Below the pieces are notes generated by a model that searched no databases, was not told where the DNA came from, and saw nothing but the letters and a program-made list of their open reading frames with translations. This document shows, piece by piece, positions 1-64,000 of a stretch of 64,000 nucleotides of DNA (positions within the stretch are counted from its first letter, which is position 1; every line of letters starts with the position of its first letter). The DNA lies in NCBI GenBank assembly GCA_021740785.1, contig JAIOZI010000014.1, positions 1 to 64,000 on the forward strand, read 5' to 3'. The DNA comes from Melioribacteraceae bacterium (GTDB lineage Bacteria; Bacteroidota; Ignavibacteria; Ignavibacteriales; Melioribacteraceae). Made by a program: the position numbers and the translations under genes.

Positions 1-2
1 AA

Positions 3-98
3 ACAACAAAATATTATTTGACAGCTTTGGGTAAAAAAGCTATTGCTATAATTATGATGTTAAAAGAAAAAAATATAATTCCTGCATTAGCTAATTAA
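3..98 (+). CDS. 3' end of an unidentified gene entering from the left edge
   Basis: An open frame enters from the left edge and ends at TAA 96-98, giving about 31 codons ending in IIPALAN. The segment YYLTALGKKAI resembles the wing of a winged-helix domain. Similar tails occur in several poorly characterised DNA-binding or transposase-like proteins, but this is too short to assign. No start lies inside the window. It may equally be a spurious open frame. Confidence 0.35.
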   Translation, partial: TTKYYLTALGKKAIAIIMMLKEKNIIPALAN

Positions 99-146
99 AA
101 AGTTTCCGATTTACGTAGATTTTAACAGCTAAGGGATTACTCATAC

Positions 147-209
147 TCATACTCTTAATCTTAATCTGTTTTAAAACTTAAGAACAGAGTAAGAGTAAGA
201 AAGTTATGA
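147..209. repeat. Imperfect inverted repeat of CTTAATCT-like units
   Basis: The left arm (147-170), built from TCATACTC and CTTAATCT units, pairs imperfectly with the right arm (183-209), AACAGAG followed by TAAGAGTAAGA. A loop of about 12 bases separates them. It lies between the left-edge gene tail and the end of the Rieske gene. It could be a weak bidirectional terminator or a repeat remnant; there is no strong T-tract. Confidence 0.35.
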
Positions 210-231
210 CAATTAAGAATACATGCACTTA

Positions 232-660
232 TTAGTTGACGGTTATATAAATATTATCTGCATCAGTAGTTACAATAAATCTGTATAAATCTTCCTCCGC
301 AGGCGCTTCAAGAACTTCGCCGGTTTTCGAATATTCACTCCCGTGACATGGACAAATTAAAATATCACCAACCGGTGAAACTTCACATCTTTTGTGAGTA
401 CATTCCAATAAGACGGCTGAATAATTTTCATCGTCGAGTTTTGCTAAATAAATAGGCGCCGGCAGTTTTTTATGCGCCAGCATACCGTATTTTTCTTTTA
501 TAAAATTTGATTTGCTTACAACAAGTGTATTTTCATTTTCTTTATATGACAAATAATTAACAGTCCCACAGCTATTTAAAAATAAGGAAGCGCCTCCGCA
601 CAAAACCCCGGCGGATGTTACACCGCAAGTTTTTATAAACTCTCTTCTATTTTGTTTCAT
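232..660 (-). CDS. Tat-exported Rieske [2Fe-2S] lipoprotein
   Basis: A 142-residue protein. The N-terminus has a twin-arginine motif (NRREFIK, residues 4-10), a hydrophobic stretch and a lipobox-like LNSC with Cys31. This suggests a Tat-exported protein, possibly lipid-anchored. Both Rieske boxes are complete: CTHKRC (Cys87, His89, Cys92) and CPCHGS (Cys103, Cys105, His106). These give the four cluster ligands and the disulfide pair of high-potential Rieske proteins. At this length it is a stand-alone electron carrier rather than a dioxygenase. It follows the di-haem protein gene on the same strand after about 200 bases, so the two may form a periplasmic redox pair (inferred). The partner complex is unknown; no cytochrome b gene is in the window. 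Confidence 0.88.
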   Translation of the reverse strand: MKQNRREFIKTCGVTSAGVLCGGASLFLNSCGTVNYLSYKENENTLVVSKSNFIKEKYGMLAHKKLPAPIYLAKLDDENYSAVLLECTHKRCEVSPVGDILICPCHGSEYSKTGEVLEAPAEEDLYRFIVTTDADNIYITVN

Positions 661-702
661 GTTTATCCTTAACCCTTTTTGATTAGCGGCGCTTCTTCTA
701 AC

Positions 703-800
703 ATTATAATTCCGACCCGGCGAATGCCGGGGAAGAATCTAATTGCTAAGTTTTCGCACACACTCACACAAAGATTCTTCGCTTCGCTTCTCAGAATTAC
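703..800. repeat. Imperfect palindromic intergenic repeat
   Basis: The non-coding gap between the Rieske and di-haem genes holds ATAATTCCGACCCGGCGAAT and then AAGAATCT. After a spacer come AGATTCTTCGCTTCGCTTCT and CAGAATTAC, an approximate reverse complement of the first half. Palindromes of this wording (GCGAAGCGAAGAATCT) are common dispersed intergenic elements in several bacterial groups, as I recall. It is probably a degenerate copy. A second copy was not found in this window. Confidence 0.5.
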
Positions 801-857
801 AAAAGACGGCATTCTGCAAAAGCCTCCAAAGGTAAAGCATACGACAAAGACTGAAAA

Positions 858-2081
858 TTACAACGACATTAAAAACTTCATAAGTTTTTCTTTATTATCT
901 GATGAAAGATTTTCAAATGCCTCCCTGCTTTGCGAAGCCTCTCCGCCGTGAAAGCTTATTGCTCCCTTTAAAGTATTTGCTCTCCCATCATGTAAATAAA
1001 ACGGGGTTCCGCCTTGTGAATCTCCAGCTAAACCAATTCCCCATAATGGTGTTGTTCTCCATTCCGATGCAGCTGCCGTTCCTTCCGTGTAACCGTCATC
1101 TAGTTCATAACCCATGTCATGCATAAGCAAATCTGTATATGGATAAAAAGTTTTGCTGTTTAGAGCCTCTATATCCGATGGACCTGTAGCCAAACTCGGT
1201 ACATGACAGCCTGAACAATTTATCTGTTTAAATATTTTTTCACCCGCAATAACATCAGGATCATTCTCATTTCTACGAGGCGGAGCTTTAAGTGTACGCA
1301 CATAAAAAACAACATTATTAACAACCGCTGTAGATACTTCGGGATCATCAATTTCGTCACCCGTAAATAACCCGGCTTGAACATTAAAGTTATCTCTAAT
1401 TCTAAAATCGGAAGTGATTCCCATATCTTCAATGTAAGCATTTACTACTTGATTTAATAAATCAATAGCGCCTGCTTTTCTACCGAACCTTCCAATATAC
1501 TTACCGTTCAACGGCTGATGCGAAGGCATTGGTTCAAAGTAATCGGGCGGGTCAATATAATTCGGCGCCCCGGATATTCCATCACCGTTATCATCATTTG
1601 GGTCCGCCATTGCTAATATTGCTGCGTCGGTTACTGCAGCCAAATATCCTAAACCAGTTACAGCCGGGGGCATTAGCCTGGTAACTCCGGTTGCATCAGC
1701 AGGTATTTGTTCCGCAGGATATCCGGCAATAGCACGGTTTTGTAATTGAGGTCCGCCTTGAGGAATCATAGGATCCCAAACACTGTTGTTATAACGCCCG
1801 AACCTTGTTAATGTATTTAGCGGATGCCCTTTACCATCACCTACATGACAGGTTTCACAAGAGTTGCTTACAAATGTGGGACCCAATCCATCCGTTGTAC
1901 CAAAAATTCTTCCAAACTCTTTATCACCAACAATATGACTATTTAATTGCTGTGACGTTAAATCCTCAATAGGCGCCGCTAGGACTGTTTCCGGCTCCGG
2001 CTCCGGGGGTAGTAAATCAGCACATGCCGCAGCAAAAAAAATAACTGCCGTCACTATTACAGTATATATTACGCCATTCAT
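858..2081 (-). CDS. Di-haem c-type oxidoreductase lipoprotein (DUF1111/MauG-related)
   Basis: A 407-residue protein with a lipoprotein signal (hydrophobic residues 5-18, AAAC with Cys20) and a Pro/Glu-rich linker. It has two CxxCH haem-attachment motifs: CETCH at 75-79 and CSGCH near 288-292. The family, often called thiol oxidoreductase or di-haem oxidoreductase, is distantly related to MauG/cytochrome c peroxidases and acts in the periplasm. Substrates are mostly unknown. A clear ribosome site (AAAGGAGA) lies about 8 bases before the ATG. The Rieske gene follows downstream, suggesting electron exchange (inferred). The family call is firm, the reaction is not. Confidence 0.88.
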   Translation of the reverse strand: MNGVIYTVIVTAVIFFAAACADLLPPEPEPETVLAAPIEDLTSQQLNSHIVGDKEFGRIFGTTDGLGPTFVSNSCETCHVGDGKGHPLNTLTRFGRYNNSVWDPMIPQGGPQLQNRAIAGYPAEQIPADATGVTRLMPPAVTGLGYLAAVTDAAILAMADPNDDNGDGISGAPNYIDPPDYFEPMPSHQPLNGKYIGRFGRKAGAIDLLNQVVNAYIEDMGITSDFRIRDNFNVQAGLFTGDEIDDPEVSTAVVNNVVFYVRTLKAPPRRNENDPDVIAGEKIFKQINCSGCHVPSLATGPSDIEALNSKTFYPYTDLLMHDMGYELDDGYTEGTAAASEWRTTPLWGIGLAGDSQGGTPFYLHDGRANTLKGAISFHGGEASQSREAFENLSSDNKEKLMKFLMSL

Positions 2082-2267
2082 TATCCGTCTCCTTTACAAA
2101 ATATGTTTTCTATTCTTATTGCTCATAAAAACACTTTTTGTCTTATTTTTAGATAGCGAGAACCAAATTTCTTAACATGTTATTCACTTTCATCATCTTA
2201 TTATAGGCATCACATTGAGAGAAGGTCAACAAACAAGTAACCTTCAACGTCCCAATAAAAATTCAGG

Positions 2268-3695
2268 TCACATAATTATTATTCTATATATTTGAGTTAT
2301 AATAAAGCAAAGAACCAATCCCATTACAATCGGGATGATAGTAGAAATTGCCGACCATTTGATACTTCCGGTTTCTTTATAAATTGTATAGATAGTAGTT
2401 GAGCAAGGATTGTGCAGCAGACTGAAAATCATCAAATTAATTCCTGTTAATAAAGTCCATCCGCCTGCATATAATAAATCTCCCGTTGCTGCTGTCGATT
2501 CCAATTCAAACATTACACCGGCGCCTTCACCTACATGAACAATTCCCGTAACCATTACCGTTAACATTAGGATGGTTGGTATCACAATTTCATTTGCAGG
2601 AATAGCTATTATGTACGCAAGTAGAATTACTCCATTTAGTCCAAGCAGCAAACCGAAGGGATTTGAAAAATCGATAAAGTATTTTGCAAGACTCACATCA
2701 TTTATAGTTACGTTTGAAACCAGCCAGATTACAATTCCTGCCGGTACTGCGAATATAATTGCCCGCCATAACACAAAGATTGTTCTGTCAATCAGTGAAG
2801 TGTAAAGTGTCTGCAAAATCCGCGGCGGTCTGTAAGGAGGCAGTTCAAGACTGAATGCAGATGCTTCACCTTTTAAAATAGTTTTTGATAATCCCCATGA
2901 AACAGCCAGGCTAAAAAATATACCTAAGACGGCAACAAAAACGACCGCTCCGGCTGAAACTAATCCCGCCAGATGTGCGGGTACTGCACTGCCGATAAAA
3001 ATAGTAGCAATTAATATTTGTGTCGGCCATCTTCCGTTGCAAAGCGAAAAATTATTTGTGATGATTGCAATTAGGCGTTCGCGCGGGCTGTCAATAATCC
3101 GCGTTGCGACAATACCTGCGGCGTTACAGCCGAATCCCATACTCATTGTAAGCGCTTGTTTACCATGAGCGCCGACCCTGCGGAAAATATTATCCATGTT
3201 GAATGCAACACGCGGTAAATAACCGAAATCTTCAAGCAGAGTAAAAAGAGGGAAAAATATTGCCATCGGCGGAAGCATTACACTAACCACCCATGCTGAT
3301 GCCAGGTAAGCGCCGTCAACTGAAATGCCGGTCAACCAAAGAGGCAGACCAATTGTGAACGCCCCTTCTTTTAGCCAGGGATGAACCGTATCTAAAAAAA
3401 ATGATGCGAGCATTGCGGATGGATAATTTGATCCGACGATTGTCAGCCAAAACACTAAAGTGAGAAGCAAAAACATAATCGGGATACCGGTAATTCGATT
3501 TGTAACGAGTCGATCAATTTTTTTATCTAAATTGAATCTTTCTTTTTCACTCGTTTTGGAAATTGCTAATCCGGCAATCTTGCTTGCATCCAGGTATAAA
3601 GATTCCATCAAAGAATCATGGAAATCATCAGCTACTTTCCATCTTAAATTATTTGCAGTAGTCAAAATCTTATTTTTGTTTTCACTCATTTTCAC
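2268..3695 (-). CDS. feoB: FeoB permease part (split ferrous iron transporter)
   Basis: A 475-residue polytopic protein matching the membrane part of FeoB. It has two Gate/nucleoside-recognition segments, including [20 protein letters not shown] and GFGCNAAGI, and a central FeoB_C region near LFLLRSP-like [11 protein letters not shown]. It would move Fe2+ across the inner membrane with the separately encoded GTPase. Start is GTG 3695 (GTG AAA ATG) overlapping the upstream stop as GTGA, or ATG 3689. An in-frame TAA at 3707-3705 lies just upstream, so this is a separate gene rather than a simple frameshifted half. It is last in the iron operon. Confidence 0.88.
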
Positions 3696-4504
3696 ACACT
3701 CATCTTATAATCTTCAGTTCCTTCGGTTAATTCTCTTCTGGTGATATTTCCCAAATCGCCTGATTTAATTGCATCAATTATTTTTTGATCGCCTTCGAGT
3801 AAGCGCATCGCCACCCATCTTGCATTCGGTAAGTTCGGATATTCCTTTGCAATTTCTGCGCTTAACCGGTTTACGGCTTTACTCATTTCTTTATTTTTAG
3901 CAGTGATACGATGAGGTTTGCAAATATAATTTCCGTTAGCAACATCATGAATATATTTCAGCAACTCATTCATTCCATCCTTTTGCCTTGCTGAAGCGGG
4001 GACAACAGGAACTCCGAGTTCACGGGATAAAATTCTATCATCAATTTCTATGTTATTTCTTTTTGCTTCATCCATAAGATTTAAACAAACTACCGCTCTA
4101 TCTGTAATTTCAAGAACCTGCAGAACTAAATTCAAATTTCTTTCCAAACGGGTTGCATCAACAATAATTACGGTTACATCCGGTTGACCGAATAGAATAA
4201 AATCTCTCGCCACTTCTTCATCCGTACTGGTCGATAACAAAGAATATGTTCCGGGCAGATCAACTATTTTGAATTTCTTATCGTTGAATTCAAACCCGCC
4301 TTCGGCACGAGTTACTGTTTTACCGGGCCAGTTGCCGGTGTGCTGCCTTAACCCGGTAAGATTATTAAACACAGTACTTTTTCCCGTATTCGGATTACCG
4401 GCAAGAGCAACCACAAAATCATACTCGCTCATGTTAATACCGAGTTTCTTCAGATTTGCAAGGTTATGAACCGGACAATTTTCACATTCATTTAATGCTG
4501 ACAT
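3692..4504 (-). CDS. feoB: FeoB GTPase part (split ferrous iron transporter)
   Basis: A 270-residue soluble protein equivalent to the FeoB G domain plus its helical guanine-dissociation-inhibitor region. G1 is GNPNTGKST (36-44), G3 is DLPGT (82-86), G4 is NLMD (142-145) and G5-like is PASAR. The N-terminus carries a CENCPVH cysteine pair ahead of the G domain, a possible metal or Fe-S site. It should couple GTP hydrolysis to Fe2+ import through the adjacent permease. The start ATG overlaps the upstream stop (TAATG) and the stop overlaps the permease GTG, so translation is probably coupled. Confidence 0.9.
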
Positions 4505-5535
4505 TAATTACTTACCTCCGACAGTCTTTCTTCTATATAAATTTTTTCCGATTGACTTTTACGCAGCGCGATGGTTGCCCCTCTTATTAAATAGGCGACA
4601 GGATCTCCCCCGCTCGAAACCATTTCCGCCGATACAACCGTACCCGGTACAATTCCAAGATCCATCAATCTTCTTCTCTGCTGCCCGCGGCATGCTTTCG
4701 AAATTCCGATCACTTTTCCCTTTTCGCCGATTTTTAAATTTGATAATTTCTTATAACTTTCAGGCTTAATTGATGCTTCGAATTTTACTACAGTTACATT
4801 TGCAGCATAGACTGGTGGAATTGATCTCGATACACCTTCGGATTCAAACAAAACTTCTTCCTTATCACGTTTATTCACGGTAATATCCATTCCCACATGT
4901 AAACCTTGTGACACTAAATTTTTATAAACTGCAGCCGGTTCATCTTCAAGATGAACAATCCGTGCAGTATCTCCTTCATCCAAAGTATTCAACTGCTGAC
5001 CTTCAAGTTCTGGTATGTCACCTGTTTCGGAAGGAATCGGATCACCGTGCGGATCACGAAGCGGGTTACCGATTGAAGCAGCTAACCTGTCAGCCTCTTC
5101 GGATGATATTGTATGCTCCATTAATTCGGCATCGTCATGCCATTCGAGTTCATCTTTGCTTGTTTCATCAGCAAGGTAAGTCTCCCAAATCCTATGAATT
5201 CTTATAACCTGCAATGCATACTTTCGCCCTTCATCAGTCAACTTTATTTTATCGGGATCATTCATTATTAACTTTAGCGATTCCAATTTAGCGATTACCT
5301 TTGCAGCCTTGTCACTCGATATTGATAAATTTCCGGCAATACTGTGCAGGGTACATCCCATGTTTTTATATTCGCAATCGTAGATATGCTTTAGTGCATC
5401 TTCTACGTGCATTTTCATTTTATCATTCTGCGTTCTTCTGATGTTATTAACAATCTTCTTCTGCGTAATAAACAATGCTGTTAAACCAATCACAATAAAT
5501 CCGAATACCATCAGAGCATTTACCGGGTCAACCAT
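4504..5535 (-). CDS. Membrane-anchored DtxR-like regulator fused to FeoA
   Basis: A 343-residue protein with unusual layout. A single membrane helix spans residues 7-24 ([16 protein letters not shown]). A DtxR-type winged helix follows at about 40-105, then the DtxR dimerisation/metal segment with RIHRIWE and ELMEHT, a first SH3-like region at about 185-255, and a C-terminal FeoA domain at about 265-338 ([20 protein letters not shown]). The usual metal-ligand positions of the family (Asp near the start of the winged helix, His of RIHRIW, Glu-x-x-x-Glu-His-like) look retained. It may act as a metal-sensing FeoA partner of FeoB at the membrane rather than a free repressor (inferred). Confidence 0.85.
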
Positions 5536-5544
5536 TGTTAAACC

Positions 5545-6210
5545 TCAATTTTTAATTACTGATACAGATAGTTTATCTGCAATTTTTTTACTGAATGAAA
5601 TCTGTTTTTTATTTATTTGGACAAACACGGAGTCGTCAAAACTAAGTTTATTAATCAGCCGTATCTCAGTGTGCAACTGCAGACCGATACTTGTAAGATA
5701 ATCCATCAATTCCTTGCTCTCGTCTTTAACACACACAAGTTTGTACGAGCTGCCGATCTTTGCTTCACTTAGAGCCGTTACTTCCGGCTGCTTCGGTAAT
5801 TGTCCGTTTTTTCTGGGAATCGGATGACCGTGCGGATCAAACTCAGGGAATCCAAGATGTTCGTCTATCTTATCAATTAAAAACTCCGTTGTATGATGTT
5901 CAAGCCTCTCCGCTTGATCATGAACCTCGCTCCATGACAATCCTAAAATCTGAATTAAGAAAAGCTCCCACAAACGGTGTCTTCTTAAAATTTTCAATGC
6001 AAGTTTTTCACCTTTAGCTGTTAGACTTATCCCCTTATATTTTTCATAGTTGATAAGTCCCTGAAGTGAAAGTTTTCTAGCCATTTCACTCGTGGCTGCA
6101 TTCGATACTTCAAGTTTCTCCGAGATATCTTTTGTAGAAACTTTTCCGTTGCCGTTAAATGAAATGGTAAAAACTGCCTTTATGTAATCTTCCTTGGGTA
6201 TTGTAACCAT
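5545..6210 (-). CDS. DtxR/MntR-family metal-dependent transcriptional repressor
   Basis: A 221-residue protein from ATG 6210. It has an N-terminal winged helix (KEDYIKAVF, then the recognition helix SNAATSEMARKL), a dimerisation domain with RRHRLWE and AERLEHH carrying conserved metal ligands, and a C-terminal FeoA/SH3-like domain. MntR Glu11 corresponds to Lys here; Asp8, His and Glu-Glu-His positions are kept. A longer TTG start at 6264 is unlikely because it would fall inside the -35 element. It is first in the iron operon and probably represses it when iron (or manganese) is plentiful. Which metal it senses cannot be read from the sequence. Confidence 0.9.
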   Translation of the reverse strand: MVTIPKEDYIKAVFTISFNGNGKVSTKDISEKLEVSNAATSEMARKLSLQGLINYEKYKGISLTAKGEKLALKILRRHRLWELFLIQILGLSWSEVHDQAERLEHHTTEFLIDKIDEHLGFPEFDPHGHPIPRKNGQLPKQPEVTALSEAKIGSSYKLVCVKDESKELMDYLTSIGLQLHTEIRLINKLSFDDSVFVQINKKQISFSKKIADKLSVSVIKN

Positions 6211-6233
6211 AATTTTTAAAGTATTATTCACTA

Positions 6234-6264
6234 CAAAGTTAGGGTTACTTAACTTATTTGTCAA
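6234..6264 (-). promoter_or_regulatory. Iron operon promoter with overlapping palindromic operator
   Basis: On the minus strand TTGACA (6264-6259) is followed after 17 bases by TAACTTTG (6241-6234), which fits both a -10 element and the Bacteroidota -7 consensus TAnnTTTG. The palindrome AAGTTAGG-N4-CTTAACTT (6236-6255) covers the -10 and part of the spacer. It resembles DtxR/MntR boxes in size and style. Bound repressor would block polymerase. The leader to ATG 6210 would be about 20 bases. Confidence 0.65.
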
Positions 6265-6382
6265 GGCAATAAAAAATATTTATTCGACGAAAACGAAACA
6301 ATCACAAGTAAGTACCCGTTTAATAGTATGTGAATATGATTTTTATTTAGTAATTTTAGTGTTCATAAAAAAAGGAGATAGT

Positions 6383-7483
6383 ATGACTGATATTCGAAAC
6401 GAAAACGTTATCGATGCGCTAAGAAAAGTTAACGATCCCGATTTGCATAAAGACCTAGTTACTTTGAATATGATCAAAGATGTAAAGATTGAAGGATCTA
6501 ACATAAATGTTACAGTTGAATTGACAACTCCCGCATGCCCTTTGAAGGATAAAATTAGAGAAGATTGTATTGCTGCGATTAAAAATGATATTCCAGCGGC
6601 GGAAAAAATTGAAATTAATATGACCTCCAACGTTCGTTCGCATAAAGATTCTAAGAAAGATTCAATCTTGCCGGGAGTCAAAAACACAATCGCTGTTGCG
6701 AGCGGAAAAGGAGGCGTTGGTAAAAGTACCGTTGCAGTTAATCTGGCTGTCGCATTAGCAAAAGACGGGGCAAAAGTTGGATTGATTGATGCGGATATTT
6801 ACGGTCCAAGCATTCCAATGATGTTGGGAATTGAAGATAAACCGAAAATTTATCAAAGCGCAGAAACTAAAAAAATGATGCCTTTGGAAAATTACGGTGT
6901 CAAATTGATGTCAATAGGATTTCTTGTTGATGACGATAACCCGGTTATTTGGCGGGGACCGATGGCAAGCGGTGCAGTAAAACAATTTATGACTGATGTA
7001 GACTGGGGCGAACTCGATTATATGATCTTCGACCTTCCGCCCGGAACCGGGGATATTCAATTGACATTAGTTCAAACAATTCCACTTACCGGTGCGGTTA
7101 TTGTTACCACTCCGCAGGAAGTTTCACTTGTAGATGCCCGTAAGGGATTGAAAATGTTCAACCGTGTTAATGTACCGGTTTTTGGTATTATTGAAAATAT
7201 GAGTTATTTTATTGCTCCTGATACCGGAACAAAATATGATATTTTTGGAAACGGCGGAGGCGAGAAATTAGCCAATGAATTAAAAACACAATTTCTGGGC
7301 GGGATAGCTATCGACCCGAGAATTCGCCAAGGCGGCGACAGTGGAAAACCGATAGTCTACGATTTGAAAGATACTGAACATGATAAAATGATGATGAAAA
7401 TTGCGCGGAACCTTGCTGCTGAAGTGAGCATCACAAATATCAACAAAGGTTCCGATGATGTTGAAATAATATTAAATGACTAA
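6383..7483 (+). CDS. mrp: Mrp/ApbC-family Fe-S cluster carrier ATPase
   Basis: A 366-residue P-loop ATPase that loads Fe-S clusters onto target proteins in the cytoplasm. The N-terminal DUF59/MIP18 domain (about 1-85) is followed by a deviant Walker A (GKGGVGKST, about 108-116) and DLPPGTGD. The start at ATG 6383 is set by a strong AAAGGAG seven bases upstream; the open frame extends further upstream without support. The usual CxxC after NMSYF is absent (reads FIAPDTGTKYDIFG). It is divergent from the iron operon and followed by an NFU gene, so iron import and Fe-S assembly share one regulatory gap. Confidence 0.93.
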   Translation: MTDIRNENVIDALRKVNDPDLHKDLVTLNMIKDVKIEGSNINVTVELTTPACPLKDKIREDCIAAIKNDIPAAEKIEINMTSNVRSHKDSKKDSILPGVKNTIAVASGKGGVGKSTVAVNLAVALAKDGAKVGLIDADIYGPSIPMMLGIEDKPKIYQSAETKKMMPLENYGVKLMSIGFLVDDDNPVIWRGPMASGAVKQFMTDVDWGELDYMIFDLPPGTGDIQLTLVQTIPLTGAVIVTTPQEVSLVDARKGLKMFNRVNVPVFGIIENMSYFIAPDTGTKYDIFGNGGGEKLANELKTQFLGGIAIDPRIRQGGDSGKPIVYDLKDTEHDKMMMKIARNLAAEVSITNINKGSDDVEIILND

Positions 7484-7497
7484 AATTAGGAACAGAA

Positions 7498-7734
7498 ATG
7501 TCAGACGTTCTAGATGCAAAAGTAGAAAAAGCTCTTGAGTCAATAAGACCATATCTGCGTGCCGATGGCGGAGATGTTGAATTAGTAAGAGTTACCGATC
7601 AAGGTATTGTTGAAGTTAAACTTACAGGCGCCTGTGTCGGGTGCCCGATGTCTCAAATGACACTTCGTGCCGGGGTTGAAAGAGCTTTAATAAGAGAAGT
7701 ACCCGGAATTAGAAGGGTTGAAGCCGTAAGCTAA
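7498..7734 (+). CDS. NFU-type Fe-S scaffold/carrier protein
   Basis: A 78-residue protein that is entirely a NifU C-terminal (NFU) domain. It has RPYLRADGGDVELV and the cluster-binding GACVGCP (Cys46, Cys49). Such proteins bind a [4Fe-4S] cluster at a dimer interface and pass it to apoproteins. It starts 14 bases after mrp with AGGAA upstream, so the two are co-transcribed. Short stand-alone NFU proteins of this size are common. Confidence 0.93.
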   Translation: MSDVLDAKVEKALESIRPYLRADGGDVELVRVTDQGIVEVKLTGACVGCPMSQMTLRAGVERALIREVPGIRRVEAVS

Positions 7735-7768
7735 TCACACAATTTGCAACGATTTACAGAGGATGAAG

Positions 7769-8518
7769 ATGAGAAAAAAAGTTATTGCCGGTAATTGGAA
7801 AATGCACATGGATTTGAATGAATCGATTGGTTTAATTTCCGGTATTAAGAATGGAATGACAAATGTAAACAGTAAAGTGATTTTATGTCCCCCCTATACT
7901 TCGCTCGAAACAGCAAGTACATTGCTTAAAGGGACTGAAATAGGATTAGGTGCACAAAATATTCACTTCGAAGATACCGGCGCATTTACCGGTGAAGTAT
8001 CTGCTAAAATGATAAAAAGTGTCGGATGCCAATATGTGATTTTAGGTCATTCTGAAAGAAGAGCGATTTTCAACGAATCCGATGAAATGATTAATAAAAA
8101 AATCAAAAAAGCTCTCAGTGAAGATTTAAATGTGATCTTTTGTATCGGCGAAACACTCGAACAAAGAGAAAGCAATGTAACAAAAGATGTTGTAGGAAAG
8201 CAGATAAAACTCGGACTTGAAGGAATAGCCCCCGAACAAATGAAAAACATAATAATCGCTTACGAACCTGTTTGGGCGATAGGCACCGGGAAAACAGCAT
8301 CTCCCGAACAAGCTCAGGAGGTTCATTTGTTTATAAGAGAGTTAGTTGGTCAGTTATACAATAATGAAATTTCGGATGAACTAATTATTCAATACGGAGG
8401 AAGCGTTAAACCAGCAAATGCATCGGAATTACTATCCCAAAACGATATAGACGGCGCTTTAGTAGGCGGCGCTTGCCTCGAAGCGGAATCATTCCTAGCA
8501 ATCATCAAAGCAGTTTAA
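7769..8518 (+). CDS. tpiA: Triosephosphate isomerase
   Basis: Interconverts dihydroxyacetone phosphate and glyceraldehyde 3-phosphate in glycolysis. The 249-residue length is normal. Catalytic motifs are intact: AGNWKMH (Lys11), GHSERR (general acid His) and AYEPVWAIGTG (base Glu), plus the phosphate-binding YGGSV and GGACL loops. ATG 7769 is preferred to ATG 7763 because AGAGG is then spaced seven bases away. It is the last gene before a terminator-like hairpin. Confidence 0.96.
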   Translation: MRKKVIAGNWKMHMDLNESIGLISGIKNGMTNVNSKVILCPPYTSLETASTLLKGTEIGLGAQNIHFEDTGAFTGEVSAKMIKSVGCQYVILGHSERRAIFNESDEMINKKIKKALSEDLNVIFCIGETLEQRESNVTKDVVGKQIKLGLEGIAPEQMKNIIIAYEPVWAIGTGKTASPEQAQEVHLFIRELVGQLYNNEISDELIIQYGGSVKPANASELLSQNDIDGALVGGACLEAESFLAIIKAV

Positions 8519-8525
8519 ATTTAAT

Positions 8526-8555
8526 TGAAGCCGGTCTTTTTATGTGCCGGCTTCA
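8526..8555 (+). terminator. Terminator-like hairpin after tpiA
   Basis: A perfect 9-base stem, TGAAGCCGG (8526-8534) and CCGGCTTCA (8547-8555), encloses a T-rich loop. The downstream T-run is poor (TTAATATTT), so termination strength is uncertain. It lies eight bases after the tpiA stop. Confidence 0.6.
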
Positions 8556-8637
8556 TTAATATTTACCATTATTTTATTGATTTCCCCTCAATTATTTAGT
8601 ATATTTAATGTCTTTATATTTTAGTTTTTCGCTAAAA

Positions 8638-11208
8638 ATGAGCAATATCCTTAAATTATTTTTAATATCTCTAATTTACATATTAGCGCTTGATTCTGTT
8701 CACGGACAGGTAAAGTTAAAAGAACTTCCCGGTTACGACATTTCGGAAATCGACTCTCTATTTTTCAATTCCACTTCAACTAGAGAAATACTCCCGATGA
8801 ATACCGGTTGGTATGTTTATTTACCCTCAGATCCGCAAAGTAAAGCAAGAGCATCCGTTCCATCCATTTTTGAAGGAGCCGACCAACTTGTTTACGAAAA
8901 AGAATTCAAGCTAAGCAGCCAAACCATCAAAAACTATGAGGTTCGGTTGTTCTTTTTGGGTGTAAATTATTTTGCCGATATTTTTGTAAACGATGAATTA
9001 GTTTACAAACATTCCGCCGGCGACGTTCCGTTTTCTATTGTGATTCCGGACGAATTGCTTCGTTATAGTTCTTCAAATAAATTGAAACTTGAAATCGAGC
9101 ATTCACCCAACAGCAAATCTACTATTCCGTTAAGTAATGGTTTTTTAATGCCGTCAACTTACGGGGGAATATTTAGAGATGTCTACATTCAGTTAATTCC
9201 CAAAAGCGGCATCGCAAACATAAACCTAGAATATTCGCTAAGTCAGGAACTAGACAAAGCAACTGTTCATACAATTTTCGATTTTGCTAATATCAACAAT
9301 TCAGATGATGAACAAAATCATTCTCTAAGTATAGCCCTATACGATCGTTCCGGTAATAATCTGTTTTCGGAATCAAATATAGCGTTAGTACCTTCGGGAA
9401 GTATTAATACAAAAAGGGATTTCCAGTTTTCCATCGACAAACCATTGTTGTGGAGCCCGGAGAATCCAAATTATCATACATTAGTTGTCAAGTTATGGAA
9501 AGGTTCTTATTTAATTGACGAGGTTTATACAAGCATCTTATTTAAAAAAGTTGAATTGATAAAAGAAGCAATACTTGTTAACAATAAACAATACCAATTA
9601 AAGGGCGTAACCTATATACCTCAGAATAAAGATTTAAATAAGCTGATCTCCTACACACAACTTCAAACTGAATTAGCATTGATAAAAAAAACCGGATTTA
9701 ATTCTGTTCGATTTGCAAGAGAGGTTCCTCATCCTTATGCATTAAAGCTTTGTCAGGATTTAGGATTGTTTGCTTTCGTCGAACTCCCGATTAACAGTCC
9801 AAATGATGAAATTTGTGAAGCCCCGAATTTCATCGAAAGGGCAAAACGTTTCTCCAACTCGATGTTGGATGAAATAGAAAAATACCCTGCTGTGATTTCT
9901 ATTGGAGTCGGTGGTTCTTACCTGCCCGATTCAAAAATACAATCGGAGTTTATTTCTGATGTCTGCGAAGTAATCAAATCGAGTAAGGATGTTTACACTT
10001 TTGCTTCCTTCATCGGTTTACCCCAGAAAGAATTGAGAAATCTTGATTTAATTGGATTGGAATTATTTTCGAAAAACATAAACGAAATAAAGGATGAAAT
10101 TGAGTCCTTTGAAAATAACTTTGGTAAAGGCAGGTTGATAATAAGCGAAGCGGTTTACCCTTCATTTATGGGATCACAATCGGGTTACATTGATAAAAAC
10201 TCTATTGAAGCACAAGCAAAGTATTATGAAGAAATAATTGATTACAGCAGAAAAACAGATTTGCCCGGATTTTTCATACACAGCATGTTTAATTATCACG
10301 GTGAGTTCAATTCGCTTTATTCAGCTTATAATGAAGAAAAATCATTCGAAGTTGGGATTACCGGTGAAGGCAAAAGCACTAATTCACTTACTTATAAGGT
10401 AATTGAATCAAAACTGAAACAAGGCGAGCGAATTACAATTCCGGTTGGTGTTGAAAAAGATGAAGCGCCGATATTTTTCATTCTGATTGCAGTTGGTTTA
10501 TCAGTGATAATGGGAATTGTAATCAATGCCAGAAGAAAGTTCAGAGAAGATGCAACCAGGGCATTGGTGCGTCCCTATAACTTTTTTGCTGATATTAGAG
10601 ACCAACGGATTTTAAGCGGCTTCCACTCCTACTTTTTGATGCTCATACTTGCAGGGTCGCATTCATTATTGTTAACAATATTACTCTACTTTTTAAGATC
10701 GAATGTATTACTCGAAAAAATCGTTTTGTCTTTTGGTTCTACCTGGTTAATGAATTTGATAAGCTACCTTGCATGGAATCCGTTTTCGGCATTCATTTAC
10801 TTAACGATTTTTTCGATAGCGCTTTTTGTTTTAATAAGCATTGTAATTAAAGGTTTTTCCTACCTGGTTAAAAACCGGGTATTGTATTCAAGTATTTACT
10901 ACGTGGTTACATGGGCGTTTTTACCTTTGGCTTTAATGCTTCCCGTAGAGTTGGTTTTATTCAAAATACTTTCGGCAGATATAATAAATATATACATTTA
11001 TTTGTTCCTGGCTCTTTATGCGTTATGGCTCATTCAAAGAATTCTAAAAGGCGTGTATGTTATTTTCGATGTAAATCCCGGTATTGTTTACATGTTCAGT
11101 TTTTTCATAATCTTTGTTGTTGCCGGCGGAGTTCTATTCTATTTTCAATTAAGCGAATCAACGATCGATTATATAATTAATTCAATCGATCAATTTAAGT
11201 ACATTTAA
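8638..11208 (+). CDS. GH2-like exported protein with C-terminal membrane domain
   Basis: An 856-residue protein from ATG 8638 (ATG 8608 in frame is an alternative). It has a signal peptide, a jelly-roll sugar-binding region, an Ig-like region and a TIM-barrel typical of glycoside hydrolase family 2 (GFNSVRFAREVPHPYALKLC), covering about 30-600. About 245 residues with some six membrane helices follow from residue 610, a Yip1-like tail. The usual GH2 acid/base motif (Asn-Glu after SLG) reads IGVGGSYLPD near 422-431. The candidate nucleophile Glu504 (IISEAVYP) is kept. It is therefore probably catalytically altered or a binding protein. The gene stands alone between tpiA and smc. Confidence 0.72.
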   Translation: MSNILKLFLISLIYILALDSVHGQVKLKELPGYDISEIDSLFFNSTSTREILPMNTGWYVYLPSDPQSKARASVPSIFEGADQLVYEKEFKLSSQTIKNYEVRLFFLGVNYFADIFVNDELVYKHSAGDVPFSIVIPDELLRYSSSNKLKLEIEHSPNSKSTIPLSNGFLMPSTYGGIFRDVYIQLIPKSGIANINLEYSLSQELDKATVHTIFDFANINNSDDEQNHSLSIALYDRSGNNLFSESNIALVPSGSINTKRDFQFSIDKPLLWSPENPNYHTLVVKLWKGSYLIDEVYTSILFKKVELIKEAILVNNKQYQLKGVTYIPQNKDLNKLISYTQLQTELALIKKTGFNSVRFAREVPHPYALKLCQDLGLFAFVELPINSPNDEICEAPNFIERAKRFSNSMLDEIEKYPAVISIGVGGSYLPDSKIQSEFISDVCEVIKSSKDVYTFASFIGLPQKELRNLDLIGLELFSKNINEIKDEIESFENNFGKGRLIISEAVYPSFMGSQSGYIDKNSIEAQAKYYEEIIDYSRKTDLPGFFIHSMFNYHGEFNSLYSAYNEEKSFEVGITGEGKSTNSLTYKVIESKLKQGERITIPVGVEKDEAPIFFILIAVGLSVIMGIVINARRKFREDATRALVRPYNFFADIRDQRILSGFHSYFLMLILAGSHSLLLTILLYFLRSNVLLEKIVLSFGSTWLMNLISYLAWNPFSAFIYLTIFSIALFVLISIVIKGFSYLVKNRVLYSSIYYVVTWAFLPLALMLPVELVLFKILSADIINIYIYLFLALYALWLIQRILKGVYVIFDVNPGIVYMFSFFIIFVVAGGVLFYFQLSESTIDYIINSIDQFKYI

Positions 11209-11224
11209 TTATTGAGACGTACAT

Positions 11225-14200
11225 TTGTATTTATCCAAACTAGAAATACATGGTTTCAAATCCTTTGCAAATAAAACGGTAATTAATTTTACGAAAGGAA
11301 TTACCGGCATCGTGGGACCCAACGGCTGCGGCAAGACTAATATTGTTGACGCATTGCGCTGGTGCCTCGGAGAACAAAAGAGCAGCACTCTCCGCAGCGA
11401 TAAGATGGAAAACGTAATTTTTAACGGTACACGAAATAAGAAACCGATGGGAATGTCTGAAGTATCTCTTACCCTGGTTAACGACAGCGGAATGCTCCCA
11501 ACCGAATATACTGAAGTTACAATTACGCGTAGAATTTTCAGATCGGGTGAAAGTGAATACCTTCTGAATAAAAACATCTGCAGGTTGAAAGATATCACCA
11601 ACCTTTTTATGGATACCGGGATGGGAACCAATGCTTATTCCGTTATCGAGTTGAAAATGGTTGAGACAATCTTAAGCAATAAGGCTGAAGAAAGAAGGAA
11701 AATGTTTGAAGAAGCCGCCGGTGTTAATAAATACAAGATGCGAAGAAGATTATCGCTTAAAAAACTTGATGAAGTTAAATCCGATTTAGTCCGGGTTAAC
11801 GATATCGTATCGGAAGTTGAAAAGAATGTTAGATCACTTGAACGACAGGCAAAAAAAGCAGATCGATATAATACAATTCAATCCGAGCTGAGAGAAAAGG
11901 AACTGGATCTAGCCGAAAGAGAATTTGCTCATTTTAAAAATCAGATTGAGATCAGAGAGGCGAGCAGGAACGAATATATTCAAAGAAAAGATACAACTGA
12001 TACCCAGATTAGAGAAATTGAAAACAAGTTGATTGTTTACCGCCAAGAGATAAATACTGTTGAAAAAGATCTAAGCGAGAAACAACTAGAAATTTCAAGG
12101 AAAACCGAAAAACTGCACAACTCTCAAAAAAATATATCGGTTGCTGAAGAGAGAATAAATTCGATAGAAAAAAATATTGAAAGATTTACTCAGGAAATTC
12201 AAGAGCTGCAATATCAGAAGGAAGAGATTGAAGTTGAAAACGAAAAACTTGATGAGATAATTGCCGATGTAAGAAATCAAATTGAAAAGAAAGAAAGTGA
12301 TATTAATTCACATATTGAGTTGTTGGAACAAAAAAAGAATCGTGTTACTGAGAAGCGCCAAATATTAAAAGCGAAAACCGACGAAGTCAATCAGAGCGAA
12401 AAAGTAATTACAAATAAAGAAAATACATTTAAAAATTTAATTGAGCAGAGAGAAAAAGCTAATCAAATTAATGAGCGGCTGAATGAAAAAATTCAGCGGC
12501 TTACTACCGATATTGCAAAGACAGTTGGTTACCTCGAAGAATTAACAGATGAAAAAAAGGAAGCTGAAAAAAGACTTCAAGAATCCGAAAGCCGGTACGT
12601 AGCAAAACAAAACGAAAAATCCGGGTTAGAGAGAAAGCTGAATCAACTTAAAGAGAAAGAACTTGATGAAAAAAGTATTCTCAACAGTATTAAAGATAAG
12701 GTCGATTTTCTTCAAACATTGATCACGAATCTTGAAGGTGTTTCGAAGGGATCAAAAGTTCTAATTGAGAGTGAAGGTTGGACCGAAAAAGACAAAACGC
12801 TTTTCGCTGATGTAGGGAATACTGATGAAAAGTTTCGATTTGCAATTGAAGCTTCGCTTAAAAGTGTAATTAATAATTTGTTGATCGAAGATATTACCGA
12901 TCTAAAGCGTGCGATTGAATACTTAAAGAAAAATGATCTTGGCAAAGCATCGTTTTACTTATTGCAGCATCCAAATAATGGCAAGAAAACTTTCCTTGAG
13001 AAAATTCAGGAATTCAGTAACAACCGGAAGGCAAATAAACTTACAAAGGAAGATAAATTTCTAAACTGGGCATTGGAGCTTGTAAAAACCGATGTAAAGT
13101 GGCTTCCATATTTCAAAAAGGTCTTAACGAGAACAGCCGTAACTGATTCTCTGGATGATGCTCTTCAACTGCATTCAATTTATCCTCAATTCAATTTTGT
13201 TACTCTCAACGGTGATCTCGTAAACTCAGAGGGAATAATTGAAGCAGGCTCTTCTCCTAAATTAGATGAGACACTATTCGGAAGAAAACAGCTTCTGGAA
13301 AGTCTGAAAAACGACTACCCCAAGTACAACGAAAATTTGAATAAGATCAGAAAAGAAATTGAAGAAACCGAAGAAAAAATTTCCGGCATCGATTTAAAAG
13401 TTCTCTCGGATAAAGGAAAGATATTGGTCAATGAAATTACCAATATCGAAAAACAAATATCTCAGATAGAATTTGAAAAGAAGAAAGCGAATGAAGAGAT
13501 TGATAAATCACAGGATGAGATTCAGGAAACATCCAATATGCTCAACACCTTATATGAGCAGATAAGTGAGCTGGAAATAGAACTTAACGAGTTGAATGAG
13601 AAAAAGAATAATGTAGCAGCCGGACTCAAAACATTAGAAGATGAATTGACGGAAATTGAGGATGATTTTCAACATGCGCAGACCGAACAGAATAATCGGC
13701 AGGTTGAATTGGAAAGATTAAAAGGTCAGCTTCAAAATTCTCAAAACTCATTATCGAACAATGAGCAAACTAAAGCAAATACAATTAATACTATCGCCAA
13801 ACGAGAGGAAGACATTTCCAAAGGGAACGAAGAGATTGGAAGTGTAAATAATATTATCGAAGAAAATCAGATTGTATATGACGAATTGACAGTAGAACGA
13901 GATAGACTAACGAATGAAAAAGATGAGATTGAGAAAAAATTGAACAGCATTAAAGATGAAGCTTCTAATTATGAGAAACAATTAAACGATTTGCGTTATG
14001 ATCGGCAGGATATATCGGAAAAAATTCATGAAGTTGATATGAAATTGAACGAGCTTAATTTCCGTCTTGAAAATCTTATAGAACACATACGCGAAGAATA
14101 TAACTCGGAAATCGAGTTAAAAGAATTTGATGATTTGGAGGAATTCAATTTTAAAGAGAGAAGCGCTGAAGTTCATCAATTAAAGGAAAAGATTAAAAAT

Positions 14201-14824
14201 CTCGGACCCATAAACCTTCTTGCCTATTCCGAATATGAAGAAGAAAGTGAACGGCTTGAATTCTTGAGCAAGCAGAGAAATGATTTAATAGATTCCGAGA
14301 AAGATCTAATCAACAGTATCAATGAGATAAATGAGACTGCACAAACGCTCTTCAGAGATACCTTTGAAGAAATTCGATCTAATTTTAAGAATATCTTCCA
14401 GACACTTTTTGACCCGGGAGATGAAGCGGATCTTTTAATTGAAGAATCGGCTGACCCGTTGGAAGCAAAAATTGAGATCATTGCGAAACCAAAAGGAAAA
14501 CGTCCAACCTCAATTGAATTGCTTTCCGGTGGAGAAAAAACATTAACTGCAACCGCCTTATTGTTTGCGATTTATTTGGTGAAACCGAGTCCGTTTTGTG
14601 TTCTCGATGAGGTAGATGCTCCTCTTGATGATGCAAATATTGACCGGTTTACAAAACTATTGAAAGAATTCAGCAACAACACACAGTTTATTATTGTTAC
14701 ACATAATAAAAGAACTATGGAATCCTCGGAAAATATGTACGGTGTTACAATGCAGGAAGAAGGTATTTCAAAACTTGCAGCAGTACAATTTAATGATGAA
14801 TTAGACTTTGTTGAAGCCTCATGA
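11225..14824 (+). CDS. smc: SMC chromosome segregation/condensin ATPase
   Basis: A 1199-residue condensin subunit that organises and segregates chromosomes. Head parts are the N-terminal Walker A (GPNGCGKTN, about 31-39), the C-terminal signature LSGGEKTLTA (near 1100) and Walker B (FCVLDEVDAPLDD, near 1125). Two long Glu/Lys-rich coiled coils flank a hinge at about 500-690. The TTG start is chosen because an in-frame TGA lies three codons upstream and SMC proteins start with this MYLxKLEIxGFKSF pattern. No scpA or scpB is in the window. The stop overlaps the next gene's ATG. Confidence 0.97.
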   Translation: MYLSKLEIHGFKSFANKTVINFTKGITGIVGPNGCGKTNIVDALRWCLGEQKSSTLRSDKMENVIFNGTRNKKPMGMSEVSLTLVNDSGMLPTEYTEVTITRRIFRSGESEYLLNKNICRLKDITNLFMDTGMGTNAYSVIELKMVETILSNKAEERRKMFEEAAGVNKYKMRRRLSLKKLDEVKSDLVRVNDIVSEVEKNVRSLERQAKKADRYNTIQSELREKELDLAEREFAHFKNQIEIREASRNEYIQRKDTTDTQIREIENKLIVYRQEINTVEKDLSEKQLEISRKTEKLHNSQKNISVAEERINSIEKNIERFTQEIQELQYQKEEIEVENEKLDEIIADVRNQIEKKESDINSHIELLEQKKNRVTEKRQILKAKTDEVNQSEKVITNKENTFKNLIEQREKANQINERLNEKIQRLTTDIAKTVGYLEELTDEKKEAEKRLQESESRYVAKQNEKSGLERKLNQLKEKELDEKSILNSIKDKVDFLQTLITNLEGVSKGSKVLIESEGWTEKDKTLFADVGNTDEKFRFAIEASLKSVINNLLIEDITDLKRAIEYLKKNDLGKASFYLLQHPNNGKKTFLEKIQEFSNNRKANKLTKEDKFLNWALELVKTDVKWLPYFKKVLTRTAVTDSLDDALQLHSIYPQFNFVTLNGDLVNSEGIIEAGSSPKLDETLFGRKQLLESLKNDYPKYNENLNKIRKEIEETEEKISGIDLKVLSDKGKILVNEITNIEKQISQIEFEKKKANEEIDKSQDEIQETSNMLNTLYEQISELEIELNELNEKKNNVAAGLKTLEDELTEIEDDFQHAQTEQNNRQVELERLKGQLQNSQNSLSNNEQTKANTINTIAKREEDISKGNEEIGSVNNIIEENQIVYDELTVERDRLTNEKDEIEKKLNSIKDEASNYEKQLNDLRYDRQDISEKIHEVDMKLNELNFRLENLIEHIREEYNSEIELKEFDDLEEFNFKERSAEVHQLKEKIKNLGPINLLAYSEYEEESERLEFLSKQRNDLIDSEKDLINSINEINETAQTLFRDTFEEIRSNFKNIFQTLFDPGDEADLLIEESADPLEAKIEIIAKPKGKRPTSIELLSGGEKTLTATALLFAIYLVKPSPFCVLDEVDAPLDDANIDRFTKLLKEFSNNTQFIIVTHNKRTMESSENMYGVTMQEEGISKLAAVQFNDELDFVEAS

Positions 14825-15549
14825 CAAATAACGATAGAACATATAAAGTGTTTGTAGATTTTGACGGAACCATCACCAAGACGGATGTTGGTGAAGAAAT
14901 GTTTCTCAAATTCGGAGATGCAGAGAAATCGCATGAAATAATTAAGCGATGGATGAATGATGAAATCACATCTGTCCAAACATGGCAGATGTTATGCAAA
15001 ACTATTGACAACCTGAAAAGGAATGATTTTGATAATTTCATTGATACAATTGAGATAGATGAAACCTTCGTTGATTTTGTCGAGTTTTGCAAATCAAACA
15101 ATATTGAAATTACAGTGCTGAGTGATGGATTGGATTATTACATAAAACGGATTATGGAAAAAAATCATCTGTCGCAGATTGCAGCTTATACGAACCAGTT
15201 GGAATTTACAGACGAGGCTAAACTAATCCCCCATTTTCCTCACACTGATGAAGAATGCGATAAATGTGCAAACTGTAAACGCAACCATGTAATTAACGGA
15301 AGCGCCGATGATCATTTTACAATCTATATCGGCGATGGTTATTCCGATACATGCGCAGCTCAATATTGTGATTTTATTTTCGCAAAAAATTCTTTGCTCA
15401 AATACTGCGAGATTAACAGGATTTCATTTTTCCCGTATAATAATTTCGATGAAATAATTGAGCGGGTAAAAAATTTAATGAGAAAGAAGCGACTAAAAAA
15501 AAGGCATCAGGCAGAAATAAAAAGAAAACATCTTTATGCATTAGGATAA
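14821..15549 (+). CDS. HAD-family phosphatase (MtnX/SerB-like)
   Basis: A 242-residue haloacid-dehalogenase phosphatase. Motif I is DFDGT (Asp13, Asp15), motif II LSDG, and motif III IYIGDGYSDTCAA. The helical cap and overall form resemble MtnX (methylthiopentenyl phosphate phosphatase) and phosphoserine phosphatase-like enzymes. A cysteine cluster (ECDKCANC) in the middle, as in some MtnX relatives, may bind metal. The C-terminus is a Lys/Arg-rich tail. It overlaps smc by four bases (ATGA), so it is translationally coupled. Substrate cannot be told: no other methionine-salvage gene is nearby. Confidence 0.8.
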   Translation: MTNNDRTYKVFVDFDGTITKTDVGEEMFLKFGDAEKSHEIIKRWMNDEITSVQTWQMLCKTIDNLKRNDFDNFIDTIEIDETFVDFVEFCKSNNIEITVLSDGLDYYIKRIMEKNHLSQIAAYTNQLEFTDEAKLIPHFPHTDEECDKCANCKRNHVINGSADDHFTIYIGDGYSDTCAAQYCDFIFAKNSLLKYCEINRISFFPYNNFDEIIERVKNLMRKKRLKKRHQAEIKRKHLYALG

Positions 15550-15556
15550 CGAATAA

Positions 15557-16138
15557 ATGGAAAAACTTTTTTTCAAATACAGAAGCTACACACCAATCCC
15601 TTTTCTGATTGTAATGATTGCATTTCAAAATGTGACGTTATGGAGTTTAATATTGGGATTTACCGTTGCGTTAATAGGTGAATTAATCAGGTTTTGGGGC
15701 GTAGCTTACGCAGGAAGTGAGACAAGAACAACATCCGAAGCAGGTGGAACTTATTTGGTGATAAGCGGCGCATTCGGTTATATGAGAAACCCGTTATACT
15801 TCGGTAATATCATGTTATACCTCGGTATTGGAATTATGTCTTTTGCATTATTCCCCTATCTTCAAATTGGAGCTTTAATATTTTTCTATATTCAATACAG
15901 ATTTATTATAAACGGTGAGGAAAAATATTTACGAGAAACTTTCGGAGAAGAATACAAAAAATATACGGAATCGGTTCCTAGATTCTTTCCCCGGTTTACA
16001 TCATATAAAAACGAAAAGGTTGTGCAGCCTCCGTTAAATGTTAAAGCCGGACTAAAATCCGAGAGACGCTCACTGCAGGCTTTTTCAGCAGTTACAATTA
16101 TTTTAATAATTTTCTACATAGTTAAAGTTATTGAATAA
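15557..16138 (+). CDS. Isoprenylcysteine/phospholipid methyltransferase-family membrane protein
   Basis: A 193-residue protein with several membrane helices and the ICMT/PEMT-type signature: GAFGYMRNPLYFGNIM and, near the end, EEKYLRETFGEEYKKY. These proteins use S-adenosylmethionine to methylate lipid or prenyl-type substrates at the membrane. The bacterial substrate is normally unknown. Its end overlaps the lpxB start by eight bases, so it belongs to the lipid A block and may act on an envelope lipid (inferred). Confidence 0.8.
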   Translation: MEKLFFKYRSYTPIPFLIVMIAFQNVTLWSLILGFTVALIGELIRFWGVAYAGSETRTTSEAGGTYLVISGAFGYMRNPLYFGNIMLYLGIGIMSFALFPYLQIGALIFFYIQYRFIINGEEKYLRETFGEEYKKYTESVPRFFPRFTSYKNEKVVQPPLNVKAGLKSERRSLQAFSAVTIILIIFYIVKVIE

Positions 16139-17267
16139 AAATCTAATGATAATAGCAGGTGAGGCATCCGGTGATATGCACGGCGCTTCATTGATCGAGG
16201 AAATACTTAAAACAGATTCGTCGATAAAAATTTACGGAATCGGCGGCGATAAAATGATTAAAGCCGGGTTGAACGAAATTTTTCATATTCGTGAGTTGGC
16301 TTTTCTCGGTTTTACTGAAATCATAAAACATATACCATACATTCGCAGAGTTCAAAAAAAATTGCTGAGTGTAATTGAATCTGAGAACATTAAAGAAATT
16401 GTTCTCATCGATTACCCTGGATTTAATTTGAACCTTGCAAAGAAAGTAAAAAAACTTGGATTGAAAATTGTCTATTACATTTCCCCGCAAGTATGGGCAT
16501 GGGGAAAAGGCAGAGTAAAAAAAATTCAAAAGCTCGTTGACAAAATGTTAGTCGTTTTCCCTTTTGAAAAGGATTTTTATTCAAAAGAAAACGTGGATGT
16601 TGAGTTTGTAGGTCACCCTTTATTAGAAAGACTGAATAATTATAATTTTATTCCCCGGGATGATTTCTTTGCTAAATACAATTTAAAAAGCGAAAAAGAA
16701 ATTTTACTCCTAATGCCGGGCAGCCGGGTTCATGAAATTGAAAAACTTTTCCCGGAGATGATAAAAGCCGCCGCTGAACTTTCACAAAAATTCAATTTAC
16801 AGATAGTGATTGCCTGCTCCAGTAATATTGATGAATCAATATTTATAAATAAAGCCGGTGGTATTGATCACGTTATCATAAAAGAATTCACTTATGAATT
16901 GTTGAAATACTCAAAATTCGGGATCATCAAATCAGGCACTTCAACCCTGGAAGCAGGATTGTTTCAGATGCCTGCTGTGGTAGTCTATTCAACGAGTGCA
17001 GTAACTTATTTTATCGGGAAACTATTGGTAAACATAAAAAATATTGCAATGGCAAACTTGATTGCCGGTGAAACTATTTACCCGGAATTAATTCAAAATG
17101 ATGCCCGGAGCAATCGTATTGTCAACGAGAGTGAGAAAATACTCGGCAGCCCTGAGCTATTAAAAACGATGAAAGTAAAGTTGGCTGTGATACAATCTAA
17201 GTTGGGTGAAACCGGTGCATCAAAAAAAGCAGCGGGATTTATAATTGAAGGATTGAATGAGTCTTAA
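16131..17267 (+). CDS. lpxB: Lipid-A-disaccharide synthase
   Basis: A 378-residue GT19 enzyme joining UDP-diacylglucosamine and lipid X to make the lipid A disaccharide at the inner membrane. N-terminal IAGEASGDMHGASL, YISPQVWAWGKGR and the FVGHPL motif are diagnostic, and length is normal. The TTG start at 16131 gives five residues before the usual motif; ATG 16146 is the alternative. It overlaps the genes on both sides, consistent with one lipid A operon with the DUF374 acyltransferase and lpxK. Confidence 0.95.
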   Translation: MNKNLMIIAGEASGDMHGASLIEEILKTDSSIKIYGIGGDKMIKAGLNEIFHIRELAFLGFTEIIKHIPYIRRVQKKLLSVIESENIKEIVLIDYPGFNLNLAKKVKKLGLKIVYYISPQVWAWGKGRVKKIQKLVDKMLVVFPFEKDFYSKENVDVEFVGHPLLERLNNYNFIPRDDFFAKYNLKSEKEILLLMPGSRVHEIEKLFPEMIKAAAELSQKFNLQIVIACSSNIDESIFINKAGGIDHVIIKEFTYELLKYSKFGIIKSGTSTLEAGLFQMPAVVVYSTSAVTYFIGKLLVNIKNIAMANLIAGETIYPELIQNDARSNRIVNESEKILGSPELLKTMKVKLAVIQSKLGETGASKKAAGFIIEGLNES

Positions 17268-17922
17268 ACAGATTAACAGAAGTTTGCTGAGAAGAATTGG
17301 CTTATCGATTCTTCCTGATTTAACCGGACTTCTTTGCAGGTCTGTAAAAATTGAATTTACGAATAAAAAAATCATTGATGAACTTACTAAGCAGAATCAA
17401 AATTATGTGTTGGCTTTTTGGCATGGAACGATGCTGCTGCCATGGTTTCTTCACGGAAACAAAAACTTTGCCGCACTTGTTAGTTTAAGCAAAGACGGCG
17501 AACTGCTTACGAAAGTTTTGGAAAGATGGAATTATGAATTAGCCCGTGGTTCTAGCAACCTGGGCGGAAAAGAAGCGCTCGAATTATTATTGGAAAAAGG
17601 AAGAGAAGGATTTTCTATTGCAATTACGCCTGATGGACCAACAGGTCCCCGGCACGAGATGAAAGCAGGAGCTGTGGTTGCAGCTAAGAAACTTCAAATT
17701 CCTCTCGTTCTTATGGGAATTGGTTTTAAAGATTTTTACAAACTTAAAAGCTGGGACCTATTCGAAATTCCGAAGTTTTTAACATCGGCATCTGTTGTAT
17801 ATTCTGATGCCATTTGGGTTGATCAAAATTTATCTCGAGATGAGGTAAATAATAAAATTGCAGATTGCAATCAACTATTAATTGAACTACAAAAGAAAGC
17901 GGAAAATATTTGTCGAAGTTAG
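17257..17922 (+). CDS. DUF374 lysophospholipid acyltransferase-like protein
   Basis: A 221-residue member of the DUF374 family, distantly related to LpxL-type acyltransferases. It has FWHGTMLLPW (acyltransferase-like His block), SLSKDGELL and TPDGPTGPRHEMKAGAV. It overlaps lpxB by 11 bases and lpxK by 13, so it lies inside the lipid A operon. It probably adds an acyl chain to lipid A or its precursor, in place of a classical LpxL/LpxM (inferred; none of those is in this window). Confidence 0.85.
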   Translation: MSLKQINRSLLRRIGLSILPDLTGLLCRSVKIEFTNKKIIDELTKQNQNYVLAFWHGTMLLPWFLHGNKNFAALVSLSKDGELLTKVLERWNYELARGSSNLGGKEALELLLEKGREGFSIAITPDGPTGPRHEMKAGAVVAAKKLQIPLVLMGIGFKDFYKLKSWDLFEIPKFLTSASVVYSDAIWVDQNLSRDEVNNKIADCNQLLIELQKKAENICRS

Positions 17923-18956
17923 TTAGAATATTATTATCACCAACGGTTTTTGTTTATGGATTTGTAATCAAATTGCGGAATTACTTTTTTGAAAAACAGG
18001 TCTATAAAACACACAAAGTAAATGCTAAGGTAATTTCTATCGGAAATCTTACCGTCGGCGGCAGTGGTAAAACTCCTACTGTTATTTTTGTAGCAAACTA
18101 TCTTAAAAAGAAAAATAAAAAAGTAGGAATTTTAAGCAGAGGTTACGGTCGTAAGAGTAGAGGTTATAAACTTGTGTTTGACGGGAACGAATTGATTTGT
18201 GATGTATCAACGTGTGGCGATGAAATAATTCTAACAGTTGAAGAATGCCAAGTGCCCGCTGCGGTTTCAGAAAAAAGAGTTGAAGGCGCACAGAAATTTT
18301 TAAATGATGTGGAGCTCGATACAATTATTTTGGATGATGCATATCAGCACCGCTGGATTGACAGAGACATTAATATTTTGGTTTTTGATCAAACATTTTT
18401 GGATATCGCCGGGAGAATGGAGCAAAAGTTATTGCCCCTCGGTTATATGCGGGAACCATTTGCTGAAACAAAACGAGCTGATATTGTTATAATAAATCGA
18501 AAATTTAATGAACGGACTGAAATTCCTGAAAAATTAAAAAAACATTTTGAACACAAACAAGTTTATCATGGTTTTTATAAAGCAACCGGAGTCTATGATT
18601 TAAAAACTCACGACTTTTACCCGGTTGAAGATTTTCAAGGACAAAAAAGTTTGCTAGTATGCGGAATTGCCAGACCGCAATCATTTTTAAATACACTCAA
18701 AAAACATCATGTTGATGTTACTAATAAAATGATTTTTTCAGATCATATTCATTATACACAGAAGGAAGTACAGCAGATTAGGAAAAAATTTTACGATACA
18801 AATTCCTATTCTGTTTTAACAACACATAAAGATGCTGTAAAGCTCAACCAGTTCTCGCGGGAGTTGGACGACGTCGATATTTACTATCTAAAAATTGAAT
18901 TAGAACTGGAGGAGAGAGAAAAATTCGACAAAGAAATAAGTAAGATTTATAATTAA
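17910..18956 (+). CDS. lpxK: Tetraacyldisaccharide 4'-kinase
   Basis: A 348-residue membrane-associated kinase that phosphorylates the 4' position of the lipid A disaccharide. An N-terminal hydrophobic anchor precedes the family Walker A, ISIGNLTVGGSGKTPT, at about 45-60. DDAYQHR is the DDGxQH-type catalytic motif, and TTHKDAVKL occurs near the C-terminus. The TTG start gives the normal N-terminus and overlaps the previous gene. It is the last lipid A gene of the block. Confidence 0.94.
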   Translation: MSKLVRILLSPTVFVYGFVIKLRNYFFEKQVYKTHKVNAKVISIGNLTVGGSGKTPTVIFVANYLKKKNKKVGILSRGYGRKSRGYKLVFDGNELICDVSTCGDEIILTVEECQVPAAVSEKRVEGAQKFLNDVELDTIILDDAYQHRWIDRDINILVFDQTFLDIAGRMEQKLLPLGYMREPFAETKRADIVIINRKFNERTEIPEKLKKHFEHKQVYHGFYKATGVYDLKTHDFYPVEDFQGQKSLLVCGIARPQSFLNTLKKHHVDVTNKMIFSDHIHYTQKEVQQIRKKFYDTNSYSVLTTHKDAVKLNQFSRELDDVDIYYLKIELELEEREKFDKEISKIYN

Positions 18957-18997
18957 TTCTATTTTAAATTAACCGTAATATAACGGAGGAAAATTAT

Positions 18998-21775
18998 ATG
19001 GCTAAGAAAACACCGAAATATGTCTACTTCTTTGGCGGTAAGAAAGCCGAAGGTAAAGCAGATATGAAGGGACTTTTGGGTGGGAAAGGTGCAAACCTTG
19101 CTGAAATGGTAAATATCGGATTACCGGTACCTGCCGGATTCACAATTACTACGGAAGTATGCACCTATTACTACAGTAACAAAAAGAAATATCCCAAAGA
19201 ACTCAAAGATCAAGTGTTGAAATCTCTTAAGAAAGTTGAAAAAGAGATGGGAGCAAAATTCGGCGATAAGAAAAATCCATTGCTCTTATCAGTAAGAAGC
19301 GGTGCGCGTGCATCTATGCCGGGAATGATGGATACAATCTTAAACCTAGGACTAAATGATGTTACGGTTCAAGCTTTGATTGAAAAAACCAACAACCCGC
19401 GTTTTGCTTATGATTCTTACAGGCGTTTCGTTCAAATGTATGGTGATGTTGTACTTGGTCTGCAGCCTGTTGATAAACATGACGAAGATCCTTTTGAAGA
19501 AATAATCGAAAAGAAAAAGAAAAAGCTCAAGGTAAAATTAGATACGGAATTAAACGCAGATCATTTAAAAGAACTTGTTGAAGAGTTCAAAAAGGTTATC
19601 AAAACAAAAACCGGTCACGATTTTCCAACTGATCCTATGAAACAATTATGGGGTGCAGTAGGAGCAGTATTCAGCTCATGGATGAACGAAAGAGCTATCG
19701 TTTATAGAAAATTAAACAACATTCCTGCTGAATGGGGAACTGCTGTTAACGTTCAGTCAATGGTATTCGGAAACATGGGTGAAGATTCCGGAACCGGCGT
19801 AGCGTTTACACGTGATCCGGCTACAGGTCAGAATGTTTTCTATGGCGAATATTTATTTAACGCACAGGGTGAAGACGTAGTTGCCGGTACAAGAACTCCT
19901 CTTCCAATCGCTGATCTTAAAAAAGATGATCCTAAGATTTATAAAGAGCTTGATACAATCAGGTTGAATCTTGAAAAACATTATAAAGATATGATGGATG
20001 TTGAGTTTACGATTCAACAAGGTAAATTATGGATGCTTCAATGCCGTGTTGGTAAACGCACAGGTTTCGCAGCAATTAAAATGGCGGTTGATATGGTTCG
20101 TCAAAAACTTATCAGTAAAGAAGAAGCGCTGATGAGAATTGAGCCGGATCAGTTAAATCAATTGCTCCGCCCGATATTCGATCTAAAACAAAAACAAGCT
20201 GCTATATTAGAAGGATTGTTGCTGGCGAAAGGATTGAATGCAGGTCCCGGTGCAGCATCAGGTAAAGTAGCATTTACCGCAGAAGACGCGCAGGCAATGG
20301 CTGCAAAAGGTGATAAAGTAATTCTTGTTAGAATAGAAACCTCACCTGAAGATATTAAAGGTATGAATGCTTCTGATGGTATATTAACTGCTCGCGGCGG
20401 AATGACATCACATGCGGCACTGGTAGCACGCCAGATGGGAAAAGTTTGTGTTGCAGGCTGCGGTGTGTTGAACATCAATTATAAAAAAGGTGTAATGACT
20501 GTTGAAGGAAGTGATCTTGTTGTTAAGCAAGGTGATTATATTTCAATCGACGGTACTACCGGGGAAGTTATAAAGGGTGAAATTCAGACCAAACCTTCGG
20601 AAGTAATTCAAGTGTTGATTACAAAAGAACTTGATGCTAAGAAATCAGATGTGTACAGTACATATCGCGACTTAATGTCATGGGCAGACAAAGCCAGAAC
20701 AATGAACGTAAGAACAAACGCTGATCAACCCGATCAATCTGCAAACGCAATTGCTTTCGGCGCTGAAGGTATCGGTTTGTGCAGAACAGAGCATATGTTC
20801 TTCGGCGGCGACAGGATTAAATATGTCCGCGAAATGATTTTAACCGATTCTCCTGAAGGAAGAAAGAAAGCATTAGCAAAACTACTTCCCTATCAAAGAG
20901 AAGACTTTGCAGGAATCTTTGAAGTTATGAAAGGAAGACCGGTTACGATAAGAACATTAGATCCTCCATTACATGAATTCCTGCCTCATGAAGAAAAGGA
21001 ACAAAAAGAAACAGCAAAACAATTGGGAATTTCGTTTAATAAAGTAAAAGAGAAAATCGAATCTCTGCATGAATTCAATCCAATGTTAGGATTCAGAGGC
21101 TGCCGTTTGGGTATCAGTTTCCCTGAAATAACCGAAATGCAGGCACGTGCAATTTTTGAAGCGGCAGTAGATGTTGCCAAAAAAGGAATAAAAGTGAAAC
21201 CTGAAATCATGATTCCATTGGTTGGGCATGTAGGGGAGTTAAAACTACAAGAATCAATAGTTCGTAGAGTTGCAAAAGATGTGTTCAAAGAAAAAGGGAA
21301 AAAAGTAAATTACTTAGTCGGAACAATGATTGAGTTACCTCGAGCTGCGTTAACCGCTGATGAAATCGCTGGTGTTGCTGAATTCTTCAGTTTTGGAACC
21401 AACGATTTAACACAAACTACATTTGGTCTTTCACGTGACGACTCAGGTAAATTCCTTCCTCTTTATGTTGAAAGAGATATTTTACCAAAGGATCCGTTCG
21501 AAGCTCTTGATCAGACGGGTGTTGGTCAATTAGTTGAAATGGGAACAAATAAAGGCAGATCAGTAAAACCACAGTTAAAAGTTGGTATCTGCGGTGAACA
21601 CGGCGGCGAGCCGTCATCTGTAGAATTCTGTCATAGGGCAGGATTAAACTATGTAAGCTGCTCTCCATTCAGAGTTCCGATTGCCAGATTAGCTGCTGCC
21701 AGAGCTGCATTGAGAGATGCAAAACCGAAAAAAACAGCAGTTAAAAAAACTAAAAAGACAGCAAAGAAGAAATAA
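18998..21775 (+). CDS. ppdK: Pyruvate, phosphate dikinase with lysine-rich tail
   Basis: A 925-residue enzyme that interconverts pyruvate, ATP and phosphate with PEP, AMP and pyrophosphate. The ATP-grasp domain ([20 protein letters not shown]) is followed by the swivelling phospho-His domain ([18 protein letters not shown], near residue 470) and the PEP/pyruvate barrel with the catalytic Cys in [16 protein letters not shown] (near 865). A strong ACGGAGGA site lies before the ATG. The last 18 residues hold ten lysines ([15 protein letters not shown]), an extension I do not recall as part of the family. It serves glycolysis or gluconeogenesis with pyrophosphate. A terminator follows. Confidence 0.96.
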
Positions 21776-21785
21776 ATAATTAACC

Positions 21786-21815
21786 GGGCGGCAGGAACTA
21801 ACCTGCTGCCCTTTT
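21786..21815 (+). terminator. Rho-independent terminator after ppdK
   Basis: A ten-base stem, GGGCGGCAGG (21786-21795) with CCTGCTGCCC (21802-21811) and one G-T pair, has loop AACTAA and a TTTT tract. It is 10 bases after the ppdK stop and separates ppdK from queA. Confidence 0.82.
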
Positions 21816-21853
21816 ATGTTTACAGGTAGTTCGCAATATTAGATGGAGAATAA

Positions 21854-22891
21854 ATGAAGCTATCAGATTTTAGATACAATTTACCGAAAACCGCAATTGC
21901 TAAATTCCCGGCTTCGCCGAGAGACACAGCAAGATTAATGGTGCTCGACAGGAAAACTCAAAATGTTGAGCATAAAAAATTTACCGAAGTTGCTGATTAT
22001 ATGTCCAAAGGTGATGTACTGGTGATAAATGAAACCAAGGTTATGCAAGCCCGTTTGTTCGGTAAAAAAGAAAGAACGAATGCAAAGATTGAAGTGTTTG
22101 TTCTACGTGAATTAAATAAAGAAGAAAACATTTGGGATGTAATAGTGGATCCCGCACGTAAGGTGAGAATAGGAAACAGGATTTATTTTACAGATGACCT
22201 GTGGTGTGAAGTTATTGATAATACGACATCGCGCGGAAGAACTGTAAGATTTAATGATAATGCCGGAGATATTTTTGAAGCAATCGAAAAAATCGGTAAT
22301 ACTCCGCTGCCTCCTTATATTAAAAGAGATCTCATTCCTGAGGATAAAGATAACTATCAAACAATCTTTGCAAAGACTGATGGTTCCGTTGCAGCGCCTA
22401 CTGCATCACTGCATTTCACACAGAGATTGATCAAAAAGATAAAGAATAAAGGCGTTAAGGTTGTTCCGGTAATTTTACACATCGGGTTGGGTACGTTTCG
22501 CCCGGTAGAAGTTGAGGATTTAACGAAACATAAAATGGATTCCGAGTACTTCGATATTCCTGATGAATCAGCCGAAGTAATTAATAAAGCTCTTGCATCA
22601 AAAAAGAATATTTTTGTTACGGGAACAAGCACAACACGCGCGCTTGAAAGTAGTGTGACCGCTGAAGGATTTGTTAAACCTAATTATGGTTGGACTGATA
22701 AATTTATCTTTCCGCCTTATGAATTTAAGATAACAAAAAAATTAATCACGAACTTCCATCAACCGGAATCAACCCTGCTCATGCTTGCCGCTGCTTTCGG
22801 TGATTATGATTTCTTAATGAAAAATTACAAAAAAGCACTTAAAGAAAAATATAGGTTCCTGAGTTACGGTGACTCAATGTTGATTCTCTAA
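21854..22891 (+). CDS. queA: S-adenosylmethionine:tRNA ribosyltransferase-isomerase
   Basis: A 345-residue enzyme that adds the cyclopentene-forming ribosyl unit from S-adenosylmethionine to preQ1 in tRNA anticodons (queuosine pathway). Family blocks are clear: LPKTAIAKFPASPRDTARLM at the start, VINETKVMQARLFG, GSVAAPTASLHFT, HIGLGTFRPV and NFHQPESTLLMLAAAF. A GGAG site precedes the ATG. The stop is followed one base later by ispD, so the two are co-transcribed. Confidence 0.96.
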   Translation: MKLSDFRYNLPKTAIAKFPASPRDTARLMVLDRKTQNVEHKKFTEVADYMSKGDVLVINETKVMQARLFGKKERTNAKIEVFVLRELNKEENIWDVIVDPARKVRIGNRIYFTDDLWCEVIDNTTSRGRTVRFNDNAGDIFEAIEKIGNTPLPPYIKRDLIPEDKDNYQTIFAKTDGSVAAPTASLHFTQRLIKKIKNKGVKVVPVILHIGLGTFRPVEVEDLTKHKMDSEYFDIPDESAEVINKALASKKNIFVTGTSTTRALESSVTAEGFVKPNYGWTDKFIFPPYEFKITKKLITNFHQPESTLLMLAAAFGDYDFLMKNYKKALKEKYRFLSYGDSMLIL

Positions 22892-22892
22892 A

Positions 22893-23570
22893 ATGAAAAT
22901 TTATGCAATTATACCGGCAGGTGGTTCAGGTAAAAGAACAGGTAAATCAATACCTAAACAATACCTAAAATTTAACGGGCAAGAATTGATTGCATACACT
23001 CTTGATATTTTTCAACAGAACAACCTGGTAGATGAAATTATTATTCCTGCCGGTAAAGATTATTTTGAAAAGCTGAATTCAATAAAAGAAACTTTTGGTT
23101 TAACAAAGGTTTCTAATATTATTGAGGGAGGTAGAGAGAGACAAAATTCGGTTTTTAATGCGCTCTCCTCCCTTAATGCAGTAGATGACGACCTAATTAT
23201 TGTCCATGATGCCGTCCGCCCATTGTTATCCCAAGAAATTCTAAATAATGCAATTGAGACTGCAATTGAACATAGAAGTGTGGTAGTTGCTATCAAAGCT
23301 AAGGATACCTTGATTAAAGGGACCGATATGGTGAATGAGTATCTATCAAGAGAAGAAATTTATTACGCGCAAACACCCCAAATATTTTCATTTAGTATAT
23401 TAAACGCCGCGATGGAAAAAGCTGTCAAAGAAAATTTTCCAGGTACTGATGAATCGATGCTGGTGAAAAATGCCGGTTATAATGTTCATCTCGTTGAAGG
23501 ATCCAGCTTAAATTTTAAAGTTACAACAGAATCTGATATTGATTTATTACATCTCATACTAAAGTCTTAA
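22893..23570 (+). CDS. ispD: 2-C-methyl-D-erythritol 4-phosphate cytidylyltransferase
   Basis: A 225-residue cytidylyltransferase of the MEP isoprenoid pathway. It carries the nucleotide-binding start PAGGSGKRTGKSIPKQYL, EGGRERQNSVFNAL, VHDAVRPLLS and YYAQTPQIF. The length is normal and it starts one base after queA. Isoprenoids made through this pathway feed undecaprenyl phosphate, the carrier used by the polysaccharide genes further along. No ispF is adjacent. Confidence 0.95.
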   Translation: MKIYAIIPAGGSGKRTGKSIPKQYLKFNGQELIAYTLDIFQQNNLVDEIIIPAGKDYFEKLNSIKETFGLTKVSNIIEGGRERQNSVFNALSSLNAVDDDLIIVHDAVRPLLSQEILNNAIETAIEHRSVVVAIKAKDTLIKGTDMVNEYLSREEIYYAQTPQIFSFSILNAAMEKAVKENFPGTDESMLVKNAGYNVHLVEGSSLNFKVTTESDIDLLHLILKS

Positions 23571-23642
23571 GAAAAAATTGCGATATATCATTGTATGTAG
23601 CAGTAATTTTCAATAAATTATTTATTCATTTTGGAATGTGTT

Positions 23643-24302
23643 ATGCTAAATTTAATCGTAATCATAGTTTTATCATACCTCGTAGGAGCAATTCCTACTA
23701 GTATTATATTAAGTAAAAAAGTAAAAGGTATAGATATACGAAATTTCGGAAGCGGAAACGCAGGCGGCAGCAATGTATTCCGTATTATGGGATGGAAGTA
23801 CGGAGTTTTAACAATACTTCTTGATGCTCTCAAAGGGGCAGTTGCGGTTATCCTAATCTCTAGACTCTATTTGGGAAGTTTCCCGTTTCCTAATGCTACT
23901 CCTTTTGATGACTTTACATTAGTTCAGATTCTAGCCGGACTTTCGGCGGTTATCGGACATATTTGGACAGTATTTGCCGGGTTTAAAGGTGGGAAAGGTA
24001 TTGCTACTGCTCTAGGTTTTTTACTTACATTAGTAACTGTAGATATGCTTTTAGCTCTAGCGGTATTTTTTATTGTTGTAACTATTTCAAGATATATATC
24101 TTTAGGTTCACTGGCTGCTGCTGTTTCAATTCCTTTAATAATGGTTGTACGTGAAAATATATTCGGTGTTAATATTCAGGGGTATCATACAATTTTGCCC
24201 TTTATCATAACACTTTCATTACTCGTCATTTATACACACAGAAAAAATGTAATCCGTTTACTTAACGGTGACGAAAGTAAGTTATCATTCAAAAAGAAAT
24301 AA
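23643..24302 (+). CDS. plsY: Glycerol-3-phosphate acyltransferase PlsY
   Basis: A 219-residue inner-membrane enzyme that transfers an acyl group from acyl phosphate to glycerol 3-phosphate, the first step of phospholipid synthesis. PlsY motifs are present: YLVGAIPTSIIL, FGSGNAGGSNVFR and GFKGGKGIATALG, with about five membrane helices. ATG 23643 is preferred to an in-frame TTG at 23631. The C-terminal tail is charged. It sits directly upstream of gpsA, which makes its substrate. Confidence 0.94.
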   Translation: MLNLIVIIVLSYLVGAIPTSIILSKKVKGIDIRNFGSGNAGGSNVFRIMGWKYGVLTILLDALKGAVAVILISRLYLGSFPFPNATPFDDFTLVQILAGLSAVIGHIWTVFAGFKGGKGIATALGFLLTLVTVDMLLALAVFFIVVTISRYISLGSLAAAVSIPLIMVVRENIFGVNIQGYHTILPFIITLSLLVIYTHRKNVIRLLNGDESKLSFKKK

Positions 24303-24314
24303 ATTTAATTGCAT

Positions 24315-25319
24315 ATGAGAATCTCAGTTTTAGGCGCAGGCGGTTGGGGAACGACTTTAGCTATACTTTTACATTATAACGGTCACCAGGTAACTCTCTG
24401 GGAATATAAAAAACATTATGCAAAGACTCTCCGGAAGACCAGAGAGAATAAGATGTACCTTCCAAATGTCGCCATTCCTGATGAAATTGAAATCACTCCT
24501 GATCTTGAAGATGCATGTACAAAACAACACATGATTATTGTTGCGATCCCGACTCAATTTATTCGAAGCGTTTTAAAACAAACAACAAAATTGAATTTCA
24601 GCGATACAACTTTTGTAAGTGTTTCGAAAGGAATTGAAAAAGATACGCTGCTGACGGTTTCAAAAATAATTAAAGATGTTTTACCGGATATTGATGAGAA
24701 TAATATCGGGGTATTGTCCGGACCAAGCCATGCCGAAGAGGTTTCTAAAAAGATACCCACGGCTGTAGTTGCAGCTGCCCCGGATGAATTAACGGCAAAA
24801 AATATTCAAGCTGCTTTTATGACTTCTTATCTTCGAGTATATTCATCAACTGATATTGTTGGTGTTGAACTCGGGGGAGCATTGAAAAACGTAATCGCAA
24901 TAGGTGCAGGTATTGTTGATGGCGCCGGGTTCGGTGATAATACCAAAGCCGCAATTATGACCAGGGGTATTGCGGAAATATCGCGACTCGGAATATCCTT
25001 CGGTGCACAGCCCGAAACTTTCGCAGGTCTCTCCGGGATGGGTGACTTAATCGTGACATGTATGAGCCGGCACAGCAGAAACCGGTTTGTGGGTGAACAA
25101 GTTGGCAAAGGTAATAAACTGAAACAAGTGCTCAAAGCTATGAACATGGTTGCAGAAGGTGTAGAAACATGCCGGTCAGTTGTTGAACTTGCCGGAAGAA
25201 ATCATGTTGAAACTCCTATAGCTAATGCAGTTTACAAAATACTTTTTAATGAAGTCGATCCGAATAAAGCAACTTATGAATTGATGACGCGAGAAATAAA
25301 ATCCGAATTAGATATTTAA
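24315..25319 (+). CDS. gpsA: Glycerol-3-phosphate dehydrogenase [NAD(P)+]
   Basis: A 334-residue cytoplasmic enzyme that reduces dihydroxyacetone phosphate to glycerol 3-phosphate, feeding the preceding plsY. The N-terminal Rossmann motif is LGAGGWGTTLA; VSVSKGIE, LSGPSHAEEV and GGALKNVIAIGAGI follow, with the catalytic Lys in the last. ATG 24315 places the Rossmann fold at the very start; the upstream TTG adds two residues. Thirteen bases separate it from plsY. Confidence 0.96.
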   Translation: MRISVLGAGGWGTTLAILLHYNGHQVTLWEYKKHYAKTLRKTRENKMYLPNVAIPDEIEITPDLEDACTKQHMIIVAIPTQFIRSVLKQTTKLNFSDTTFVSVSKGIEKDTLLTVSKIIKDVLPDIDENNIGVLSGPSHAEEVSKKIPTAVVAAAPDELTAKNIQAAFMTSYLRVYSSTDIVGVELGGALKNVIAIGAGIVDGAGFGDNTKAAIMTRGIAEISRLGISFGAQPETFAGLSGMGDLIVTCMSRHSRNRFVGEQVGKGNKLKQVLKAMNMVAEGVETCRSVVELAGRNHVETPIANAVYKILFNEVDPNKATYELMTREIKSELDI

Positions 25320-25389
25320 CCTTTCGTTTTTCACTCACTATGCTTTTCTTTATATTCCTACAAGCAATCTTTACTTTTTGATTTTAATT

Positions 25390-27564
25390 ATGCAATCAAA
25401 TTTAGATCAACCTGTTCAATATCTAAAATCGGTAGGACCTAAAAGAGCGGAGTCTTTTCGTAAAGTAGGCATCACAACGATTCGTGATTTATTATTTTAC
25501 TTCCCGACCCGCTACCTTGATAGGTCTACCATCTTAACATCTTCCAAAGTGATCCAATACTTAAGCAGCGATTATGCAGGTGAAGTTACGATTATTGGAA
25601 GCGTAATCGATAAAGAGAAAATTCGATATGGCAAAAGACAATTATTCAAAGTCAGGATGAGGGATTCACAAGGATTTTTTGAATGTGTCTGGTTTCAAGG
25701 AATTAAATATTTCACCAATTTATTTAATATTGGTGAGTACTTTGCTATTTCAGCCAAACCTGTAATCACTAAGTACGGGCATCTCCAATTTGTGCATCCG
25801 GATTTTGATAAACTAAACGATTCCGAATCCCAAGAATTTCTTAACACCGGTAAAATTATTCCTCATTACCCTCTTAGCAAGGAGTTGAGAGATGTAAAGC
25901 TGGGTGACCTTAGTTTAAGAAGAATAATCAGTTCAGCAGTGGAAATGTATGTATCCGAATTGGGGGAAACTTTACCGGAATGGTTTATTGAAAAGCATTC
26001 AATACCGGGTATTGTTTTTTCTATTAAAAATATTCACTTCCCCGAAAATTCCGAGCAGTTAAAAAATGCAATTACAAGATTCAAAATAGAAGAACTTTTC
26101 TACCTAGAAATATTAATCGCATTAAGAAAAAAGAGAATAAAAGCAAAAAATTTAGGAATCAAATTCAGCGTTGATCCAGGCCCGGTAAAAAAAATTCTTG
26201 CGGCGCTACCTTTTGATTTGACATCTGATCAATTGAAGGTTCTACATGAAATTCGTGTAGATATGGAATCCGAAGAAAGTATGAATAGATTGCTTCAAGG
26301 AGATGTGGGAAGCGGGAAAACTATTGTCGCTCTAATCGCAATGATTATTGCTGTTTCAAATGGTTTTCAAGCTGCACTTATGGTTCCGACAGAAATTCTT
26401 GCAGATCAGCACTTTAAAACTATATCCAAACTACTGAAGAATTTTGATTATAAAATTAACTTAGTTATTGGCGGGCAGAAAAAAAGCGACCGGGATAAAA
26501 ACTTAAAGGATATTTTAAGTCAAAGCAACCTAATCATAGGAACGCACGCTTTATTTGAGCAGACAGTTAATTTCAAAAATCTAGGCTTGGTTATAATTGA
26601 TGAACAGCATAGATTCGGTGTTGCACAAAGAGCCGGACTTATTATGAAAGGAAAAAGACCTGACGTTATTATCATGACCGCTACTCCAATACCGCGCACA
26701 ATGTCTTTAACGGTTTACGGTGACTTGGATGTATCAACAATTAAAGAAAAACCTCAAAACAGGAAATCAATCAAGACAAAAGTAGTAGCTGAAAAAAGTC
26801 TTCCGGAAGTTTTTAATTATATAGTTGAAAACAGTCGAAAAGGTTTTCAATCTTTCATTGTTTATCCGCTTGTTGAAGAATCTGAGAAACTGGAACTTAA
26901 AGCTGCGGAAACTTATTACGAAAAATTGAAATCAACTTTCTTGAAAAATATTAGTGTCGGATTGCTGCACGGTAAAATGAATTGGAAAGATAAAGAAAAA
27001 GTAATGATGGAGTTTGCCGAAGGAAAGTTTGATGTATTAATTTCAACAACAGTGATTGAAGTCGGCATTGATATACCAAATGCCAACATGATAGTAATAA
27101 ATGATGCTTTCAGGTTCGGGCTTTCACAACTCCATCAGTTGAGAGGAAGAGTCGGCAGAAATGATGTTCAATCTTACTGCATACTAGTTACTAAAAATGA
27201 ATATGCGGTCAAATCTGCTCAATACACATTTGACTTTTCTTATCTCTCAAAAAGCCAAATTGAAAAGAACAAATCCATTATCCGGTTGAATGCTATGGCT
27301 CAATATGATGATGGTTTTAAGCTATCCGAAATTGATCTAAAGCTTCGAGGTCCCGGAGACATATTCGGAATTAAGCAAAGCGGGTTCCCAGAATTAAAAT
27401 TTGCAGATATAGTTAATGATGTTGAGTTACTTATAAAAGCAAAGGAAGATGCTTTCGAATTGATAAAGATTGATCCGGATTTATCCAATCCTCAAAACTC
27501 GATTTTAAAAAACATTATTGAAGAAAAGTATAAAGAGAATCTTCATTTTATAAACATTGCATAA
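25390..27564 (+). CDS. recG: ATP-dependent DNA helicase RecG
   Basis: A 724-residue superfamily 2 helicase that reverses stalled replication forks and processes branched DNA. The N-terminal wedge/OB region (about 60-160) is followed by the helicase core with GDVGSGKT (Walker A), DEQHRFGVAQR (DExH box), MTATPIPRTMSLT and QLRGRVGRN. The C-terminal GPGDIFGIKQSGFPEL is typical. ATG 25390 is preferred to an in-frame TTG four codons upstream. It is the last gene before the promoter of the ATP-grasp/KamA operon. Confidence 0.96.
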   Translation: MQSNLDQPVQYLKSVGPKRAESFRKVGITTIRDLLFYFPTRYLDRSTILTSSKVIQYLSSDYAGEVTIIGSVIDKEKIRYGKRQLFKVRMRDSQGFFECVWFQGIKYFTNLFNIGEYFAISAKPVITKYGHLQFVHPDFDKLNDSESQEFLNTGKIIPHYPLSKELRDVKLGDLSLRRIISSAVEMYVSELGETLPEWFIEKHSIPGIVFSIKNIHFPENSEQLKNAITRFKIEELFYLEILIALRKKRIKAKNLGIKFSVDPGPVKKILAALPFDLTSDQLKVLHEIRVDMESEESMNRLLQGDVGSGKTIVALIAMIIAVSNGFQAALMVPTEILADQHFKTISKLLKNFDYKINLVIGGQKKSDRDKNLKDILSQSNLIIGTHALFEQTVNFKNLGLVIIDEQHRFGVAQRAGLIMKGKRPDVIIMTATPIPRTMSLTVYGDLDVSTIKEKPQNRKSIKTKVVAEKSLPEVFNYIVENSRKGFQSFIVYPLVEESEKLELKAAETYYEKLKSTFLKNISVGLLHGKMNWKDKEKVMMEFAEGKFDVLISTTVIEVGIDIPNANMIVINDAFRFGLSQLHQLRGRVGRNDVQSYCILVTKNEYAVKSAQYTFDFSYLSKSQIEKNKSIIRLNAMAQYDDGFKLSEIDLKLRGPGDIFGIKQSGFPELKFADIVNDVELLIKAKEDAFELIKIDPDLSNPQNSILKNIIEEKYKENLHFINIA

Positions 27565-27623
27565 ATTTTATTACCGACTAAAAAAAATCTATAACAGTAA
27601 CAACATTTTTTTTAAGTAACTTA

Positions 27624-27651
27624 TTGCATCTGAAATTTATTTCTTTATATT
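27624..27651 (+). promoter_or_regulatory. Candidate promoter of the ATP-grasp/KamA operon
   Basis: TTGCAT (27624-27629), a 16-base spacer and TATATT (27646-27651) lie about 35 bases before the first ATG. The segments ATTGCA (27623-27628) and TGCAAT (27651-27656) form an inverted repeat bracketing the promoter, a possible operator. This is an AT-rich gap, so chance matches are likely. Confidence 0.35.
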
Positions 27652-27685
27652 GCAATAAATTTTTTTTGATAGTTAAAAAGTTTTT

Positions 27686-28744
27686 ATGACTAAAAAACTA
27701 GATGTTGTTCTAACTTACAATGCCAAACCGGAAGAGTCCGCAGAAGAACTGTCCTCAAACATACCTCCCTCTGGAACGCCGGATTTAATTAATGATACTT
27801 ATGCCGAATGGGATACGTTGGAAACGGTATACGCTATTAGAGATGCGCTTCAAATAAAGCATGATGTAACAATGATCGAAGCGAACGAAGATGCATATGA
27901 TAAATTGCGTTCATCCAAACCGGATATAGTTTTCAATTACTCGGAAGGAATATTCGGGCAAAGCAGAGAAGCACAAATTCCTGCTATGTTAGACCTACTT
28001 CAAATACCTTATACAGGATCAAGCCCGCTAACATTAACTACATGTTTGGATAAAGCAAGGACCAAGGAAATTCTAAGTTACTATAACATTCCCAATCCAA
28101 AATTTGTTGTAGTAGAAAATGTTTCCGGTAACGGTTTAATGAATTTGAAGCTGCCCGTCATGATTAAACCTTTAGCGGAGGGATCAAGCAAAGGAATTTT
28201 TAATACATCTTTGATAAGTGAAAAAGAAGAGCTTGTAAATCAACTGACTAGCAACATAAGTTTTTATAATCAGCCGTTTATTGTAGAAGAATTTCTTCCC
28301 GGAAGGGAATTTACAGTTGCAATTTTAGGTAATGGTGATGAAGCAAAGGTACTGCCGATTGTTGAATTAAATCTTAATATACTTCCCGCTAATCTTAATC
28401 CAATTTATTCCTACGAAGCTAAGTGGATTGTAGACACACGAGATAATCCCTTAGACATCTTCACCTGTCCAGCAAATATTTCACCCGAGCTTGAATCTCA
28501 AATACAGAAAATTGCTCTGCAAACTTATAAGATTTTACGATGTAAAGATTGGTGTAGAATTGATATCCGTTTAGACGAAAATAATATTCCAAATATTATT
28601 GAAGTAAATCCTCTTCCGGGTGTACTGCCCGATCCGGATAATAATTCATGTTACCCTAAAGCCGCACGAGCAGCAGGATTGTCATTTGATGATATTATTT
28701 TAACTGTATTGGAAGCAGCAGCAAAGAGATACGGAATTAAATGA
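27686..28744 (+). CDS. D-Ala-D-Ala-ligase-like ATP-grasp enzyme (first of pair)
   Basis: A 352-residue ATP-grasp ligase. The N-terminal domain has PDIVFNYSEGIFGQSREAQI, then LDKARTKEIL. The ATP-binding part has MIKPLAEGSSKGI and VEEFLPGREFTVAIL, and the metal/active-site part WCRIDIRLDENNIPNIIEVN with PLPGVLPD. Arg, Asp, Glu and Asn positions needed for ATP/Mg2+ are kept. It is not the usual Ddl: the N-terminal EPLVHG-type block differs and no mur gene is nearby. It should join two amino-acid-like substrates through an acyl phosphate. Its stop overlaps the next ATG (ATGA). The substrate is unknown. Confidence 0.82.
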   Translation: MTKKLDVVLTYNAKPEESAEELSSNIPPSGTPDLINDTYAEWDTLETVYAIRDALQIKHDVTMIEANEDAYDKLRSSKPDIVFNYSEGIFGQSREAQIPAMLDLLQIPYTGSSPLTLTTCLDKARTKEILSYYNIPNPKFVVVENVSGNGLMNLKLPVMIKPLAEGSSKGIFNTSLISEKEELVNQLTSNISFYNQPFIVEEFLPGREFTVAILGNGDEAKVLPIVELNLNILPANLNPIYSYEAKWIVDTRDNPLDIFTCPANISPELESQIQKIALQTYKILRCKDWCRIDIRLDENNIPNIIEVNPLPGVLPDPDNNSCYPKAARAAGLSFDDIILTVLEAAAKRYGIK

Positions 28745-29796
28745 ACCAAGACAAAAAAATATTGGTCTGCTACAACGAACCAGTGAGCATATACGATAAC
28801 TATACAGGTAAAGCTCCCGGAGAATCAGCGCCTAAAATTGATTTATCTGAAAATGATTTCATGAATCATCTTGAAGGAATCATTCAATCTTTACGAAAGC
28901 AATTTAGTAATGTCGGCAGCCTTGCATTTAATGACCGGGTTTCATCGATTGTTAACAAAATTTACGAAGAAAACCCTGATGTAATTTTCAATTTCATTGA
29001 AGCGATAGAAGGCAATTCGAATTTTGAATTCTGTATTCCGGGTCTGTTCGATATACTCGGAATTCAATACACCGGGAATAATGCAACAACACTCGGCAAC
29101 TGTTTATTTAAAGAAAGAACGAAGCATATACTGAAGGCTCACGGAATAAACACATCCAGATTTCTAATTTTCGAATACAAGAAAAAACCAGAAGAAAAAA
29201 TGGATCTTAACTTCCCCGTAATCGTTAAACTGGCAAAGGAAGATGCAAGCATTGGTATATCAGAGTTATCCGTCGTGCATGACAAACAATCATTAAATCA
29301 GAGAATTAATTTTCTCTTTAAGAATTTTTCTCAAGATATTATTGTAGAAGAATATATCATCGGCAGAGAATTTAATGTATCTATTTTGGGAAATGAAATC
29401 CTCCCTATTTCGGAAATATCATACAGAGGATTACCGAAAGGTTACCCAAAAATTGTTACTTATGAAGCTAAGTGGGCACCGGACTCGGTTTATTATAATA
29501 ATACCAATCCAGTATGCCCCGCTGATATAAACGATACATTAAGGAGAAGAATTGAAAATGCTGCCATTGATTCTTACCATGCTCTTGAATGCAGGGATTA
29601 TGCACGAGTAGATATTAGATTGAAAAAGAACAGTATTCCGTATGTAATTGAAGTGAATCCTAATCCTGATTTATCAAGTGATGCAGGATTTGCCAATTCC
29701 GCTTCGGCAGCCGGAATTTCTTATGATGAACTTTTGGCAAGAATAGCAGGCTATGCAATAAATCGGCAAATAAATGATAAGAAAGCTGCAGGCTGA
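28741..29796 (+). CDS. D-Ala-D-Ala-ligase-like ATP-grasp enzyme (second of pair)
   Basis: A 351-residue paralogue of the preceding gene. It shares DVIFNFIEAIEGNSNFE, FKERTKHIL, PVIVKLAKEDASIGI, VEEYIIGREFNVSIL and YARVDIRLKKNSIPYVIEVN. Its substrate loop diverges: the Pro-Gly block seen in Ddl enzymes is replaced by NPNPDLSSDAGFANSA. The two ligases therefore probably use different substrates or act in sequence. It overlaps its neighbours on both sides (4 bases upstream, 23 downstream), so the operon structure is tight. Function is inferred only from fold and context. Confidence 0.8.
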   Translation: MNQDKKILVCYNEPVSIYDNYTGKAPGESAPKIDLSENDFMNHLEGIIQSLRKQFSNVGSLAFNDRVSSIVNKIYEENPDVIFNFIEAIEGNSNFEFCIPGLFDILGIQYTGNNATTLGNCLFKERTKHILKAHGINTSRFLIFEYKKKPEEKMDLNFPVIVKLAKEDASIGISELSVVHDKQSLNQRINFLFKNFSQDIIVEEYIIGREFNVSILGNEILPISEISYRGLPKGYPKIVTYEAKWAPDSVYYNNTNPVCPADINDTLRRRIENAAIDSYHALECRDYARVDIRLKKNSIPYVIEVNPNPDLSSDAGFANSASAAGISYDELLARIAGYAINRQINDKKAAG

Positions 29797-30247
29797 GGAC
29801 AGGACTCAGTTAATAAACATAATAAATGAGATAAAGATTTTTTCAACCGAAGAAAAAAATATTGCGGTTGAATTAATTGACGAAGCTTTACTGTATCAAG
29901 GTGAAGATAATTATAATATATTTGTAATAGTTGATAATGAAAAAATTGTTGGTTACCATTGCATTGGTAAAAGATCTTTAACTGATGGTGTTTATGATTT
30001 ATATTGGATTGTTGTTAAAGAATCTGAACAGGGAAAACAAATAGGGACAAAATTATTAAATCATGCTGAAGAGTTTGTTCGAATGAATAACGGTCGATGG
30101 TTATTAGCAGAAACCTCATCGATTGAAAGTTATGACAAAACAAGAAATTTCTATTTTAGAAATAATTACTCAGTAGTTGCCCAAATAAATGATTTTTATC
30201 AATTGGGAAATAATTTAATAGTATTCGGGAAGTATATAAAAATATAA
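29774..30247 (+). CDS. GNAT-family N-acetyltransferase
   Basis: A 157-residue GNAT-fold protein. Motif A, VVKESEQGKQIGTKLL (the QxxGxG/A-type acetyl-CoA loop), lies at about 80-95, and the terminal part has FYFRNNY as in many small-molecule acetyltransferases. At 157 residues it is shorter than AblB, the beta-lysine acetyltransferase of the N-acetyl-beta-lysine pathway, as I recall that family. It overlaps the second ATP-grasp gene by 23 bases and precedes the aminomutase by 11. It probably acetylates an amino group on the pathway product (inferred). Confidence 0.85.
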   Translation: MIRKLQAEDRTQLINIINEIKIFSTEEKNIAVELIDEALLYQGEDNYNIFVIVDNEKIVGYHCIGKRSLTDGVYDLYWIVVKESEQGKQIGTKLLNHAEEFVRMNNGRWLLAETSSIESYDKTRNFYFRNNYSVVAQINDFYQLGNNLIVFGKYIKI

Positions 30248-30258
30248 AGGGCTTTTCA

Positions 30259-31434
30259 ATGGAACATTGGCAGCAATTGATCAGGGATAGTGTACACACT
30301 GTTGATCAACTGGTTGAACGTTTTAATCTCGATAAAGAGGTTGCCGGTAAATTAGACGAGTATTTTCAAGCGAGGATCAATCCATATTATCTCAGCTTAA
30401 TTAGATATCCCGGTGATCCTATTTGGCTTCAGTGCGTACCCGACTCATTGGAATTGGATGACTTAGAAGGCTTAGAAGATCCTTTAAATGAGGATGAAAT
30501 GAGTCCGGTTCCAAACATAACACATAGATATCCTGACAGAGTTTTATTCTTAGTTACAAGTCAATGCGGGATGTACTGCAGATTTTGTACTAGGAAAAGA
30601 AAAGTGGGCGACTATGAAAAGATTTCAATGAAATCTTTGGAATCCGCTTTTAACTATATTGAAAAAAATAAAAAAATTCGTGATATAATCTTATCCGGCG
30701 GAGATCCATTGATGCTTACGGATTTTATGCTCGAAAAGATATTGAAGCGCTTAAGAGAAATAGAACATGTCGAAATTATCCGCCTCGGGACTAAGATGCC
30801 CTGTGTTCTTCCACAGCGAATAACTCCTGAACTTGTAAAAATGTTAAAAAAGTATCACCCGATTTATATCAATACTCACTTTAATCATCCATGGGAAATT
30901 ACGGAAGAAAGTACCAAAGCATGCGAGATGCTGATCAATGCAGGCTGCCCGGTAAATAACCAGGCTGTTTTAATGAAAGGCGTAAATGATAATGCTGAAG
31001 TAATGAGAGAACTTTTACTGAAGCTTCTCAAAATTAGAGTTAGACCTTATTACTTATTTATGGCTGATGAAACAAAGGGAACTGCTCATTTCAAAACATC
31101 AATTTCCAAAGGATTGGAAATAATGGATAAACTCAGAGGTCACATAAGCGGCATGGCAATTCCACATTTTATGATTGATGCTCCGGGCGGTGGCGGGAAA
31201 ATTCCTCTGCTGCCAAAGTATGTGCTGCATCATGATCCCGAGAAAATAATACTTCGAAATTATCAGCATGATGTTTACTTATATAACGATATGCCGGGGA
31301 AACCAGAAGAAGAACAAAAAAATAAAATTTTGGTTGAAATTTCTGATAAGAAAAATGGAAACTCTACTAAGCCAAAAAACTTCAAAGAAACTGAGAAAAT
31401 ATCCATTCCGGAATTTGAGGTGAAAGAGAATTAA
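30259..31434 (+). CDS. KamA-family radical SAM aminomutase (lysine 2,3-aminomutase-like)
   Basis: A 391-residue radical SAM, PLP-dependent enzyme closely resembling clostridial lysine 2,3-aminomutase. The [4Fe-4S] motif is CGMYCRFC (Cys103, 107, 110). Arg112 matches the carboxylate-binding Arg134. Asp270 and Asp307 match Asp293 and Asp330, which hold the lysine side-chain amine. Lys314 in PGGGGK matches PLP-binding Lys337; spacings 37 and 7 are identical. It would make a beta-amino acid, most simply beta-lysine. The C-terminal zinc cysteines of the clostridial enzyme are missing, replaced by a charged tail. EF-P-modifying EpmB is less likely. Confidence 0.88.
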   Translation: MEHWQQLIRDSVHTVDQLVERFNLDKEVAGKLDEYFQARINPYYLSLIRYPGDPIWLQCVPDSLELDDLEGLEDPLNEDEMSPVPNITHRYPDRVLFLVTSQCGMYCRFCTRKRKVGDYEKISMKSLESAFNYIEKNKKIRDIILSGGDPLMLTDFMLEKILKRLREIEHVEIIRLGTKMPCVLPQRITPELVKMLKKYHPIYINTHFNHPWEITEESTKACEMLINAGCPVNNQAVLMKGVNDNAEVMRELLLKLLKIRVRPYYLFMADETKGTAHFKTSISKGLEIMDKLRGHISGMAIPHFMIDAPGGGGKIPLLPKYVLHHDPEKIILRNYQHDVYLYNDMPGKPEEEQKNKILVEISDKKNGNSTKPKNFKETEKISIPEFEVKEN

Positions 31435-31952
31435 TTTCCTTTCACCTTTTTTAGAATTTCACATAGGTCTCTTTCAAGTGTTTCCATCGGGGTCTCAATT
31501 ATTCGTCCTAATTCATCTTCGTTTGAATAGATAATAAATGTTGGGACGAATTCAATTTGCAAGTCTTTAACTTCATCGGCTAAACCAACTTTATTTCTAT
31601 CGACATTGATGAGTGTAATCTTCTCAGAAGGATAATCCAGGTAATCTAAAATTTTATAAAACCTGGGTACTTCCCTTCTACTATCGCTGCACCAAGTTCC
31701 CATAACTATGGTAATTTGTGTGTCTTTTAATTTATCCCAGGAGCATTCTGTAATTGCAGAATCAACTTCATATAGATCCTGTTCAGAATTAAACCACCAG
31801 GCAAAAGAAGTATCCCGGAATGCATTTCTATCACAGTAGCTAATTAAAATCTTTTGCCCGGATCTTTCATCAATTATTGTTTGATTTAGTTCTTGAGCAA
31901 TGATAGAGCCGGAAATCGATAAAAAAAGTAATATATAAATTAACAGCTTCAT
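31431..31952 (-). CDS. Secreted thioredoxin-fold protein with CxxS site
   Basis: A 173-residue protein with a signal peptide (cleavage near IIAQ/EL) and a thioredoxin-like fold. The active-site segment reads GTWCSDSRREVPRF, so one cysteine (CSDS) replaces the usual CxxC, and VPTFIIY holds the cis-Pro. The Cys-only form suggests disulfide isomerase-like or non-redox binding work in the periplasm. Similar CxDS proteins are frequent in Bacteroidota, as I recall. It is last of a three-gene minus-strand operon after nadK. Its stop overlaps that of the KamA gene tail to tail. Confidence 0.82.
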   Translation of the reverse strand: MKLLIYILLFLSISGSIIAQELNQTIIDERSGQKILISYCDRNAFRDTSFAWWFNSEQDLYEVDSAITECSWDKLKDTQITIVMGTWCSDSRREVPRFYKILDYLDYPSEKITLINVDRNKVGLADEVKDLQIEFVPTFIIYSNEDELGRIIETPMETLERDLCEILKKVKGN

Positions 31953-32854
31953 TAATTACCTCCCTTTTCCTTTAGTGAATTATTACGAACATCCAAACCC
32001 CAAAATAATTTTTTACGAAGAATTTCGAAGTAATTTGTTTTCCGTGTGTGTATAAGTCGAATTGGCTTATCACTCTTGAAGATTTCTATTCTCATAGGAG
32101 GTTTGAAATAGTGAACTCTCTGTCCATCTGAATTTACTTGAACACTGCTGTGCGGTGAATTCACATCGATAATAATCCTTTGAATGGACGAAAGAACCAA
32201 AGGACGCATTGTTAATGTATGCGGTGAAATAGGACTTAAAGTAATAGCATCGGCTTTTGGGCTTACTATCGGTCCGCCAGTAGATAAAGAATAACCGGTT
32301 GATCCGGTAGGAGTTGCAATAATGATTCCATCAGCAGAAAATGTTGACACATAATCGTCATCAACTTTGATTGTCATTTCAATCATTTTAGGCCAGCCGC
32401 CCTTATCAATAACCAGATCATTAATACAGTACAAAGCCTTTCCAGGCGCTTCGGAACAAACGGCTCCGAGAGTCATTCTTTCTTCTATTATGAAATTTTT
32501 ATTTTTTATATCCATTACAAACTCTTCAATATGCCCGACTTCAAATTCAGCTAAAAATCCGAGCTTCCCGAAATTCAACCCGGCAAGTAATGGATTCCCA
32601 TTTCGTGCATCATAAGCAGTATTCAGCATGGTACCATCACCGCCAATGCTCACAACTATATCACTCATGTTGCAAATTTCCTCATCCCCTGCAAAATCGG
32701 AATTACTAATTATCTTATTAAAATCATCCTTTTTTTCAAGAAGATGACTGCTGAGCACATAATTGATTTTACTTTCCTGCAATTTTGAGATGAGCAAGGT
32801 GATAACCTCAATTACATTTTCCTTATTGATGTTTGGAATTATTCCGACTCTCAT
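31952..32854 (-). CDS. nadK: NAD kinase
   Basis: A 300-residue ATP-NAD kinase that makes NADP in the cytoplasm. The GGDGT signature (SIGGDGTMLNTAY) and the second motif TPTGSTGYSLSTGGPI are both intact. The length is slightly above the usual 270-295. It is between a core-type glycosyltransferase and a thioredoxin-like gene, adjoining the latter end to end, so it appears co-transcribed with both. Confidence 0.95.
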   Translation of the reverse strand: MRVGIIPNINKENVIEVITLLISKLQESKINYVLSSHLLEKKDDFNKIISNSDFAGDEEICNMSDIVVSIGGDGTMLNTAYDARNGNPLLAGLNFGKLGFLAEFEVGHIEEFVMDIKNKNFIIEERMTLGAVCSEAPGKALYCINDLVIDKGGWPKMIEMTIKVDDDYVSTFSADGIIIATPTGSTGYSLSTGGPIVSPKADAITLSPISPHTLTMRPLVLSSIQRIIIDVNSPHSSVQVNSDGQRVHYFKPPMRIEIFKSDKPIRLIHTRKTNYFEILRKKLFWGLDVRNNSLKEKGGN

Positions 32855-32856
32855 AA

Positions 32857-33639
32857 CTAATCACTTTTATTGATTTTATTATTATCCAATTCCCATAATT
32901 TACAATACTTTGTAAACACATAATTGGCAGATAAAACGGCAAGGATAAATCCATGTAATCCGTCCAAAAATCCTCTGCGCAAAATATACATCTTAATAAA
33001 CAAATATGTGGGGCGGATTAAAATATCCACAAGTTTGAATTTTTTGTTTTTACTTCTCAGATCAATTGCTGCAAGAGATGTGTATCGATTAAATTTATCA
33101 TAATAGTGTTCAAGATTAGGATCGGTAAAGTGGTTCAGATCATTCTTCAATTTCCCGGTTGTTCCCGATACATCAAGTTCTTCATGAACCTGGAGAATTT
33201 TAAACAATGCATTCTTTCTGTTGAATAAACGTGTAACACGCCCGGGATACCATCCACTGTATTTAATCCACTTATTTAAAAAATAAGCTCTACGGGCAAC
33301 GGAAAATGCTGAATGATTGGTATCATTATTTTTAAGATCATTTATTTCGTCAATCAATTCATCGGTAAGTTCTTCATCGGCATCAATCCAAAAAATCCAA
33401 TCATTCGAACAACCATCAACACCCTCTTGCTTGGTCTGTGCGTAACCCTTCCAACTAGTAATTATGTATTTAGCATCTTTGTACGATTTGACAATTTCAA
33501 GGGTTTTATCTGTGGAGGATTCATCAACTATCACAACAATTTCATCGATACATTTTAGCTGGCTCTCAATACATCGCCGGATGTTTTTTTCTTCATTTTT
33601 CGCTAAAATAACAGATGATATTTTATGGATTTTAGACAT
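32857..33639 (-). CDS. Family 2 glycosyltransferase (WaaE/KdtX-like)
   Basis: A 260-residue GT-A-fold glycosyltransferase. VILAKNEEKNIRRCIESQ and IDADEELTDEL (the DxD-type metal site) and GRVTRLFNRKN match the WaaE/KdtX group that adds sugars to the lipopolysaccharide inner core. A hydrophobic patch near the C-terminus suggests membrane contact. It heads the operon with nadK two bases downstream. The sugar and acceptor cannot be read. Confidence 0.85.
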   Translation of the reverse strand: MSKIHKISSVILAKNEEKNIRRCIESQLKCIDEIVVIVDESSTDKTLEIVKSYKDAKYIITSWKGYAQTKQEGVDGCSNDWIFWIDADEELTDELIDEINDLKNNDTNHSAFSVARRAYFLNKWIKYSGWYPGRVTRLFNRKNALFKILQVHEELDVSGTTGKLKNDLNHFTDPNLEHYYDKFNRYTSLAAIDLRSKNKKFKLVDILIRPTYLFIKMYILRRGFLDGLHGFILAVLSANYVFTKYCKLWELDNNKINKSD

Positions 33640-33642
33640 AAC

Positions 33643-33670
33643 TTAACTTTAAATTGAAATACAAAGTTAA
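33643..33670 (-). promoter_or_regulatory. Inverted repeat and possible promoter before the GT2-nadK operon
   Basis: TTAACTTT (33643-33650) and AAAGTTAA (33663-33670) form a perfect eight-base inverted repeat with a 12-base spacer. Read on the minus strand, the outer arm contains TAACTTTG, the same -7 element as in the iron operon promoter, about 25 bases from the ATG. No good -33/-35 element was found, so this is tentative. Confidence 0.35.
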
Positions 33671-33805
33671 CATTTTTTATTGTAATCGTACATTAGTAAA
33701 AATATAACTTAGATTTTCGATGCATTTTTAATTATATTATTTTCTAATAAAAATAACAATTAATTGAATTAACCCATTTAACGAACAAAAGACTGGAGCA
33801 AAATT

Positions 33806-34159
33806 ATGAAAAAAATATTGATGACCCTATTGTTTTTAGCAGCCCTTGGTGTTGCAGCAAATGCTCAACAGATACTAAGCGGCAGCTATAAAGCTGACTA
33901 TAACAGTGCAGGTTATTCGCTGCATCAAAACAGCGGAGCTAGAACCTTTACTATTGATGTTGTCTTCGAAAAGAAATTTGATTCAAGACCTGAAATTGTA
34001 TTGACAGTTAATGAACTTGATGCTGAAGCACAAAATAACGTTAGATACAGAGTTGAAGCAAAAGCTGTCAGCAGCGAAGGTTTCCTCTTAACTATTACCA
34101 CATGGGGTGATAGCAAAGTTTACGGAGTTGGCGGAAACTGGTTAGCTCATAGCAAATAA
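33806..34159 (+). CDS. Secreted single-domain H-type lectin
   Basis: A 117-residue protein with a signal peptide (residues 1-20, ending AANA-QQ). The mature part of about 97 residues fits an H-type lectin domain, the sugar-binding fold of snail agglutinin and the discoidin C-terminus. The pattern is visible: IDVVFEKKFDSRPEIVLTV, NNVRYRVEAKAV, EGFLLTITTWGDSKVYGVG and a final NWLAHSK. It has GGAG before the ATG, its own terminator and the polysaccharide cluster just downstream. It may bind the cell's own or a foreign surface glycan (inferred). Such domains act as hexamers; oligomerisation cannot be judged here. Confidence 0.8.
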   Translation: MKKILMTLLFLAALGVAANAQQILSGSYKADYNSAGYSLHQNSGARTFTIDVVFEKKFDSRPEIVLTVNELDAEAQNNVRYRVEAKAVSSEGFLLTITTWGDSKVYGVGGNWLAHSK

Positions 34160-34181
34160 TTTTTTCCAATTCTTATTTTTG

Positions 34182-34217
34182 AAAAGCTGTCTGCATAAAA
34201 TGCGACAGCTTTTTTTA
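34182..34217 (+). terminator. Rho-independent terminator after the lectin gene
   Basis: The stem AAAAGCTGTC (34182-34191) and GACAGCTTTT (34204-34213) encloses a 12-base loop and runs into a T-tract (TTTTTTTATTTTT). It separates the lectin transcript from the polysaccharide cluster. Confidence 0.9.
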
Positions 34218-34267
34218 TTTTTACCATACGGAAATTTTTTCGAATATTTGACTTTTAAGAAAACAAA

Positions 34268-35602
34268 TTGATAAGTAAAATTAAAGATATTATCTCGTTC
34301 GCTCTATCCAGAAATTCTTCCGATAACCGCTCGGAAGCCGTCTGGTTTTTCTCTGCTCAATTTGTAAACTTTTTATTTGGTTTTGCACTTGTAAAAATAT
34401 TATCTCAACTTGGTACGGCGACTTACGGAAAATATGCGCTGATAATGACAATCGTTTCCCTATTGACGATGATCCTCTACGGGCCTGCCATTCAAGGGTT
34501 TAATAGATTTTATTATGATTTCATCCGAAAGAACGGAAGCGGTTCATATCTTCGACTCTTGTATGCATTCCTTATTAATTCAACCATTTTACTCTTAGTA
34601 TTGATTGTACTTTTTAGTTTTTCCGGAAGTTTAATCTCAGAAAACCTTAATACAGTTTTTGTAATTATTGCCGGATTATTCATTCTGAATTTTAAACTAA
34701 ATGAGTTCGGTACAAATCAGCTAAACCTAATTCGTGAAAGAAAAACCAACGCCGTACTAATTTTGATTGAAAGATCCTTATTAATCACGTTATTAAGCTG
34801 GTTCTTGTTAAGTGACAGTTTGACCTTGAATATTGCTTTAATAATCTATGCCTCTTCGGCAATGATATTCGGACTTATAAAAATTCTTGTTTTCAAAAAC
34901 CTAAATGAAGTAAATGAAACGAAGATAACCGAAGAAGATACTGAGAGAATAAAAAAAACAATTATCGTTTACTCACTTCCCTTTATGATTTGGGGGTCTG
35001 CCGGGTGGCTGCAATTAAATGGTGAAAAATGGATTATTGAATATTTTCTATCAACTTCCGATGTTGGTATTTATGCGGTGATGATATCCTTAGCAAATGC
35101 TTTCATTGCAATACCCAGCACCTTTATGGGTGAATTTCTAACACCGATAATATTCAAAAACTTTTCCGACATGAATGATACCGAATCAATAAAGCGTGGA
35201 GAAAGCTATATAAATATTTACATTATAACAGTTGTTTTGCTTATGATAATTGCATCAATCACAACATACTTTTTTTCTATGCAAATCATCAACCTCATCA
35301 GCAGCCCGGATTACATTTTATTTGATTACTTATTACCCATTCTCTGCGTCGGCACAGGATTTTTCTATACTGGTCAAGCAATGACTACACTTGGATTAGC
35401 ATTGAACAAACCTAAAAAGTATATTATACCGAAAATTCTCGCCGGACTTTTAGCAATATTATTTAATATAATATTGATACAATTATTCGGCTTGCCGGGT
35501 ATTGCTTATTCAATATTGCTGGTCGGAATTTCATATATTATTTCCATAAAAATTACCAATAGAATTATTTTGCAAGAAACTTTACCTGAAGGTTTAATTT
35601 GA
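34268..35602 (+). CDS. Polysaccharide flippase (Wzx/MATE-like)
   Basis: A 444-residue membrane protein with about 12 hydrophobic segments in the MOP superfamily pattern, starting with AQFVNFLFGFALVKILSQLG. It would flip undecaprenyl-linked oligosaccharides from the cytoplasmic to the periplasmic face of the inner membrane. TTG start, with no closer ATG. The stop overlaps the next TTG start (TTGA), so the genes are coupled. It opens a seven-gene surface-glycan cluster whose last gene is the initiating phosphotransferase. Confidence 0.85.
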   Translation: MISKIKDIISFALSRNSSDNRSEAVWFFSAQFVNFLFGFALVKILSQLGTATYGKYALIMTIVSLLTMILYGPAIQGFNRFYYDFIRKNGSGSYLRLLYAFLINSTILLLVLIVLFSFSGSLISENLNTVFVIIAGLFILNFKLNEFGTNQLNLIRERKTNAVLILIERSLLITLLSWFLLSDSLTLNIALIIYASSAMIFGLIKILVFKNLNEVNETKITEEDTERIKKTIIVYSLPFMIWGSAGWLQLNGEKWIIEYFLSTSDVGIYAVMISLANAFIAIPSTFMGEFLTPIIFKNFSDMNDTESIKRGESYINIYIITVVLLMIIASITTYFFSMQIINLISSPDYILFDYLLPILCVGTGFFYTGQAMTTLGLALNKPKKYIIPKILAGLLAILFNIILIQLFGLPGIAYSILLVGISYIISIKITNRIILQETLPEGLI

Positions 35603-36609
35603 AAATTGTAACCGTACTTATGAAGCATGATTATGGGGATGAGAACCGGGGGCTCTCCTACGAATATATTAATATTCATCAGCCGTTAGTTGAGTTATTC
35701 GGTGAAAGAAATGTAATCAATTATGATTTCATGAAAATTTTACGTGGTGAAAACAGAGATGAGTTGAATGAAGATATAAAGAAATTTATTGACTCGGAAT
35801 CTCCCGGTATTGTTTTATTCTGCTTGTTCGAAGATGAATTCGATGCCGGTACCATTGATTATATCAGCTCGGTTTCAAATACAATTTGTTATTTTTTCGA
35901 TGATCCGTGGCGGCAAAGTTATGTTAGGAAATGGATCAATCACTTTTCGTTTTTTTCAACACCCGATTATTACATGTACCTTAAATACATTCATGAAGGA
36001 ATTCAAAACGCTTTATATTCTCCGTTCGGATTTAACTCATCAATTTATAAGAAGAAAAATCTCGAATACAAATACGATGTATCCTTTGTCGGCGGCTACA
36101 GCGCTTACCGTAAGTGGGTCATTAAATATCTTGCTAAAGCCGGCATAAAAGTTCACACATTCGGAAGAGGCTGGGACACGGATAAAAGTTGGATCACAAA
36201 TGAAGAAATGGTGAATATATTTAATCAATCAAGGATAAACCTAAATTTATCCAATGGAATCTATTACGATTACAATTATCTTTTTAATTCATTTAAATCT
36301 CCAAAAGCAATAAAGCAAATTCTTTTGAACAAGAAGAATAAAGAACAGGTAAAAGGAAGACACTTTGAAATTAATGGCTGCGGCGGTTTCCAGTTAAGCT
36401 ATTTTGTGCCGGGATTGAATAAAGTATATTTAATTGATGAAGAAATTGCAGTATATGAAGATATTAGAAATCTTGCAGATGAAATAAATTTCTTTCTTGA
36501 AAATGATTCTCTTAGAGAAGAGATTGCTCTAAAAGGATATGAGCGGTCTATGAAAGATCATACATCACAGAAATACTTGAGTGAATTAATTAAAAAAGTA
36601 ACCGGGTAA
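35599..36609 (+). CDS. CgeB-like glycosyltransferase
   Basis: A 336-residue GT-B-like protein. The N-terminal half contains CYFFDDPWRQ, the middle YDVSFVGGYSAYRK and FGRGW, and the end GRHFEINGCGGFQL and YLIDEEIAVYEDIRNLADE, as in the CgeB/DUF3880 glycosyltransferase group. These use nucleotide sugars in spore-coat and surface-glycan synthesis. Here it lies between a flippase and a DUF268 methyltransferase. The sugar is unknown. The TTG start overlaps the flippase stop. Confidence 0.78.
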   Translation: MKIVTVLMKHDYGDENRGLSYEYINIHQPLVELFGERNVINYDFMKILRGENRDELNEDIKKFIDSESPGIVLFCLFEDEFDAGTIDYISSVSNTICYFFDDPWRQSYVRKWINHFSFFSTPDYYMYLKYIHEGIQNALYSPFGFNSSIYKKKNLEYKYDVSFVGGYSAYRKWVIKYLAKAGIKVHTFGRGWDTDKSWITNEEMVNIFNQSRINLNLSNGIYYDYNYLFNSFKSPKAIKQILLNKKNKEQVKGRHFEINGCGGFQLSYFVPGLNKVYLIDEEIAVYEDIRNLADEINFFLENDSLREEIALKGYERSMKDHTSQKYLSELIKKVTG

Positions 36610-36611
36610 TT

Positions 36612-37391
36612 ATGCCGAGTATAGGATACATATTAAAAGAATTTGGAATCGATTTGAGAAAAACCTATAGAAGCAGTAAAGGTTTACTCAAGTATATACA
36701 AAATCTAAAGAGAATTAAAGAATTGATTAGGAAGAATAAATCACCCTTCCCGCTTAAAAATTTTTATCCATGTTTGAATGACAGGTACGAGGATGCAGGT
36801 CAGTTTGACATTCACTATTTTTTGCAGGATTGGTTTATCGCAAATTTAATCTATAAAAATAATCCTGTAAAACACGTTGATGTTGGATCCAAAATAGATA
36901 GTTTTGTTTCGCATGTAGCAGTATTTAGAGAAATTGAAGTATTTGATATCCGACCGCTGGATATAGCCATACCTAATATTAAATTCGTAGAAGCTGATCT
37001 TATGTCGGGAAATTTTGATTTCATTGATTACTGCGATTCAGTATCATCACTCCATGTGCTAGAGCATTTTGGGCTCGGTAGATACGGAGATACAATTGAT
37101 ACTGAAGGACATTTGAAGGGAATTAAAAATATAACACAGATGCTTAAAAGCGGCGGTACATTCTATTTCTCGACCCCGATTGGAGAACAAAGAATTGAAT
37201 TTGATGCTCATCGCGTTTTTTCTGTTTCTTACTTGATTGATGTATTCAATAAATCTTATGATATAAAATCCTTTCATTATATTGATGACAATGGTAAATT
37301 TAACTCGAATGCTGAATTGTCGAATAACAATGTGACAAATAACTTCGGCTGTAATTACGGCTGCGGAATTTTTGAATTAATCAAAAAATAA
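36612..37391 (+). CDS. DUF268 SAM-dependent methyltransferase-like protein
   Basis: A 259-residue protein matching DUF268. It contains YPCLNDRYEDAGQFDIHYF, HVDVGSKIDSFVSH, SSLHVLEHFGLGRYGD and FDAHRVFSV. The HVDVG and SLHVLEH blocks follow the class I methyltransferase fold, although the glycine-rich loop is atypical. Genes of this family sit in polysaccharide clusters, so it probably methylates a sugar or lipid-linked intermediate (inferred). It starts two bases after the CgeB-like gene. Confidence 0.78.
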   Translation: MPSIGYILKEFGIDLRKTYRSSKGLLKYIQNLKRIKELIRKNKSPFPLKNFYPCLNDRYEDAGQFDIHYFLQDWFIANLIYKNNPVKHVDVGSKIDSFVSHVAVFREIEVFDIRPLDIAIPNIKFVEADLMSGNFDFIDYCDSVSSLHVLEHFGLGRYGDTIDTEGHLKGIKNITQMLKSGGTFYFSTPIGEQRIEFDAHRVFSVSYLIDVFNKSYDIKSFHYIDDNGKFNSNAELSNNNVTNNFGCNYGCGIFELIKK

Positions 37392-37399
37392 ACCCGGCA

Positions 37400-38227
37400 A
37401 TGTCAAAACAAACACCTGTAATTTCGATTGTAATACCGACTTATAATTCCGGCAAATATATATTGGATACACTTAATTCCGTATATAACCAGACATTTAA
37501 AAATTATGAAATCATCATTATTGATGACGGTTCAACTGATTCTACAATTGAAATCATAAACAAAGAATGTGGGAATCACCCGGGGATTAATTTTATAAGG
37601 TCCAAACATTGTGGGCGTCCTTCGGTATTGAGGAATATTGGAATAAAAAATGCATTAGGTAATTTTATAGCATTTCTCGATAGTGATGACTTATGGACAA
37701 AGACTAAACTTGCCGACCAATATAATTTGATTGCAAATAATAATTCTGCTGCACTCGTTTATTCAGTTAGTGTAACATTTGGGAATATCGGGATTGCATC
37801 ATCAAACTATGAAGTTCTGCCGGTAATTGGGAAAGCTGTTAAAAGTAGAGATGATTTAATTAACATCGGTAACTCGATAACATGTTCTACGGTTTTAGCA
37901 AAGAAGGACTTGTTGATTGAAGTCGGCGGGTTCGATGAAGATCCGCAAAATCAAATGGAAGATTACACACTCTGGATTGCATTGGCGGATAAAGGAAAAA
38001 TAATTTTCGTACCGAAAATTCATACATATTATCGTGTGCATGATCAACAATTTTCAGGTGACTGGGAGTTGAAGAAAAAAAGGCTTGAATACATATCTAC
38101 AAAATACAATCTTAAGCTGGCTCAGTACAAGGGAATCAGGAACAAAGGGATTGTATGGCGTTTACTGAGAAATTTTCTGCACTTTATTAGTTACCTTTAT
38201 TATAAATTTCTTTCTCAAATAAAATAG
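37400..38227 (+). CDS. Family 2 glycosyltransferase
   Basis: A 275-residue GT-A-fold enzyme. The start ISIVIPTYNSGKYILDTL, IIDDGSTDST and LDSDD (DxD metal site) are typical, followed by the EDYTLW catalytic-base region. It is probably an inverting transferase building the repeat unit in the cytoplasm. A C-terminal hydrophobic/aromatic tail (FLHFISYLYYKFL) may touch the membrane. Sugar unknown. Confidence 0.88.
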   Translation: MSKQTPVISIVIPTYNSGKYILDTLNSVYNQTFKNYEIIIIDDGSTDSTIEIINKECGNHPGINFIRSKHCGRPSVLRNIGIKNALGNFIAFLDSDDLWTKTKLADQYNLIANNNSAALVYSVSVTFGNIGIASSNYEVLPVIGKAVKSRDDLINIGNSITCSTVLAKKDLLIEVGGFDEDPQNQMEDYTLWIALADKGKIIFVPKIHTYYRVHDQQFSGDWELKKKRLEYISTKYNLKLAQYKGIRNKGIVWRLLRNFLHFISYLYYKFLSQIK

Positions 38228-38237
38228 CTGCTCATAA

Positions 38238-39326
38238 ATGAAAATTTTGTTAATAACTGTTCGTGCAGATTTTGGAGGCGGACCGGAACACATTCACAAC
38301 TTATTACGCGAACTTAATAAAAACCATGAGTTCTATATAGCTGCGCCAAAGGATTTTCCATATTGGGAAAGATATAAAGCAATAATTCCGAAAGAAAAAA
38401 TGATTGAAATTCCGCACAGGAAATTCAACATAACCGTATTGTTCGATCTTTGGAAATTCATTCACAAACATAAAATTGAAATAATCCATTCACACGGGAA
38501 AGGCGCCGGAATTTACAGCAGGTTACTTTCAATTTTTTCAATCAAAAAGTATGTGCATACATATCACGGAATCCACGATAACAATTATAATCAATTGGCT
38601 CGGATTGCTTACATAAATATTGAACGATTACTTTCCATCTTTACCACTAAATTTATTTGTGTATCGAAAAGTGAATTTAGTATCGTTGAAGAATTAAAAC
38701 TAGCCAATCCCTCCAAAGTAGAAATAATAAATAATGGAGTAATAATACCGGGAACAAAAACCACACGAGCAACTGATTCCGAACCGTTGAATATTATTCA
38801 CATCAGCAGATTCGATTATGCAAAAAACAGCATGCTTATTTTTGATATAGTAAAAAGCCTTTCCGGTAAAGAGAAACTATCTAAGTTTTGTTTTCAAATA
38901 ATCGGCGATGGTGAAGATAGAAATAAGTTATTATTGAAATTAACTGAAAATAACCTGGAAGAATCAGTTGAATTTATAGGGACAAAGACAGACCTCTCGC
39001 CTTATTATAAAAGCGCGTTTTGTTATTTATCAACTTCCAAATGGGAGGGATTACCTTTGACTGTGCTCGAATCAATGAGTTACGGTATACCTGTAGCAGC
39101 GACCAATGTAACAGGCAATGTTGATCTGGTGAAAAATTATTCAACCGGTTTTCTATATAATGAAAACGCGATAGAAGATTGTGTTGATTTTATTATAGAG
39201 CTTTCCGAGAACAATGAAATGTGGCAGAAATTGTCCTTGAACAGTATGCGTCAAATTAGGGATAATTATTCTGTAGATAAGATGGCAAAGCAAACCGAAA
39301 ATCTATATTTTAGTATTTTATCATAA
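38238..39326 (+). CDS. Family 4 glycosyltransferase
   Basis: A 362-residue GT-B enzyme. The N-terminal glycine-rich FGGGPEHIHNLL and EIIHSHGKGAG and the C-terminal nucleotide-sugar site with STSKWEGLPLTVLESMSYG (the EX7E motif) are diagnostic of retaining GT4 enzymes. It is part of the same polysaccharide run, 10 bases after the GT2. Donor and acceptor unknown. Confidence 0.88.
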   Translation: MKILLITVRADFGGGPEHIHNLLRELNKNHEFYIAAPKDFPYWERYKAIIPKEKMIEIPHRKFNITVLFDLWKFIHKHKIEIIHSHGKGAGIYSRLLSIFSIKKYVHTYHGIHDNNYNQLARIAYINIERLLSIFTTKFICVSKSEFSIVEELKLANPSKVEIINNGVIIPGTKTTRATDSEPLNIIHISRFDYAKNSMLIFDIVKSLSGKEKLSKFCFQIIGDGEDRNKLLLKLTENNLEESVEFIGTKTDLSPYYKSAFCYLSTSKWEGLPLTVLESMSYGIPVAATNVTGNVDLVKNYSTGFLYNENAIEDCVDFIIELSENNEMWQKLSLNSMRQIRDNYSVDKMAKQTENLYFSILS

Positions 39327-39346
39327 AATGATATTGCGGGAATTTG

Positions 39347-40465
39347 ATGAATAATATTGCTCTTGTGCATGATTGGCTTGTTAATTATATGGGTTCGGAA
39401 AGATGTGTAGAATCATTCAAGAATATATATCCCGAAAGCATTGTTTATACGATTGTAGACTTTCTAAATGAACAAGATCGTGATAAAATATTAAAGAGCG
39501 GTAAAAGCCGGACAACTTTTATTCAAAATCTACCATTTGCAAAAAAATTTCATCGACATTACTTTCCCCTTTTCCCTTATGCGATTGAACAACTTGACGT
39601 ATCGGAACATGACGTGATTCTTTCCAGTTCACATGCATTTGCCAAAGGAGTATTGACAAATACAAATCAACTGCATGTTTGTTATTGCCACACTCCTATC
39701 AGGTATGCTTGGGATTTATATCACCAATACATTCGTGAAGCAAAGTTATCCGGATTAACCGGTTACGTTGCCAAAAAAGCTCTGCATAAAATAAGAATAT
39801 GGGATTACACAACACCCAATAGGGTTGATCATTTTATTGCCAATTCAAAACATATTGCAAAAAGGATTAGAAAAGTATATAACCGTCATGCCGATGTAAT
39901 TTATCCCCCGGTTGATACTGAGTTATTTACTTTTCAACAAAAGAAAGACGATTATTATTTAACAGTATCGAGATTTGTCCCATACAAAAAAATCGATCAA
40001 ATCGTTGAGGCTTTTTCTAAAATACCGGATAAAAAATTATTAGTGATTGGCGATGGACCCGATGAGAAAAGGATTAAATCGTTAGCTGCAAAGAATATTG
40101 AAATTATTCCCTTTCAACCATTTGATCAGTTGCGCAAGTATATGCAGAATGCAAAAGCATTTTTGTTTGCTGCCGAAGAAGATTTCGGGATTACAATAGT
40201 AGAAGCGCAATCATGCGGAACACCTGTAATTGCTTACAAAGTTGGCGGCGCCTCCGAAACGGTTATCGATAAAAAGACGGGAATATTATATGATCTCCAG
40301 GAACCGGAACAAATTATTGAAGCCGTAAATAAATTTGAAAAGCATGAAAGTACTTTTGATTTGCAAATTATCAGCGAACATGCGAAACAGTTTTCAAGAG
40401 AAAATTTTGAATTACAAATCGAGAATTATATCAAACAAAAATCCGATATCTTTTTCAATCAATAA
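39347..40465 (+). CDS. Family 4 glycosyltransferase (WbaZ-like)
   Basis: A 372-residue GT-B enzyme from ATG 39347 (the TTG just upstream adds one residue). ALVHDWLVNYMGSERCVES at the start, CYCHTPIRYAWDLYHQY, and AAEEDFGITIVEAQSCGTP with the EX7E motif match the WbaZ mannosyltransferase group of O-antigen clusters. The mannose assignment is an analogy only. It lies immediately before the initiating phosphotransferase. Confidence 0.85.
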   Translation: MNNIALVHDWLVNYMGSERCVESFKNIYPESIVYTIVDFLNEQDRDKILKSGKSRTTFIQNLPFAKKFHRHYFPLFPYAIEQLDVSEHDVILSSSHAFAKGVLTNTNQLHVCYCHTPIRYAWDLYHQYIREAKLSGLTGYVAKKALHKIRIWDYTTPNRVDHFIANSKHIAKRIRKVYNRHADVIYPPVDTELFTFQQKKDDYYLTVSRFVPYKKIDQIVEAFSKIPDKKLLVIGDGPDEKRIKSLAAKNIEIIPFQPFDQLRKYMQNAKAFLFAAEEDFGITIVEAQSCGTPVIAYKVGGASETVIDKKTGILYDLQEPEQIIEAVNKFEKHESTFDLQIISEHAKQFSRENFELQIENYIKQKSDIFFNQ

Positions 40466-40471
40466 AACATT

Positions 40472-41878
40472 ATGATTGTTAACCAAAGATCAATAACAAC
40501 ACTCAGGATTATCACGGATTTATTGCTAGTGACATTAAGCTTTTTCCTAGCTGCGTCATTTGCTCAATCTCTTGACATCCTATTTTCACGCGACATTCTT
40601 TTTGTCCTTCTCATCCTATTAAATTTCCTTTGGATCATCACCGGTATTGTAATAAAATTATATGATGCATTCAGCAACCGTCCATTTGCTTATCATCTTA
40701 TAAATTTATTCAAAATGATTATTGTCCAGGTAGTGTTTTCTATCATGTTCATCTTTTTTATTAAAGAAGATTTATTTACCAGAAATTTTATTATCGGTTA
40801 TTCACTGATTCTAGTATTCAGCGTAATAATTAAAGAAGGAGCATTAAGAAAAATAATCAGTTTGCTGCGTGAGCAGGGTCGAGGTGTTAGAGAGCTTGCC
40901 ATCATCGGTGCAAATGAAATTGGATTTAGTTTTAAGGAATTAATTCTGACAAACCCAAATTATGGTTTTAAGTTTATTGGTTTCATTACGCTAAGTAACG
41001 ATGAAGATTCAAATCAACCTAATTCATTGGGTAAAATAACCGAGCTTGAAAATCTTATTAAACAAAACGGAATTCGTGATATTGTTGTAGCGCTGCCGCT
41101 TGCAGAGTATAAATTGCTCGACGAGATAATAAGAACATGCGATAAAAATGCAGTAACAACATACATAATCCCAGATTATTTCAAATTCCTTTCTGAAAAA
41201 TTCAAGATTAACCTCTTCGGCAGTTTTCCAATTATCACGGTTAGAAACAATCCGCTAGAAGAAATCCAATGGCGTTTCGTTAAACATACCTTCGATCTTC
41301 TCTTTACAGCAATAATTTTTATACTTGTCCTTTCATGGCTTCTTCCGATTATAGCAGTAATGATTAAGATTACATCAAAAGGTCCGGTATTTTTTATTCA
41401 GGATAGGATTGGAAAGTTTAATGAAAAATTTCGCTGCTATAAATTCCGTACGATGACAATTAATGAAAAGGCTGGCAACAAATTTATTCCCGTAACCAAA
41501 GATGACCAGAGAGTTACGAAAATCGGAAGAATATTGAGAATCACTTCACTCGATGAATTACCACAGTTTATAAATGTTTTATTGGGCGATATGTCGATAG
41601 TTGGTCCAAGACCGCACGCTATTGCTTATGATAATTCTTATGCCGATGTAGTAGATGAAATTAGACTCCGCCATAGAGTTAAGCCCGGGATAACCGGTTG
41701 GGCACAAATTCACGGTTTGCGCGGTGATGTTTTCGACTTTCAAGAAAATGTTAAACGAACACGCGAACGAATTCAACATGATATTTGGTATATTGAAAAT
41801 TGGAGGTTCTGGCTCGACATTCAAATTATATTCGAAACAGTTTGGCAGATAGCAAGCGGAAGAAATAAAGGTAACTAA
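40472..41878 (+). CDS. Undecaprenyl-phosphate sugar phosphotransferase (WcaJ-like)
   Basis: A 468-residue polyprenyl glycosylphosphotransferase that starts repeat-unit synthesis by moving a hexose-1-phosphate onto undecaprenyl phosphate. Four N-terminal membrane helices (about 10-125) and a CoA-binding-like domain are followed by a fifth hydrophobic segment (FDLLFTAIIFILVLSWLLP) and the catalytic domain. That domain has GPVFFIQDRIGK, YKFRTM, SLDELPQFINVL, GPRPHA and KPGITGWAQIHG. The likely substrate is UDP-glucose, as in WcaJ, but galactose is possible. Its stop overlaps the converging O-antigen ligase stop. Confidence 0.93.
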   Translation: MIVNQRSITTLRIITDLLLVTLSFFLAASFAQSLDILFSRDILFVLLILLNFLWIITGIVIKLYDAFSNRPFAYHLINLFKMIIVQVVFSIMFIFFIKEDLFTRNFIIGYSLILVFSVIIKEGALRKIISLLREQGRGVRELAIIGANEIGFSFKELILTNPNYGFKFIGFITLSNDEDSNQPNSLGKITELENLIKQNGIRDIVVALPLAEYKLLDEIIRTCDKNAVTTYIIPDYFKFLSEKFKINLFGSFPIITVRNNPLEEIQWRFVKHTFDLLFTAIIFILVLSWLLPIIAVMIKITSKGPVFFIQDRIGKFNEKFRCYKFRTMTINEKAGNKFIPVTKDDQRVTKIGRILRITSLDELPQFINVLLGDMSIVGPRPHAIAYDNSYADVVDEIRLRHRVKPGITGWAQIHGLRGDVFDFQENVKRTRERIQHDIWYIENWRFWLDIQIIFETVWQIASGRNKGN

Positions 41879-43032
41879 TCGATTGTAAGTGTTAATCTGT
41901 TTATTAATAGAATTATAAAAACGAAGATGATCGACAGTACCGGTGATGTTATAAATCCACCCAGCATACCTGACAAAATTAAAGACAGCAGTCCTATATA
42001 TATTCCGACTAATGTCCCGTCATTGTGTATTTGCTGATAATTAATTCTTATTTCGTTAAAACCCTTCCATAAAATAAACAAAAGCAATCCTAAAAATGCT
42101 GCGAGTCCAAACAATCCGCTTTCGACATAGACTTGAATAAAAACATTATGCCATCCGCCGACCCCTTTATCTGCTAATTGATCACGAAGCATGAAAACAT
42201 TATCAAAAGTTCTCGGACCGAATCCAAGCAATGGATGCGAATCATAAATCTCGGTGAATCCTTTTAGTATTATATCTCGATCCGATAGTTGAGTTGGCGC
42301 TTCAACTCTCTGCTGTATTAAAACATCATTATTTTGGAACGACATAAATGAAACTACCCCGGCAATAACTATTACTAATCCCAAATCTTTCCAACCGGAA
42401 ATTCTGAAGATGAACAAAATCATTAAAGCAAAAACAGCAATTAAAATATTGGCTCTACCGAGTGCGAGAATAATTCCAATTGCAATTAACGAACAGGAAA
42501 TATACCATACATATTTATTTAACCCGAACTCCCATTTTTTTCGAGCTAATAGGATGGGTAAAAATGTAATCAAGTAAGCCGAATATGTACTGTACCCGGA
42601 AGAAAATGATTCCGCACGTTCAACTACCTGCAGATTAAACCTAATTATTCCGATCAAAGCAACTGCGGCTGATGCATAAATTGCAATTGTGAGAAGTTTG
42701 TTGAGATCTTTTCTACTAAATGATTTTAAATAAAAATCAATTGCAAAAAAACTAAGATAGAATAATGCTTCTTTATATAGATTATGAATGCTCGCCGAAG
42801 GATATTCAGAAAAGACAACACTTAAAATTCTTGCAGCAACAAATAACAAAAATAAAATCGTAACTCTATCGAATGCCTTTATCTTTTCACTATTTTTCTC
42901 AAACAGCCACAGTAAAAATAATACAGCAAAAAATAGTTGTAAAAGAAAAAGTGATAATACAAAACTAGATACCGCTGCGGCAAATATAAAAAATACTATT
43001 TTGAAGGGATATCGACTTTGAATTACATTCAT
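41875..43032 (-). CDS. O-antigen ligase / polymerase-family membrane protein
   Basis: A 385-residue protein with about 10-12 membrane helices and a large periplasmic loop carrying HPLLGFGPRTFDNVF and GGWHNVFIQVYVESGLFG, the Wzy_C/O-antigen ligase signature. It either polymerises repeats or joins the polymer to lipid A-core. It lies beside the glycan cluster but on the opposite strand, after the MsbA-like exporter, which fits ligase work (inferred). Confidence 0.85.
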   Translation of the reverse strand: MNVIQSRYPFKIVFFIFAAAVSSFVLSLFLLQLFFAVLFLLWLFEKNSEKIKAFDRVTILFLLFVAARILSVVFSEYPSASIHNLYKEALFYLSFFAIDFYLKSFSRKDLNKLLTIAIYASAAVALIGIIRFNLQVVERAESFSSGYSTYSAYLITFLPILLARKKWEFGLNKYVWYISCSLIAIGIILALGRANILIAVFALMILFIFRISGWKDLGLVIVIAGVVSFMSFQNNDVLIQQRVEAPTQLSDRDIILKGFTEIYDSHPLLGFGPRTFDNVFMLRDQLADKGVGGWHNVFIQVYVESGLFGLAAFLGLLLFILWKGFNEIRINYQQIHNDGTLVGIYIGLLSLILSGMLGGFITSPVLSIIFVFIILLINRLTLTID

Positions 43033-43050
43033 ATAAGTAGAAAGTTCAAT

Positions 43051-44898
43051 TTACCGGAATTGCATTTCATAAAGCTTCTTGTACAATCCGTTCTTAATTT
43101 CAATTAATTGATCATGGTTGCCCGATTGAATTACTTTGCCCTTATCCAAAACTAAAATTTTATCGGCATTTCTTATCGTGCTTAATCTATGTGCTATTAC
43201 AATTGTTGTCCGATCGTACATTAACCTTTCAATTGCTTCTTGAACCAGCAATTCACTTTCGTTATCCAGAGCGGATGTAGCTTCATCAAAAATCATAATT
43301 GGTGGATTTTTCAACAATGCTCTCGCGATTGATATTCTCTGTCTCTGACCACCTGATAGTTTCGTTCCCTTTTCTCCGATTAATGTATCATAACCTTTGG
43401 AAAGCTCAATGATGAACCTATGCGCATTAGCAGCTTTAGCAGCTTCAATTATTTTTTCATCGGGAAAATCGGATAGACCGTAAGCAATATTATTTTTCAC
43501 CGATTCATTAAACAGTACCGTTTCCTGGGTTACAATTCCCATCAGTTTTCTTAAGTCATCAATTTTGAACGTTTTGATATCCACATCATCTATTAAAATT
43601 CTTCCGTCGGTCGGATCAAAAAATCTTGGGAGCAAATCTACCATAGTGGTTTTGCCGCCACCGCTGCTGCCAACAAGAGCAAAAATTTGTCCCTTTTTGA
43701 TCGTAAAGTTTACGTCATGCAGAACAAGTTCATCAGAATCATCGTAATGAAAAGAAACATTATCAAATGTAATAGATTCGTTAAAATCACTGATTGATTT
43801 AGCATTTGGAATATCTACAATAGTCGGGTCCGTATCTAAAATCTGGAAAACTCTATCGCCGGCTGCACTCGATTCTTGAATTCTATTATTCACCCCGCTT
43901 AATTCTTTAATCGGAGGCATCAATTGAAAAATTGAAAATAGAAAACCAAGAAACTCACTTGCTTTAAGAGTGCCGTCAACCAGTACAAGCTGCCCGCCGT
44001 AATAAATAATAACAACACCAACCACCACACTGAGAAATTCTGTGAGTGGACTTGCAAGATTCCTGATCCGCACCATCTTTAACACTAATCTGAAAAAACC
44101 TTCTGTCTGCGAAGCAAACTTCTTATTCTCATACTCATGCATTCCAAATGCTTTAACAATTTTAATTCCTGTAATAGTTTCATGCAAAACCGTAGTTATA
44201 TCCGCCATCTTCTCTTGCAGAATCGTACTCTGCTTTCTAAGCGTCAACCCGACCCAGCCGATAATAAATAGCGAGAAAGGAAGAACGACAACTGAGAAGA
44301 GCGTCAACTGCCAACTGATCGAAAGAGCTATTCCGAGGAATACAATAATTGTCAAAGGTTCGCGAATCATATTTAAGAAAACTGCCGAGATACTTGCTTG
44401 CACTACATTTACATCATTAGTAATTCGGGAAATTAAATTACCGGTTTTTTCATTTTTGAAATAGCTCATCGGTAATTTATGAAGATGTCCGTAAGCAGCA
44501 TTACGAATATCTTTTATTACACCCTGCTCAACAAAAGCCAGGAAGTGTGCCTGCATATATCCGAAAACATTTTTTCCGAGGAATGCGAACAAAATTAATA
44601 AACATATTTTTAATAGAATCTCGCCAGTTGTACCGCTGAAAATAAATTCATTAAAACTTTCTTTTATATTATCCAAGGAATCAACAAGCCATGCAGGCAT
44701 TATTGACGATGCTTCATCAACCGGGGAAGACTGCACCGTCTGACCGCTTTCCTCTTGAAACAGCGTACTTAATAATGGTATCGAAAGATAAACCGATGCA
44801 CCGTTTAATAAAGCAAACATAATGGTACACCCGATTGAAGCCGCTAAATGCCGCCAATACGGTTTTACATATGACAATATTCTTAGATAAGTACTCAA
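43051..44898 (-). CDS. msbA: MsbA-like lipid exporter ABC transporter
   Basis: A 615-residue half-transporter with six membrane helices (about 15-330) and an ATPase domain. Walker A is VGSSGGGKT, the signature LSGGQRQRISIARALL, Walker B IMIFDEATSALD and the H-loop VIAHRLSTI. It fits the MsbA group that flips core-lipid A across the inner membrane. A TTG start is chosen because it overlaps the preceding stop (TTGA). Other ABC exporters of drugs or peptides cannot be excluded, but the neighbours are envelope genes. Confidence 0.85.
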   Translation of the reverse strand: MSTYLRILSYVKPYWRHLAASIGCTIMFALLNGASVYLSIPLLSTLFQEESGQTVQSSPVDEASSIMPAWLVDSLDNIKESFNEFIFSGTTGEILLKICLLILFAFLGKNVFGYMQAHFLAFVEQGVIKDIRNAAYGHLHKLPMSYFKNEKTGNLISRITNDVNVVQASISAVFLNMIREPLTIIVFLGIALSISWQLTLFSVVVLPFSLFIIGWVGLTLRKQSTILQEKMADITTVLHETITGIKIVKAFGMHEYENKKFASQTEGFFRLVLKMVRIRNLASPLTEFLSVVVGVVIIYYGGQLVLVDGTLKASEFLGFLFSIFQLMPPIKELSGVNNRIQESSAAGDRVFQILDTDPTIVDIPNAKSISDFNESITFDNVSFHYDDSDELVLHDVNFTIKKGQIFALVGSSGGGKTTMVDLLPRFFDPTDGRILIDDVDIKTFKIDDLRKLMGIVTQETVLFNESVKNNIAYGLSDFPDEKIIEAAKAANAHRFIIELSKGYDTLIGEKGTKLSGGQRQRISIARALLKNPPIMIFDEATSALDNESELLVQEAIERLMYDRTTIVIAHRLSTIRNADKILVLDKGKVIQSGNHDQLIEIKNGLYKKLYEMQFR

Positions 44899-46160
44899 TT
44901 CAAGTTCTCCGCTGAGGGAATGTTATACAATCCACAGCCTCCTTCAATTTTAATTTCCGAGTAAACCGAATCTTTAATATAATTGTAAACAATTATCTTT
45001 GCATTTTCATTATATCCTGCATCAAATAATAATAAATCTCCGTGTATATCAAAATTAAGAATTCCATCTTTTTCAAAAATTCTAATAACTTCTCTATCGG
45101 GAACATCGACAATAACCAATCGTTTATTGAAATGCTTATTGGTATCATTTACAATATCAATTTTCTCTGTGAATACTAAATACTTTGAATCTCTACTCCA
45201 TTTTAGGTTGATTAAACTTCCTTGGGATTTGTAAAACGGTGTTTGGATTTTCTCATAATCAGCAAGCAAATAATAAAGGAGCGAATCTCCCGATTGCTTT
45301 ACACCAAAATTATATGAACTGTCAGGAGCAATAAAATCAATTGATTTTACCGGGGGCGGAGGAAAACCTTGTGTTACCAATTCAAAAATTTTTTCTTCCA
45401 TTCCGGTTTTGCCGCTGTCAATATCATATTTATGAATCTGTTGAACAACTGTAGAAGTTGATACTGAATCCAAAAAATTAAAATAAACTTTTAGTTCTCT
45501 TTTGTTTTCCCACAGCGTATATATTTGATTGGCTTTACCCAGTTTATCGATTCTTCTAACGGTATTACGTAATCGATCGAACCTATAAATCCTAACATTT
45601 CTGATTAATGGAAACCCGCCTTCAATATCATACAATAGTGCAGTAACAAAAAGCATATTATTTCTATCTTCTGTAAAATTGGCGCTTATAATTTTACGTC
45701 CCCACCTGCTCCATAGAACTTCGGCTTTCTTTGTTATTAAGTTATAGTTGTATATAGCAGGTCTATTCCTATCCTTACCGATAAAATTGAAATTCGAAAA
45801 TTCATCAAATACGAGGCTGTCGTTTTTATAAATTTTATATTCTGTAATTAGTGAATCTAAAAATAAATCGAATCCTCTTTTCCCGGCTTCAAATGAATTT
45901 TCAAAATACCCTATGTATACTAAGTGTTTTTTATTTTTATTCGAGTAATTGATTGTAACGGAATCGCCGGTAAGTCTTTTTAATCTTTGTAATTCTTTAC
46001 TCGCATCATTCTCATTATCAGAAGTATATGCTAATATTTTGAAATCCTCTTTTTGATCATATTTAACAATGGTCTCCCGGGGTTTGATGATTTCTTTTTC
46101 ACATGAAACCAGCACAGTGACAAAAATAATTAATGTAAAAAATCCAAATACGCTCTTCAT
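44895..46160 (-). CDS. Lipoprotein with SPOR-like and beta-propeller-like regions
   Basis: A 421-residue protein with lipoprotein signal (LVSC, Cys20). Residues about 40-100 (FKILAYTSDNENDASKELQRL, YIGYFENSFEAGKRGFDLF) look like a SPOR-type peptidoglycan-binding unit. The remainder repeats SKYLVF-type WD40/TolB-like strands (NFTEDRNNMLFV, KWSRDSKYLVF) suggesting a beta-propeller. The gene overlaps the M50 protease and MsbA genes at both ends. I do not recognise the whole architecture. It is probably a periplasmic envelope factor. Confidence 0.6.
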   Translation of the reverse strand: MKSVFGFFTLIIFVTVLVSCEKEIIKPRETIVKYDQKEDFKILAYTSDNENDASKELQRLKRLTGDSVTINYSNKNKKHLVYIGYFENSFEAGKRGFDLFLDSLITEYKIYKNDSLVFDEFSNFNFIGKDRNRPAIYNYNLITKKAEVLWSRWGRKIISANFTEDRNNMLFVTALLYDIEGGFPLIRNVRIYRFDRLRNTVRRIDKLGKANQIYTLWENKRELKVYFNFLDSVSTSTVVQQIHKYDIDSGKTGMEEKIFELVTQGFPPPPVKSIDFIAPDSSYNFGVKQSGDSLLYYLLADYEKIQTPFYKSQGSLINLKWSRDSKYLVFTEKIDIVNDTNKHFNKRLVIVDVPDREVIRIFEKDGILNFDIHGDLLLFDAGYNENAKIIVYNYIKDSVYSEIKIEGGCGLYNIPSAENLN

Positions 46161-46798
46161 AATAAATATTGATAAATAGTAAGAATTGCAAAAACCAAAT
46201 TAATGAAATAATCCCAAAGCGGACTGTAAATAAACAATAGAAGTATCAATGTACCATAGAGTCCAAGGTTTAAATATTTGGCAGTAAGTCTGCCGGGGAA
46301 TAGATCGAATAAAATATGAGATCCGTCTAAAGGAGGAATTGGGAGCAAATTAAATAAGAACAAGAAAACATTAAAAGTAACGCCGAACCATAATATTTTA
46401 ATAAGCAAAGACATTTCCGGATTGATACTTTGAACGCCTATGAGCAGCAGCATGAAAAGGAATGACAATATAAGATTTGATAAAGGACCGGCAACTGAAA
46501 CAACTGCATCGTTAGAGAGCGGATCTTTAAAATTATTGCGATTAACAGGAACCGGCTTTGCCCAGCCTATTAACATTGACCCGGTAGTGAACGCGAGAAA
46601 CGGCATTACAACACTGCCGATTAAATCAATATGCTTGATAGGGTTAAGCGTTAACCTGCCCTGTGATTTGGCTGTATTATCACCAAATCTAAAAGCAAAA
46701 TATGCATGCGAAAATTCATGAATGGCAAGCGATAAAAAAAACACCGGCAACATAATTGCAAATTGAATTAACTTTTCATTTACCTCTATTGATTCCAA
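46157..46798 (-). CDS. Site-2 protease family (M50) membrane metalloprotease
   Basis: A 213-residue polytopic protein. The zinc site HEFSHAYFA (HExxH) is in the second hydrophobic segment and LLPIPPLDGSHIL carries the third ligand Asp. It is the compact M50B type without PDZ domain, so it is not RseP proper. It cleaves membrane-embedded substrates; the target is unknown. TTG start; ATG 46756 is an alternative. It overlaps the SPOR-like lipoprotein gene by four bases. Confidence 0.88.
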   Translation of the reverse strand: MESIEVNEKLIQFAIMLPVFFLSLAIHEFSHAYFAFRFGDNTAKSQGRLTLNPIKHIDLIGSVVMPFLAFTTGSMLIGWAKPVPVNRNNFKDPLSNDAVVSVAGPLSNLILSFLFMLLLIGVQSINPEMSLLIKILWFGVTFNVFLFLFNLLPIPPLDGSHILFDLFPGRLTAKYLNLGLYGTLILLLFIYSPLWDYFINLVFAILTIYQYLL

Positions 46799-46802
46799 AT
46801 AA

Positions 46803-47693
46803 TTATCCTCTCGGGTGAAAATCTTTGTGCATTTGTTTCACATAATCTCTATCGATATGTGTGTAAATTTGTGTCGTAGATATATCGGCATGACCGAGCA
46901 TCTCTTGAACAGCTCTCAAATCGGCACCTCCCTCGAGTAAATGAGTCGCAAAAGAGTGCCTGAATGTATGCGGATGTACTTCCTTCTGAATTCCTGCTTG
47001 CTTTGAATACTTATCAACAATTTTCCAGACACCCATTCTTGAAAGTGCAGTACCGCGGGTGTTAAGAAAAATCATGTTCTTGCTCTTCATTTTTATTTCG
47101 AGTTGGGGGCGACTGAATTTCAAATAATTGGTTACCCATTTAATTGCGCTCCTGCCGATTGGAACTATCCTCTGCTTCGAACCCTTTCCCAACACTCGTA
47201 TTACTTCATCCTCAAAAAAAAGATCACTTATTTTAATATTAATCAGCTCAGAAACCCTTAACCCCGATGAATAAAACAACTCCAATATTGCTTTATCACG
47301 CGCGCCTAATGTTGTTGATAAATCGGGTGAATTTAGAATTTTTTCAACTTCATGAAAACTTAAAACGGCAGGAAGCTTACGGGAAAGTCTCATTGAAGTC
47401 AATCGTTCGGTTGGATTTTTTTCTATATATTTATTTGCGGACAGGTAATTAAAAAATCCTTTTAGCGCTGATAAATACCGTGCAGAGGTTGTGCTGCTTA
47501 TTCCAATTTCTCTCTGAATTGAAAAAAATGAATTTATCAATTTGGATGTAACCTGGTTAGCGTCATTCACATTTTCCTGTTCGGCAAAAACAATAAATTT
47601 TAATAGATCATTTTGGTACGAGGTAAGCGTATTCTCAGCAAGATTCTTTTCGAACTTGAGAATTGAAACATATTCTTTCATCATATCGCGCAT
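46803..47693 (-). CDS. xerD: Tyrosine recombinase XerC/XerD-like
   Basis: A 296-residue recombinase that resolves chromosome dimers at dif sites. The N-terminal SAM-like DNA-binding domain covers 1-95. The catalytic domain has Arg146 (SGLRVSEL), Lys in GKGSKQR, HTFRHSFATHLLEGG, HADISTTQIYTH and the nucleophile Tyr. It overlaps the PgpH gene by one base (TAATG). XerD versus XerC cannot be separated by eye. An isolated phage integrase is unlikely given the operon. Confidence 0.9.
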   Translation of the reverse strand: MRDMMKEYVSILKFEKNLAENTLTSYQNDLLKFIVFAEQENVNDANQVTSKLINSFFSIQREIGISSTTSARYLSALKGFFNYLSANKYIEKNPTERLTSMRLSRKLPAVLSFHEVEKILNSPDLSTTLGARDKAILELFYSSGLRVSELINIKISDLFFEDEVIRVLGKGSKQRIVPIGRSAIKWVTNYLKFSRPQLEIKMKSKNMIFLNTRGTALSRMGVWKIVDKYSKQAGIQKEVHPHTFRHSFATHLLEGGADLRAVQEMLGHADISTTQIYTHIDRDYVKQMHKDFHPRG

Positions 47694-49882
47694 TAATTAT
47701 CTTTATCCTCATGCTCGCTATGATTTTCCATTTGTTCTTGTTTCGGATATCTAATTCGTTTGTGATGCTGACCTATTAGTATTTTCTGGAAAGCATCTTT
47801 TATATGCCTTAAGTTACTCATTGTAACCGGGGAATCATCTAATTGTCCGTCATCAATTCGTTGTTTGAACAGGTTGCTGATAACATTTTCAACTTTCTGC
47901 GGTTCCGGGTTTGTCATAGATCTAACAGTTGATTCACAGGCATCCGCAAGCATAACAAGAGCAGTTTCTTTTGAATTAGGCTTTGGTCCGGGATATTTGT
48001 AATCCTCAATGCTCACATTATCCTTTCCTAACTGTTCTTTAGCTTTTTCATAAAAATATGAAACGACCATGGTTCCGTGATGCATAGGAATAAAATCTAT
48101 AATTTCCTGCGGCAAATTATTTTCTTTTGCTATTTCAATGCCGCGGTTAACATGATCAATGATTAACTTTGCGCTTTTATCGGGTGTTATACGTTCATGT
48201 AGATTATCATTATTAAGCTGATTCTCAACAAACGTTTCCGGCTCATTAAGCTTTCCAATATCATGATAGTACGCGCCGACTCTAGCTAAGATTGAATTGG
48301 CGCCGATAGTTTCCGCCGCACTTTCAACCATCGAACCGATAGTCATTGAGTGGGTAAAAGTTCCCGGTGCGTTTCTTGCAAGTTCTTTTAATACCGGTGT
48401 GTTAAAATCAGTTAATTCTAATAAAGTTAGATCAGTGGTTATCCCGAAAATTTTCTCGAAAAATATGATCATGCCGTAAGTTAGAACCGGACTTATCAAC
48501 GCATTCGAAGCTGCAAAAGCACCGCTGACCATCATTTGTTCGGCGCTGGCAAATCGTTCCAATCCAAATGCGAGAATGCTTGCTATGTAACCGATTAGTA
48601 TAAACACAAAACTGCGGAATATTTGAGTTCTGTTCTTGATATCCCTTACAGTATATGCAGCTAAACCGCCCGCAATAATGTTTGTTACTGCAAAGACGTA
48701 ATCGTTACCACGCAGCCCTCCGATGATCAATGCAATTATAACCGTGCTGTAGAAACCAACACGCGAATCGAAAATAATTGTAAAAAGCATAGCTGCCACC
48801 GGAACAAGAACCAGTAATTCGATAGGAGCATTTACACTTATTTGTTCTACTAGATAGGTAAGAGAACACACGAACAAGATTATTATCGCAATCATTAATA
48901 TTTTTTTATTGTCGCGGTAAATCCTTTTTCTAAACAGGTAAATGTATATTACGAAAAGCGTAAAAATAATTATGATATGAATGAATTTGCCCATGTTCTG
49001 AGCAAACTTTCCCCAAAAGCCTGTCTCTTCACCCTTCGAAATTCTGTATGAATCAATCTTCTTTTTTATTTCATGAGTAATTCTATCATGCTTTGCCACA
49101 ATCCGTTCGTTCTCATTTACAATACCATCATTTAACGAGATTTTATTCTCGGCATTAATCATTGCTTCTTCGGTTAATTGTTCACTGTAGGTAATATCAG
49201 GTTTTACAAATAAACCTATGAGTTCAATTACAGCATTATTCAATTCTTCGTTACTGCTGAAATTATTTCTCGTATATAAATCAATAAATTTGCTTAATGA
49301 TGCGGCATCGAAATATTTAGTCTTATCGTATACCGATTCATACTTACCTTCACGTACTGCTATTGTATCGCGCTGGATATCCGAATATGTTTGATCTATA
49401 TAACCCTGTCGATAAATTCTATTTAATAGTTCCTGCGCGAAATTTTTAATATCATTAAAATTCTTTCTGTTGTGTGTTGACAATGTGTTGTTAGATCGTC
49501 TTAGATTTAAAAATGTTTGATATGCCGAATTGGATAAATTTGTTTTAGAATAGTTGTTTACACTTTCATTGAAAATATCCTCATTAAGAAGATTTATAAA
49601 ATTTTCAGTGAATTTAGTTAACGAATCCCTCATTAATTCAGGAATCGATTCATTCTTAACAAAAATAGGGAAAACAGATTTTTTAGCTTCCTGCAATTCT
49701 CTTTTATATAATTCAGGATCTTTTAACACAGGGAAGGTATTGGATGCAATTAAATCATCTTCAATCCATATACTGCCAACGGTTACTTCGGACTCCAGCG
49801 ATTCACCTTTAGGGAACATTAATACAATCAAAATGATTGTGACCAGTAGTATCAATATTTTTATTCGTTTGCTTTCTCTCAT
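47693..49882 (-). CDS. 7TM-HD (PgpH-type) cyclic-di-AMP phosphodiesterase
   Basis: A 729-residue protein. An N-terminal helix, then a periplasmic 7TMR-HDED domain (about 40-310) with seven membrane helices (about 310-480), is followed by a cytoplasmic HD domain with HSMTIGSM, AYYHDIGKL (HD pair) and MHHGTMV. This is the PgpH/YqfF architecture, which hydrolyses c-di-AMP. No diadenylate cyclase gene is within the window. The N-terminal sensor may detect a cell-envelope ligand. It starts the chain xerD-like, M50, SPOR lipoprotein. Confidence 0.88.
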   Translation of the reverse strand: MRESKRIKILILLVTIILIVLMFPKGESLESEVTVGSIWIEDDLIASNTFPVLKDPELYKRELQEAKKSVFPIFVKNESIPELMRDSLTKFTENFINLLNEDIFNESVNNYSKTNLSNSAYQTFLNLRRSNNTLSTHNRKNFNDIKNFAQELLNRIYRQGYIDQTYSDIQRDTIAVREGKYESVYDKTKYFDAASLSKFIDLYTRNNFSSNEELNNAVIELIGLFVKPDITYSEQLTEEAMINAENKISLNDGIVNENERIVAKHDRITHEIKKKIDSYRISKGEETGFWGKFAQNMGKFIHIIIIFTLFVIYIYLFRKRIYRDNKKILMIAIIILFVCSLTYLVEQISVNAPIELLVLVPVAAMLFTIIFDSRVGFYSTVIIALIIGGLRGNDYVFAVTNIIAGGLAAYTVRDIKNRTQIFRSFVFILIGYIASILAFGLERFASAEQMMVSGAFAASNALISPVLTYGMIIFFEKIFGITTDLTLLELTDFNTPVLKELARNAPGTFTHSMTIGSMVESAAETIGANSILARVGAYYHDIGKLNEPETFVENQLNNDNLHERITPDKSAKLIIDHVNRGIEIAKENNLPQEIIDFIPMHHGTMVVSYFYEKAKEQLGKDNVSIEDYKYPGPKPNSKETALVMLADACESTVRSMTNPEPQKVENVISNLFKQRIDDGQLDDSPVTMSNLRHIKDAFQKILIGQHHKRIRYPKQEQMENHSEHEDKDN

Positions 49883-49886
49883 AATC

Positions 49887-50735
49887 TCATCTTCTTTTTG
49901 CGTCGAAAACCATTTTCAAAAATTCGGCGGTAGCATCCTCATTATTTGTTCTCTTAGTAGTAAAATCAGCCAATCTTTGAATTTCGGGAACTGCATTAGC
50001 AACGGCAATTTTAAGAGCCGACGTTTCAAAGAGCGACCTGTCATTATACCAATCGCCGATGACTGCTGTTTCCTTAACTTTTACTCCGAGGTGCCGGGCT
50101 ATTCTTTTTAATCCCGTACCTTTTGATGTTCCCTGTTTACGAATTTCAAGATAGTATATTCCGCCGTGTTTGTGCGATTTGTAATATGAAGTATTCAATC
50201 CAAATGAATATGGAAACATCATTTTATTTTCAACATATTTAATCGAATCCTTGAAGTCGCCAGTAATTACAATTTCCAACGTAGAATTTAGATAATTTTC
50301 GTAACTACTAACTTCTTTATATTCTGCTCCGAATTTCTCTAGAAGATCAACAATTGTAGAGTTGTTCTCTGTATAATAAATTGCTTCGGCTTGGCACAGA
50401 GCGACCTTTAATAAAAAACGATCGGCTAATTTAATTGCTTTTCTAACATACCGGTCGGAAACGAATGACTTAAATATCACTTCTTTTTTAGGAAATGTTT
50501 CAATATATGATCCATCGAGTGAAATGATCGGACCGTTAATTTCCAGTTCCTCGGCATAACTTTGAATTGCGCTATGCAGTCTTCCACTTGCAAAAGAGAA
50601 ACGCATCCCCATCCCTCTCAATTCCTTTACTAAGCCAATAGTTTCCTCACCAATTTCTCCATTATCGTTTAATAGAGTTCCATCCAAATCAAACACAATA
50701 ACTTTAAGCTGTTTTAAATCTTCTTTTCTTATCAT
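49887..50735 (-). CDS. Cof-type HAD hydrolase
   Basis: A 282-residue HAD phosphatase with a C2 cap. Motif I is VFDLDGTLL, motif II FASGRL, and motif III IGDWYNDRSLF (in place of the usual GDNxND). The substrate is usually a sugar phosphate or flavin precursor. It follows the symporter gene by two bases, so it could dephosphorylate an imported compound (inferred, weak). Confidence 0.85.
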   Translation of the reverse strand: MIRKEDLKQLKVIVFDLDGTLLNDNGEIGEETIGLVKELRGMGMRFSFASGRLHSAIQSYAEELEINGPIISLDGSYIETFPKKEVIFKSFVSDRYVRKAIKLADRFLLKVALCQAEAIYYTENNSTIVDLLEKFGAEYKEVSSYENYLNSTLEIVITGDFKDSIKYVENKMMFPYSFGLNTSYYKSHKHGGIYYLEIRKQGTSKGTGLKRIARHLGVKVKETAVIGDWYNDRSLFETSALKIAVANAVPEIQRLADFTTKRTNNEDATAEFLKMVFDAKRR

Positions 50736-50737
50736 TC

Positions 50738-52501
50738 TTAAATATCATTTTTTTGAGAAATAAACTGCCAATCAATAGTTTTGAGATTTATATATATAAC
50801 AACTGCCGAAACAGTTCCTATACCTAAATAAATAAGTCCTTCAATTATGTTTAAAAATACGAAACTTCCGATTGAAAAGAGAGAAGTATATACGAGTACA
50901 ACACCAAGGAACCAGTTAAAAAACATTCTCAAAAAGCCGGTTTTCGAATCTGGGATAGAAAATTTTTCTCTTACCGGTTTCCACAAAATTCCGCCGGGTT
51001 TAATTTTCTCATAAAATGATTTTAAGGTTTCATCATCTACCGGTTTTGTTAAGTATGTGATTGAAATCCAAACAACCGATGTAACAGCTACCAAATAAAA
51101 GAGTGATACCGGGAATTCAACATCGAGCGATAAAAGCACGGGATAAAAAACAAAGGGCGTAATCATTGCAGTTATTTCAGACCACGCATTGATTCTCCAC
51201 CAATACCATCTCATTATCAATACCAGTCCAAGACCCGCACCGCATTGTAAAATAAACTCCCACGCTCCGCTTATTCTCGAAATTTGAAGAGTTACTAAAA
51301 TACTTATTAACATTATCAGTATTGTAATTAAACGTGAAGCAAGTACGTAATGTTTTTCGGTTTTACTTTTTACAAAAAACCTTCTGTAAACATCATTCAG
51401 CAGGTAAGATGAACCCCAATTTAGATGTGTTGCAATTGTGCTCATATACGCACCAAAAAAAGCAGCAACCAATAATCCCTTCAATCCGACCGGTAAAAAA
51501 TCATTCATCGCATAAATGTAACCCAAACCTTTATCTTCAAAAGCCAAATCGGGATAGATAATCAAGGAAGCTAATCCTACAATAATCCAGGGCCACGGTC
51601 TAAGCGCATAATGTGCAATTTGAAAAAACAGAGTAGCAAATAATGAATGCTTTTCATCTTTCGCTGCAAGCATTCTCTGTGCTGTGTAACCTCCGCCTCC
51701 CGGTTCTGCCCCGGGATACCATGATGCCCACCATTGAACACCGACATAAGCTAAAAATCCTGTTACCGAAAGTGCAAAAGCGCTTCCGAATTCAGATGCT
51801 TCCAATGAAATTTGCGGAAAGAAATTAAACATGAAATCGGGGAGGTTATTTTTTAAACCTTCAATTCCACCTACTTGCGGCGAGTTGATAACAAGGACTG
51901 CAAGAATTATACAGCCGGTCATAGCAATTACAAACTGGAATACATCAGTAATTACAACTCCCCACAATCCTGAAATAGCCGAATAGATCGCTACAAGAAT
52001 CATAGCGCCGAAGACGAATAAAATTGCATCTGTTTCACCGAGTCCGAACAAACCAATAAGAATAGAAACCATTGCCCTGTTCACCCAGCCAATTATTATG
52101 ACATTCATGAATAAGCCGAGATAAACAGCTCGAAAGCCTCGTAAAAACTTTGCCGGTTTTCCTGAATATCTAATTTCCGAAAATTCTGCTTCAGTCATAA
52201 TCCCCGCGCGGCGCCATAAACGTGCGAAAAAGAAAACCGTTAGAAGTCCACCGAATGCAAAATTCCACCATATCCAATTGCCTGCAATTCCGTTTTTGGC
52301 AACAAGCTCAGTTACGGCTAGCGGTGTATCTGCGGCAAAAGTAGTGGCTACTAACGAAATACCCGCGAGATACCACGGTAAATTTCTGCCTGAGAGAAAA
52401 AAGTCATCCGTACTTTTGCCCGCTCTTTTTGAATAATAAAGAGCAATAACAATACTAATAATAAAATAAACAGCGATGATGATGTAATCGATTACCTGCA
52501 T
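50738..52501 (-). CDS. Sodium:solute symporter (SSS family), second of pair
   Basis: A 587-residue transporter with about 13-14 membrane helices. DDFFLSGRNLPWYLAGISLVA at the N-terminus is the SSS family mark. It carries a longer C-terminal part than its neighbour. Typical cargo are sugars, amino acids or carboxylates driven by Na+. It starts one base after the preceding symporter stop, so the two are made together but belong to different subfamilies. Confidence 0.9.
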   Translation of the reverse strand: MQVIDYIIIAVYFIISIVIALYYSKRAGKSTDDFFLSGRNLPWYLAGISLVATTFAADTPLAVTELVAKNGIAGNWIWWNFAFGGLLTVFFFARLWRRAGIMTEAEFSEIRYSGKPAKFLRGFRAVYLGLFMNVIIIGWVNRAMVSILIGLFGLGETDAILFVFGAMILVAIYSAISGLWGVVITDVFQFVIAMTGCIILAVLVINSPQVGGIEGLKNNLPDFMFNFFPQISLEASEFGSAFALSVTGFLAYVGVQWWASWYPGAEPGGGGYTAQRMLAAKDEKHSLFATLFFQIAHYALRPWPWIIVGLASLIIYPDLAFEDKGLGYIYAMNDFLPVGLKGLLVAAFFGAYMSTIATHLNWGSSYLLNDVYRRFFVKSKTEKHYVLASRLITILIMLISILVTLQISRISGAWEFILQCGAGLGLVLIMRWYWWRINAWSEITAMITPFVFYPVLLSLDVEFPVSLFYLVAVTSVVWISITYLTKPVDDETLKSFYEKIKPGGILWKPVREKFSIPDSKTGFLRMFFNWFLGVVLVYTSLFSIGSFVFLNIIEGLIYLGIGTVSAVVIYINLKTIDWQFISQKNDI

Positions 52502-52502
52502 G

Positions 52503-53945
52503 TTAATCCGGATTAATTTTTGAAGTAATGAATCTATATAAACTTCCGACAGTTACAGTAACAATAACACCGATAAAAGTGAACCAAGTCCACGCAACAA
52601 AATTAGTGATAACAACAATTAACATTACGCAAATACTGAAAATAAATCCGAATAGGGCAGAGCTTTGATCAGCCTTCATATTAATTAATCCCAGCAAGAA
52701 AGTACCAAGCAAACCGCCGTAAGTAAATGATGCAATACTGAGAGCAAGTTCAACTACAGATTGAGGTGAATTCATAAAAAATAAAGCCGATAAAACAAGC
52801 ATTACCGCCCAAAAAATTGTAATCATTCTTGAAACAAACAAGTCATTTACAATTTTCCTCTTTTTGAATAAGGGAGTGTAAAGATCAAGCATTGATGATG
52901 AAGATAATGAACTCATCGATCCGGCTAGTGTAGACATTGCTGCGGCAAATAAGCCCGCTATTATTATTCCGGAAACTCCTTGAGGAAGACTTTCGATTAT
53001 AAATTTAGGAAAGATTTCATCCGGATTAACATCCAGATTTCCGTAGAAAGTATATAAACCTAATCCTACAAAAAGAAACAGGGCGAACTGAAATATTATA
53101 ATCAAACCACTTGCAATTACAGCCTTCTTACTGCTAATTAATTCCTTTGTAGTAAGCAGTCTTTGAATTATTAGCTGATCCGTACCGTGCGATGCCATCG
53201 ATAAAAATGCACCGCCAACTATTCCACCTAATAGAGTATAAGGTGTTTTGATGAATTCAATAAATGAAAGATCAAATCCAAAATTAATAATTTCCATTTT
53301 ACCGGATATCAAGCCGGAATCCCAAATAGAAGAAAATCCATTAGGTAGTAATTCCGATAAAAATATTAAAGAAACAGCCGCTCCGCCCAAATAAATAAAC
53401 ATTTGCACAACATCCACCCAAATCACTCCGCGGACACCGCCGGTATATGTGTAGATAAGTGAAACTACGGCAATTATTATAATTGCTGCGGGATAACTAA
53501 TATCCAGAAGCAATTTAAGCGGGATTGCGGTTGCAAATAGGCGAACGCCATCTGCTGCAACTCTTGTAAATAAAAAAATTACTGATGAAAAGGAACGTAC
53601 GTTACTGCCGAATCTTGTTTCAAGAAATGCATAAGCTGTACTGAGTTCCCCTTTGAAGTAAGCAGGCAGAAGAATAGCGGCAACTAAAATTCTCCCTATT
53701 AGATATCCAAGTGTAACCTGAAGAAAATTAAAGTTTCCGATATAAGCTAAGCCCGGGATGGAGATAAATGTAAGTGTACTTGTTTCTGCAGCGACTATTG
53801 AAAAACAAACAGCCCACCATGGCACCTTTTTAGAACCAAGGAAGTAATCACTAACTGATTTTTGTTTACCGCCCGATACAATACCAAATACGGCAATGGA
53901 AATTAAATAGGCGGCGATTATAAAATAATCGATAGAAGAAGCCAA
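52503..53945 (-). CDS. Sodium:solute symporter (SSS family), first of pair
   Basis: A 480-residue transporter with about 13 membrane helices and VSDYFLGSKKVPWWAVCFSIVAAE, the SSS family mark. MSSLSSSSMLDLY is a family-like Ser-rich site for ion binding. Substrate unknown. A TTG start is used, with no closer ATG. It follows the STAS gene by 10 bases. Confidence 0.9.
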   Translation of the reverse strand: MASSIDYFIIAAYLISIAVFGIVSGGKQKSVSDYFLGSKKVPWWAVCFSIVAAETSTLTFISIPGLAYIGNFNFLQVTLGYLIGRILVAAILLPAYFKGELSTAYAFLETRFGSNVRSFSSVIFLFTRVAADGVRLFATAIPLKLLLDISYPAAIIIIAVVSLIYTYTGGVRGVIWVDVVQMFIYLGGAAVSLIFLSELLPNGFSSIWDSGLISGKMEIINFGFDLSFIEFIKTPYTLLGGIVGGAFLSMASHGTDQLIIQRLLTTKELISSKKAVIASGLIIIFQFALFLFVGLGLYTFYGNLDVNPDEIFPKFIIESLPQGVSGIIIAGLFAAAMSTLAGSMSSLSSSSMLDLYTPLFKKRKIVNDLFVSRMITIFWAVMLVLSALFFMNSPQSVVELALSIASFTYGGLLGTFLLGLINMKADQSSALFGFIFSICVMLIVVITNFVAWTWFTFIGVIVTVTVGSLYRFITSKINPD

Positions 53946-53955
53946 CCAGAAATTC

Positions 53956-54315
53956 CTAAGCGTTTTCTAAATCTTTAATTGCTTCATTTACCGTGTTGCA
54001 GATAGGTAAAATCCTATCAAGTTGTGAGATCTGAATTAATGTTTTTACATTTTTAGTCGGTGAGGCTATTCTGATATGACCTTCCTTGGACTGCAATATT
54101 CTAAAAGCAAGAAGTATTGCACTTAACCCGGAACTATCACAATATTCAACTTCTGAAAGATCGAAAATGAGCTTACTTACATCTTCAGCGTGCAAAATTA
54201 TGGTTAATTCACCTTTAACTAATCCGGCAATACCGGCATCAAACCTTTCTTCATTCAGTTTGAATATGGAGATATCTCCGTCTCTCTTCAATTCAAAATT
54301 AATATTATCTGCCAT
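53956..54315 (-). CDS. STAS-domain anti-sigma factor antagonist
   Basis: A 119-residue single STAS domain. EVEYCDSSGLSAIL holds the conserved Ser-Ser phosphorylation site of SpoIIAA/RsbV-type proteins. Such proteins switch partners with an anti-sigma kinase. No RsbW-type kinase is adjacent; the ECF sigma factor at 60.3-60.9 kb is of a different type. It sits upstream of two symporters, which gives no direct clue. Confidence 0.88.
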   Translation of the reverse strand: MADNINFELKRDGDISIFKLNEERFDAGIAGLVKGELTIILHAEDVSKLIFDLSEVEYCDSSGLSAILLAFRILQSKEGHIRIASPTKNVKTLIQISQLDRILPICNTVNEAIKDLENA

Positions 54316-54382
54316 ATTGTTAAACTTCGCTTGTTGAATGCACTTTTATTTAATAAACAAATTATAATTAATTGCCTATAAT

Positions 54383-54919
54383 TCAAAACATCCTAAGAGA
54401 ATTTAATAAATTTCTATAAGAAATTTCAGAATTAATTTGATCAGCGGGTATCTGGAAATTGTACAATAAATCCGATTTTTCTTTTCTAAAACCAATCCGG
54501 AACTTTACATCTACCGATGTAGATATTGCACTCAAGAATAAATCATCATCTCTATTTAGGTCAACCACTACATCAAATTCTTTTTTCATGATTTCATTTA
54601 TAAATTCTTTTGTCGGAAGCCCGAGCTTGTTCTTGCAATCAAGAGTATATTTTATATGTCTGTACCTGTTATATTCAGGTACCAAACTTACTTTATATTC
54701 CGGAACTACTAAGTATACATTCTTTTTGTGGATTAAAAAAAATCTAAGTATTTCAAAGCAATTGTTGAAATCGTGTTCATCTGTCGGCATCAAAACAAGA
54801 AAATTAATAGATTCTGAAAAGAACTTATTATACTGAACAATTCCCTTATTCTCTTTTACTAATTTTTTTTGTAAAAGATACTGACCAATACTCTGCTTTA
54901 ATGAGTCTATTATTTTCAT
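54383..54919 (-). CDS. Uncharacterised protein, glycosyltransferase family 9-like fold
   Basis: A 178-residue protein without signal or membrane helix. FLVLMPTDEHDFNNCFEILRF and FDVVVDLNRDDDLFLSAIS with KFRIGFRKE are reminiscent of the N-terminal half of heptosyltransferase-like (GT9) proteins, but the C-terminal sugar-nucleotide domain is missing. Similar short proteins occur in Bacteroidota under uncharacterised family names. It abuts ligA (no gap) and precedes the STAS gene. Confidence 0.55.
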   Translation of the reverse strand: MKIIDSLKQSIGQYLLQKKLVKENKGIVQYNKFFSESINFLVLMPTDEHDFNNCFEILRFFLIHKKNVYLVVPEYKVSLVPEYNRYRHIKYTLDCKNKLGLPTKEFINEIMKKEFDVVVDLNRDDDLFLSAISTSVDVKFRIGFRKEKSDLLYNFQIPADQINSEISYRNLLNSLRMF

Positions 54920-57783
<2,864 letters not shown>

Positions 57784-57791
57784 ACGTTTTT

Positions 57792-59156
57792 TTACTCGTT
57801 TCTAATTATTTTGGCTGCAAATGATCCGTCAATTTTATGTACATGCGGAAGTGTTTGTACACACCCGGTTTCATCAACAACAGATTTATTTACAAATTGA
57901 TCAGCGTTCTGTAATGAAAAATTCGGGTGCTCGAACAAAAATTTCTCAATTATTTTAAAATTCTCATCAGGCTCAATTGTGCAAGTACTATAAACAACTG
58001 CACCACCTATCTTAACAAGAGTGGCTGCCTTTTCCAATAGTTCATACTGAATAGCTGTTAAATTTCTGATGTCACTCGTATCACGCTTCCACTTAATATC
58101 AGGTTTCTTCGTCAGAGTACCTAAACCACTGCATGGAGCATCTACTAAAATTCTATCAAATCCATCTTCCGCAAACTCCCTTGCATCGGATTCAACTGCT
58201 GTCATATTCGTAACACCCAACCTCTCTAAATTTTTCTTTAATATTTTCAAACGGCTTGCAAACTTATCCAATGCATAAAGTTCACCGGTATTCTCCATCA
58301 TCTCGGCAAGAATGCCTGTTTTACCACCTGGAGCGGCACAGAAATCCAAAACTTTCATTCCCGGTTTTACATCCAGCAACTGGCACGGGAAGCCCGTACT
58401 TTCGTCCTGAATTGTAAAATAACCATCACCAAAATACTTCCAATCCGTTATATTTGTCAACTGATTCATTCTGAGATAAGTATTTATATACCTGCCTTCG
58501 GTAAAACCAAGTTCAACTGATTTAAGTAATTTGTAGAGTTCTTCTTTGCTGGATTTTAATTTATTAATACGGATAGTAAGATTGGGACGGTCATTGTTGG
58601 ACATTAATAATTGTTCAGCAGCTTCATCTCCATAACGCTTTATCCATCTTCTTACCAACCAAGCTGGATGAGAATAATATGCCGAATAATATGAGGCAAG
58701 ATCTTCCTTTGGATTTGGATACCTGATTGCATCTTTTGTTCTGATGATATTTCTCAAAACGGCATTGGTCTGATCTGCAGATTTTTGACCCTGAAGTTTT
58801 TTAACAAATTCAACAGCCTCATTTACAGCAGCATAATCGGGAACTTTATCCAGAAACAAAATTTGATAAAGTGCAACTCTCATGGCATTTTTTACATTAG
58901 GAATACATTTGGAAAACTGTCCTTTATAAAACCCGGTCAGAATCCAATCTATTCTTCCCAGCCATCTTATTACTCCGTGAACAATTTCAAAAAGTAAAGC
59001 TTTATCAAGACCGGATAATTCGGAATTTCGAAATTCAATATCAAGCATTTTATCAAGGTAAGCATCTGTTCTGTCTACTCTGTTCAAAACCTTGACGGCT
59101 AATCCTCTTACACCTTCGTATAATTTTAATTCTTCATAATTACGTTTATTATGCAT
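57792..59156 (-). CDS. rsmB: 16S rRNA (cytosine-967-C5)-methyltransferase
   Basis: A 454-residue NOL1/NOP2/Sun-type methyltransferase for 16S rRNA C967. The N-terminal NusB-like domain (about 10-150, EIVHGVIRWLGRIDWIL) is followed by the SAM domain with FCAAPGGKTG, DAPCSGLGTLTKKPDI and the catalytic-Cys block YSTCTIEPDEN. Length and order match RsmB. The N-terminus begins HNKRNY, then the RNA-binding helical bundle. It heads the rsmB-rodZ-ligA run. Confidence 0.94.
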   Translation of the reverse strand: MHNKRNYEELKLYEGVRGLAVKVLNRVDRTDAYLDKMLDIEFRNSELSGLDKALLFEIVHGVIRWLGRIDWILTGFYKGQFSKCIPNVKNAMRVALYQILFLDKVPDYAAVNEAVEFVKKLQGQKSADQTNAVLRNIIRTKDAIRYPNPKEDLASYYSAYYSHPAWLVRRWIKRYGDEAAEQLLMSNNDRPNLTIRINKLKSSKEELYKLLKSVELGFTEGRYINTYLRMNQLTNITDWKYFGDGYFTIQDESTGFPCQLLDVKPGMKVLDFCAAPGGKTGILAEMMENTGELYALDKFASRLKILKKNLERLGVTNMTAVESDAREFAEDGFDRILVDAPCSGLGTLTKKPDIKWKRDTSDIRNLTAIQYELLEKAATLVKIGGAVVYSTCTIEPDENFKIIEKFLFEHPNFSLQNADQFVNKSVVDETGCVQTLPHVHKIDGSFAAKIIRNE

Positions 59157-59272
59157 ATCGGGAACAACATAAGTTTATTTTATAATTTATTTTAATGAGT
59201 GAAATAGGTATGAAAGATAAGAAAAAACAGAGAAATTAAAATCAGTTATTTACATTCGATGACAAAATGATA

Positions 59273-59311
59273 AAAACAAAAAAAGGGCTAATCAAAAATT
59301 GACTAACCCTT
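59273..59311 (-). terminator. Rho-independent terminator after rpmE
   Basis: On the minus strand a 13-base stem, AAGGGTTAGTCAA (59311-59299) with TTGATTAGCCCTT (59295-59283) and G-T pairs, has loop TTT and a following T-run TTTTTTTGTTTTT. It lies about 22 bases after the rpmE stop. Confidence 0.9.
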
Positions 59312-59332
59312 ATTCTAAAACCAGGTATGTGA

Positions 59333-59539
59333 TTAGTTGGATTTAAATCCGTACTTCTTATTGAATCTTTCAACTCTACCGGTTGAGTCAATCATCTTCT
59401 GTTTACCGGTGAAGAACGGATGACATTCCGAACAAATTTCTAATTTAATTTGACTTACGGTTGAACGTGTAATAAATGTATTTCCGCATACACAACTAAC
59501 TTCACATTTTTGATATGTAGGATGTATCCCTTTTTTCAT
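59333..59539 (-). CDS. rpmE: 50S ribosomal protein L31
   Basis: A 68-residue L31. The metal-binding Cys set (CEVSCVCGN near the start and CSECHPF) is intact, marking the zinc-containing form. [23 protein letters not shown] is the family core. A GCAGGAA site precedes the ATG. It stands alone between its own promoter and terminator. Confidence 0.96.
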
Positions 59540-59571
59540 TTTAATTTCCTGCTTTTCTTAAATTCAGACTC

Positions 59572-59603
59572 TAAAGTTATGAATATTTCCGATATTTTCA
59601 AAA
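59572..59603 (-). promoter_or_regulatory. Candidate rpmE promoter
   Basis: On the minus strand TTTTG (59603-59599) is followed after 19 bases by TAACTTTA (59579-59572), close to the Bacteroidota -33/-7 consensus (TTTG-N19-TAnnTTTG). It is about 33 bases upstream of the ATG and just after the preceding gene. Spacing and sequence match the iron operon promoter's -7 element. Confidence 0.5.
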
Positions 59604-59619
59604 TTTTTATTTACTAGTC

Positions 59620-60309
59620 TCATTTCTGCTGATTTAACTTTTTCAGCGAATCCATCTGAGCCTTCAATCTTTTCATTACTTCCTGGTCTTTCTCATTCCG
59701 TACATAAAATCCATTAAAATCGAAAGCAGGATCTCCGGCGCTTACTAATTTACCCCGTTTATTCTTCGGACTATTATTTTCATTCCCATTCAAGTAGTTG
59801 TCTAAAGCGATCTCCTTCCGATTATTAAATAGGAAATCAATTTTTTCTTTTTTCACGACATCATTAGGCTGCACAACAACTTTATATTCACCTGTGGATT
59901 CGTTCATTACATTGCTTTCAATAGCAACATCATCATTACCTTTTTTAGAATCTGCTAATATCTCTGTATCTTCACCAGGTTGAGCTAAAACCATAGTATC
60001 GGCTTTATTAACAGATACCTCAGAACGCATAGTTGGTTTTTGCATCAACAGGTTTTCAAATTCTTGGGGCTGATATACAAAAACAAAAAACAAAACAACT
60101 GCTGAAACCATTGCGCCGGCAGGCAGATAAACCCATCTAAGATTTATACCGACAGGCTGATCCGACCGAATTTCAAACGAACCGTTTTCAATACGGGTCA
60201 TCAGGTTGAATTCAAAATTATCCGGTGCTTTAACTCCCGGAAGCTTACTCAATATTTCAATTATTTCTTTTTGTTTTGCATCTTTAGAATTGTAAAGTTT
60301 TTCTCCCAT
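59620..60309 (-). CDS. Putative single-pass anti-sigma factor
   Basis: A 229-residue protein with a cytoplasmic N-terminus (KQKEIIEILSKLPGVKAPDNF, typical of anti-sigma-like proteins), one membrane helix (about 83-103, WVYLPAGAMVSAVVLFFVFV) and a periplasmic, low-complexity acidic/Asn-rich tail. It follows the ECF sigma gene by three bases. No zinc-binding HxxxCxxC motif is seen, so if it is an anti-sigma it is of the non-ZAS type. The assignment rests mainly on pairing with the sigma factor. Confidence 0.6.
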   Translation of the reverse strand: MGEKLYNSKDAKQKEIIEILSKLPGVKAPDNFEFNLMTRIENGSFEIRSDQPVGINLRWVYLPAGAMVSAVVLFFVFVYQPQEFENLLMQKPTMRSEVSVNKADTMVLAQPGEDTEILADSKKGNDDVAIESNVMNESTGEYKVVVQPNDVVKKEKIDFLFNNRKEIALDNYLNGNENNSPKNKRGKLVSAGDPAFDFNGFYVRNEKDQEVMKRLKAQMDSLKKLNQQK

Positions 60310-60312
60310 AAG

Positions 60313-60909
60313 CTACTCTCTGTAAATATTTTTCAACAATTTTTGAAGTTGGCTTCTGCCTCTGTTAATTCTGGATTTTACAGTACCAATTGAAAGATCA
60401 GTAATTTCAGCAATTTCCTCATAAGAAAAACCCTGTATATCACGAAGTATTACAACTTCTCTATAAACCGGTTTCACTTTTAATAATGCCCGCTGAATGA
60501 TTTCACTTTTAATCTCGCTATCAGCAGATCGATCCGGAGCAAAATATGATTTATCTTCAACCTGTATTGTTTTATCATCATCTTCATCAGAATTACCCTG
60601 CAGCGATAAAATAGTCCGTCGCTTTCTTCTCTTCAGTTCGTTCTTGGCTAAATTTCCGGCAATAGTGTAAATCCAGGTAGAAAACTTAGCAAAGGATTTG
60701 TATGAATCCTTGTTCAAATAAAATTTGATCATCGTATCCTGCACAATGTCGGTGCAGATATCACGATTTCCGACGAACCTGTAAACGAAATTCATTAACG
60801 GATCTTTGTACCGCTTGACTAAAAGTTCAAAGGCTTCAATTGTATTATTATCCTGAAACTCTTTGATCAGTTGTTCATCCGTTAAAGATGATAATTGTTT
60901 TTTATCCAA
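60313..60909 (-). CDS. ECF (RpoE-type) RNA polymerase sigma factor
   Basis: A 198-residue ECF sigma factor. Region 2 is DPLMNFVYRFVGNRDICTDI with TWIYTIAGNLAKNELKRR. Region 4 is EVVILRDIQGFSYEEIAEIT with a helix-turn-helix ending TVKSRINRGR. An acidic linker (DEDDDK) joins them. It would direct polymerase to stress-type promoters with its putative anti-sigma downstream. TTG start (no ATG nearby). I could not identify its promoter motif. Confidence 0.9.
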   Translation of the reverse strand: MDKKQLSSLTDEQLIKEFQDNNTIEAFELLVKRYKDPLMNFVYRFVGNRDICTDIVQDTMIKFYLNKDSYKSFAKFSTWIYTIAGNLAKNELKRRKRRTILSLQGNSDEDDDKTIQVEDKSYFAPDRSADSEIKSEIIQRALLKVKPVYREVVILRDIQGFSYEEIAEITDLSIGTVKSRINRGRSQLQKLLKNIYRE

Positions 60910-61028
60910 TGGTATTTATACTTTTATCTAAAAAAAATGTTTCAAATAATCCGAGAATATTTTATGCATTCCTGGAGTTAAAATCAAATCAATATATATC
61001 CAAAAATTTATACGAGTTTCTTCGGTTT

Positions 61029-62060
61029 TCAATCTTTCAGCATCTCTCCGATTAAAATAGTAATCAAAGATTTTGGATCGGCAGATGTAGATTTCATCGC
61101 AATATCCGCTTCAATAAGAGCCTTGCTTGCATTGTTTAATCTCGCATCATTCAAAAAATATCTCGCCTTTCTGCAATTATCATAATAATATTTGGATACT
61201 TTCAGCATTGGAGCGGCTTTTGTATCCGCCACTTTCTTATGAGATAATTCTAATGACCTTGAAATAACGATTATAAATTTGGACAGCATATTCAAGATGA
61301 AGACTAGGTCAGTTCCGTTATCTACAAGATTATAAGCAATTTCCAGCGATTTTGATTTTTTACCCACTCCAAGGGCATCCTGCAAATCAAAAATTGTGTA
61401 GCCCTTTGTCCTCGAAGAAAGCGACTTAATCAAACCCGCATCTACTTCTCTCTCATCACTCAAAAAATCAGAAAATTTTACCAATTGATTTTCAATCAGC
61501 GATTTCTCCTCACCAACAATATCAAGCAGTAGATGAGAATTTTCTGCTGATATGATAAGGTTCATTGCTTCCGCTTTTTTTATTATCCAGGGTATAAAAT
61601 CATTTCCTCTCAAATCCTTTGCTTCGAAAATGAATTGATTCTCGTACAGCGACTTAAAAGGTTCGCGGGAAAAGTCATGTATCTTGCCGTGATGATGAAT
61701 TATCAATACGGTGAACTGGGCAGGATTTTTCACATACCCGGCTAATACTTTTTTTTCCGGCACAACTTCAAAATGCTTAACAATTAACATCTTCCTTTCT
61801 CCGCCGAACGGGAAGCCTGATGCCAAATCAATTATATGGTTTACATGCATTCCTTTATCAGCAGATAAAACCTCTTTATCAAAATCAGATGAAACCAGCG
61901 GTTCAACAGCATGTCTTATCTCCTTAATTACCGCTTCAAGTTCATAATCATCCTGCCCAAATAGATAATAGACAGGCAAGATATTCCCCTTTTTTAAAGA
62001 TTTGCTGATCTCATAAATTGAAGGCGCATATTTTCTTTCGCGGTAAGGATAATTAGCCAT
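61029..62060 (-). CDS. holA: DNA polymerase III delta subunit
   Basis: A 343-residue clamp-loader subunit that opens the sliding clamp. The N-terminal block with PVYYLFGQDDYELEAVI, then RKMLIVKHFE, and the C-terminal helical region match HolA-type delta. Length is normal. It starts eight bases inside the preceding small membrane protein gene, so it is cotranscribed with the transporter. Confidence 0.9.
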   Translation of the reverse strand: MANYPYRERKYAPSIYEISKSLKKGNILPVYYLFGQDDYELEAVIKEIRHAVEPLVSSDFDKEVLSADKGMHVNHIIDLASGFPFGGERKMLIVKHFEVVPEKKVLAGYVKNPAQFTVLIIHHHGKIHDFSREPFKSLYENQFIFEAKDLRGNDFIPWIIKKAEAMNLIISAENSHLLLDIVGEEKSLIENQLVKFSDFLSDEREVDAGLIKSLSSRTKGYTIFDLQDALGVGKKSKSLEIAYNLVDNGTDLVFILNMLSKFIIVISRSLELSHKKVADTKAAPMLKVSKYYYDNCRKARYFLNDARLNNASKALIEADIAMKSTSADPKSLITILIGEMLKD

Positions 62061-62163
62061 TCTTCTTTTTCTCGCTCTTTATTGCTTTAAAAAGAAATAT
62101 TGCAAAACCGCCCCATACAATTCCGCCCACGATTATAAATGTTAGTAATGTCTCAATCTGCAT
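62053..62163 (-). CDS. Small single-helix membrane protein, MetS-like transporter subunit
   Basis: A 36-residue open frame from ATG 62163 to TAA 62055-62053. It reads MQIETLLTFIIVGGIVWGGF then a basic C-terminus with KSEKKKNG: one membrane helix plus a charged tail. Small proteins of this form, MetS, are subunits of NSS-family transporters such as MetP. It overlaps the NSS stop by 11 bases and the holA start by eight. This gene is too short for most gene finders. Confidence 0.75.
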   Translation of the reverse strand: MQIETLLTFIIVGGIVWGGFAIFLFKAIKSEKKKNG

Positions 62164-63625
62164 TTTCTATCAAGGTTTTTCTTACGATGAACTTATTAAA
62201 AATAATGAAGAAAGTAATCATAATTCCCCACTGGAACAAACATGTTCCCGCATTTTCGGCATGAAACGGATTCCACCATTCGGGATCCCATGAAACCGAA
62301 GAAATCAACCACCAGGCAAGCAGTGCGATTGCTTCAAACGGAATTAGGTAAGCAATAATGTAATTATACCACTTACCTACTTTAACATCACTCCCTTCCC
62401 CGTTAACCACTTCAGTCCTGAACTTATCTACCCCAAATTTTATTATAGAAAATGAAATGAAAGCTCCGCTGACAATTAATCCGACACCCCAAACCCAATC
62501 TTGATTTACAAAGAAATCAATACTAAGTGCTGAGGGGAGACCAAGCACAAAACCGGTTGATGCAACTAAAAGTATCGCCTTTTTCCTTTTGAATCCAAAA
62601 TCGATGAATGTCCGTGTGGTTAATTCAATCAATGAAATTAAGGAAGACATTGCGGCGAACGACAAAGCTAAAAAAAACATTGAAGCAAAAATAATATTAA
62701 CAGTTACATTACCCGAGAATTTTGAAAATAGAAGCGGCAAGTAAATGAAAGTCAAACCTGTATTAGCCGGACCGGATTCTGTTATTTGAGTCATAGCATC
62801 AACAGTGCTCAGCGAAAACACTGTAGAGAATATTATCATTCCGGCAATCAAAGAAATCGAGTTATTTCCGAAGCCGATTAAAGCTGCATTTAACGGTACA
62901 TCCTCCTTTTTCTTCATGTAGATTGCGTAAGTTAGAATCAATCCCCATCCTGCGCCGGTATCCCAAGCGTTCTGCGTTAATGCATTCAGCCAAACTTTGT
63001 AATCCAAAATCTTATCTATATCGGGTGTAAAAAAATATGCCAATCCCTCCGATGCGTTAGGCAGTGTCAGCGCACGGACTAACAGAGCCAACAGAATAAC
63101 AACAAGACTGGTTACCAGAATTTTATTTGCTTTTTCAATTCCTTTAACGATACCGCGGTAAATTATTACAGCTCCGATTGAGATCGCAAGAAAATGATAA
63201 AAAACAGGCTGATATCCTGCGTAAAAATTTTCCCAATAAATCAAATGGTTTGATGTATTAAATAAATCGCCGCTAAAAGCTGAAACCAAGTAACGAATAC
63301 ACCAGCCGGTAACAACTGAATAGTAAAACATTATTGCAGTCGAAACGAAAGCAATAAAAGCGCCCATCCAACCGAATTTATTGCCGGCTGTTTTCGAAAT
63401 TGCACCAACAGGTCCGAACCGGGTAGATTTACCAATTGCAAACTCTGCAATTATCAACGGAACCGACCAAATCAAAAGGAAAATAACCCATGGAATTAAA
63501 AATGAGCCGCCGCCGTTCTGAGCTACAATTCTTGAGAACCGCCAAATATTCCCGGTTCCAACTGCTATTCCCAGCGCCGAAATAATTAATCCCCACCGGG
63601 AAGTAAAAAATTCTTTTTGCCTCAT
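62153..63625 (-). CDS. Neurotransmitter:sodium symporter (NSS) family transporter
   Basis: A 490-residue transporter with 11-12 membrane helices. It has WGLIISALGIAVGTGNIWRF, the NSS helix 1 sodium/substrate site, plus GAGWGLILTYAIY. Bacterial relatives carry amino acids. Together with the MetS-like small protein encoded next to it, an amino-acid uptake system similar to MetP/MetS (methionine and alanine) is plausible (inferred). It follows a cyclophilin by six bases. Confidence 0.92.
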   Translation of the reverse strand: MRQKEFFTSRWGLIISALGIAVGTGNIWRFSRIVAQNGGGSFLIPWVIFLLIWSVPLIIAEFAIGKSTRFGPVGAISKTAGNKFGWMGAFIAFVSTAIMFYYSVVTGWCIRYLVSAFSGDLFNTSNHLIYWENFYAGYQPVFYHFLAISIGAVIIYRGIVKGIEKANKILVTSLVVILLALLVRALTLPNASEGLAYFFTPDIDKILDYKVWLNALTQNAWDTGAGWGLILTYAIYMKKKEDVPLNAALIGFGNNSISLIAGMIIFSTVFSLSTVDAMTQITESGPANTGLTFIYLPLLFSKFSGNVTVNIIFASMFFLALSFAAMSSLISLIELTTRTFIDFGFKRKKAILLVASTGFVLGLPSALSIDFFVNQDWVWGVGLIVSGAFISFSIIKFGVDKFRTEVVNGEGSDVKVGKWYNYIIAYLIPFEAIALLAWWLISSVSWDPEWWNPFHAENAGTCLFQWGIMITFFIIFNKFIVRKTLIENAD

Positions 63626-63631
63626 TAACGA

Positions 63632-64000
63632 TTAATTATTTTTATTAATCTTTTTTACGGTAACCTTTTCCATAACAACATCGCTGAGCGGTTTACTGTT
63701 TTGTGGTGATACCGGTACTTTTCCTATTGCATTTACTACATCCATACCACCAATAACACGACCGAAAATAGTATGCTTTCCATCGAGCCATGGAGTTGGA
63801 ACGAGTGTGATAAAAAACTGGCTGCCGTTTGTATTCGGACCGCGGTTTGCCATCGAGAGAATCCCGGGTTTGTCATGTTTCAAACTAGGTGAAAATTCAT
63901 CCTCGAAAGTTGAACCGTATATACTCTGACCACCGCCGCCGGTTCCGGTCGGATCGCCGCCCTGGAGCATGAAATCATCTATAACTCTATGAAAAATAAT
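63632..64000 (-). CDS. Cyclophilin-type peptidyl-prolyl isomerase (start beyond right edge)
   Basis: The C-terminal 122 residues are present; the reading frame continues to the window edge ([10 protein letters not shown] before MLQGGDP). [31 protein letters not shown] and [19 protein letters not shown] form the cyclophilin core with the catalytic Arg (FHR). The N-terminus, and so any signal peptide, is outside the window. It probably accelerates Pro isomerisation in the periplasm or cytoplasm. Confidence 0.95.

Follow-up and report, generated by a model that had tools for sequence, protein, structure and literature searches.

The analysed window, a 64,000-nucleotide stretch from a Melioribacteraceae bacterium, carries four ORFs that encode two Ddl-like ATP-grasp ligases (LigA and LigB), a GNAT acetyltransferase and KamA, an enzyme of the lysine-2,3-aminomutase type (Table 1). 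The ORFs run head to tail: ligA and ligB overlap by 4 bases, ligB and the GNAT gene overlap by 23 bases, and 11 bases separate the GNAT gene from KamA, bearing out the compact layout of two ligases, a GNAT and an aminomutase described in the first-pass annotation. None of the annotated ORFs inside the unit encodes an export, NRPS, regulator or peptidase function, and no osmotic gene was seen adjoining the operon. A scan of positions 26500-32000 found no RNA switch upstream of the operon; the sole RNA-element match in this interval, at the end of ligB, scored 23.1 bits against a gathering score of 39. A defence system was considered and set aside, as the only hit of the defence-model scan was a weak one to viperin, located in the radical SAM domain. 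Downstream in the window lie a glycosyltransferase gene at 1.4 kb and a polysaccharide-flippase-like gene at 2.8 kb.

Table 1. Genes of the four-gene unit, with positions in the window.
Gene and product	Position	Strand	Profile match
ligA, Ddl-like ATP-grasp amino-acid ligase, 352 aa	27686..28744	+	PF07478 1.4e-35
ligB, second Ddl-like ATP-grasp ligase, 351 aa	28741..29796	+	PF07478 1.4e-33
GNAT acetyltransferase, 157 aa	29774..30247	+	Pfam GNAT models (Acetyltransf_7, 3e-11)
KamA, lysine-2,3-aminomutase-type radical SAM/PLP enzyme, 391 aa	30259..31434	+	LAM_C + Radical_SAM

Distribution of the quartet was analysed in Bacteroidota genomes together with the best 80 of 569 ligA relatives. The order ligA-ligB-GNAT-KamA is complete in 72 of these 80 named-genome ligA loci, 69 read from ORFs and 3 by tblastn, which was used to recheck four loci with genes missed by the ORF filter (L112, L114, L120 and L136; the GNAT match in L112 is partial). 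Seven of the other eight loci end at a contig edge and one has ligA only. The best ligB matches in the phylum sample come from 29 further loci, of which 28 have all four genes, although these loci share organisms with the 80 ligA loci and the two sets are not independent; in the 29th (L031) the contig ends inside ligB. The four-gene set is thus a real conserved unit, its order kept beyond chance. In L120 ligA is found at 55% with the other three genes not within 7 kb, and a search of that genome, run without a positive control, gave no GNAT match. Because ligA is present there without its three partners, it appears that ligA can serve elsewhere. Many of the named carriers among the best 80 of 569 relatives come from groundwater or hot springs.

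The genes flanking the operon vary between relatives and include recG, a release factor, secreted peptidases, a response regulator and unknowns. The response regulator adjoins the operon on the opposite strand in L058, and peptidases adjoin it in L056 and L057. Among the flanking proteins scanned, no shared exporter, regulator or peptidase was found, and none of the ten was a murein enzyme.

In the 296-genome sample of the phylum, a strong GNAT match occurs in 52 genomes, every one of which also has KamA and at least two such ligases. Within the class the quartet is present in 43 genomes, 41 of them complete and two (G196 and G247) ending at contig edges; nine genomes outside it, from three families and six genera of other classes, carry all four parts scattered. 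Counting from the ligases, 53 genomes have at least two ligase places (E up to 4.5e-36), and in 52 of these the GNAT is matched at E 2.2e-44 or lower; in the sole exception, G047, the operon ends at a contig edge. The remaining 243 of the 296 have neither the GNAT nor at least two ligases at those limits, with a weaker GNAT match in four. Co-occurrence of ligases and GNAT gives a Fisher p of 1.6e-57 over the 296 genomes with kinship ignored. The concern that homologues might not stay together in other genomes therefore largely falls away, as the order is kept and scattered copies still co-occur in the same genomes. With G047 left out of the count, sampling of the order gives the quartet in 22 of 27 genomes and sampling of the class in 43 of 73, leaving 30 of the 73 without it; since only these fractions carry it, the quartet is not indispensable in its group.

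The best NCBIfam match of KamA is to the AblA-type lysine 2,3-aminomutase model (TIGR03820; 1.3e-136), although its 455.7 bits lie below the cut-off of 525.4. Models of related aminomutase families, named for glutamate, arginine and EF-P modification, also match below their cut-offs: 438.7 bits against 650 for glutamate 2,3-aminomutase (TIGR04368), 357.4 against 600 for arginine 2,3-aminomutase (TIGR04468) and 238 against 369.3 for EpmB (TIGR03821). KamA matches the solved Clostridium lysine 2,3-aminomutase (2a5h) at E 3.8e-121. By alignment to the Clostridium enzyme, the radical SAM CxxxCxxC motif corresponds to C103, C107 and C110 and the PLP lysine to K314. We take R134, D293 and D330 of 2a5h to be substrate-binding residues and K337 to be the PLP lysine; all four are matched, by R112, D270, D307 and K314 of KamA. 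KamA was read in 114 of 123 loci, and wherever they were read these positions are kept: the cysteines and R112 in 114/114, D270 in 110/110, and D307 and K314 in 108/108. Assignment of KamA as a lysine-type aminomutase, as first proposed, is therefore well supported by sequence, through the lysine-binding residues known from the solved structure.

Both ligases carry the Pfam domain Dala_Dala_lig_C, and their nearest solved structures are Ddl. Like the Ddl/Van ligases, they have the ATP-grasp domain and catalytic residues; LigA was read in 121 of 123 loci, and across these the catalytic-type K, R, D, E and N of Ddl-type ATP-grasp enzymes are invariant. In contrast to Ddl, neither shows the GGxSxEREVS motif, which we take to be the N-terminal Ddl motif, and both score below the Ddl cut-off of 245.65 bits (TIGR01205), with 163 bits for LigA and 143.1 for LigB. 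The housekeeping Ddl of the genome, at 313.3 bits, lies above this cut-off on another contig. In the ligase tree, LigA forms its own clade (support 0.80; one ligA row, L168, contains a stop masked as X), while LigB, LigC and scattered LigB-like genes share another (support 0.98). LigA and LigB are, by sequence, distinct from the housekeeping Ddl, and the expectation that they are not plain D-Ala-D-Ala ligases is upheld by their scores, the true Ddl elsewhere, their separate clades and an altered active site.

The alteration lies in the acceptor-binding region of LigB. With the Photobacterium and G066 Ddl rows as references, and with residue roles that we assume for Ddl, the acceptor-carboxylate residues align as kept in LigA and as exchanged for conserved acids in LigB. 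D310 is present in 116 of 116 LigB sequences read and D314 in 104 of 116, and A315 occupies the place of Ddl S281. Acids in place of acceptor-carboxylate residues are what a positively charged partner, for example a diamino acid, would call for. A candidate match of LigA E41 to Ddl E15 failed in the alignment with the same two references, and the Photobacterium hit H11 turned out to be an ordinary Ddl. The AlphaFold2 model of LigA has a pLDDT of 76.6, with low-confidence stretches, and was for this reason left out of the argument.

The GNAT protein has both the profile match and the fold of the GNAT superfamily (AlphaFold2 pLDDT 93.9). Its closest solved structure is 2r7h, Dde_3044 of Desulfovibrio (Z 25.0, rmsd 1.2 A over 156 residues, 33% identity), followed by a match with Z 19.7. 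The PDB names 2r7h a putative D-alanine N-acetyltransferase, and we found no function for it in open-licence literature. Five scattered-gene genomes were read, and in four of them the GNAT gene has a glutamate-racemase homologue next to it or one gene off; two of these four were scanned, and in both NCBIfam names the Asp/Glu racemase a glutamate racemase. It is probably an ordinary MurI.

Pairing of an aminomutase with a ligase is not confined to the quartet. A related ligase is present in 26 of 29 KamA-bearing genomes picked from the phylum sample, and in 18 of the 26 it lies within 1 kb of KamA. On a Thioflavicoccus plasmid, diaminobutyrate/diaminopropionate-type genes, with sbnA-type diaminopropionate genes among them, adjoin a Ddl-like ligase and KamA. 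Pairs such as L145 and L146 share with the quartet an aminomutase near a Ddl-like ligase, but their single ligase belongs to another clade and they mostly lack such a GNAT. In both of these two-gene units KamA has Q at the place of the lysine-binding D293, and the one scanned, from L145, is closer to the arginine model. Because this adjacency recurs in the chosen genomes of the phylum and in Thioflavicoccus, the four-gene unit is an elaboration of a more widespread association. The first-pass annotation had put the operon forward as a candidate for an undescribed system. We found no description of the four-gene unit in open-licence literature; an aminomutase beside a Ddl-like ligase belongs to the broader theme.

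Taken by their sequences, the four genes would best fit a pathway in the cytoplasm that makes a small, N-acetylated and beta-lysine-containing peptide, a reading to which we give a probability of about 0.55. KamA, with good sequence support, would convert L-lysine to beta-lysine (3,6-diaminohexanoate) by radical SAM/PLP chemistry. LigA and LigB would turn a carboxylate into an acyl phosphate and then form an amide between amino acids, one partner being beta-lysine; acting in succession or as alternatives, they may couple one or two amino acids to it. The GNAT would then place an acetyl group on a free amine, removing a positive charge. Export, NRPS and regulatory genes are all missing from the unit, so the product most likely stays in the cell. 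In favour of this reading stand the conserved order, the co-occurrence of the four parts, the lysine-type residues of KamA, the separate Ddl and the ligase-KamA neighbourhood on the Thioflavicoccus plasmid. Against it stand the incomplete distribution in order and class, the lack of an RNA switch upstream and of an adjoining osmotic gene, the groundwater or hot-spring origin of many carriers, the ligA without partners in L120, and the action of related aminomutases on glutamate, on arginine and in EF-P modification.

Partial precedents are ablA/ablB, which yield N-epsilon-acetyl-beta-lysine (PMC1224877), and the osmolyte NAGGN, for which Ngg carries out the N-acetylation of glutamine as well as peptide-bond formation (PMC8070244). 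The operon and asnO/ngg would share a small N-acetylated peptide made by acetyltransferase and ligase activities without ribosome or NRPS. They differ in that the operon has no fused GNAT-ligase protein and an aminomutase gene stands where NAGGN has an amidotransferase. The sole match of the NAGGN synthase model (TIGR03103) in the host genome, at 30.5 bits against a cut-off of 569, is a third ligase paralogue; no control genome scored above the cut-off.

Instead of building a free peptide, the ligases could attach beta-lysine or an acetylated beta-lysyl peptide to a large acceptor, for instance a peptidoglycan precursor, as ATP-grasp cross-bridge ligases do; enterococci have one in their D-aspartate ligase. 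LigA and LigB are of the Ddl family by sequence, and LigB is missing the Ddl acceptor-carboxylate pattern. The racemase homologue near the GNAT gene and the glycosyltransferase and flippase-like genes downstream also point this way. However, the racemase is probably ordinary MurI, the flanks vary and are free of murein enzymes among the ten proteins scanned, and LigA keeps an amino-acid-type acceptor site; we consider envelope or macromolecule modification unlikely.

A secreted or defensive product, such as a beta-lysine di- or tripeptide antibiotic or a siderophore-like compound with the GNAT providing self-protection, seems to us improbable. The unit lacks an exporter, regulator and peptidase, and none is shared among the scanned flanks; the quartet is carried by most of the order genomes sampled, and the defence models yielded only the viperin hit. 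These points outweigh the occurrence of beta-lysine in streptothricin and tuberactinomycins, the sbnA-type neighbours on the Thioflavicoccus plasmid and the lack of the quartet in 30 of the 73 class genomes.

KamA and the GNAT might simply stand in for AblA and AblB, with the ligases serving another product. The lysine type of KamA would suit this, as would the scarcity of AblB, whose model (TIGR03827) scores above cut-off in 7 of 119 class genomes and has no match in the host genome at E 1e-3 (control matches in 5 of 14 genomes, 3 above cut-off). Green sulfur bacteria are a group related to the host. They are reported to accumulate N-epsilon-acetyl-beta-lysine, as cited in PMC9337991 and PMC12776343. 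This osmolyte is the product of ablA/ablB (PMC1224877), and the two operons share a lysine 2,3-aminomutase with an acetyltransferase and a predicted beta-lysine intermediate. The contrast drawn at the outset nevertheless holds: the operon has two extra Ddl-like ligases and a GNAT of 157 aa. This GNAT does not match the 266-position AblB model at E 1e-3, AblB is absent from its NCBIfam matches, and KamA is under the AblA cut-off. Moreover, ligA and ligB precede the GNAT gene in all complete loci, and genomes with scattered genes still have the ligases together with the GNAT, so that plain N-acetyl-beta-lysine is a rather improbable product.

Protein modification, in which beta-lysine would be attached to elongation factor P or to some different protein, draws on the kinship of EpmB to KamA (PMC2821294). 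It is very unlikely given the EpmB score of KamA, far below cut-off, and the lack of any EpmA match above cut-off in the host genome, where the best (TIGR00462; 243.4 bits against 286.9, with 14 controls matching and 2 above cut-off) is a 506-aa frame that looks like LysS. Lysine fermentation through beta-lysine, the other genes being incidental, is as hard to credit against the constancy of all four genes, even though lysine 2,3-aminomutase is described as a lysine-catabolism enzyme (PMC2821294); the lysine 5,6-aminomutase model (PF09043) matched neither the host genome nor any control genome. Lastly, that LigA and LigB are ordinary D-Ala-D-Ala ligases placed by chance beside the other genes is scarcely believable, despite their Ddl domain and closest structures, in view of their low Ddl scores, the true Ddl on another contig, the conserved active-site departures and the separate clades.

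Returning to the beta-lysine peptide, we suggest tentatively that it could be a compatible solute, perhaps against salt stress. A more speculative reading is that N-acetylated beta-lysine di- or tripeptides, assembled by the two paralogous ligases, constitute a previously undescribed compatible-solute class, a standing osmo- or thermoprotectant of many Ignavibacteria-like bacteria. Such a class might combine the strategies behind N-acetyl-beta-lysine and NAGGN, and belong as one branch to a wider family of aminomutase-ligase pathways for beta-amino-acid peptides. If true, a large environmental group would make a beta-amino-acid peptide by a compact, NRPS-free route, and two new ligase specificities would be of use in biocatalysis. 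Genes resembling D-Ala-D-Ala ligases would also gain a function, and the wider aminomutase-ligase theme would be opened to direct tests.

The four genes all lie on the plus strand, with overlaps of 4 and 23 bases and a last gap of 11 bases, which bears out the tight arrangement described in the first-pass annotation. The window corresponds to contig C39 in an assembly of 4.85 Mb, where recG is the upstream neighbour of the quartet. Downstream, genes for a thioredoxin-like protein, an NAD kinase and a family 2 glycosyltransferase occupy the opposite strand; farther along, the plus strand carries genes for a protein with an H-type lectin domain and for one resembling polysaccharide flippases.

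Coordinates of the quartet and of other loci mentioned in the text
Feature	Location	Strand	Description
ligA	27686-28744	+	Ddl-like ligase gene
ligB	28741-29796	+	Ddl-like ligase gene
GNAT	29774-30247	+	acetyltransferase gene
kamA	30259-31434	+	aminomutase gene
lectin gene	window 33806-34159		H-type lectin domain (PF09458, 4.9e-20) in 117-aa protein
ligC	L039:7593-8639	-	contig C30 of the window's genome; 39% to ligB
ligC neighbour	L039:8742-9569	+	276-aa protein, divergent to ligC
Two-gene unit	L145:6815-8907		KamA + Ddl-like ligase
Two-gene unit	L146:6882-9128		KamA + Ddl-like ligase
Long ligase	L040:6996-8936		640-656 aa proteins (L040-L042) containing Ddl-like ligase
Long ligase	L041:6815-8782		as L040
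Long ligase	L042:7089-9008		as L040
Plasmid set	L144:4557-10038		Thioflavicoccus plasmid NC_019941
Lone ligA relative	L120:6887-8092		bin labelled Wallbacteria; 55% ligA
abl operon	L147:4572-8308		family f51, same class; with transporter

To follow the gene order in other genomes, as the first-pass annotation had proposed, we used two sets of loci that overlap in organisms. The phylum sample supplied 30 loci behind its top ligB matches, one being the window itself. The order ligA-ligB-GNAT-kamA was present at 28 of the other 29; the sole incomplete locus, L031, sits on a contig that stops inside ligB. A scan of named genomes by ligA alignment gave at least 569 relatives, and 72 of the best 80 loci were complete: 69 by open reading frames and three (L112, L114 and L136) by tblastn, with the L112 GNAT matched only in part. 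Seven of these best 80 were interrupted by a contig end. Among the listed named-genome loci, the same order occurs in records labelled Melioribacter, Stygiobacter, Ignavibacteriales and Candidatus Kryptonia, which points to a probable Ignavibacteria-like Bacteroidota host for the window. At the last of the 80, L120 in the Wallbacteria-labelled bin, the other three parts are absent within 7 kb of the 55% ligA. The flanks of the quartet vary by family: several have recG, L057 has a release factor together with a secreted peptidase, L056 a peptidase and L058 a response regulator. The four genes thus cohere as a unit of their own, and the quartet is a real unit.

Across the 296 phylum genomes, the GNAT profile matched 56 at E ≤1e-12 and 52 at ≤2.2e-44, the four weak matches being in genomes G088, G254, G279 and G231. 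All 52 strong-GNAT genomes also carry KamA (E ≤2.4e-100) and at least two ligase places (E ≤4.5e-36). The 43 of these that belong to the window's class have the genes side by side, 41 as full sets and two, G196 and G247, stopped by contig ends. In other classes, nine genomes (G079, G087, G125, G133, G137, G237, G272, G280 and G287) hold all four kinds of gene on separate contigs or tens of kb apart. For those of the scattered genes that were read, the ligA clade of the ligase tree (support 0.80) took in genes from G079 and G087 and the ligB/ligC clade (support 0.98) genes from G079, G087 and G280; by alignment, the G079 ligase pair shows ligA and ligB signatures. One genome, G047, has the ligases without GNAT because its contig stops inside ligB. 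Ligases and GNAT thus co-occur across the phylum sample (Fisher's exact p = 1.6e-57, kinship ignored). Since 15 genomes of the sample have KamA at E ≤1e-100 without GNAT, GNAT tracks the ligases rather than KamA as such. Not every member of the group has the quartet: it occurs in 13/16 family, 22/27 order and 43/73 class genomes sampled, with G047 scored as lacking it.

The first-pass annotation had allowed that the ligases might be plain D-Ala-D-Ala ligases. LigA and LigB both match the Ddl C-terminal domain, both fall far below the Ddl cut-offs, and the true Ddl of this genome (313.3 bits) is on contig C25, so a housekeeping identity is rejected. LigA was read at 121 of 123 loci, and S167, K246, R291, D293, E306, N308, G312 and S321, corresponding in order to DdlB S150, K215, R255, D257, E270, N272, G276 and S281, are invariant at all 121, as is K169; LigA also has an insertion ahead of S321. 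The catalytic K, R, D, E and N are present in LigB as well. At other positions, A169 replaces DdlB S150 (120 of 121 read), D310 replaces G276 (116/116 read), and D314, adjoining the S281 place, is mostly acidic (104 D and 4 E of 116). We take the altered positions, from Ddl structures, to be the acceptor-carboxylate region, so LigB should have a partner different from that of Ddl, perhaps a cationic one. The neighbour of the third paralogue, ligC, has weak likeness to C39 peptidases and BtrH, and the pair recurs at loci L047, L048 and L050 (52-69% identity), the L050 genome lacking the quartet.

GNAT gave a confident AlphaFold2 model (pLDDT 93.9). Among solved structures, 2r7h (Dde_3044 of Desulfovibrio) is the closest, superposing on 156 residues at an rmsd of 1.2 A with 33% identity and a Z of 25.0, clearly ahead of the second match (Z 19.7). 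This match, found by sequence too (E 1.6e-42), indicates that near relatives of the GNAT extend outside this phylum. The PDB name of 2r7h is putative D-alanine N-acetyltransferase, a name for a putative function, and the portions of the openly licensed literature searched gave no functional account of it.

KamA is matched by 2a5h, the solved Clostridium lysine 2,3-aminomutase, at 3.8e-121. R134, D293, D330 and K337 of that enzyme, its substrate- and PLP-binding residues, correspond to KamA R112, D270, D307 and K314. KamA was read at 114 of the 123 partly redundant loci; the cysteines and R112 are kept at 114/114, D270 at 110/110 read, and D307 and K314 at 108/108 read. Both aspartates are also kept in scattered-gene genomes G079 and G087, whereas the two-gene units L145 and L146 have Q at the first. 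The retained lysine-binding residues make lysine the likeliest substrate. The earlier suggestion of an aminomutase giving beta-lysine is therefore supported by its lysine-type residues, but KamA scores below the cut-off of every named aminomutase model.

Outside the quartet genomes, 29 others from the phylum sample that bear a KamA were searched with the ligase of L145. A related ligase was found in 26, within 1 kb of KamA in 18 and apart in 8; G096, G238 and G245 gave no match. The KamA of L145, the single one scanned, is nearest the arginine model, below its cut-off. On the Thioflavicoccus plasmid, a DABA aminotransferase gene, sbnA and an ornithine-cyclodeaminase-type gene are consecutive with one for a Ddl-like ligase, and kamA comes next on the opposite strand; the set is possibly a diamino-acid peptide cluster. 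Pfam scans of L040 and L042 revealed an N-terminal methyltransferase domain fused to the ligase; L041 is similar in length. Plasmid Ddl-like relatives from Rhizobium and NGR234 lack KamA among their listed neighbours, so the aminomutase-ligase association is recurrent, not general.

At the level of sequence, these results describe a conserved unit that combines a predicted lysine-type aminomutase, non-housekeeping ligases and a GNAT. Beta-lysine would be the ligase substrate, and the ligase product would then be acetylated. The parts of the openly licensed literature searched gave no description of this quartet; a 2009 survey of ATP-grasp amidoligases may contain an earlier prediction. Parallels in the literature are ablA/ablB (PMC1224877) and the NAGGN pathway (PMC8070244). 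Some bacteria have ablA under the control of Na+ riboswitches (PMC9337991), and in Pelobacter it has been suggested as an osmolyte route (PMC3543383), which ties beta-lysine to salt. No such riboswitch RNA was found at the quartet (window 26500-32000). AblB exceeded its cut-off in 7/119 class genomes, all of family f51; in one, G296, KamA, an SSF symporter and AblB are adjacent, and at L147 KamA, a sodium/solute symporter and AblB form an abl operon. A pure salt role is made less likely by the absence of the quartet from 30/73 class genomes and by its occurrence in lineages from groundwater. Since the four-gene unit contains no export, regulatory or NRPS genes and the majority of the order's sampled genomes have it, an intracellular solute is the favoured product.
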